Assembly (NCBI GenBank): GCA_903859815.1
Contig: CAIOOA010000008.1
Location: 1-32,333, forward strand
Source of the DNA: an uncultured Methylococcaceae bacterium
Lineage (GTDB): Bacteria > Pseudomonadota > Gammaproteobacteria > Methylococcales > Methylococcaceae
Direction of reading: 5' to 3'
DNA length: 32,333 nucleotides
Of the stretch, positions 1-32,333 are shown piece after piece. The position numbers and the translations under genes were made by a program. The first letter of the stretch is position 1; the number at the start of each line of letters is the position of its first letter. The notes beneath the pieces are model-generated. The model was given only the letters and a program-made list of their open reading frames with translations. It was not told the origin of the DNA and made no database searches.

Positions 1-71
1 ACGGTATCGGGTTGGCTGCGTAAGTGTTTGATTAAGCGCTGTGAGTGAATCCAAGTTTCACGTCCATGTGA

Positions 72-101
72 CTGGATTCCTGCTTCCCGGCAGGAATGAC
101 G
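72..101. repeat. REP-like palindromic repeat
   Basis: A perfect 8-bp inverted repeat (ATTCCTGC at 76-83, GCAGGAAT at 90-97) around a 6-base loop, within a CTGG...GACGG context. This resembles the dispersed REP-type palindromes often found between proteobacterial genes. It could also serve as the 3' hairpin of a gene upstream of the window. There is no T-run, so a repeat is more likely than an intrinsic terminator. No second copy was seen in this window. Confidence 0.5.
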
Positions 102-267
102 GGTTATACATCAACGTTTTGCCTCATAATGAGAATTGCTGGGCGGCGCCAGACTATTTCGAGGGAGTTGGTTTGCCCATCATAGGCATTTCATAATCAA
201 CCAAATGAGCCGTCCATGCTGGTGGAGAGTGCGTTAGAATTTCAACAAATTCGTTGATAAATTTATC

Positions 268-2379
268 ATGACCTCATTGCCACCAAACCATGAATTACTA
301 CTAACAGGCATTTTTGTAATGTCTGTTTGTTTTTGTCTGGGGGCACTTTCATCCCTACTGGCCTGGTGGTCGGTCAGACTCTCTCTCATCACAGGTCATC
401 TGTCTGCGCTGGCGGGAGCGATGGCAGGACTCGGTGTGTCGCTAGGCATTCTCCTTGGCAACTCGGCAAACAAACTGTCATTGCCACTCCCATCTTTTTT
501 CCCGTTTGCCCGACAATCTCTAATGGTGGACGGACTGTCCGCCTATTTCCTGCTGGTTATCTCTGTCGTGGCGATTGCTGCGACTGTCTATGGTCCGGCC
601 TATCTTCAAGTCCACTCGCCTGAAGCAGGTCCGGCGCGACGTGCCACGCAAGTATTGGCACTCAATGTGTTTTTGGCTTGCATGGCATTCCTCTGTTGCG
701 CGGGCGATGCGCTTACCTTTATTTTGTGCTGGGAAGGCATGACGCTTTCCAGCTATGCCTTGGTCGTATCCGACGACCAAGACGGTGAAAATGCTCGGGC
801 TGGCTTGCTTTATATGATCATGACCCATGCCGGGACAGCCATGTTACTGGTCTCCTTCCTAGCTCTAACCGAGCGGGCCGGGGCATTTGATTTTGCGTCC
901 ATCCGCATGGCGGCGAATGGGCTAGACGGGACCACAAGATCGGTCTTGTTTTTCTTGGCTCTGGTCGGTTTTGCCACCAAAGCTGGCGTGGTTCCACTCC
1001 ATGTCTGGTTGCCACGCGCACACCCTGCGGCCCCTAGCCATGTTTCGGCCTTGATGTCGGGTGTCATGCTCAAGGTCGCAATCTATGGAATATTACGCTT
1101 TGGCTTCGACTTGCTTGCCCCGGTTGCCGAACCGCTCCCATCCGCATGGGGATGGACTGTTCTCATCTTAGGCACGTCATCTGCTGTGCTTGGGGTGCTT
1201 TATGCGCTCCAACAGCATGACCTGAAACGCCTGCTTGCGTTTCATAGCGTGGAAAACATTGGGATCATCCTGATAGGCGTGGGTCTGGCGATGATTTTGT
1301 GGCGACGCGAAGATGCAGGAGGTTCGCTGGCAACCCTCGCCCTCACTGCGGCGCTCTTGCACACAGTCAACCATGCAGCATTTAAAGGCTTGCTATTTCT
1401 TGGCGCTGGTAGCGTTCTTTGCCGAACCCATGTACGCAATATGGAGGAACTCGGTGGGCTTGCCCGACACATGCCTTGGACGGCGGGGCTGTTTCTGCTC
1501 GGCGCAGTCGCCATCTCGGCGCTTCCTCCTTTGAATGGTTTCGTCAGTGAGTGGCTGACCTTCCAAGCCATCCTAGGGGGTGCCAGCCGTTTTCATGGAC
1601 CCTCTGGACTCGCCATCGTATTCTCCGCTGCCATGCTCGCATTAACCGGGGGACTCGCCGCCGCCTGTTTCGCGAAAGCATTCGGCGTCACTTTCCTAGG
1701 TCGCCCTCGAACCTCACATGCGGAACATGCCATCGAAGCTCCGCTTTCAATGTTAGTGGGCATGGGGTGGCTGGCGGCACTATGCGTGTTCCTCGGTATC
1801 GCACCGGGTTTTGCAATGACTCTGCTTGATGCCCCTACAATTGGATTGCTTCACAGCCTTGGGGCAAGTGCCATCGTGACGGCCCACGGGCCGCTGGTAC
1901 TGTCAACGGCATTGGCTACACCAGGCGGGATAAGCGGCACGACCATTTCAATGACGATGCTTGCAATCCTGATTGCATCATTGTTGCCCTTGGCTTGGAT
2001 GCTGCGACGCGGATTTCGAACCGCCCCACAACGAGTCGCACCCACATGGACCTGCGGGATGACCCCAACCGCAAGGTTTGACTATACGGCGACTGCTTTT
2101 GCCAAACCCCTACGGCGGATATTTGCTGCGATCTACCGCCCTCGCAGGGAAGTGATACGGGAAACTGCCGGAACGCCCTATGTGATTCGCCGAATGCAGT
2201 ATACCGGCGATGTTGTGGATCTTGCGGAAACACAGATATATCATCGCATCCATTTTGGAATCACCGCGATTTCACAAGCCATACGTGACCATAGCACTGG
2301 ACGCATACATGTTTACATTGGCTTTGTGCTAGGGGCGCTTTTCTTGTCGCTGCTACTGTTCGGAGGGGGGCAAAGATGA
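268..2379 (+). CDS. hyfB: Hydrogenase-4 subunit B-like proton-translocating membrane protein (HyfB)
   Basis: Antiporter-like (Mrp/NuoL/M/N family) membrane subunit of a group 4 [NiFe]-hydrogenase, expected to translocate protons or sodium ions when the peripheral arm turns over H2. The 703-residue product (E. coli HyfB is about 670) is hydrophobic throughout. It shows the family's charged intramembrane residues: a Glu in CWEGMTLSSYAL, a Lys in GFATKAGVVPLHVWLP, a Lys in HDLKRLLAFHSVENIG and a His/Lys pair in HTVNHAAFKG. It is the first hydrogenase gene in the window, and its TGA overlaps the ATG of hyfC. The ATG at 268 has no obvious Shine-Dalgarno sequence and sits just after a 12-bp palindrome (256-267). 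An internal ATG at 319 has no better site. Family assignment is secure; ion specificity is not known. Confidence 0.92.
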   Translation: MTSLPPNHELLLTGIFVMSVCFCLGALSSLLAWWSVRLSLITGHLSALAGAMAGLGVSLGILLGNSANKLSLPLPSFFPFARQSLMVDGLSAYFLLVISVVAIAATVYGPAYLQVHSPEAGPARRATQVLALNVFLACMAFLCCAGDALTFILCWEGMTLSSYALVVSDDQDGENARAGLLYMIMTHAGTAMLLVSFLALTERAGAFDFASIRMAANGLDGTTRSVLFFLALVGFATKAGVVPLHVWLPRAHPAAPSHVSALMSGVMLKVAIYGILRFGFDLLAPVAEPLPSAWGWTVLILGTSSAVLGVLYALQQHDLKRLLAFHSVENIGIILIGVGLAMILWRREDAGGSLATLALTAALLHTVNHAAFKGLLFLGAGSVLCRTHVRNMEELGGLARHMPWTAGLFLLGAVAISALPPLNGFVSEWLTFQAILGGASRFHGPSGLAIVFSAAMLALTGGLAAACFAKAFGVTFLGRPRTSHAEHAIEAPLSMLVGMGWLAALCVFLGIAPGFAMTLLDAPTIGLLHSLGASAIVTAHGPLVLSTALATPGGISGTTISMTMLAILIASLLPLAWMLRRGFRTAPQRVAPTWTCGMTPTARFDYTATAFAKPLRRIFAAIYRPRREVIRETAGTPYVIRRMQYTGDVVDLAETQIYHRIHFGITAISQAIRDHSTGRIHVYIGFVLGALFLSLLLFGGGQR

Positions 2380-3317
2380 CGGGCGACAAACCGTTAGGGA
2401 TTGTGTTGATTGAGATGGGCATCCTCGTCATATTAGGTCCATTGGTCACGGGCATCATCCAAAAAATCAAAGCCAGGTTGCAAAATAGGCAGGGCGCAGG
2501 GATTCTTCAACCTTACTTTGATCTCATCAAGTTGCTTGGCAAAGGCACTGTCCAAGCGGACACGGCTTCCGGCTTCTTCCATTCAATCCCCATATTGGTG
2601 TTGGCGACCACGGTGGCTGCCGGGGCTTTAGTGCCAGTTGTCCAGTCAGGCCCACCGGCTTTTCCGTTGGGCGATGCGCTGATGCTACTTGGGTTGCTGG
2701 CGTTGGCACGATTCCTGACCGCAGTGGGTGCGCTTGATGCTGGCGGGGCTTTCGGCGGCATGGGTGCATCGCGTGAAATGACGATAGCCCCACTGGTTGA
2801 ACCCGTTTTGATGATGGTCGTGTTTTCAACTGCGTTAGCCGTCGGCTCAACTGAACTTGGCATTCTCGCGGAGCAACGCGGCACGTCATGGATTCTTGCT
2901 TGGCGGGCCGCGGATTTCCTAGGTCTTGCGGCCATGCTGGTGTTGCTCCCGGCAGAGACGGGCCGCATTCCAGTGGACAACCCGGACACCCATCTCGAAC
3001 TGACGATGTTACATGAAGGCATGTTGTTAGAACATTCCGGGCCGGGGCTAGGCTGCATGTTGCTTGCGTCACACACCCGCCAGATTGTGACGCTTGGTTT
3101 GGCAGCAGCACTCTTTTTCCCCATCGGGCCAGTAGGTGCAGGGGTAACGGGCCTATTGCTCGGTTTATGCACTTTCGCGGTGAAGATACTGGTGCTGGCA
3201 GTTTATCTTGCGCTGATTGAATCGTCCTATGCCAAGCTTAGGCTGTTCCAAGTGCCTCAATATCTTGGCATTGGGTTTGTTTTAGCGCTCATGTCACTGG
3301 CTTTGAGGATACTATGA
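2376..3317 (+). CDS. hyfC: Hydrogenase-4 subunit C-like membrane protein (HyfC, NuoH family)
   Basis: NuoH/HycD/HyfC-type membrane subunit that docks the hydrogenase arm to the antiporter-like modules. It has 313 residues (E. coli HyfC is 322) and about eight membrane segments. Diagnostic stretches are the N-terminal loop KARLQNRQGAG and the acidic cytosolic loop AETGRIPVDNPDTHLELTML, which is very typical of HycD/HyfC proteins. The start overlaps the hyfB stop (ATGA) and is preceded by a strong GGAGGGGGG ribosome site at the end of hyfB. The gene overlaps hyfE by four bases at its 3' end, so translational coupling across the operon is likely. Nothing looks truncated. Confidence 0.93.
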   Translation: MTGDKPLGIVLIEMGILVILGPLVTGIIQKIKARLQNRQGAGILQPYFDLIKLLGKGTVQADTASGFFHSIPILVLATTVAAGALVPVVQSGPPAFPLGDALMLLGLLALARFLTAVGALDAGGAFGGMGASREMTIAPLVEPVLMMVVFSTALAVGSTELGILAEQRGTSWILAWRAADFLGLAAMLVLLPAETGRIPVDNPDTHLELTMLHEGMLLEHSGPGLGCMLLASHTRQIVTLGLAAALFFPIGPVGAGVTGLLLGLCTFAVKILVLAVYLALIESSYAKLRLFQVPQYLGIGFVLALMSLALRIL

Positions 3318-3970
3318 ACATAGAAATTGTTCATGCGGTCATCGACGACCTCGGCGCCCTGCTACTGTTCACGATGATAATCATCGTCGGTGCAAGCCAA
3401 ATTTCCCGCGCCATTTATGCGGTGGCTTTTCAGTCGCTATTCATTGCCATCGCCGGTGCGGTACTGGCGATGGCTACCGGAAATGTTGACCTTTGGGTGA
3501 TCGCCGGCATCACCCTCACCGTCAAGGCCATCGCTTTGCCTTGGCTGTTACTATGGGCCATACGGCGCATGGATGTGAAACGTGAGGTTGAGCCTGTGAT
3601 TCCCGATCTAGCGACTCTGACGCTTGCCGTCATGTTTGTCGTCATGTCATTCCATCTGAGTGCCTCGCTGGGCAGTGTGCGTCAAGCGATTTCGGGTAAC
3701 GCCCTCCCCGTCGGCATTGCGCTGACACTGAATGGGGTGTTGGTCATGGCAACCAGAAAGACCGCGCTGAGCCAGATGGTAGGCTTGTTCGCATCGGAGA
3801 ATGGGATATTCTTCACGGCTATGGCTGTCACCAAGGGAATGCCGCTCATCATCGAAATTGGCGTGATCCTCGACGTGATACTGGCCGCTTTGGTGATGAC
3901 GATCATGGTTCTTAGGGTTCGCTCGACGGTTGATGCCGACATCGCGGACTTGGACCGGCTAAGGGGATGA
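3314..3970 (+). CDS. hyfE: Hydrogenase-4 subunit E-like membrane protein (HyfE)
   Basis: Small membrane subunit of 218 residues, close to the 216 of E. coli HyfE, whose C-terminal part is NuoK-like. Six to seven hydrophobic helices are visible, beginning with LGALLLFTMIIIVGASQI. The segment QMVGLFASENGIFFTAMAV carries the conserved membrane Glu expected on the ion path. In the complex it lies between the HyfC-like and antiporter-like subunits. Its ATG overlaps the hyfC stop, and only three bases separate its stop from hyfF. In Hyf operons HyfD would normally sit between C and E; here hyfC runs straight into hyfE, so HyfD is absent from this position. Confidence 0.88.
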   Translation: MNIEIVHAVIDDLGALLLFTMIIIVGASQISRAIYAVAFQSLFIAIAGAVLAMATGNVDLWVIAGITLTVKAIALPWLLLWAIRRMDVKREVEPVIPDLATLTLAVMFVVMSFHLSASLGSVRQAISGNALPVGIALTLNGVLVMATRKTALSQMVGLFASENGIFFTAMAVTKGMPLIIEIGVILDVILAALVMTIMVLRVRSTVDADIADLDRLRG

Positions 3971-3973
3971 AGC

Positions 3974-5437
3974 ATGGCTGAGACACTGCTCTGGGTTATT
4001 CCGCTCGTCCCTGTCGTCACTGCGCTGCTGATGCTAGCGACGAGCAATCGTAAGCTGCTATCAACTATTGATGTTGGCAGTTCGGCGATTTTGGCCGCGC
4101 TGACATTGCTACTCGCTCATGAAGTGGAAGCCAGTGGACCACGAAGCCTAGGCATGTTCCGGGTGGACGATCTTGGAATCATCTTTCTACTCCTCCTCGT
4201 TGTGCTTACTCTGGCCGTTTCCATTTACACGGTGGCTTGGCTCAAGCAAGCGGTGGAAGTCGGCAATATGAAAGCTGAGTCGCTTCGATTTTATTTTGCT
4301 CTCGTTCATGCTTTTGTGGCAACCATCGTCGTGACCATCCTTGCCGATAATCTCGGCATCCTCTGGATCGCCATGGAAGGGACGACCATCACCTCAGCCG
4401 TCCTGATTGGCTACCACGGTCATCATCATGGCTTGGAGGCGGCATGGAAATATATTATTGTGACGACCATAGGCATTTCCTTCGGCTTGTTTGGCACTGT
4501 AATCATCTATGCCGCTGCCGCCCAGGTCATGGGTGAGGCAAGCTCGATGAGTTGGCTTGCGATGATGCAAGTCGCCCCCAAGCTCGACCCCGGCATAGTC
4601 CGTATCGGCTTTATTTTCGTAATGGTAGGCTACGGCACCAAGGCGGGTCTCGCGCCCATGCATCTATGGCTACCCGACGCCCATAGTCAGGCACCCACGC
4701 CCATCTCGGCTTTGCTCTCAGGCATCTTGATCAAATGTGCGCTACTCGCAATCATTAGGTTCCAAATGATTGCAGCCGCTGCTTGCGGTGTGGATTTTCC
4801 ACAGCAGATATTGATTGTCTTTGGCCTTGCCTCGATGGTTGTGGCAATGCCATTCATTTTGGCGCAGCATGACCTCAAGCGTCTCCTAGGTTACAGCAGT
4901 GTTGAGCATGTTGGAATCATAGCGCTTGGCCTCGGTTTTGGAGGAGCCGTTGGCACTTATGGAGCGCTGTTGCATGTGGTGAACCACGGCATCACCAAAG
5001 CCCTCGCGTTCATGGCCGCAGGCACTGCGATAGCCCGTTTCGATTCCCGCAACCTACAAGCCATCAAGGGTTTGCTTGCCGTTGCCCCCATTGGAGCAAC
5101 ACTCCTCATGATCGCGTTTTTATCGCTCGCCGGAGTGCCGCCGTTTTCGATCTTTGTGAGCGAGCTCATGATATTACGGGCTGGCATCGGACAAGGAGAC
5201 TGGGTGTCCGTCGCCATTTTCCTTACCATGGCTGTCATTATTTTTGCTGGCTTGCTCCATCATGCCGGCGCGATGGTATTTGGCGAGCCGCCAAAGACAG
5301 CCAGTCACGAACCCGAAGCACGATCCCCATTAATTGCCATGCTATTGCTCGCAACGCTTATGATCTTGCTCGGGCTTACCATCCCTGTAATGTTTGACGG
5401 TTTTTTACAGCGTGCCACGGAGGTCGTCCTTGGTTGA
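3974..5437 (+). CDS. hyfF: Hydrogenase-4 subunit F-like antiporter-type membrane protein (HyfF)
   Basis: Second antiporter-like membrane subunit (487 residues; E. coli HyfF is about 526). It has the same charged-residue plan as HyfB: Glu in LWIAMEGTTITSAV, Lys in GYGTKAGLAPMHLWLPDAHS, Lys in AQHDLKRLLGYSSVEHVG, and His/Lys in HVVNHGITKALAFMAAG. With HyfB it gives this complex two ion-translocating modules, against three in E. coli Hyf and one in Hyc (family knowledge). The start at 3974 follows hyfE by three bases. The 3' end overlaps the likely TTG start of hyfG by eight bases. The subunit is complete with no internal disruption. Confidence 0.92.
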   Translation: MAETLLWVIPLVPVVTALLMLATSNRKLLSTIDVGSSAILAALTLLLAHEVEASGPRSLGMFRVDDLGIIFLLLLVVLTLAVSIYTVAWLKQAVEVGNMKAESLRFYFALVHAFVATIVVTILADNLGILWIAMEGTTITSAVLIGYHGHHHGLEAAWKYIIVTTIGISFGLFGTVIIYAAAAQVMGEASSMSWLAMMQVAPKLDPGIVRIGFIFVMVGYGTKAGLAPMHLWLPDAHSQAPTPISALLSGILIKCALLAIIRFQMIAAAACGVDFPQQILIVFGLASMVVAMPFILAQHDLKRLLGYSSVEHVGIIALGLGFGGAVGTYGALLHVVNHGITKALAFMAAGTAIARFDSRNLQAIKGLLAVAPIGATLLMIAFLSLAGVPPFSIFVSELMILRAGIGQGDWVSVAIFLTMAVIIFAGLLHHAGAMVFGEPPKTASHEPEARSPLIAMLLLATLMILLGLTIPVMFDGFLQRATEVVLG

Positions 5438-7043
5438 CCCTACACTCATCAATGCGTTGCAGGCGAAGGCGATGGGTATCGTCAATGCTGAAATTGGCCC
5501 TCGCCCATCTGACCTCACCGTGCGCCTTAGTCGTATTGACGATCTTCTTGTTGCAGCCGATGTACTGATCAAACAGTACACCATGGCTTTAGCCACTCTA
5601 GTGGCGACAGATGAAACATCGATGCCGGATGGCGACTTCAAGGTTCGCTACATCTTCGAACCCACCACAGCGGATGCCCCGGATTGGTTTGTAACGCTAT
5701 TGGTTTCGGTGGATGCTGCCTGTCCTGAAGTGCCCTCGTTGACAACGATGATCCCGGCGGCAAACTGGCATGAGCGTGAAATGTGCGACCTGTTTGGAAT
5801 CGTCCCCGTGGGTCATCCCGATCCTCGCCCACTGGTGGTTCATGACGGGTGGCCAAAAGGTGTCTTCCCACTTCGGAAAGCCTTCGATGGCTCGCAACGG
5901 GTTCCGGTTGAACCAGCCGAAGAGTTTCCGCACATGGTCACCGAAGGCGAGGGTGTGTTTGAGATACCGGTTGGACCCATTCATGCCGGCATCATTGAAC
6001 CGGGACATTTTAGATTTACGTCAGTCGGCGAGACCGTGCTACTGCTTGATGCCCGACTGTTTTACACACACCGTGGTTTGGAGAAGCGGATGGAAGGCAT
6101 CTCTCCACTGGATGCTTTCTACATAGCCGAACGCATTTGTGGAGTCTGCTCCGTTGCCCATGGCCTAGGTTACTGCGAAGCATTGGAACAAATTGCCGGT
6201 GTCGATATACCCTACCGGGCAAGGCTAATTAGGAGCATTGCGCTGGAGTTGGAGCGGCTTTACAACCACATTGGTGATGTAGGTAATGTCTGTGCCGGTG
6301 CTGCATTCCATTACGGCACTGCCACAGGAGCGCGCTTGAAGGAACGGCTACAGCAGATGAACGAACGGATCGCTGGCAATCGTTTCCTGCGGGGCATCAT
6401 CATTCCCGGTGGAGTGCGCTTGGATTTAACAAGCCATCTTCTTGAATTTATCACCTCCACGCTCCAACACACGCTCACCGATTTTGACAGTCTGATGGAT
6501 CGCATTGAAGCCAATCCCTCCGTCGTCGAGAGATTCGATGATACCGGCATCCTGCAAAATCAAACTGCGATGGATCTCGCCGTGGCCGGCGTTGCCGCTA
6601 GGGCCAGCGGAGTCAATCGGGATGCAAGACGCGATCATCCGCACGGGGCATTTGCAAATGCCGATTCCCCGCAATTGAACGTCATGACCGCCTCGGCGGG
6701 CGATGCGATGGCAAGGGTCATAGTTCGCGCACAGGAAGTCAGGGAGTCAATCCGGCTGGTGGATGAGTTCATTCGGAGACTCAAGCCGGGACCGATAAAA
6801 ATAGCCATCGCCGATCCCTTGCCGGGTGATCGGATTGGCATCTCCGCCATTGAGTCGCCACGAGGGGAAGCCGTCCACTGGTTACGCACCGATGCCAACG
6901 GTCGCGTGGATCGTTATCATCTCCGTTCGCCGAGTTACCACAACTGGCCCGCTGTGGCTTTGGCCGCCGAGACAGCCATTGTCCCGGATTTCCCGCTCGT
7001 CAACAAAAGCTTCGAGCTTTGCTACTCGTGTACGGACCGCTGA
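5430..7043 (+). CDS. hyfG: Group 4 [NiFe]-hydrogenase large subunit (HyfG-like, NuoC-NuoD fusion) lacking the C-terminal propeptide
   Basis: Catalytic subunit. An N-terminal NuoC-like domain (about residues 1-160, including NWHEREMCDLFGI) is fused to a NuoD/HycE-like domain. All four nickel-coordinating cysteines are present: C237 and C240 in ERICGVCSVAHG, and C531 and C534 in ELCYSCTDR. ESPRGEAVHW and RYHLRSPSYHNWPA are also typical. The usual DPC before the third cysteine is ELC here. The protein ends exactly at CTDR, where HycE-type precursors are normally cleaved, so no endopeptidase step should be needed. I chose TTG 5430 because GGAGGT (5419-5424) lies five bases upstream. The frame opens at another TTG (5394) that overlaps hyfF by 44 bases and has no ribosome site. 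The small-subunit ATG starts one base after the stop. Confidence 0.92.
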   Translation: MVDPTLINALQAKAMGIVNAEIGPRPSDLTVRLSRIDDLLVAADVLIKQYTMALATLVATDETSMPDGDFKVRYIFEPTTADAPDWFVTLLVSVDAACPEVPSLTTMIPAANWHEREMCDLFGIVPVGHPDPRPLVVHDGWPKGVFPLRKAFDGSQRVPVEPAEEFPHMVTEGEGVFEIPVGPIHAGIIEPGHFRFTSVGETVLLLDARLFYTHRGLEKRMEGISPLDAFYIAERICGVCSVAHGLGYCEALEQIAGVDIPYRARLIRSIALELERLYNHIGDVGNVCAGAAFHYGTATGARLKERLQQMNERIAGNRFLRGIIIPGGVRLDLTSHLLEFITSTLQHTLTDFDSLMDRIEANPSVVERFDDTGILQNQTAMDLAVAGVAARASGVNRDARRDHPHGAFANADSPQLNVMTASAGDAMARVIVRAQEVRESIRLVDEFIRRLKPGPIKIAIADPLPGDRIGISAIESPRGEAVHWLRTDANGRVDRYHLRSPSYHNWPAVALAAETAIVPDFPLVNKSFELCYSCTDR

Positions 7044-7044
7044 C

Positions 7045-7860
7045 ATGCTGAGAATTCTCATTAATGCGCTACGCACAGGCGTGATGACGACTCGCTACCC
7101 TGATGAGCCGAGCTTACCGCCGGAAAACTTTCGTGGGCAACCTATATTCAGCACGGGCAAAAACCTTCCGCCGCCAGAAGTCTGCCCCGTAGATGCGCTA
7201 TCACAGCATTCTGCAACAGGGGTTCGCCAGCTAGATCTTGCTCGCTGTGTCTTCTGTGGCCGTTGCGCAGAGGATCAATGGGTTGGCGCGGTCACCATGG
7301 GCCGGGACTTTGAACTGGCGGCACGACGACGCTCAGACCTGCGAATCGAAATCACGACCGACGACACTAGAATCACAGAATCGCAACCGGCTTTAAACCG
7401 CGAAGCCGACATGAACCAAGTATCGTCCGAAATTCGCCGGGTGCTGGGTCGGTCACTGCACCTCCGCCATTTGGATGCGGGTTCCTGCAATGCCTGTGAC
7501 TGGGAACTGACCGCCCTACTGAATCCGGTCTACGACATCCGACGACTTGGCATTGATTTTGTCGCTTCACCTCGCCATGCTGACGGGGTTGTCATTACGG
7601 GGCCAATTACGCGAAATCTTGAAACAGCCGTTCGCCGGACGATTGAGGCCATTCCCGATCCCCGCATCGTGATTGCTGTGGGCGCCTGTGCAACGGGCGG
7701 CATTTTCGGGGAGGGATACGCAAACCTCGGCGGTGTCGATCAAGTGCATCCTGTCGATGTCTATATCCCCGGCTGCCCTCCCCGCCCTGAAGCCATCATT
7801 TATGGCATCATGGTTGCTTTGGGGCGACTCGATGCCCGCCAATTGTCAAACCAAGGCTAG
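7045..7860 (+). CDS. hyfI: Fused ferredoxin-like / [NiFe]-hydrogenase small subunit (HyfH-HyfI fusion)
   Basis: Electron-transfer subunit of 271 residues. Residues 1-85 resemble HycF/HyfH (TTRYPDEPSLPPENFRG, then VCPVDAL and CVFCGRC). Residues 130-265 are a NuoB/HycG/HyfI domain with the proximal cluster ligands C148, C151, C215 and C244 (SCNACDWEL, GACATGG, PGCPPRP). A normal HyfH has two CxxCxxCxxxC motifs. Here the first three cysteines of motif one and the last of motif two are missing, leaving C47, C68, C71 and C74. In the crossed ligand pattern of 2[4Fe-4S] ferredoxins these are exactly one complete cluster set. The fusion looks genuine: one open frame, no stop, and no separate hyfH nearby. 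Start ATG 7045 follows hyfG by one base; the frame remains open upstream to 6826 only as a shadow of hyfG. Confidence 0.88.
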   Translation: MLRILINALRTGVMTTRYPDEPSLPPENFRGQPIFSTGKNLPPPEVCPVDALSQHSATGVRQLDLARCVFCGRCAEDQWVGAVTMGRDFELAARRRSDLRIEITTDDTRITESQPALNREADMNQVSSEIRRVLGRSLHLRHLDAGSCNACDWELTALLNPVYDIRRLGIDFVASPRHADGVVITGPITRNLETAVRRTIEAIPDPRIVIAVGACATGGIFGEGYANLGGVDQVHPVDVYIPGCPPRPEAIIYGIMVALGRLDARQLSNQG

Positions 7861-7961
7861 AGTGTAGTACGCGAAGATTAAGCGTCTTTGCAAGTTCTGT
7901 GCTTTAATCAGTCCTACAAAATCCTTATTTCCCCATGAATAGTATTCTTTCGAGGTAGCTT

Positions 7962-9038
7962 ATGTTGCTTGACTCTTTCCAATTAGGTGATTTAACCCTG
8001 AAAAACCGGGTGGCGATGGCGCCAATGACGCGTGCGAGGGCGGGGGTTGAGCGGTTGCCCAACGCTCTGATGGCCCAATATTATGCGCAACGCGCTTCTG
8101 CCGGTCTTATCATCACCGAAGCCACGGTTGTTTCCGAACAGGGCATAGGCTGGCCCAACACACCCGGCATCTATTCACCGGAACAGTCTGACGCTTGGCA
8201 ACCAGTGGTTGATGCAATTCATGACCAAGCTTCGGCAGTTTTCATGCAATTGTGGCATTGCGGACGGGCTTCCCATAGCAGTTTCCACCATGGCGAACTT
8301 CCAGTGGCACCTTCCGCCATCAAGCTGGAAGGCGACGTGATCCATACCCCCAATGGCAAGCAAAATTACGAAACCCCAAGGGCGCTGGAAACTTCAGAAA
8401 TCCCCGGTTTAGTCGAAGATTACCGACGGGCGGCAGGGCTTGCCAAGAGCGCCGGCTTTGACGGCATCGAAATTCACTCGGCCAATGGTTATTTGCTGGA
8501 CGAATTTTTGCAATCCAAAACCAACCACAGGGAAGACCGTTATGGCGGCAGCTTGGAAAACCGTTTGCGTTTACTGAAGGAAATTCTCGAAGCCGTATTG
8601 ACGATATTCCCGGCTCGCCGCGTCGCGGTCAGGCTTTCGCCGAATGGCATGTTCAATGACATGGGCTCACCCGACTACCGGGAAACCTTCCTCTATGCAG
8701 CCGAGCAATTGAACGCTTATGGACTAGGCTATTTGCATATCATGGACGGCTTGGCATTTGGCTTCCATGGCTTGGGTGAACCGATGACCTTGGCGGAATT
8801 CAGAAAAGTGTATCCGGGCACGCTCATGGGCAACTGCGGGCATACCCAAGAATCGGCGGAAGCCCTGTTACAATCAGGCGATTGCGAGTTGATGGCATTT
8901 GGCCGGCCTTACATCACTAACCCCGATTTGGTCGAGCGCTTTGCCAATGGCTGGCCTTTGAATGACTTTTCCGACATGAGTGGCTGGTATTCGTCTGGCC
9001 CGGAAGGGTATGTGGATTATCCTGCACATTCTGGGTAA
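7962..9038 (+). CDS. Old Yellow Enzyme family alkene reductase (NemA-like)
   Basis: FMN-dependent NAD(P)H oxidoreductase of the OYE family, which reduces activated C=C bonds and N-ethylmaleimide- or nitro-type electrophiles in the cytosol. It has 358 residues (E. coli NemA is 365). Landmarks are the N-terminal barrel strand NRVAMAPMTRARA, MQLWHCGRASHSSF, the substrate-binding H172-x2-N175 in EIHSANGYLLDEFLQ, REDRYGGSLENR, and the C-terminal FMN phosphate region MAFGRPYITNPDLVERF ending in EGYVDYPAHSG. It is a monocistronic gene with a good ribosome site (GAGGT, 7952-7956). The 101-base gap after the hydrogenase operon suggests separate transcription. A MITE-like element begins 28 bases after the stop. 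The physiological substrate cannot be told. Confidence 0.92.
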   Translation: MLLDSFQLGDLTLKNRVAMAPMTRARAGVERLPNALMAQYYAQRASAGLIITEATVVSEQGIGWPNTPGIYSPEQSDAWQPVVDAIHDQASAVFMQLWHCGRASHSSFHHGELPVAPSAIKLEGDVIHTPNGKQNYETPRALETSEIPGLVEDYRRAAGLAKSAGFDGIEIHSANGYLLDEFLQSKTNHREDRYGGSLENRLRLLKEILEAVLTIFPARRVAVRLSPNGMFNDMGSPDYRETFLYAAEQLNAYGLGYLHIMDGLAFGFHGLGEPMTLAEFRKVYPGTLMGNCGHTQESAEALLQSGDCELMAFGRPYITNPDLVERFANGWPLNDFSDMSGWYSSGPEGYVDYPAHSG

Positions 9039-9066
9039 TCAATTGAACATTTAGATTACCATGCCG

Positions 9067-9192
9067 TTTAGGGAACCTCGAAAACTGTTTACGATCATGG
9101 CTCAACAAGCTCCCACGAACTTAGTCAATTGATTGGCTATGAGCTACTCACAGTAAGCTTGTCGAAGCGAGGGGTTTTTGAGGTTCCCTAAA
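9067..9192. mobile_element. MITE-like element, 126 bp, with 18-bp terminal inverted repeats
   Basis: The ends are TTTAGGGAACCTCGAAAA (9067-9084) and TTTTTGAGGTTCCCTAAA (9175-9192), inverted repeats matching at 17 of 18 positions. Inside is a second inverted pair (CAACAAGCT at 9103-9111, AGCTTGTCG at 9156-9164), so the whole unit can fold on itself. It contains no coding capacity. If the mobile ends are GGGAACCTC and its complement, a TA flanks both sides, as expected for IS630/Tc1-mariner-type target duplication. That assignment is inference. The right end supplies the last coding bases and stop codon of the minus-strand gene at 9188. Confidence 0.65.
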
Positions 9193-9547
9193 GCCTGACC
9201 CAGCGTTCCGCTTCATTAAAATCATTGAGGGTAAAAAACTCGATCTCAGTTTCCCTTAATCCCTTACCGGCGAAAATGAAGGCATTTTCCTTCCAGCGTT
9301 CCTCGCCTACGAAGGCAATCTTAGTAACGGAATCACCGTATTCCATTAAAAAACTCATATCCTCCCAGTTGTCATTTTTTGACCACCCTTGAAAGTTTTT
9401 GGCAATCACGAGTACTTTCGCGCTGCCAAATTTTTCGATGACCCCTTTCATTTCATTCTGTACCGCCTCTTGATCGGCAAGTCGGATTACGCCTTCCATC
9501 CGTACAGTTAGCATGTTGTCTTCGATTTTCATAATTTCGCAAGTCAT
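9188..9547 (-). CDS. SpoIIAA-like (STAS/SEC14-type) small cytosolic protein
   Basis: A 119-residue protein matching the pattern of the SpoIIAA-like family (PF11964 type). It has an N-terminal beta segment with a GVIRLADQEAVQNEM turn, then KVLVIAKNFQGWSKNDNWEDM, then KIAFVGEERWKENAF, and a final EIEFFTLNDFNEAERWVRL. These proteins have a single STAS-like fold; their ligand is generally unknown and is often guessed to be a lipid or small molecule. The ATG at 9547 is preceded by AGAGGA. It is transcribed divergently from clpB, and their start codons are 77 bases apart. The TAG stop (9188-9190) lies inside the terminal repeat of the adjacent MITE-like element. The length is normal for the family, so little if any tail has been lost. 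Confidence 0.75.
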   Translation of the reverse strand: MTCEIMKIEDNMLTVRMEGVIRLADQEAVQNEMKGVIEKFGSAKVLVIAKNFQGWSKNDNWEDMSFLMEYGDSVTKIAFVGEERWKENAFIFAGKGLRETEIEFFTLNDFNEAERWVRL

Positions 9548-9560
9548 AATCTATCCTCTG

Positions 9561-9589
9561 CTTGAAATAGAGCCTACACACCCCAATAA
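9561..9589 (+). promoter_or_regulatory. Sigma-32 (RpoH) heat-shock promoter of clpB
   Basis: CTTGAAA at 9561-9567, a 13-base spacer, then CCCCAATAA at 9581-9589. This is a near-perfect fit to the RpoH consensus (CTTGAAA, 13-14 bases, CCCCAT-T). The predicted start of transcription is about 9597, some 28 bases before the clpB ATG. Confidence 0.85.
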
Positions 9590-9624
9590 AGATCATCAGT
9601 ATAAACTGTTTCATAAGGCTTCCC

Positions 9625-12207
9625 ATGCGAACCGACAAAATGACCGCGAAATTATCAGCCGCTTTAGGCGAGGCGCAAAGCCTGGCTTTGGGGCGTGACC
9701 ATCAATTCATCGAGCCCATTCATGTGATGGTGGCATTGATTGACCAAGAAGGCGGCTCGGTCAAGCCATTGCTGTCTCAATCTGGTGTCAATGTTGCCAA
9801 CTTGCGCAACGCCTTGGGCGAAGCCTTGGACCGTTTTCCTAAGGTCGAAGGCACGGGCGGTGATGTGCAGATTTCCAACGAACTCTCGCGCTTGCTGAAC
9901 CTGACCGACAAACTGTCGCAGAAACGCGGCGATCAATACATTGCCAGTGAAATCTTTGTGTTGGCTGCGCTGGAAGACCGTAGCGTCTTGGGCGATTTGT
10001 TGAAGAAATCCGGGCTGACTAAAGAAAAACTGGAAAAAACCATCGCCAATCTGCGAGGAGGGCAAGCAGTGAATGATCCCAATGCCGAAGACCAACGCCA
10101 AGCCTTGCGCAAATACACCATCGATCTGACCGAACGAGCCGAGCAAGGCAAGCTTGACCCGGTGATAGGCCGTGACGATGAAATTCGCCGCACGATACAA
10201 GTGCTGCAACGCCGCACCAAGAACAACCCGGTGTTGATTGGTGAACCCGGCGTAGGCAAGACCGCCATTGTCGAAGGTTTGGCCCAGCGCATTGTTAACG
10301 GCGAAGTGCCGGAAGGCATCAAAGGCAAGCGCTTATTGGCGCTGGATATGGCTGCCTTGATCGCCGGGGCGAAATATCGCGGTGAATTCGAGGAACGCCT
10401 GAAAGCGGTGTTAAACGACATCGCCAAACAAGAAGGCAACGTCATTTTGTTTATCGACGAATTGCATACGATGGTCGGTGCTGGCAAAGCGGAAGGCGCG
10501 ATGGATGCCGGCAATATGCTGAAACCCGCCTTGGCACGTGGCGAATTGCATTGCGTGGGCGCAACGACCTTGGACGAATACCGGCAATATCTGGAAAAAG
10601 ACAAAGCCTTGGAGCGGCGTTTCCAAAAGGTCATCGTGGACGAACCCAATGTCGAAGACACCATCGCCATTCTGCGCGGCTTGAAGGAGAAATACGAGGT
10701 TCACCACGGCATCACCATCACCGACCCGGCAATAGTGGCGGCGGCGGTGTTGTCGCATCGTTACATCACCGACCGCAATTTGCCGGACAAAGCCATCGAC
10801 TTGATCGACGAAGCCGGCAGCCGCATTCGCATGGAAATCGATTCCAAGCCGGAGGTAATGGATCGCTTGGAACGCCGATTGATCCAGTTGAAGATTGAGC
10901 GCGAAGCCTTGAAAAAGGAATCCGACGAAGCCTCGCGCAAGCGTTTGGAAGCCCTGCAAGACAATATTGACGAGGCCGAGAAGGAATACGCGGATTTGGA
11001 GGAAATCTGGAAAGCCGAGAAAGCCTCCTTGCAAGGTTCAGCCAACATCAAGGAGCAATTGGAACAAGCCAAGCAGCAATTGGAGATGTTGACGAGGGCG
11101 GACAACCGCGACTATAACAAAATGGGGGAATTGCAGTACGGTGTCATCCCGAAACTCGAAAAAGAATTGGAACAAGCTGCACTGGTGGAAAACCAAGCCC
11201 CGCAATTGCTGCGCGACAAGGTGACGGAAGAGGAAATCGCCGAAGTAGTATCGAAATGGACAGGCATTCCCGTGTCCAAAATGTTGGAAGGCGAGCGCGA
11301 GAAACTGCTGCAAATGGAGACCAACCTTCACAAACGTGTGGTCGGTCAAGACGAAGCCATCAAAGCCGTGTCCGATGCGATTCGCCGTTCGCGTTCTGGG
11401 CTGGCAGACCCGAACCGGCCCAACGGCTCGTTCCTGTTCCTAGGCCCGACCGGCGTGGGCAAGACCGAGTTGTGCAAAGCCTTGGCGGAATTCCTGTTCG
11501 ACACGGAAGAGGCGATGATCCGCATCGACATGTCCGAATTCATGGAAAAGCACTCGGTTGCCCGTTTGATTGGCGCACCGCCGGGATACATTGGCTATGA
11601 AGAAGGCGGGCATTTGACCGAAACCGTGCGGCGCAAGCCCTATTCAGTGATACTGCTGGACGAGGTGGAAAAAGCCCACCCGGATGTGTTCAACGTCTTA
11701 TTGCAAGTGTTGGATGATGGGCGTTTGACCGACGGTCATGGGCGCACGGTGGATTTCCGCAACACCGTCATTGTGATGACCTCCAACTTGGCATCCAACC
11801 GGATTCAGGAATTGGCGGGAGAGTCCAATTATGCACAGATGAAGTCGGAAGTCATGATGATCGTAGGCCAATACTTCAGGCCGGAATTCATCAACCGGGT
11901 TGATGAAGTCGTCGTGTTCCACCCGCTGATGAGGACTCAAATCCGCGCCATTGCCAATATCCAAATCCAGCATCTGCGCAAGCGCTTGTTGGAGCGGGAT
12001 TTGGCACTTGACATCACCGAAGCTGCCTTGGATAAACTAGGCGAAGCGGGTTTTGACCCGGTATATGGTGCGAGGCCGTTGAAACGGGCCATCCAGCAGC
12101 AATTGGAAAACCCGCTGGCTCGCGACATACTCTCAGGCAACTACCAGCCGGGCGATGTGGTCAAGGTGGATGCCGACCATCTGTCTTTGATATTTGGCAA
12201 AGGCTGA
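9625..12207 (+). CDS. clpB: ATP-dependent disaggregase ClpB
   Basis: Hsp100 hexameric unfoldase that resolves protein aggregates with DnaK/DnaJ/GrpE in the cytosol. The 860 residues (E. coli 857) show the full order. The N-domain begins [20 protein letters not shown]-1 has Walker A GEPGVGKT (206-213) and Walker B FIDELHT. The middle coiled-coil domain is rich in Lys and Glu (about 400-535). AAA-2 has GPTGVGKT and [14 protein letters not shown], and the C-terminal domain ends near [20 protein letters not shown]. There is no IGF/IGL-type ClpP-docking tripeptide of ClpA or ClpX, as expected. ATG 9625 aligns with the E. coli start. The gene stands alone behind a heat-shock promoter. A weak 6-bp hairpin (12250-12264) follows the stop. 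Confidence 0.98.
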
Positions 12208-12525
12208 TAGCTGAACTGAAAACCGATAACATCCTAGGAAGGGGTGTTGTCGGGCCTTGCCCGAAAATGTCCTCATTAGGCGAATGTGTCGGCTGACTTT
12301 GAGGTGACGGCTTTGGGGTTGGGGGAGTTTTCATTTGCCGCCAAGTTTGGCTGTCCGCAGGGGGTTTGGGGAGAAATAAACCCGCGTAGCCGGACTCTGC
12401 GATGGTAATGACGTGGAACCGAACGGATACGACAATGTTGCCGGTGAGGGTTGGTCTCAAATATTGGGATGTTTCATCGCCTAGGAACCAGCACGGCCTT
12501 TGGCTGATCCGCAGACCACAAAGCA
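12208..12525. other. Intergenic stretch without recognisable gene
   Basis: The gap between clpB and the terminator of the converging PEP-CTERM gene holds only a short hairpin (TCGGGC/GCCCGA, 12250-12264, no T-run), which may end clpB transcription. A 121-codon minus-strand open frame across it is low-complexity, Pro/Ser-rich and runs into clpB, so it was not called. Nothing else is supported. Confidence 0.5.
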
Positions 12526-12555
12526 ATCGCCCCCACGCTTGCGCGTGGGGGCGAT
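12526..12555 (-). terminator. Strong hairpin terminator of PEP-CTERM gene 1
   Basis: A perfect 13-bp stem (ATCGCCCCCACGC at 12526-12538 with its complement at 12543-12555) and a 4-base loop, 26 bases after the stop codon of the minus-strand PEP-CTERM gene. The following T-run on that strand is short (TGCTTTG), so release may be less than maximal. The stem could act in both directions and also stop clpB readthrough. Confidence 0.7.
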
Positions 12556-12581
12556 CACAAATGGGATAAATTTACAGCGGA

Positions 12582-13256
12582 TTATTTGCGGCGTCTAACG
12601 TTGGCGATCAAAGCTAACAGGCCGATGCTGAACAGAGCTAAAGTTTCTGGTTCTGGCACACGCACACCTGACTCAACGAAGATGGTTGCGCCATTGTTCA
12701 AGCTGCCCGTTGTCGAATTAAAGGCAGTCGTAACATTTAGGGTCGTCGGATTACCTGTAGTGAATTCGATATCAGGATTGCCGTTAGTGGGGGACTGCAA
12801 CGAGTATGGCCCACCTACGCCAGTGATAGTATCCGCAATGAACGCACCGGTTGTGCCGACAGTCGCACCCTGACGGATTTCACTAATATAGGCATTGGGA
12901 TTGCCAAAGACCGAAACGTTATAACTAACGTTAAAATTTAAACCTGTCGATGGCAATCCCATCGTCCAGTTAACAGTATGCGTATCTTGTATTCCGATTT
13001 CTTCAAAGAATATCTGTCCACGGAAATTAGATCCGGGCAACGAGCTTCCAGAAAAGACAAAATCTTTATACAACTTATCTTGTTGGAAGCATCCCTCTGC
13101 ACTCAAACCTGACCAGTAGCCAAGAGTTTGAGTCCCTGAGTCATTGGCAGTCCCGCCAAAGCCACCCCCGCATAGAATAGGCGCTGCCATACTATTTTGG
13201 CTGGATAAGGCACCTAGGATCATCGCCAAGGCCAGTAAGCTTTTGTTCATGTTCAT
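12582..13256 (-). CDS. PEP-CTERM sorting domain-containing secreted protein 1
   Basis: Predicted exosortase substrate of 224 residues. A signal peptide (MNMNKSLLALAMILGALSSQ, cleavage likely after NSMA) leads to a body rich in Gly, Asn, Thr and Ser. The C-terminus is the classic sorting tail VPEPETLALF, a hydrophobic helix, and RRRK. Such proteins are exported, cleaved by an exosortase at the PEP motif and delivered to the outer surface or extracellular matrix. I chose ATG 13256 over the longer open frame to 13343 because AGGTGA lies just upstream and the signal peptide then starts correctly; ATG 13250 is a close alternative. It has a sigma-54-type promoter and a 17-bp upstream motif shared with the divergent PEP-CTERM gene. 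The role of the body is unknown. No exosortase is encoded in the window. Confidence 0.88.
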   Translation of the reverse strand: MNMNKSLLALAMILGALSSQNSMAAPILCGGGFGGTANDSGTQTLGYWSGLSAEGCFQQDKLYKDFVFSGSSLPGSNFRGQIFFEEIGIQDTHTVNWTMGLPSTGLNFNVSYNVSVFGNPNAYISEIRQGATVGTTGAFIADTITGVGGPYSLQSPTNGNPDIEFTTGNPTTLNVTTAFNSTTGSLNNGATIFVESGVRVPEPETLALFSIGLLALIANVRRRK

Positions 13257-13320
13257 TATGGTTTCACCTAATAGGGTCTGTGTATTGAAGATCATGATAG
13301 AGTTCGGTACACCCAGTAAA

Positions 13321-13335
13321 GCATAAGCTGTGCCA
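13321..13335 (-). promoter_or_regulatory. Sigma-54 (-24/-12) promoter of PEP-CTERM gene 1
   Basis: Read on the minus strand, TGGCACAGCTTATGC has the invariant GG-N10-GC spacing and matches TGGCAC exactly at -24. The -12 element is ATGC instead of TTGC. It lies 64 bases before the chosen start codon, leaving a leader of roughly 50 bases. Confidence 0.75.
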
Positions 13336-13408
13336 TGATACAATTATTTTTACATATCAACGACTTTCCAGAACATATTGAGCAAACTACCGGGTATGCC
13401 CGGTCAGT

Positions 13409-13425
13409 TGTAAAAATTTCTGACA
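13409..13425 (-). promoter_or_regulatory. Candidate activator site, copy A (TGTCAG-N8-ACA)
   Basis: Minus-strand TGTCAGAAATTTTTACA, 73 bases upstream of the -24 element of PEP-CTERM gene 1. The motif has identical length and spacing in three other copies in this intergenic region. Its position fits an enhancer-binding protein site for sigma-54 activation; the protein is not identified. Confidence 0.6.
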
Positions 13426-13678
13426 GTGACTGAACCCTGCACCCACCCAGCTTTCAGGCACATAAAACAAGCCCGTTCAAGAATCAGAAAAGCCCATGGA
13501 TTCGCTCTCAAATGTTGGTATGGCAGAGTTTTTCATGTTGCCAATCCGTTTGGTTATCGGAATGGATACCCTTTTGAAAACAGTAGGTTGAAAACCATGC
13601 GATGGATGAATGCCCTCTCCATGCATCCTGAAAGAGCGTATGCTCGCTGGCCACCGGGAATCGGGTTTGCCCGACTTG

Positions 13679-13695
13679 TGTCAGATATTTTTACA
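13679..13695 (+). promoter_or_regulatory. Candidate activator site, copy B (TGTCAG-N8-ACA)
   Basis: TGTCAGATATTTTTACA on the plus strand, same orientation as PEP-CTERM gene 2 but 422 bases upstream of its -24 element. No convincing sigma-54 promoter lies 72 bases downstream of it. It may be a distal enhancer site or the remnant of a lost or moved gene. Confidence 0.5.
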
Positions 13696-13774
13696 ACTTT
13701 CGCATACCCATTCAGCAAACCGTCACTGTTAACGGGCACAGGAATCAGAAGTTAGCCATTTAAGCTATAGAATC

Positions 13775-13791
13775 TGTCAGCTTTTTTTACA
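13775..13791 (+). promoter_or_regulatory. Candidate activator site, copy C (TGTCAG-N8-ACA)
   Basis: TGTCAGCTTTTTTTACA on the plus strand, 96 bases after copy B and 326 bases before the -24 element of PEP-CTERM gene 2. Only the 8-base core varies from the other copies, and it remains T-rich. Confidence 0.5.
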
Positions 13792-14028
13792 GTCGTTAAA
13801 CGAAGCGTTCATCCATTCCAGCCTAAAATCTAAACCACTGACTAATATCTATATTTCAAACGCTTATGCCAATTAATAAGCTTAGCAAATGACAAGTTTG
13901 GGGATGTTCTCAAGATTCTGCTTCATTTTCAGGCCAGTCTGTCAATAGGCATAAAAGCATATTTTGACGATAAAGCGACTGTATTTTTGCATAGGGCTAA
14001 AATCGGTGAAGCCAACATTTCTTCAAGG

Positions 14029-14045
14029 TGTCAGTTTTTTTTACA
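14029..14045 (+). promoter_or_regulatory. Candidate activator site, copy D (TGTCAG-N8-ACA)
   Basis: TGTCAGTTTTTTTTACA on the plus strand, 72 bases upstream of the -24 element at 14118. This equals, to within one base, the distance of copy A from its own promoter, which is the best evidence that the motif is functional. Confidence 0.6.
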
Positions 14046-14117
14046 ATAGCAATGGATGAGGTTTGCAGCACTGGCTTCCAGTTTTTAGGTCTCTGTTAAT
14101 TATAGCTTTTTAATATT

Positions 14118-14132
14118 AGGCACAATGCTTGC
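14118..14132 (+). promoter_or_regulatory. Sigma-54 (-24/-12) promoter of PEP-CTERM gene 2
   Basis: AGGCACAATGCTTGC has the GG-N10-GC spacing, GGCAC at -24 and a perfect TTGC at -12, 59 bases before the start codon. An imperfect palindrome (ATTGTTATCGATACAAT, 14147-14163) lies just downstream of the predicted transcription start. Confidence 0.78.
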
Positions 14133-14191
14133 TTACATCAGGGAGAATTGTTATCGATACAATTTCGATTTAAACATCCGAGGATAAATAC

Positions 14192-14794
14192 ATGAATAAA
14201 AAAGCCTTAACTTCTTTGTTGGCAACGGGCGTGATGGCCGTTGCTTTTTCCGCAACTAGCCATGCCGCTCCCATTAATGGTGGTTTTTCATTGGGCAACA
14301 ATTCTGGTGGGACTGTCACCACCCAGTTTAATAATGCCCCAACCACTTTGACTTTCAACCCCACCGCTCCAGCCAATATCAATGTTGAAACTGGAACAGG
14401 TGGCGTGACGGGCGATTTCAGCAGTTTGCTGGCTACTACCAAATCCGGCAAAATATTGGACGTGACCTCGAACCCATTTGGCCCGCAATCTAATTTCATC
14501 AATATCATCGCTGGCGCATCGACGATTCAGTTTGACTTAGCTAGCCTTACCTTAACGGGGGCACTTAATGCTTTTGTAATAGGTCAAGGTACAGGCACAT
14601 TCATTGTCACTGGCTTTGATCCGACTCCGGGCTTTTTGTCCTTCACCACCCAAAAAGCCAGCAGCGACACCAACACTTGGTCACTTTCCTTGACCACCAC
14701 CAACCCGTCTGTCCCTGAGCCAGAAACTTTAGCTCTGTTTGCAATCGGTTTGGCTGCCTTGGTTGTCAATAGCCGCAAAGCCGCTAAAAAATAA
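14192..14794 (+). CDS. PEP-CTERM sorting domain-containing secreted protein 2
   Basis: A 200-residue predicted exosortase substrate. The signal peptide MNKKALTSLLATGVMAVAFS has likely cleavage after TSHA. The mature body is a Thr/Gly/Asn-rich beta-type domain. The C-terminus is VPEPETLALFAIGLAALVVN followed by a basic end (SRKAAKK). The sorting tail is nearly identical to that of the divergent PEP-CTERM gene, while the bodies are not obviously related. GAGGA precedes the ATG at good distance. It is probably monocistronic: a sigma-54 promoter lies upstream and a strong terminator starts 17 bases after the stop. The likely site of action is the cell surface or matrix. The specific role is unknown. 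Confidence 0.9.
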   Translation: MNKKALTSLLATGVMAVAFSATSHAAPINGGFSLGNNSGGTVTTQFNNAPTTLTFNPTAPANINVETGTGGVTGDFSSLLATTKSGKILDVTSNPFGPQSNFINIIAGASTIQFDLASLTLTGALNAFVIGQGTGTFIVTGFDPTPGFLSFTTQKASSDTNTWSLSLTTTNPSVPEPETLALFAIGLAALVVNSRKAAKK

Positions 14795-14811
14795 ACTACT
14801 TTATTTTCGGC

Positions 14812-14849
14812 AAAAAAGCCCGCCCTTGCAAAAGGGTGGGCTTTTTTTT
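14812..14849 (+). terminator. Rho-independent terminator of PEP-CTERM gene 2
   Basis: GCCCGCCCTT (14818-14827) pairs with AAGGGTGGGC (14832-14841), with one G-T wobble and a GCAA loop, followed by eight T (14842-14849) and preceded by six A. The A-tract would also allow termination of minus-strand transcripts. The next gene begins 38 bases later. Confidence 0.92.
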
Positions 14850-14886
14850 GATCTATAATAAAGCCTCTTCCATTTTAGCCTTCCCC

Positions 14887-16521
14887 ATGAGCAACGAATT
14901 CGACCAACAATTACAAACCGCCAAACAATGGGCAATGTCTGCGCGGACGGGTGGCTGGTTGACGGAGTCCGACATCGCCCATTTGGCGAAGCTGGATAAC
15001 CGCAGCCCCGCAGGCTTGTTCGAACCCGGCGCACATCGGCCCTTGGTGGCGGCATTCTTCGGCGGCACGGGCGTGGGTAAAAGCACCCTGCTGAACCGCT
15101 TGGCAGGTCAGGCAGTCGCCAAAGCCGGCGTGGAACGGCCCACCTCCCGCGAGGTGTCGATTTATCTGCATGAGTCCTTGCATCTTCGTCAATTGCCGGA
15201 AGGGTTTCCGGTGGACCGGGTGCGGGTCGCCCGTCATGCCGTCGAGAAGCGCAAACAAGTGTTATGGATAGACATGCCCGACATTGACAGCACCGAATCC
15301 AGCAATCGGGATTTGGTCACCGATTGGTTGCCGCATATTGATGTGTTGATTTATGTGGTCAGCCCGGAACGTTACCGCGACGACAAGGGTTGGCGCTTAC
15401 TGCGCGAACATGTACGCGAACATGCGTGGTTGTTCGTGATGAACCAATGGGACTTGGGCCAAGAGGCGCAGGTGGCGGATTTCATCAAACTACTGCGGCA
15501 GGGTGGCTTTTCCAGCCCGATGGTGTTTCGCACCGATAGCCGGGAAGAGGCTGAGAAACGCAAACCTGACGAATTTGCCGAATTGGAAGCCGCAATCCAA
15601 ACCTTGGCCGATAGCCATTTGATTGAGCAATTGGAAAAGCGGGCCTTGGATGCGCGTAAGGAAGAATTGCAAGCGGCGGTCTCGACTTGCCTAAACCGCA
15701 TCGGGAATGATGGCGCATTGGATGAATTGCGTCAGGAATGGAAGAGCATTTGGGAGTCCAGCACTGAAGGATTGTTGCAGGGCTTGAAATGGCCCATGCA
15801 AGAGGTGGCAAGGGCCTTCGTGCGCCATGACACCAACCCGTTACGGCGAGCGATTCAATTGGATCGCAAAGATAAGACAGTGGAAAACCCGTCCGCCGCC
15901 ACGCCTTCCATTTTGTGGGACGATTGGGCACAAATGCAATTGCAGGATGTGCTAGACCAATTGATGGTTGAGGCCGCCGAACAGGGCTTGCCCGTCAGCC
16001 CGTTAAAATCCAGAGTGACAAAATTAATGGATTCAGCCCCTAAACTGATGACGGACGAAGCACAAAAGGGTTTGCGGCTTGCATTAGCCAATCCCGGCAA
16101 TATTGCACAACGAGTTTTGCTGAAATTGACGGCTTTGTTTTCGGTCTTATTGCCTGTCGCCGCAATGGGTTGGGTTTCGTGGCAAGCTTATACGGCCTAT
16201 TATGAAAGCGCCCTCACCCACACAGGATTTTTAGGGACGGATTTCGCCATTCATAGTGCATTGATTGTCATCATTTCATGGTTGTTGCCGTATTTTCTGC
16301 ACCAACAACTCAAACCCTCGCATGAGCGCACTGCCCTCAGAGGCTTGCGCAATGGGGTGAACACCGGGCTGGCACGTTTGCATGTTTTGGCAGACGAGGT
16401 GTTAGCTGATTATTCTTCCGAGTTGAATTCACATTTATCCAAAGGGCGGTTATTGCTGAACCCGCCCAGCGAGCGGCGGGCTTCCGAGAATACGCTGTTG
16501 GAGCGTATTATTCCAAGTTAG
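14887..16521 (+). CDS. Membrane-anchored P-loop GTPase
   Basis: A 544-residue protein with an N-terminal TRAFAC-type GTPase domain: P-loop GGTGVGKST (59-67), a Thr in ERPTSREV as possible switch I, DMPD (129-132) as the G3 element and NQWD (186-189) as G4. A long mostly helical middle region follows. Near the C-terminus are two hydrophobic segments (around LFSVLLPVAAMGWVSW and IHSALIVIISWLLPYFL), so the protein is probably attached to the inner membrane with the GTPase in the cytosol. The arrangement recalls dynamin-like or Era/HSR1-like bacterial GTPases, but I cannot name a specific family. ATG 14887 was chosen because the upstream extension of the frame runs through the preceding terminator. 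The promoter must lie within about 38 bases, or readthrough supplies the transcript. Confidence 0.75.
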   Translation: MSNEFDQQLQTAKQWAMSARTGGWLTESDIAHLAKLDNRSPAGLFEPGAHRPLVAAFFGGTGVGKSTLLNRLAGQAVAKAGVERPTSREVSIYLHESLHLRQLPEGFPVDRVRVARHAVEKRKQVLWIDMPDIDSTESSNRDLVTDWLPHIDVLIYVVSPERYRDDKGWRLLREHVREHAWLFVMNQWDLGQEAQVADFIKLLRQGGFSSPMVFRTDSREEAEKRKPDEFAELEAAIQTLADSHLIEQLEKRALDARKEELQAAVSTCLNRIGNDGALDELRQEWKSIWESSTEGLLQGLKWPMQEVARAFVRHDTNPLRRAIQLDRKDKTVENPSAATPSILWDDWAQMQLQDVLDQLMVEAAEQGLPVSPLKSRVTKLMDSAPKLMTDEAQKGLRLALANPGNIAQRVLLKLTALFSVLLPVAAMGWVSWQAYTAYYESALTHTGFLGTDFAIHSALIVIISWLLPYFLHQQLKPSHERTALRGLRNGVNTGLARLHVLADEVLADYSSELNSHLSKGRLLLNPPSERRASENTLLERIIPS

Positions 16522-16533
16522 ACAACTGGGACT

Positions 16534-16599
16534 GGAGCGTCAAAGCAAGCGTTGACGCTCCCTTGATGCCAGAGCAAGCGTTGAAGCTCCCTTCATGGC
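16534..16599. repeat. Short direct repeat with hairpin between converging genes
   Basis: A 10-bp stem GGAGCGTCAA / TTGACGCTCC (16534-16543, 16552-16561) lies between the GTPase and MFS genes. The segment AGCAAGCGTTGACGCTCCCT is repeated 28 bases on with one substitution (around 16572-16591). The hairpin may end transcription from both sides. The repeat unit looks like a dispersed intergenic repeat rather than a gene part. Confidence 0.5.
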
Positions 16600-17823
16600 T
16601 TATCGTTTGGGCTGGGGGAAATGGTCCATGGTTCGCAACGAGCCAAATCCGCGCATCCAGATCAAAGTGACCAACAAGGTTGCACAACCCCCGGCGATGA
16701 TGGAAGGGGCAAGCCCCAGCCAAGCCGCCGCCAACCCGGACTCAAATTCCCCCAGTTCGTTCGAAGCTCCGATAAACACCGAATTCACGGCGCTAACCCG
16801 CCCACGGATGGCATCCGGGGTTTCCAACTGCACCAGCATCTGACGTATGAACACGCTGACCATATCCCCGACCCCTAGCATTGCCAAGGCGGTCAATGAC
16901 AAGTAAAGGTTGTTCGACAGGCCAAACAGAATCGTACCGACACCAAACAAGGCGACACCATCAAACATCCAGCGGCCCACTTGGCGGGAAATGGGGAAAA
17001 ATGCCAGCGTCATTGCGGTCAACGTCGCACCTAAGCCGGGTGCTGTGCGCAAAAGGCCAAGCTCGGCAGGACCGACATGCAGAATGTCGCTGGCAACGGC
17101 AGGCAAGAGCGCGGTCGCCCCGCCAAACAAGACGGCAAACAAATCGAGAGAGATGGCCCCTAGCACGATGGGCTTATTCCAAACGAAGTGCAAGCCTTCC
17201 AAAAAGGTGCGCCATGTTGCCGGGCTATTGCTGGCTGGCTTTCGTTCGACGCGAACGAATAACATCAAAACCTGAGAAACCAACAACAGGCTGGCGACCG
17301 AAAAATACACCACTTCAGGGCCCAACATGTAAAGCAAGCCACCGACGGTAGGCCCGGTGAGGATGGCAATTTGAAAACTGGAAGAATTGAGCGCGACGGC
17401 ATTGGCGAAACTTTCAGCCGGCACCAAGTTAGGCATGATGGCTTGGCTGGTGGGCATCATGAATGCCCGCGCCGAGCCATAGATCGCCATCACCGCGAAC
17501 ACTGGCCAAACCTCTTGCTGCCCAGTCAATGTAAAAATCAGCAGCAGAATGCCGCATAAGCACTCCACCACATAACACAGGAACAAAATTGCCCGACGGT
17601 CGGCACGGTCGGCAAGTTGCCCTGCGACCAATACCAAAATTGAAAAGGGTAGGAATTGTGCCAGCCCGATCAAGCCCAAATCGAGCGGGTTGCCGGAAAT
17701 GGAGTAGACCTGCCAGCCCACCGCCACCCCTTGCATTTGCACGGCAAGGGTGGCGCAAAAACGGGCCAGCAGATAAAAACTGAAATTACGGTGGCGTAGT
17801 ACTCCAAAACCCTGGTGGGGCAT
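16600..17823 (-). CDS. MFS transporter, EntS-like exporter family
   Basis: A 407-residue, 12-helix transporter. The N-terminus (HRNFSFYLLARFCATLAVQM), the loop AGQLADRADRRAILF and the mid-segment GSARAFMMPTSQAIMPNLVP are typical of the MFS_3/EntS-like exporters, which use the proton gradient to move siderophores, drugs or metabolites across the inner membrane. The substrate cannot be read from sequence. ATG 17823 was chosen; it overlaps the nhaD stop as TGATG, implying translational coupling. The TTG one codon earlier is less likely. Being co-transcribed with a Na+/H+ antiporter hints at an envelope or ionic-stress setting, which is inference only. Confidence 0.85.
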   Translation of the reverse strand: MPHQGFGVLRHRNFSFYLLARFCATLAVQMQGVAVGWQVYSISGNPLDLGLIGLAQFLPFSILVLVAGQLADRADRRAILFLCYVVECLCGILLLIFTLTGQQEVWPVFAVMAIYGSARAFMMPTSQAIMPNLVPAESFANAVALNSSSFQIAILTGPTVGGLLYMLGPEVVYFSVASLLLVSQVLMLFVRVERKPASNSPATWRTFLEGLHFVWNKPIVLGAISLDLFAVLFGGATALLPAVASDILHVGPAELGLLRTAPGLGATLTAMTLAFFPISRQVGRWMFDGVALFGVGTILFGLSNNLYLSLTALAMLGVGDMVSVFIRQMLVQLETPDAIRGRVSAVNSVFIGASNELGEFESGLAAAWLGLAPSIIAGGCATLLVTLIWMRGFGSLRTMDHFPQPKR

Positions 17824-19268
17824 CAAAAGAAACGGGCATTAATCAAAAAATGCACCGCGATGCTGGCCGCATATCCCAAGGCAATCACAGGCATCCATTT
17901 CAGATGCGAGACAAAAGAATAGGCACCTTTGGTCTGGCCCAACAACCCAACCCCTGCCGCCGAACCAATCGCCAATAAGCTGCCGCCCACCCCGGCAGTC
18001 AAAGTCACTAACAACCATTGACCTTCGGAAATCTTCGGGGCCATTGTCAACACAGCGTACATAATCGTGCCATTGTCGATGAAAGCCGAAACAATGCCCA
18101 CCAGAATATTGGCTACTGTTGGATTGAGATCGGTGTAAAGAAACTGCGAGGTCAAGGTCAAATAGCCCATGAAACTCAAACCGCCCACACCCACCATGAC
18201 CCCATAGAAATACAATAAGGTGTCCCATTCCAGATGGGCTACGCTGTGGAAAACGTCAAAGTGCTGTTTGGTTTCGACGGTTTGGAAAGGCGAGGCGACT
18301 GCTTGCCTCATGGCCTTTTCCGTTTCTTTGACTACACCCTTGAAACGCTGGTCGCCGACACGAACTTTGTACAAGTAGAAGAAGTAGAAGCTGAGATAAG
18401 TCAGACCGGCCAACATGCCGGCGGCTGGCGGAAGCCCTAGGAAATTTTCAAAGCAAACCGACGTGACGATAGTGAGGAAAAACAGGATGATGATGCCAAT
18501 GGCGCCGTGCTGCATGGGCCTAGGCTTGCCCTCCGATTTAGGGAATTCCTTTGGAACCCAAAAATACATGATGGCGGCGGGGACAATAAAATTAACAATC
18601 GATGGAAGCAAAAGGGTGAAGAAATGTGCGAAAGGAACCACTCCCTTTTGCCATACTAGCAATGTGGTGATGTCGCCAAACGGGCTGAACGATCCTCCCG
18701 CATTGGTGGCGACCACGATATTGACGCAAGCGATGGAAATGAACTTCTTGTTATTTTTTGCCATGGCCATGACTACGGCCCCCATTAGCAGGGCAGTGGT
18801 CAGGTTGTTGCAGACCGAGGACATGAAGAAGGATTGGATTCCGGTGATCCAGAACAGTTTTCGGTATCCGTAGCCTTTGCTGAGCAACCATATTCGGAGA
18901 TTGTCAAACACTCCTCGCTGTTCCATGGCGTTCAAGTAGGTCATTGACACCAATATAAATAAGAACAGCTCGGCGTAGCCTTCCAAAGTGGAGCGGAATG
19001 CATTTCTCGACTCTTCTTCCAAGCCGCCTGAAACATAAACCGAAGCAATCAAGACCCAAATCAAGCTGGCTGCAAACACCATCGGCTTGGATTTGCGCAG
19101 CATGGTGGATTCTTCCATCATCGCCAGCACGTAGGCGAAGAAGAAAACGGCCAAGGAAGTGTAGCCTATCCAGCTATGGGTCAGGTCAATAGGAAGGTTT
19201 GTGGTCGATTCACCGGCCCAAGCATTGACCGGTAAAAGCACAAGCAAAGCTATCAGTACATTGAACAT
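17823..19268 (-). CDS. nhaD: Sodium:proton antiporter NhaD
   Basis: Inner-membrane Na+(Li+)/H+ antiporter of the ArsB/NhaD (ion transporter) superfamily, 481 residues with 12-13 membrane segments. The first hydrophobic stretch (FNVLIALLVLLPVNAWAGES) looks like a cleavable signal or first helix. Characteristic sequences are SSVCNNLTTALLMGAVV, NAGGSFSPFGDITTLLVW and SAFIDNGTIMYAVL; the Asn/Asp-rich loops in these regions are the ion-binding positions in the family. ATG 19268 was preferred because it gives a normal NhaD N-terminus and has GGAG upstream, slightly far (12 bases). The frame opens at a TTG (19313) with no ribosome site. It is the first gene of a two-gene operon with the MFS exporter. 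Confidence 0.92.
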   Translation of the reverse strand: MFNVLIALLVLLPVNAWAGESTTNLPIDLTHSWIGYTSLAVFFFAYVLAMMEESTMLRKSKPMVFAASLIWVLIASVYVSGGLEEESRNAFRSTLEGYAELFLFILVSMTYLNAMEQRGVFDNLRIWLLSKGYGYRKLFWITGIQSFFMSSVCNNLTTALLMGAVVMAMAKNNKKFISIACVNIVVATNAGGSFSPFGDITTLLVWQKGVVPFAHFFTLLLPSIVNFIVPAAIMYFWVPKEFPKSEGKPRPMQHGAIGIIILFFLTIVTSVCFENFLGLPPAAGMLAGLTYLSFYFFYLYKVRVGDQRFKGVVKETEKAMRQAVASPFQTVETKQHFDVFHSVAHLEWDTLLYFYGVMVGVGGLSFMGYLTLTSQFLYTDLNPTVANILVGIVSAFIDNGTIMYAVLTMAPKISEGQWLLVTLTAGVGGSLLAIGSAAGVGLLGQTKGAYSFVSHLKWMPVIALGYAASIAVHFLINARFF

Positions 19269-19679
19269 GGTTTTACTTGTCTCCAAAGAATGTCGATTGG
19301 CAATATGTCCCAAAAGGGAGGCGGACTGTATTTACGGTCGTTTGACCTACGCTCACACTATAAGTTTGTAAGTGGATGTTAAATGATTGGATGCCTGTTG
19401 GTCGAGTACAATCAGAATTTACAGATAAAAACCATTGGATTTTCATTGCAAAGCGACACTGAAAATGCCTGTCGATTAGGTTCGCCAACTAAAATTCAAT
19501 GACCAACCATGGTATTCGTCTTACACGACTCAAGAAATGTCCTATCATACAGGTTGGACGGTTTGGCATTGGCGGCAAAAGCAAAATGGAAGGCGTTTTC
19601 CCATTCAAACCTTGCTATCATAATTCCACGACCTTAACACCACACTTTTGGGTTCAATAATAAAGAACAGAGGCGACAG
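19269..19679. other. Divergent intergenic region, no gene
   Basis: This 411-base region separates nhaD from the stressosome operon and must hold both promoters. I found no convincing -35/-10 pair, no GG-N10-GC element with good flanks, and no clear RNA motif. The rsbR-like gene has a ribosome site (GAGG) directly before its ATG. No open frame here deserves a call. Confidence 0.5.
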
Positions 19680-20870
19680 ATGACAACGCAAAACTATGAT
19701 AAGTCTCGTAGCATACTGGGTTCCGATGAAAGTTTTCGCCTATTGGTGGATAGTGTCTCTGACTATGCCATCATCATGCTGGATACAAAAGGACAGGTTG
19801 CCAGTTGGAACGCCGGTGCAGAAAAAAATCTAGGTTATCGCCAAAACGAAATAATAGGCAGGCATTTTTCTTGCTTTTACTCGTCGGAATCGGTGAATGA
19901 AGGTCTCCCGGAAAAGACCCTGAAGTTGGCTGCCGAGAATGGTCGCTATGAGTATGAAGGCTGGCGCAAGCGTCAAGACGGCTCGCGTTTTTGGGCGAAC
20001 ACCTTACTGTCACCCATGCTGGATTCTCAAGGGACGCTGATTGGCTTTGCGGAAATCACCCGAGACTTTTCTGAACGGAAGAATGCCGATTATGCCCGCA
20101 GTCTGATTGAGGCAAGTTTGGACCCCTTGGTCACCATCGCCCCGGATGGCAAGATTACCGATGTCAATGCCGCCACTGAATCCATCACTGGACGTTCACG
20201 CATAGAACTGATTGGCACTGACTTTTGCGATTATTTCACCGACCCTGAGAAAGCCCGCAACGGCTACCAACAAGTGTTCCGCGAGAGCATGGTGCGCGAC
20301 TATCCGTTGGAGCTTAGACATGCCAATGGACGGGTGACTTCTGTGCTGTACAATGCTTCTGTCTACAAAGACGAGGACGGCGCAGTGGTCGGTGTGTTTG
20401 CCGCTGCCCGCGACATTACCGAACGAAAGCTTTCCGAAGAGCGCATAAAACAACAGAGCCGGGAAATTCTGGAACTTTCCACACCCGTCATGCAAGTTTG
20501 GCAGGGCGTGGTGGCAGTGCCGCTGATTGGTTGCCTGGACAGCCAACGCACCCAACAGTTCATGGAACGCTTGCTCGACCGGATTGTTGAAACCAATTCC
20601 CCCGTCGCCTTGGTTGACATCATGGGAGTGCCGACTATCGACACCCAGACCGCTCAACATCTGATTGAAACGATCACCGCAGTTCGCCTGCTTGGGGCTC
20701 AAGTGGTGCTGACAGGCGTCCGTCCTGCGATAGCCCAGACCTTGGTGCATTTAGGCATAGACCTTTCGGGCATCACTACGCGCTCGTCCATGGCAGCCGG
20801 TTTGTTAGTGGCACTGGACTTGCTGAAATTGCAAGTAGTCAAGAAGTCAGAAAACCATCGGGGAGACTGA
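19680..20870 (+). CDS. rsbR: Stressosome sensor/scaffold, RsbR-like (PAS-PAS-STAS)
   Basis: A 396-residue co-antagonist of the stressosome. Residues about 15-133 and 140-250 are two PAS domains (each ending in an RDFSERK or RDITERK motif). Residues about 262-388 are an RsbR-type STAS domain. The phosphorylatable threonines expected for RsbT action align at T322 (PTIDTQTAQ) and T354 (RPAIAQTLVHLGIDLS). In Bacillus the sensory part is a non-haem globin; the PAS pair here would sense another cue, possibly redox or a small ligand (inference). It is the first gene of the operon; two bases separate it from the start of rsbS. No transmembrane segment is visible, so sensing is cytosolic. Confidence 0.9.
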   Translation: MTTQNYDKSRSILGSDESFRLLVDSVSDYAIIMLDTKGQVASWNAGAEKNLGYRQNEIIGRHFSCFYSSESVNEGLPEKTLKLAAENGRYEYEGWRKRQDGSRFWANTLLSPMLDSQGTLIGFAEITRDFSERKNADYARSLIEASLDPLVTIAPDGKITDVNAATESITGRSRIELIGTDFCDYFTDPEKARNGYQQVFRESMVRDYPLELRHANGRVTSVLYNASVYKDEDGAVVGVFAAARDITERKLSEERIKQQSREILELSTPVMQVWQGVVAVPLIGCLDSQRTQQFMERLLDRIVETNSPVALVDIMGVPTIDTQTAQHLIETITAVRLLGAQVVLTGVRPAIAQTLVHLGIDLSGITTRSSMAAGLLVALDLLKLQVVKKSENHRGD

Positions 20871-20871
20871 C

Positions 20872-21252
20872 ATGCCTAACGGGACTGTTTCTGTCATCAA
20901 AATCCGCGATATTCTGCTAGTCACCGTGCCGTCCGACCCGGACGACATCACTGTCTCCGAGCTTCAAGAGCAAGTGCTGTATGCGATGGAACGACATAGT
21001 GCCAAAGGGCTTATTTTGGATATTTCCACGGTCGAAACGGTCGACTCTTTTTTTGCGCGTACAATTTCCGAGACGGTCAAAATGGTGGCGCTGATGGGCG
21101 GCTTGAGCGTCCTTTCCGGGATGCGTGCCTGCGTTGCCGTCACCACCACGCAGTTAGGTCTGACTTTTGAGCAAACTTTGACCGCATTGGATGTGGACAG
21201 GGCCATGGACATGCTGTCGGTAGCCATGGACGATAAGGGGGACTCGGCATGA
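20872..21252 (+). CDS. rsbS: Stressosome STAS scaffold protein RsbS
   Basis: A 126-residue single STAS domain protein that forms the stressosome core with RsbR and holds RsbT inactive until phosphorylated. Ser59 in ETVDSFFARTI aligns exactly with Ser59 of Bacillus RsbS, the known RsbT target. The remaining pattern (GLILDIST, LMGGLSVLSGMRACVAVTTTQLG) fits the family. The start follows rsbR closely and is preceded by GGGAGA. The 3' end overlaps rsbT by four bases. Confidence 0.93.
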   Translation: MPNGTVSVIKIRDILLVTVPSDPDDITVSELQEQVLYAMERHSAKGLILDISTVETVDSFFARTISETVKMVALMGGLSVLSGMRACVAVTTTQLGLTFEQTLTALDVDRAMDMLSVAMDDKGDSA

Positions 21253-21656
21253 ACACGTTATGCCAGGGGGAAATGCTGATCGATACTGAAAATGACATTG
21301 TCATGGCTCGCAAATCGGTGCGCGAAGCCGCTGTCACCTTGGGTTTTGGCGTCACTGACGTGACCCGCATCGTCACCGCAGCCTCTGAACTGACGCGCAA
21401 TATTTATGTTTATGCCGGTTCAGGCATCATGCGTTGGCATTCCATCAATGATAGCAATGTGGGACTCGAATTGGTTTTCGAGGACAAAGGGCCTGGCATC
21501 ATCGATGTCAAATTAGCCATGGAACCGGGATATTCGACTGGCAAAGGACTGGGGATGGGTTTGCCCGGAACCAAGCGCTTGATGGACGAGATGGATGTCC
21601 TGTCTGAAATAGGCAAGGGAACCACCATTCGAATCAGAAAATGGCTTAGACAATAA
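21249..21656 (+). CDS. rsbT: Switch serine/threonine kinase RsbT
   Basis: A 135-residue GHKL-fold kinase that phosphorylates RsbS and RsbR and is then released to act on a downstream partner. ATP-binding motifs are clear: N-box ASELTRNIYVYAG, G1 box EDKGPGI and G2 box YSTGKGLGMGLPGTKRLMDE. The ATG overlaps the rsbS stop as ATGA. In Bacillus released RsbT activates the phosphatase RsbU. No RsbU-like gene with the RsbT-binding domain is seen, so the target here is probably one of the next two proteins. Confidence 0.94.
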   Translation: MNTLCQGEMLIDTENDIVMARKSVREAAVTLGFGVTDVTRIVTAASELTRNIYVYAGSGIMRWHSINDSNVGLELVFEDKGPGIIDVKLAMEPGYSTGKGLGMGLPGTKRLMDEMDVLSEIGKGTTIRIRKWLRQ

Positions 21657-21658
21657 CA

Positions 21659-22672
21659 GTGCCGCCAATCGCGCAAACCATTACCATCGGGCACAATGCC
21701 GAAATTGCCTTGGCAAGGCGAGCCGCCAAACAGCTTGCGGAGGAAATTGGCATCAATGTTCTAGGGTGCGAAGAAATCGCCCTGGCAACCAGCGAACTTG
21801 CATCCAATTTGGTCAAACATGCGGGGGGCGGCATCTTGGTGTTGACCCCCCTTTCGTTGCCGCCTCGACATGGGTTGCAAATCGAATCCATCGACAACGG
21901 CAAAGGCATCCCCAATATCCCAAAAGCCATGACCGATGGCTATTCGACCGCAAACAGCCTCGGCAATGGCCTAGGCGCTATCAACCGCCTGATGGACGAA
22001 TTCGACATCACATCCCGTATTGGCGCTGGCACTCACATCGTTTGCCGTAAGTGGGTGCGCAAAGACGAATCCACCCTAAACTACTGCCCCTATGACATAG
22101 GCGTGGCCACTCGTCCAAAACCGGGTTTCGATATCAATGGCGACGATTTTGTAGTTAAGAGTTGGGTTGGCAAAACATTGGTGGGGGTCATTGACGGTTT
22201 AGGCCACGGTGAACTCGCCCATCAAGCCTCCCTTGCAGCCCGCACGTTTATAGAATCCCATTACGATCTGCCACTGGATACCCTGTTTCGTGGCGTAGGC
22301 TTCTCCTGCCAAAAGACACGCGGTTGCGTGATGGCCTTAGCCTGCTTCGACTGGGAACGGAAGACCATTCATTTCGCTTCTGTGGGCAATATTGAGGCAC
22401 GAGTCATAGGCAGCCCCAAAACTATCAATTTCATTGTGCGCCGGGGCATTGTGGGCGTTAATTCTCCTGATCCCCACGTCACGGTTCATGGGTGGGAGCC
22501 TGACTATATGCTGGCGCTTTATTCGGATGGTTTGATCAGCCATTGGAACTGGCAAGACTTCCCTCAATTGATTGACAAGCCTGCATCCCAAGTCGCTGAA
22601 AATTTGTTGCACCACTTGGCTAGGCCGACAGATGATGCCACCATTTTGATCGTCAAGAAATCAAGCCGATGA
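21659..22672 (+). CDS. GHKL ATPase - SpoIIE/PP2C phosphatase fusion (RsbT/RsbX-like)
   Basis: A 337-residue two-domain protein. Residues 1-135 form a second RsbT-like GHKL domain (ALATSELASNLVKHAGGG, DNGKGIPNIP, YSTANSLGNGLGAINRLMDEFD). Residues 145-335 are a PP2C/SpoIIE phosphatase of RsbX type with metal-binding positions in GDDF, GVIDGLGHGELAHQAS, LYSDGL and DDATILIV. RsbX resets the stressosome by dephosphorylating RsbR/RsbS, so this protein may combine reset and kinase roles. The start is GTG 21659, three bases from the rsbT stop. The end overlaps the histidine kinase gene (ATGA). Fusions of this type are known in proteobacterial stressosome operons. Confidence 0.87.
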   Translation: MPPIAQTITIGHNAEIALARRAAKQLAEEIGINVLGCEEIALATSELASNLVKHAGGGILVLTPLSLPPRHGLQIESIDNGKGIPNIPKAMTDGYSTANSLGNGLGAINRLMDEFDITSRIGAGTHIVCRKWVRKDESTLNYCPYDIGVATRPKPGFDINGDDFVVKSWVGKTLVGVIDGLGHGELAHQASLAARTFIESHYDLPLDTLFRGVGFSCQKTRGCVMALACFDWERKTIHFASVGNIEARVIGSPKTINFIVRRGIVGVNSPDPHVTVHGWEPDYMLALYSDGLISHWNWQDFPQLIDKPASQVAENLLHHLARPTDDATILIVKKSSR

Positions 22673-24450
22673 AACATCATGCTCAACCGCAACCGAATGA
22701 AGCGGATAAGAGACTCATCCACATCCTTCAATTCGAATTGGCGGAGACAAACCGGGGTTTGATCGCCCTGTCAATGGAACTGGAACAGCGGGTCGAAGAA
22801 CGCACCGCAGAATTGCGCATTACCCAAGACGAACTCCAGCGAACCAATACCGATCTGTTGCTATTGACGATGGAGTTGGAAGACCGGGTGGATGAGCGCA
22901 CGAAGGAATTGACCCAAGCCATTACGAATTTGCACCAAGAAATCATCGAACGTGAAAAGGTGGAGGCAGAACTCAAGAGTTATCGTGACCATTTGGAAGA
23001 GATCATCAAGGAACGCACGGCAGAAGTGGAAAGTGCCCGAAAAATAGCCGAGGCGGCAAGCCAGTCGAAATCGTCTTTTCTCGCCAATATGAGCCATGAA
23101 CTGAGGACACCCATGAACGCCATCCTTGGTTTCAGTGGGTTGATGATGCAGGATGATGCTTTGAGCGAAAGGCAAAGGGAGTATCTGGACATCATCAGTC
23201 GCAGTGGCAAGCATCTGCTCGCCCTGATCAACGATGTGCTGGACATGTCCAAGATTGAAGCCGGTCAAATCACTCTAGACAAGCAAGCCTTTGACTTGCT
23301 TGCGATGACCCAAGACATCTCCAATATGATGCGGGGACGGATTATCGAAAAAGGGCTGCAATTCTTGGTGGACCAGCCCGTTGATTTACCCCGCCATATC
23401 GTCGGCGACGAAGCCAAATTGCGACAAATCCTGCTTAATCTATTGAGCAATGCGTGCAAATTCACCCCGCGTGGCGGCATCACCCTACGCATAGGCATCC
23501 TTGCCAAGCGCGAATGCCCCAAATTATTGATAGAGGTTGAAGATACCGGCATCGGCATCAGCGCTGAGAACCAATCCCGAATCTTTGATGCGTTCTACCA
23601 AGTGGGAATGGCGGCGTCCGAGCGGGGTACTGGGTTGGGTTTGGCAATCAGCCGACAATTCGTCGAACTGATGGGGGGTTCCATCCATGTCGAGAGCATT
23701 TCGGGCCAAGGCTCCACATTTAGGCTCGAACTGCCGCTGGAAACAGCCGAGGGCGTGGTAACCCCCTATTTTTACAATGAAGATAGCGGTGATGCCATCT
23801 TGCTGGAGCCGGGTCAAACCTCTAAACGCATTCTCATCGTGGAGGATCAAAGGGAAAATGCCCTTTTACTGCAAACTTTGATGGAAAAGGCCGGGTTTGA
23901 GGTGCGGATGGCGGAAAATGGCGCGATGGGTGTCGAAATGTTCCAGCAATTCAAACCGCATTTAATCTGGATGGATCGCCGTATGCCGGTGATGGATGGC
24001 ATTGAAGCCACCCGGATCATACGCAGTATGGAAGGTGGGCAAGAGGTCAAGATCGTCGCCGTGACGGCCTCAGTGTTCAAGGAGCAACGCGGCGAGTTGT
24101 TGTCGGCTGGCATGGACGATATTATCAACAAGCCATTTCGGGCTGGCGAACTATTCGATTGCATGGAAGAGCAGCTTGGGATTCACTTTATTCGTCAAGT
24201 CACCGACAACCCCCCACCGCTTGCTGTCATCAGTGCCGAAGCGCTGGCAAAACTCCCCGACGAGTTGCAAGTCAAGTTGGGGGATGCCTTGTTGGATTTG
24301 AATACGGCCCGAATTGACGAGATTGTTGGGAAGATTAACGATCATGTACCCGAATTGGGGGGGATTCTGCATAATCTTGCCAAGTCTTACCAATACACCA
24401 CGATGATTCAGGCATTGGAAGAGGCTTTGGCGTTGAGGGGAAATCCGTAA
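22669..24450 (+). CDS. Cytosolic hybrid histidine kinase with C-terminal receiver, likely stressosome output
   Basis: A 593-residue protein without membrane helices. The N-terminal 130 residues are a long coiled coil containing two near repeats (MELEQRVEERTAEL and MELEDRVDERTKEL) and a third related segment. Then come HisKA with His143 (NMSHELRTPMNAI), HATPase with NACKFTPRGG, EDTGIGIS and RGTGLGLAI, and a receiver domain with Asp436 (IWMDRRMPVMDG). A helical tail of about 90 residues may be a phosphotransfer-like or docking element, although no clear HPt histidine motif is seen. It is the last gene of the operon, overlapping the phosphatase gene. With no sigma factor present, this is the likely route from stressosome to response. 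Its target regulator is not in the window. Confidence 0.9.
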   Translation: MKHHAQPQPNEADKRLIHILQFELAETNRGLIALSMELEQRVEERTAELRITQDELQRTNTDLLLLTMELEDRVDERTKELTQAITNLHQEIIEREKVEAELKSYRDHLEEIIKERTAEVESARKIAEAASQSKSSFLANMSHELRTPMNAILGFSGLMMQDDALSERQREYLDIISRSGKHLLALINDVLDMSKIEAGQITLDKQAFDLLAMTQDISNMMRGRIIEKGLQFLVDQPVDLPRHIVGDEAKLRQILLNLLSNACKFTPRGGITLRIGILAKRECPKLLIEVEDTGIGISAENQSRIFDAFYQVGMAASERGTGLGLAISRQFVELMGGSIHVESISGQGSTFRLELPLETAEGVVTPYFYNEDSGDAILLEPGQTSKRILIVEDQRENALLLQTLMEKAGFEVRMAENGAMGVEMFQQFKPHLIWMDRRMPVMDGIEATRIIRSMEGGQEVKIVAVTASVFKEQRGELLSAGMDDIINKPFRAGELFDCMEEQLGIHFIRQVTDNPPPLAVISAEALAKLPDELQVKLGDALLDLNTARIDEIVGKINDHVPELGGILHNLAKSYQYTTMIQALEEALALRGNP

Positions 24451-24454
24451 GTTA

Positions 24455-24492
24455 GCACCGGAGGAGGTGCATCTTAGGCGCATGATTCGCCT
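24455..24492. terminator. Possible weak hairpins at the convergent junction
   Basis: Two 5-bp stems (GCACC/GGTGC at 24455-24459 and 24466-24470; AGGCG/CGCCT at 24476-24480 and 24488-24492) follow the kinase stop codon. Neither has a T-run. They may contribute to separating the converging kinase and transglutaminase transcripts, but the evidence is thin. Confidence 0.25.
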
Positions 24493-24545
24493 CTCAAGTT
24501 CAGCCTATGCTGCGGCCCTTCATTTTTGGGAGGCGGAGCGCCCCA

Positions 24546-27500
24546 TTAAACCTTGGCTTTCCTCAAATCCAAGGTATACGGATATTCCAAGCTTCCTTCT
24601 TCCTCGGCTAATAATAATTCGGCTTTCGTCGTTCCGGGGGTATGGCCGAAAGTCCAAAATCGCCCGACACGCCTGGCCTCTGCCTCATAGGCATTGACTG
24701 GAAAGGTATGGAATTTGCGCCCCCCCGGATGGGCGACATGGTAAGTGCAACCGCCGATGGATCGGTCATTCCATAAATCGACGATGTCAAACACCAAGGG
24801 TGCGTGAATCGGTATATTGGGGTGCAGAGCCGAAGGCGGTTGCCAAGCGCGATAACGAACGCCGCCGACGAACTCCCCCCGCCTGCCGGTGTTGCGCAAA
24901 GGGACGCGCCGTCCATTGCAGGTGATCAGATAACGGGAATCAGTCATGCCCGACACTTTGACCTGCACACGTTCCGTCGAGGAGTCCACGTAGCGGGCCG
25001 TGCCGACAGCACTGGTCTCCTCGCCCAACACAGGCCAAGGTTCTATCGCAAACCTCAGTTCCAATTCAATATTTTGGCAGCGAATCTTGCCAAAGTGCGG
25101 GAAGCGGAATTCTAGGAATGGCTCCATCCAGTCCTTGTGGAACGCGAATCCGGCCTTGTTAAGGTCATTGACGACTTCATTCATGTCAGCGGCGACATAA
25201 TGGGGCAACATGAAACGGTCATGTAACTCTGTCCCCCAACGCACCAATTGATGTTGATAAGGTTCGTGCCAAAAATGAGCAACCAAGGCGCGAATCAGCA
25301 ATATTTGCACCAAACTCATCTGAGGATGGGGCGGCATTTCGAAAGCACGCAGTTCCAACAGGCCGAGTCTGCCATTCGCGCTGTCTGGGGAATATAGCTT
25401 GTCTATGCAGAACTCTGCCCGATGTGTGTTGCCCGTCACATCCACCAGCAAATTGCGCAGCAGGCGATCCACCAACCACGGAGAAGGTGTTTCTCCGAGT
25501 GGGATTTGTCCAAATGCAATCTCAAGCTCGTATAACAACTCGTCGCGGCCCTCGTCCACACGCGGAGCTTGACTGGTGGGTCCGACAAACAGGCCGGAAA
25601 ACAAATACGACAATGCCGGGTGATGTTGCCAATAGGTGATCAGACTGCGCAACAGGTCTGGTCGGCGCAATAATGGGCTATCTGCGGGGGTCGCCCCACC
25701 CAAAGTGACATGGTTGCCGCCGCCCGTGCCGGTATGTCGGCCATCCATTAGGAATTTTTCCGCTGTCAGACGGCTGAGCCGGGCTTCTTCATACAGTCCC
25801 AAGCTGTTGTCGACCAGTTCATTCCAAGAGGAAGACGGATGAATGTTGACCTCGATGACACCAGGGTCGGGCGTCACCATTAATCGCGCCAAACGCGGGT
25901 CGTGAGGAGGCGGGTAGCCTTCCAACATCACTGGGGTATTGCACTCTGCGGAAGCGGATTCTATGGCAGCCACCAAGCTTAGATAATGCTCCAGGTCGGT
26001 CAGTGGAGGCATGAATACATACAAGCGGCCTTCACGCGGTTCGACGCACAGTGCCGTATGGGCAATCCCTTCTCCCATTTGGCTGTCGTCGGTCAATTCC
26101 TGTAGTTGAATCTCGGGATGGGATACGGGCTGTTCGACCACCCGACTGTAGCGGCGAGCCACTTCACCATAGTCATCCCACAAGGGATTGGATGGTTCAA
26201 ACAAACTGCGCTGCTCGTGCCTTTCGCGCTTCGATTGCCATGGCAGAGAATCAATCGGCAAGCGCAAACCCATGGGAGAATCACCCATTAGCAAGTACAT
26301 GTTATCGCGTCGAAACGTCCACAGACTGCTACGCCATGCATTAGCGCCATAGTGCCAGCACAGCGGGAGGGCAAACCCGGTGGGTTGGTTGGGGCTTTGT
26401 GCCAACAACCCGGTCGACCATCGGCATTCCTGCAAATTCTCCACCGAATCATGCGATAGATCGACATTGGGGGGGAGCGCCCCCTCTTTCCAAGCCCGGT
26501 AAACGTGATCTTCATAACCAGGTAAGACATGACTGGGATGGACCTTCAAGCATTCTGCGATTTTTCGAGCCAACGCCATCGCCTGTTCCACAGTTGCCCC
26601 ATAATTTTGGGTCTCGTCGGCCAATAAGCCAAGATTGCGCCAAATAGGAATTCCGTCAGTTCGCCAATAGCAAGCCAGCAACCAGCGCGGCAACGCCTCG
26701 CCCGGATACCATTTGCCTAGTCCGTCATGTCGGATGCCTCCCTTGCCGAAGCGATCATGCAACCGGCGCATCAATACGCCAGCCATTTCGCGTTTATGCA
26801 AGCCATCGGCGACGATGTTCCATTGGGGCGAATCCATATCGTCTAAGGAAATGAAGGTGGGTTCACCCCCCATGGTCAGGTGGACATTACCCTCATTCAG
26901 TGACTCATCCACTTGATAACCCAAGCTTAATATCGCTTGCCATTGCTCTTCTGCGTAGGGTTTGGTGGTGCGAGGTTCTTCGTAAAGACGGCTGACGCGA
27001 TTGTCAAAGCCGAACTCACATTCCGCTGTGCCGACAAAACTTCCGGTTATTGGGGCTGCACTGATAGGATGCGGGGTACATGCCAAGGGGATATGCCCCT
27101 CCCCGGCGAACAGGCCGGACGTTGGGTCCAAACCTATCCACCCCGCGCCGGGCACATACACTTCCACCCATGCATGAAGGTCGGTGAAATCCTGTTCGGG
27201 TCCCGTAGGGCCATCCAAGGATTTGAAATCGGCTGCGAGTTGGACAAGATAGCCAGAAACGAAGCGGGCTGCCAAGCCTTTATGGCGCAAGACTTGCACA
27301 AGCAACCAAGCACTGTCACGGCAAGAACCCAGCCGGTTTTCCAAGGTTTCTTCGCAGGTCTGAATGCCGGGTTCCATGCGAATGGCATAAGCAATATCCC
27401 GGCTTACCCTGCGGTTTAAGCCAACCAAAAAGTCCACCGTGTTCTGCCCTGAACCATCCGTCAGATTCATCCATGCCTTCAGTGACGGCCCGTGTTCCTG

Positions 27501-27860
27501 CGCATCAAGATAAGGCTCAAGTTCCTGTTTTAGCAGCGGTGGATAGGTGAATGGATAGCGTAATGCGTAGTCTTCCACAAAGAAGTCGAACGGGTTGATC
27601 ACAGTCATGGCTGCGATCAATTCCACTTCGACGAACAATTCTTGGGCCAGTTCGTTGAAGACAACCCTTGCCTGATAGTTGCCAAACGGGTCTTGTTGCC
27701 AGTTGATGAAATGCTTGGCGGGTTTTATCTTGACCGTATACGATTCAATAGGCGTTCGGCAATGGGCAGCGGGACGCAAGCGAAATACGTGGGGCAACAG
27801 GCTGACGGGGCGGTCATATCGGTAAATGGTCTGATGGCGGATCGCCACACGGATTGCCAT
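24546..27860 (-). CDS. Transglutaminase-like / DUF2126 protein of the Anbu locus
   Basis: A 1104-residue cytosolic protein. Residues 1-85 match the bacterial transglutaminase N-terminal beta domain. Residues about 150-255 hold the transglutaminase core with the catalytic triad C180 (RLGSCRDSAWLL), H229 (DLHAWVEVYV) and D245 (GWIGLDPTSG). The remaining 800 residues are DUF2126, of unknown fold and activity, with conserved-looking stretches such as LTMGGEPTFISLDD and GGGNHVTLGG. Such proteins occur next to alpha-E, ATP-grasp and Anbu genes and are thought to cleave or form (iso)peptide bonds. ATG 27860 has AGAGAG upstream. It lies downstream of the Anbu gene on the same strand, 242 bases away, with a hairpin between, so co-transcription may be partial. 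Confidence 0.9.
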   Translation of the reverse strand: MAIRVAIRHQTIYRYDRPVSLLPHVFRLRPAAHCRTPIESYTVKIKPAKHFINWQQDPFGNYQARVVFNELAQELFVEVELIAAMTVINPFDFFVEDYALRYPFTYPPLLKQELEPYLDAQEHGPSLKAWMNLTDGSGQNTVDFLVGLNRRVSRDIAYAIRMEPGIQTCEETLENRLGSCRDSAWLLVQVLRHKGLAARFVSGYLVQLAADFKSLDGPTGPEQDFTDLHAWVEVYVPGAGWIGLDPTSGLFAGEGHIPLACTPHPISAAPITGSFVGTAECEFGFDNRVSRLYEEPRTTKPYAEEQWQAILSLGYQVDESLNEGNVHLTMGGEPTFISLDDMDSPQWNIVADGLHKREMAGVLMRRLHDRFGKGGIRHDGLGKWYPGEALPRWLLACYWRTDGIPIWRNLGLLADETQNYGATVEQAMALARKIAECLKVHPSHVLPGYEDHVYRAWKEGALPPNVDLSHDSVENLQECRWSTGLLAQSPNQPTGFALPLCWHYGANAWRSSLWTFRRDNMYLLMGDSPMGLRLPIDSLPWQSKRERHEQRSLFEPSNPLWDDYGEVARRYSRVVEQPVSHPEIQLQELTDDSQMGEGIAHTALCVEPREGRLYVFMPPLTDLEHYLSLVAAIESASAECNTPVMLEGYPPPHDPRLARLMVTPDPGVIEVNIHPSSSWNELVDNSLGLYEEARLSRLTAEKFLMDGRHTGTGGGNHVTLGGATPADSPLLRRPDLLRSLITYWQHHPALSYLFSGLFVGPTSQAPRVDEGRDELLYELEIAFGQIPLGETPSPWLVDRLLRNLLVDVTGNTHRAEFCIDKLYSPDSANGRLGLLELRAFEMPPHPQMSLVQILLIRALVAHFWHEPYQHQLVRWGTELHDRFMLPHYVAADMNEVVNDLNKAGFAFHKDWMEPFLEFRFPHFGKIRCQNIELELRFAIEPWPVLGEETSAVGTARYVDSSTERVQVKVSGMTDSRYLITCNGRRVPLRNTGRRGEFVGGVRYRAWQPPSALHPNIPIHAPLVFDIVDLWNDRSIGGCTYHVAHPGGRKFHTFPVNAYEAEARRVGRFWTFGHTPGTTKAELLLAEEEGSLEYPYTLDLRKAKV

Positions 27861-28005
27861 GCGTACTCTCTGTCTATAAAGTGTGGGGACCGCAGCATTG
27901 CTCCGGTTGTTGCCTGTCTAAAGCGGCAAGCATCTGTTCCAAGCTTGAATGAAAAAGTCATGCCAATTAAGGCCCGCTGGATGTGTCCAGTCTAAATGGC
28001 TCCTG

Positions 28006-28027
28006 TGGCGGCAACGGGTTGCCGCCA
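28006..28027. terminator. Hairpin between Anbu and transglutaminase genes
   Basis: A 9-bp perfect stem (TGGCGGCAA at 28006-28014, TTGCCGCCA at 28019-28027) with a CGGG loop, 76 bases after the Anbu stop codon on the minus strand. There is no T-run, so it may be an attenuator, an mRNA-stabilising stem or a repeat rather than a full terminator. Confidence 0.4.
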
Positions 28028-28102
28028 CCAGAGTCAAGAATTCAATGCTGACTCATCTAGTGACACCGCCCAAAGATCAAGACACCTAAATTTCACAAGG
28101 CG

Positions 28103-28843
28103 TTATCTTTGAACTTCCCAGTCAAACCGGGGCAATGAGTTGAAACCTGCCCTTATGCTTTCGGACCAATGCTTTTGCACCCCGGAATATAATTTCGAGG
28201 AGGTGTCCAAATTGAGGTGATGCCCCATTTTGAAGGTATCCGCCCGATAAATGCCGACCTCGACGGGGGGGCCTACCGAGATGTTACTGCGCATGGTCGA
28301 ATCCAGTGACACCAAGGCACAGCGGGCGGCATCTTCCAAGGAAGTTTTCGCCTCTGCCATTCGATCCAAAATGGGTTTGCCGTATTTGGTTTCGCCGATC
28401 TGCAAATAGGGTGTGCTGGGGGAAGCGTTGATGTAATTGCCTTGCGGATAGATCAAATAAATCTCATGCGGTTGACCCGCAATCTGTCCACCCAGGATGA
28501 ATGTCGCTTCCGCGCTAAACCCGCTGCGTTGCATTGCCAAAGAGTGCTGTTCTTGCACTTTGACGCTAATCCCTCCCACGTAAGTGGCCGCATCGAACAA
28601 ATAAGCCGCCTTGTTTAAACTGCAATGTGCCCCGGAATTTTCCAAATCGCGCCGGATCAGATTCACCACCGCCTGAGTTGTCGCCAAGCTACCTGCGGCC
28701 AGAAGCACCATGAACCGGTCCCCTTGCAAATCAAACTGATGCATCTTACTAAACACGCTGGCATAGTCAACACCCGCGTGAGTCCGTGAATCGGACGCGA
28801 AAACCAAGCCATCATCGACTTTAATTGCCAAACAGTATGTCAT
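28103..28843 (-). CDS. Anbu, proteasome-type beta-subunit peptidase
   Basis: A 246-residue member of the bacterial proteasome-like family called Anbu (ancestral beta subunit, COG3484). With ATG 28843 the protein starts M-T-Y-C, so Thr becomes residue 1 once Met is removed. Asp17 (ASDSRTHAG) and Lys32 (VFSKMHQF) then sit where proteasome beta subunits have Asp17 and Lys33, the N-terminal nucleophile machinery. FMVLLAAGSLATTQAVV and the C-terminal VSLDSTMRSNISVG are also family-typical. The frame opens seven codons earlier, but AGGAG lies five bases before ATG 28843. Published Anbu proteins form large open rings; the substrate is unknown. The neighbours here are the standard Anbu partners. Confidence 0.9.
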   Translation of the reverse strand: MTYCLAIKVDDGLVFASDSRTHAGVDYASVFSKMHQFDLQGDRFMVLLAAGSLATTQAVVNLIRRDLENSGAHCSLNKAAYLFDAATYVGGISVKVQEQHSLAMQRSGFSAEATFILGGQIAGQPHEIYLIYPQGNYINASPSTPYLQIGETKYGKPILDRMAEAKTSLEDAARCALVSLDSTMRSNISVGPPVEVGIYRADTFKMGHHLNLDTSSKLYSGVQKHWSESIRAGFNSLPRFDWEVQR

Positions 28844-29040
28844 ATTGCTCCTATGGGTCTCCACAAGGGAGTAAAATAAAGATAGTTAATCTTGCGCTAA
28901 GCGTAACAATTTCTCAAGCCCGAAAATTGCACCATAAAGGATATTCACATGCACCATAAACAGTCTTTTATCCATCAGACAGTGCGACCTACCTTGCTAT
29001 GTTGGGTTGCAAGTGTCCGATTCGGGGCAAATCAAGGTTC

Positions 29041-29055
29041 TGGCCTGTCTCTTGC
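29041..29055 (+). promoter_or_regulatory. Candidate sigma-54 promoter of the ATP-grasp/alpha-E operon
   Basis: TGGCCTGTCTCTTGC has GG-N10-GC spacing, TGGC at -24 and a perfect TTGC followed by T at -12. It lies 68 bases before the ATP-grasp ATG. The -24 part departs from TGGCAC at two positions. No copy of the TGTCAG-N8-ACA motif is seen nearby, so a different activator would be needed. Confidence 0.45.
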
Positions 29056-29123
29056 TATGTCAGATAGAAAATAGATTAACCCCCTTTAGCTTGCGTCATT
29101 AGCCAATATTTGGACAGATTCAC

Positions 29124-30575
29124 ATGACCATCACCTGGAAAGATTATCCCTCAAATGGGTTTTTCGACGAATTGATTGCCACCGACGGTAAACCTAGAAG
29201 CGGTGCCGAAATCTTATTGAAGCATCTCGATGGAATGACTGCGGACGATCTGCAAGAGCGTAAAACGGCGGCAGATGCGGCCATCCTTGGCATGGGCATC
29301 ACGTTCACGGTTTATTCGGAGAATGAAGGCTCCATTGACCGCGCATGGCCCTTCGACATCATTCCCCGCATCATTACATTACGCGAATGGAAGAAGATCG
29401 ATCAAGGACTGAAACAGCGGGTTAAAGCCTTGAATATGTTCATCGACGACATTTACCATGAACAGAAAATCGTCAAAGATGGCGTTTTTCCGGGCGAACT
29501 GCTGGCCGATTCCAAAAACTTCCGGCCCGAATGCGTCGGAATAAGTCCGCCACAAGGGGTTTGGGCTCATGTGTGCGGTTCCGATTTGGTGCGCGACCAT
29601 GATGGAATAGTGTATGTTTTGGAAGACAACTTACGCGTACCATCGGGTGTTTCCTATATGTTGGAAAACCGCTTGGTCTTGAAGCGGGTGCTACCCGAAT
29701 TGTTTGAAGATTACACCATTGTGCCAGTGGATGATTATCCTTCCCAGCTCTATCAATGCCTAGCCTCCTTGGCATCCGATAAAAAGTGGCCGAATGTCGT
29801 GGTTCTGACACCGGGCATTTACAATTCGGCGTATTTCGAACATTGTTACCTCGCCCAGCAAATGGGAGTGGAATTAGTCGAAGGCAAGGATTTGGTGGTT
29901 AACGACGATGATTGCGTCTATATGCGCACCATTGAAGGGCTAACCAAGGTCGATGTCATTTATCGACGCATTGATGACTTGTACCTTGACCCGGAAGCCT
30001 TCTTGCCTGACTCGACTTTAGGTGTTCCCGGACTATTGCGCGCTTGGAAGAAAGGTAACGTGGCGCTGGCGAACGCCCCCGGTGCGGGTGTGGCCGATGA
30101 TAAAGTAGTTTACACTTACGTTCCTGAAATTATTAAATATTATCTGGGCGAAGAGGCGATTTTGCCGAACGTGCCTTCTTACCGTTGTGTCAATCCCAAG
30201 GAATGCGAGTATGTGCTTGCCAATCTGGACAAGCTGGTGGTCAAACCAGCCAATGAATCAGGGGGATATGGCATGTTGATCGGACCCAAAGCCACAAAGG
30301 AAGAATTGGCAGAATTTGATAAATTGATCCGTAACGATCCTAGGAATTATATGGCACAACCGCTGCTGCTGCTTTCGACTGCCCCTACCCTGATCGGAGA
30401 AAAAGTGGAACCGCGCCACTTGGATTTGCGTCCGTTCATACTCTCCGGGCAGCAAACCTATGTCACTAATGGCGGATTGACCCGGGTAGCCCTCAAAAAA
30501 GGCTCCACGGTAGTCAATTCCTCACAGGGCGGTGGCAGTAAAGACACTTGGATTGTTGATTGGGAGGGAGTGTGA
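29124..30575 (+). CDS. Circularly permuted ATP-grasp protein of the Anbu locus
   Basis: A 483-residue circularly permuted ATP-grasp enzyme (DUF404/DUF407, CP_ATPgrasp type), a predicted carboxylate-amine ligase that may attach amino acids or peptides. Signature segments are YVLEDNLRVPSGVSYMLENR, the nucleotide-binding Lys-containing LDKLVVKPANESGGYGMLIG, RHLDLRPFILSG and the terminal VVNSSQGGGSKDTWIVD. It is divergent from Anbu, with a 280-base shared regulatory region, and is followed one base later by the alpha-E gene. The start at 29124 has only a weak ribosome site but is the only reasonable one. Length and motifs are intact. Confidence 0.92.
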   Translation: MTITWKDYPSNGFFDELIATDGKPRSGAEILLKHLDGMTADDLQERKTAADAAILGMGITFTVYSENEGSIDRAWPFDIIPRIITLREWKKIDQGLKQRVKALNMFIDDIYHEQKIVKDGVFPGELLADSKNFRPECVGISPPQGVWAHVCGSDLVRDHDGIVYVLEDNLRVPSGVSYMLENRLVLKRVLPELFEDYTIVPVDDYPSQLYQCLASLASDKKWPNVVVLTPGIYNSAYFEHCYLAQQMGVELVEGKDLVVNDDDCVYMRTIEGLTKVDVIYRRIDDLYLDPEAFLPDSTLGVPGLLRAWKKGNVALANAPGAGVADDKVVYTYVPEIIKYYLGEEAILPNVPSYRCVNPKECEYVLANLDKLVVKPANESGGYGMLIGPKATKEELAEFDKLIRNDPRNYMAQPLLLLSTAPTLIGEKVEPRHLDLRPFILSGQQTYVTNGGLTRVALKKGSTVVNSSQGGGSKDTWIVDWEGV

Positions 30576-30576
30576 C

Positions 30577-31545
30577 ATGGCTATGTTATCCCGCGTCGCC
30601 GAACACCTCTATTGGATGGCCCGTTACTTGGAACGGGCTGAAAACACCGCCCGCTTGGTCAACGTCAACGGCAGTTTAATTCTTGATTTACCAAAACATG
30701 CCCGTCCAAGCTGGTCCTCGTTGATCTCCATCACTGGAGCCGATGAACTGTTTTACAAGCTTTACCCCGATGGAGCCGCAGAAGGCCATGTCGTCAAGTT
30801 CATGCTGGCGGATGAAGAAAATCCAGGGTCCATCTTGACATCGATTCGTAGCGCCCGCGAAAACGCCCGCACCATTCGTGACATCATCCCCCGCGAAGCT
30901 TGGGAACAGATCAACGAATTGCATCTAAAGGCTAGGGAGAACTTGGCAAGCGGTTTGTCCCCCAAATGGCGTTATGCCTTTCTGAGCGAAGTCATACTGA
31001 GCATTCAGATGATTTCAGGCATCTTGAACGGCGGCATGAGCCACGATGCTGGTTATGAATTCATGAGCATAGGTTGCAACTTGGAACGGGCCGACATGAC
31101 CACCCGTATCATCGACGTGCGTTCGTTGAACCTCAGCCAAAAAGACCAAGCCGAGGCGCTGAAACCCTTCGAGAACATTTTGTGGATGAGCGTTTTAAAA
31201 TCATTGACGGCTTGGCAGATGTATCGCCGCCACATGCAGGCTTCGGTGCGTCGGGATGCCGTGTTGAAGTTTTTGCTGCAAGACCATCAATTTCCCCGCG
31301 CCTTCCGTTTTTGCTTGGATAAAGTGGAAAATTGCCTCGAAAGGCTGCCGCGCAATGAAGCGGTGGTTGAAACCTTGTCACCCTTGAAAAACCAAATTGT
31401 AGCGGCCAACCCTGAAAAACTAGGCCAAAACGAACTGATGGATTACATCGATGAGTTGCAAATCAAACTAGGCGACATTCACGTCTCCATCGGCAAAACC
31501 TATTTCGGCGAAGTCGAGGGGCAAACCCAGAGCCAGTCGCAGTAA
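30577..31545 (+). CDS. Alpha-E domain protein of the Anbu locus
   Basis: A 322-residue all-helical alpha-E protein (DUF403), the usual partner of the preceding ATP-grasp enzyme. It opens with the very conserved MLSRVAEHLYWMARYLERAE and contains ENARTIRDIIPREAWEQIN and GCNLERADMTTRIIDVR, rich in acidic and Arg residues typical of the family. Its biochemical role is unresolved; association with ATP-grasp ligation is inferred from constant co-occurrence. ATG 30577 was chosen because GGGAGGGAG precedes it and it follows the ATP-grasp stop by one base. The frame's earlier opening at 30532 lies inside that gene. ATG 30583 is an alternative. The 21-bp repeat array begins 14 bases after the stop. Confidence 0.93.
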   Translation: MAMLSRVAEHLYWMARYLERAENTARLVNVNGSLILDLPKHARPSWSSLISITGADELFYKLYPDGAAEGHVVKFMLADEENPGSILTSIRSARENARTIRDIIPREAWEQINELHLKARENLASGLSPKWRYAFLSEVILSIQMISGILNGGMSHDAGYEFMSIGCNLERADMTTRIIDVRSLNLSQKDQAEALKPFENILWMSVLKSLTAWQMYRRHMQASVRRDAVLKFLLQDHQFPRAFRFCLDKVENCLERLPRNEAVVETLSPLKNQIVAANPEKLGQNELMDYIDELQIKLGDIHVSIGKTYFGEVEGQTQSQSQ

Positions 31546-31558
31546 GCAATTGACTACA

Positions 31559-31950
31559 GCTTGATTTGGATTGAAGCAGCTTGCACAAGACCTGCGTAGG
31601 CTTGCATTAACGCGATGGGGGCTTGCAATGCCGCGATGCCACTAGCATTGCACCACTGCAAGCTTACATTCCCGTCATGTCTCTAGCATTGGCCTAATGC
31701 AAGCTTACCGTGCCACGATACAAATTCACCATGAATTGCTGAAAATTTGTATCACGGTAATGTCAGTTTGCATTGCTCCAATGTAAGCTTACATTGCCGT
31801 AATGTTTTGTTGCATTACTCCAATGCAAGCTTACATTGCCGTAATGTTTTGTTACATTTCTATATTGCAAGCTTACATTGCAACCTTGCAAATTTACATT
31901 GCCGCAATTTCAATTAACATTGCTCCAATGTAAACTTACACTGCCCCGCC
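31559..31950. repeat. Degenerate 21-bp tandem palindromic array
   Basis: About 18-19 units with a period of 21 bases (some 20). The core is GCTTGCA or its palindromic form AAGCTTACATTGC. AAGCTT, or a one-base variant, recurs at 31660, 31701, 31785, 31827, 31869, 31890 and 31932, giving spacings of 41, 84, 42, 42, 21 and 42. Two adjacent 42-bp units (31777-31818, 31819-31860) are nearly identical. AATGTAAGCTTACATT (31780-31795) is a perfect 16-bp palindrome, and the alternate unit GTAATG...CATTAC is an imperfect one. No gene is visible. The units are too short and uniform to be CRISPR. Confidence 0.8.
31717..31753. repeat. Inverted repeat inside the 21-bp array
   Basis: GATACAAATT (31717-31726) and AATTTGTATC (31744-31753) form a perfect 10-bp stem around a 17-base loop. 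This segment replaces two ordinary array units without disturbing the 42-base register of the flanking AAGCTT sites. Confidence 0.6.
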
Positions 31951-32064
31951 GTAAGCCATCAATGGCTCAACCTGAATCGGCAGAACGGGGCTGAAAGGCT
32001 AAAGCGGAATGCGGGGATTCGTGGTAGCGGTCGTCCCGGATTACGCAAGCTTCATCCGAACTAC

Positions 32065-32160
32065 TTGCAGCTCGACCCCTCCGTCCACTCCGTGACGCTG
32101 GACACTCTGCACTGGGTCGCCAGTGCGGTGGGCCGCACCTTGCGCGTCGAGCTTGTTTGA
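32065..32160 (+). pseudogene. Possible relic of an HTH antitoxin C-terminus
   Basis: A plus-strand frame ending in TGA at 32158 reads as 31 residues containing VTLDTLHWVASAVGRTLRVE. This strongly resembles the last helix and strand of XRE-type antitoxins (S/TLDTL..vA.AlGr.L.ve). No helix-turn-helix or start codon is visible upstream, where the frame runs into the repeat array. It is therefore at best the broken end of such a gene, and a chance match remains possible. Confidence 0.3.
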
Positions 32161-32176
32161 GCCGTCTGTCCCTAAG

Positions 32177-32333
32177 TCATTTACCTTGTGTAGGCAAAGG
32201 TCGGCGGCGCACACCGTTATCGTCACAAACAATAAACCCTCCCTCGATTTCCAAATCCGATTCCCAAAGCTCAGCCACAAGATGCCCCGGTTCATCTGGC
32301 AAATAAGATTTCAGCCGAAACAGAAAAACTGCT
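32177..32333 (-). CDS. 3' end of an unidentified gene leaving the window
   Basis: A minus-strand frame is open from the window edge to TGA at 32177-32179, giving 51 residues with a protein-like composition (RLKSYLPDEPGHLVAELWES, then GGFIVCDDNGVRRRPLP). Hydrophobic and acidic residues alternate in a way that looks coding. The start lies beyond the window. I do not recognise the family. A competing 84-codon frame on the same strand looks like a shadow. Confidence 0.4.
   Translation of the reverse strand, partial: AVFLFRLKSYLPDEPGHLVAELWESDLEIEGGFIVCDDNGVRRRPLPTQGK

Follow-up and report, generated by a model that had tools for sequence, protein, structure and literature searches.

Putative PrsR-controlled sigma-54 promoters of two divergent PEP-CTERM genes in an uncultured Methylococcaceae bacterium and the helical spacing of their control element

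The window analyzed in this work, a stretch of 32,333 nucleotides from an uncultured Methylococcaceae bacterium, contains between two divergent start codons an intergenic region of 935 bases in which two PEP-CTERM genes very probably have divergent promoters dependent on sigma-54 and controlled by PrsK/PrsR, the binding and phosphorylation of PrsR and the co-expression of the genes being predicted from the sequence. The site is a fresh example of the PrsR-sigma-54 class; this kind of element has already been described and the reading is not new. Described as early as 2006, the control element gains here one clear case, a divergent promoter pair. The survey of related genomes is of more use: it repeats, on 151 genomes, the link between motif and PrsR drawn by Haft et al. 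(PMC1569441) and shows that motif and promoter are spaced in steps set by the DNA helix.

The left gene (12582..13256, minus strand) encodes a protein of approximately 224 amino acids with an N-terminus that by eye resembles a signal peptide and with the C-terminal sequence VPEPETLALFSIGLLALIANVRRRK, which scores above the cut-offs of TIGR02595 (23.9 bits, cut-off 16) and PF07589 (24.0 bits, cut-off 20.7). The product of the right gene (14192..14794, plus strand) comprises 200 amino acids, has the C-terminal sequence VPEPETLALFAIGLAALVVNSRKAAKK and matches the same two models with 20.1 bits (cut-off 16) and 28.8 bits (cut-off 20.7), respectively. Both products are small and secreted-looking, each with a C-terminal PEP-CTERM signal. 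The sigma-54 consensus used for the scoring of promoters was TGGCAC-N5-TTGCW. Each gene is preceded by a -24/-12 site that agrees with this consensus at 10 of 11 positions: TGGCACAGCTTATGCT (13320..13335, minus strand), located 63 bases from the left ATG, and AGGCACAATGCTTGCT (14118..14133, plus strand), located 58 bases from the right one.

The initial annotation had placed the word TGTCAG-N8-ACA four times in the intergenic region, and all four copies were located: A (TGTCAGAAATTTTTACA, 13409..13425, minus strand), B (TGTCAGATATTTTTACA, 13679..13695, plus strand), C (TGTCAGCTTTTTTTACA, 13775..13791, plus strand) and D (TGTCAGTTTTTTTTACA, 14029..14045, plus strand). The scan of the window gave one more match at 7029-7045 (minus strand) in coding DNA. 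The four intergenic copies fit a longer shared word, TGTCAGnnnTTTTTACA, with no mismatches, and the coding copy departs from it at three positions; the shared word has an outer dyad TGT-N11-ACA. Of the four intergenic copies, A and D are followed by a suitably spaced promoter and are the proposed PrsR sites of the left and right gene, respectively, and B and C have no such promoter. The distances of 73 (A) and 72 (D) bases upstream of GG-N10-GC, with each copy facing its own gene, had been given before and are exact when counted to the promoter hexamer; to the first G of the GG they amount to 74 and 73.

A chance origin of this arrangement had been called unlikely, and the claim holds for the cluster of copies and for the tight form of the motif, but not for the loose 17-mer taken by itself. 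With 0.23 loose matches expected per window, five matches were reached in 0 of 100 shuffles. In the whole genome of 315 contigs and 5.8 Mb, the loose 17-mer gave 56 matches and its backwards control 12, and alone it is therefore unspecific. The tight form TGTCAGN4TTTTACA is found seven times in 5.8 Mb, four of them in this region, and its backwards control gave no match. The strict pair TGTC-N7-TTTACA-N45..75-GGC-N8-TGC matches twice in the genome, both times here, with one match for the backwards control; another strict pair pattern, with TGGCAC, matched the left pair alone, since the right promoter reads AGGCAC. That the copies are chance T-rich repeats, or parts of a mobile repeat carrying the motif, is hardly credible: the motif is indeed T-rich and its loose form frequent in the genome, but the shuffles and the seven tight copies against none backwards argue otherwise, and a mobile-repeat origin was rejected as the region occurs only once in the genome, is present in one of 20 relatives searched and gave no plasmid match. 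In the scans the pair was also commoner than its backwards control.

The arrangement is of the same kind as the control element reported for proteobacterial PEP-CTERM genes by Haft et al. (PMC1569441). According to the text of that paper, motif 1 is 17 nt long, has TTTACA at its end and occurs in some cases more than once; a spacer (62.8 ± 10.6 bases, range 32-92) lies between it and a sigma-54 motif 2 with -24(GG)/-12(GC), which is located on average 71 bases (SD 38.5) before the start codon. Of 167 proteobacterial PEP-CTERM genes 99 were preceded by the element, and PrsR was proposed to bind it on the basis of the motif's phylogenetic profile. In the region studied the four copies are likewise 17 nt long and end in TTTACA (as compared with the text of the paper, not with its logo figure), the spacers of A and D fall within 32-92 bases with B and C outside this range, and the promoter-to-ATG distances of 63 and 58 bases are in line with the published mean and its deviation. 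PEP-CTERM genes lie downstream of both modules, the genome encodes PrsK, PrsR and PrsT together with an EpsH-type exosortase, and the module co-occurs with PrsR over genomes. The long upstream region and the repetition of the motif are further likenesses. Unlike in the published description, two modules share here one divergent region with two extra motif copies, the spacing goes in helical steps, and the element precedes 3 of 32 PEP-CTERM genes versus 99 of 167, a comparison for which the text of Haft et al. gives no minimum per genome.

The genes prsK, prsR and prsT are arranged in a row with a TIGR03013 glycosyltransferase gene on contig C106 (3930-10176 of locus L077), and their products score above the cut-offs of the curated models (683.2 bits against 300, 682 against 502.6 and 724.4 against 312.2, respectively). 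PrsR has the domains Response_reg, Sigma54_activat and HTH_8. Two exosortase (EpsH family) matches of 225.8 and 156 bits (cut-off 105.55) and 32 PEP-CTERM matches were found in the same genome. The sequence preceding the open frame of each of these 32 matches was scanned, over at most 900 bases, for the motif (at least 11 of 14 positions) and the promoter (at least 8 of 11 positions); for 18 of them contig or locus ends left less than 900 bases, the shortest stretch being 156. Motif and promoter were found together upstream of three, namely both window genes and one gene on contig C153 (motif CGTCAATAAATTTTACA, promoter TGGCGCGTAAATTGCT), and the other 29 must have other control or weaker sites. 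The enrichment of the element before PEP-CTERM genes that the initial annotation had envisaged is seen for the pair: both matches of the strict pair in the genome precede PEP-CTERM genes, and in 11 of the 30 pair loci described below the downstream gene has a PEP-CTERM-like tail. Most PEP-CTERM genes of the genome, however, lack the module at the thresholds used, and three of the seven tight copies lie elsewhere with no evident paired promoter.

Among these three tight copies one is located on C153, downstream of its PEP-CTERM gene, and two on contig C186. Motif copies on C153 at 7162-7178 (14/14 positions) and 7320-7336 (13/14) of locus L079 have no evident promoter; they are found downstream of a PEP-CTERM gene and near genes for a kinase and its GlrR-like sigma-54 response regulator. 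On C186 the gene at L078 3533-4645, which encodes a PAS-SpoIIE phosphatase, has the two exact copies upstream of it (4717-4733 and 5031-5047 of locus L078, minus strand), and in the stretch separating these copies short GCAAGCTTTGACGCTCC-like repeats are clustered; the divergent protein of 776 amino acids at this locus has a C-terminus that by eye is like a sorting signal and gave no match to a PEP-CTERM model. From its sequence the C186 locus is a possible PrsR target outside the PEP-CTERM genes.

The survey of 151 genomes (the genome of the window and 150 relatives) used a PrsR call at E <=1e-150 with ten candidates scored per genome. The pair pattern was present in 73 genomes, with 178 matches versus 7 for the backwards pattern, and PrsR in 75. 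The pair was found in 63 of the 75 PrsR-positive and in 10 of the 76 other genomes; PrsR alone was seen in 12 and neither in 66, so that 22 of 151 genomes are exceptions. The Fisher p value of 1.7e-19 overstates the association because the genomes are related, and is only a guide. Since the backwards control is not zero (7 matches in 151 genomes, 8 in a phylum sample of 398), single pair matches can be due to chance; three pair matches at 69 bases represent one near-identical stretch in genomes G020, G026 and G033. Genome G004, of the same genus, has three pairs and no PrsR match, and each of the pairs is followed by a gene with a PEP-CTERM-like tail; this exception would be explained if the draft assembly had a gap, if a candidate had been missed or if the regulator had diverged. 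Some of the ten pair-only genomes may be PrsR misses, as ten candidates per genome were scored.

The same ten genomes speak for a different activator: another sigma-54-dependent regulator, such as the GlrR-like one encoded on C153, might bind the motif, with PrsR merely correlated. Its gene (623.6 bits, GlrR cut-off 763) lies within approximately 4 kb of three motif copies (one exact, one 13/14, one 11/14), and besides PrsR the genome encodes 11 matches to the PrsR model with E values of 5e-63 or better, none over the cut-off. We regard this explanation as very unlikely in view of the co-occurrence of the module with PrsR over the 151 genomes and of the derivation of PrsR itself from the phylogenetic profile of the motif (Haft et al., PMC1569441). 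In addition, DVUA0057 of Desulfovibrio vulgaris, a predicted PEP-CTERM regulator which we infer to be of the PrsR type, enriched five predicted PEP-CTERM targets in vitro by DAP-chip (PMC3333781). It is likewise linked to PEP-CTERM promoters, though in another organism, and a figure legend of that report states that a binding motif for it had not been validated; in the literature looked at this assay is the one result that bears on the binding of motif 1 by PrsR, and we saw no footprint of PrsR. The assignment of the sites to the PrsK/PrsR type at RpoN promoters, made in the initial annotation, is thus supported by prsK, prsR and prsT, by the exosortases, by the PEP-CTERM domains of both window proteins and by the distribution over genomes, and corresponds to what has been known since 2006.

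Downstream genes were examined in thirty pair loci (L088-L117, one per genome from 30 genomes) and in five longer stretches of same-genus genomes. By a simple pattern, the downstream gene has a PEP-CTERM-like tail in 11 of the 30 loci, the window and its sister included, and no downstream open reading frame was found in two (L095 and L108). By eye, the module precedes glycosyltransferase-like genes in some of the 30 loci, including L099 and L100 from relatives G021 and G007 (MPAISVIIPAFNAE...). The two latter loci suggest that in some relatives the PrsR regulon takes in polysaccharide genes.

The activator-to-promoter spacing steps by about one helical turn, with peaks near 53, 64 and 75 bases. 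Among the 150 of 178 matches listed in the 151-genome survey, the distances from the motif to the GG pile up at 51-54, 61-66 and 72-75, and 141 of the 150 fall into these 14 of 31 spacing bins, which were picked after the histograms had been seen. The best period is approximately 10.5-11, with a power of 80.7 for the 150 listed matches versus 20.0 as the largest of 2000 uniform draws. The phylum sample of 398 genomes, with 119 matches listed outside the genome of the window (121 rows minus two of that genome), has the same peaks, with 104 of the 119 matches in the 14 bins and a power of 49.8 versus at most 17.7 in 3000 uniform draws; the null of uniform spacing ignores the kinship of the genomes. 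The period optimum in this sample is broad, running to 12, because few turns are covered. With the range shifted to 68-98 (151 genomes, 129 matches) a peak at 73-76 was seen along with weaker ones near 83-85 and 94-98. The two pairs of the window, with 74 and 73 bases to the GG, sit in the third peak, at about 75.

The peaks in Pseudomonadota, near 53, 64 and 75 bases from the GG and more weakly near 85 and 95, make it fairly probable that PrsR acts at close range from a fixed face of the DNA and is not a looping enhancer protein indifferent to distance, that the distance evolves in whole-turn jumps and that a single site is often enough. Quantisation of this kind predicts that an insert of 5 bp switches the promoter off and that one of 10-11 bp leaves it on. 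Phasing by the helix has precedent among sigma-54 enhancers: in the LuxO-qrr system of Vibrio, with another activator and other genes, insertions or deletions of 10-11 bp are reported to be tolerated better than those of 5-6 bp (PMC4740811). For PrsR no paper listed in the literature searches was recognised as reporting it; the main text of Haft et al. (PMC1569441) contains neither 'phase' nor 'periodic'.

In the proposed mechanism the kinase PrsK would phosphorylate PrsR, a response regulator with an AAA+ sigma-54-interaction domain and a Fis-type HTH domain. PrsR would bind to TGTCAGnnnTTTTTACA, roughly seven helical turns upstream from each -24/-12 site, presumably as a dimer, which the outer dyad of the motif fits. 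Positioned on the proper side of the helix, it would contact the RNA polymerase-sigma-54 complex and open the promoter by ATP hydrolysis. The two surface proteins would be made together and later handled by exosortase, with copies A and D acting as the working sites. Counted against this mechanism are the ten pair-only genomes, the twelve PrsR-positive genomes with no pair, the use of the module by 3 of 32 PEP-CTERM genes, the three tight copies elsewhere and the GlrR-like regulator gene near the copies on C153.

The relative that shares the region is G002, in which it is 92% identical; the left gene was also found at 91% identity in the MAG CAIYXP010000160.1 ('uncultured Methylococcaceae bacterium'), a record perhaps identical with the G002 contig. 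Copies A and D each have 0 of 17 positions changed in G002, and both sigma-54 sites are unchanged; the spacer of A gains one base (74 to 75) and stays in the same peak. Copy C is changed at one variable position, with 36 of 141 positions changed in the stretch just after it, and copy B at 3 of 17, all of them key positions, so that B is probably not maintained. That A, C and D are conserved carries little weight, because by the same test 471 of 889 start positions in the intergenic region would likewise be free of changes at the 14 key positions in G002.

In another reading the four copies would form one composite enhancer, B and C being working sites that reinforce D or act on both promoters. 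In its favour, Haft et al. (PMC1569441) describe motif 1 as repeated in some cases, at least two copies within <=3.1 kb were found in 11 of the 30 pair loci (the window and its sister included), and C keeps its key positions beside a diverged stretch. The loss of three key positions in B, along with distances of 422 (B) and 326 (C) bases to the right promoter, calculated from the coordinates and beyond the published 32-92, makes such an enhancer rather doubtful. With A and D as the working sites, C is possibly an accessory upstream site whose contribution is predicted, and B is probably a relic or species-specific.

Another PEP-CTERM gene with a mapped -24/-12 promoter is pepA of Aquincola tertiaricarbonis RN12, which is RpoN1-dependent and has a predicted enhancer upstream (PMC9850573). 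It is a single gene with prsT downstream, whereas here the genes form a divergent pair and prsT lies on another contig; the match of the left protein to the PepA family is weak, at 35.7 bits against a cut-off of 80.

Within the intergenic region the segment 13426-13678, between A and B, has 8 of 253 positions changed in G002 versus 47 of 635 in the left coding region; seven of the eight changes are in one of three phases and no single open frame fits. An open reading frame of 109 amino acids (13426-13755) was rejected as a gene, as it has no Pfam match and its frame is broken in the sister genome by a 1-base insertion. An RNA gene in the region was rejected as well, the search having given one sub-threshold Rfam match of 12.1 bits (gathering 60). 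Elsewhere in the window there are a SpoIIAA-like gene (9188-9547) and a gene cluster encoding PAS-STAS, HATPase-SpoIIE and hybrid histidine kinase proteins (19680-24450, the domain search covering all but two small genes between), a signalling set of the partner-switching type. The product of 2376-3314 matches NADHdh, and 268-7860 holds a run of NADH-dehydrogenase-like membrane subunits and hydrogenase-like subunits, which we take to be of the group 4 hydrogenase type.
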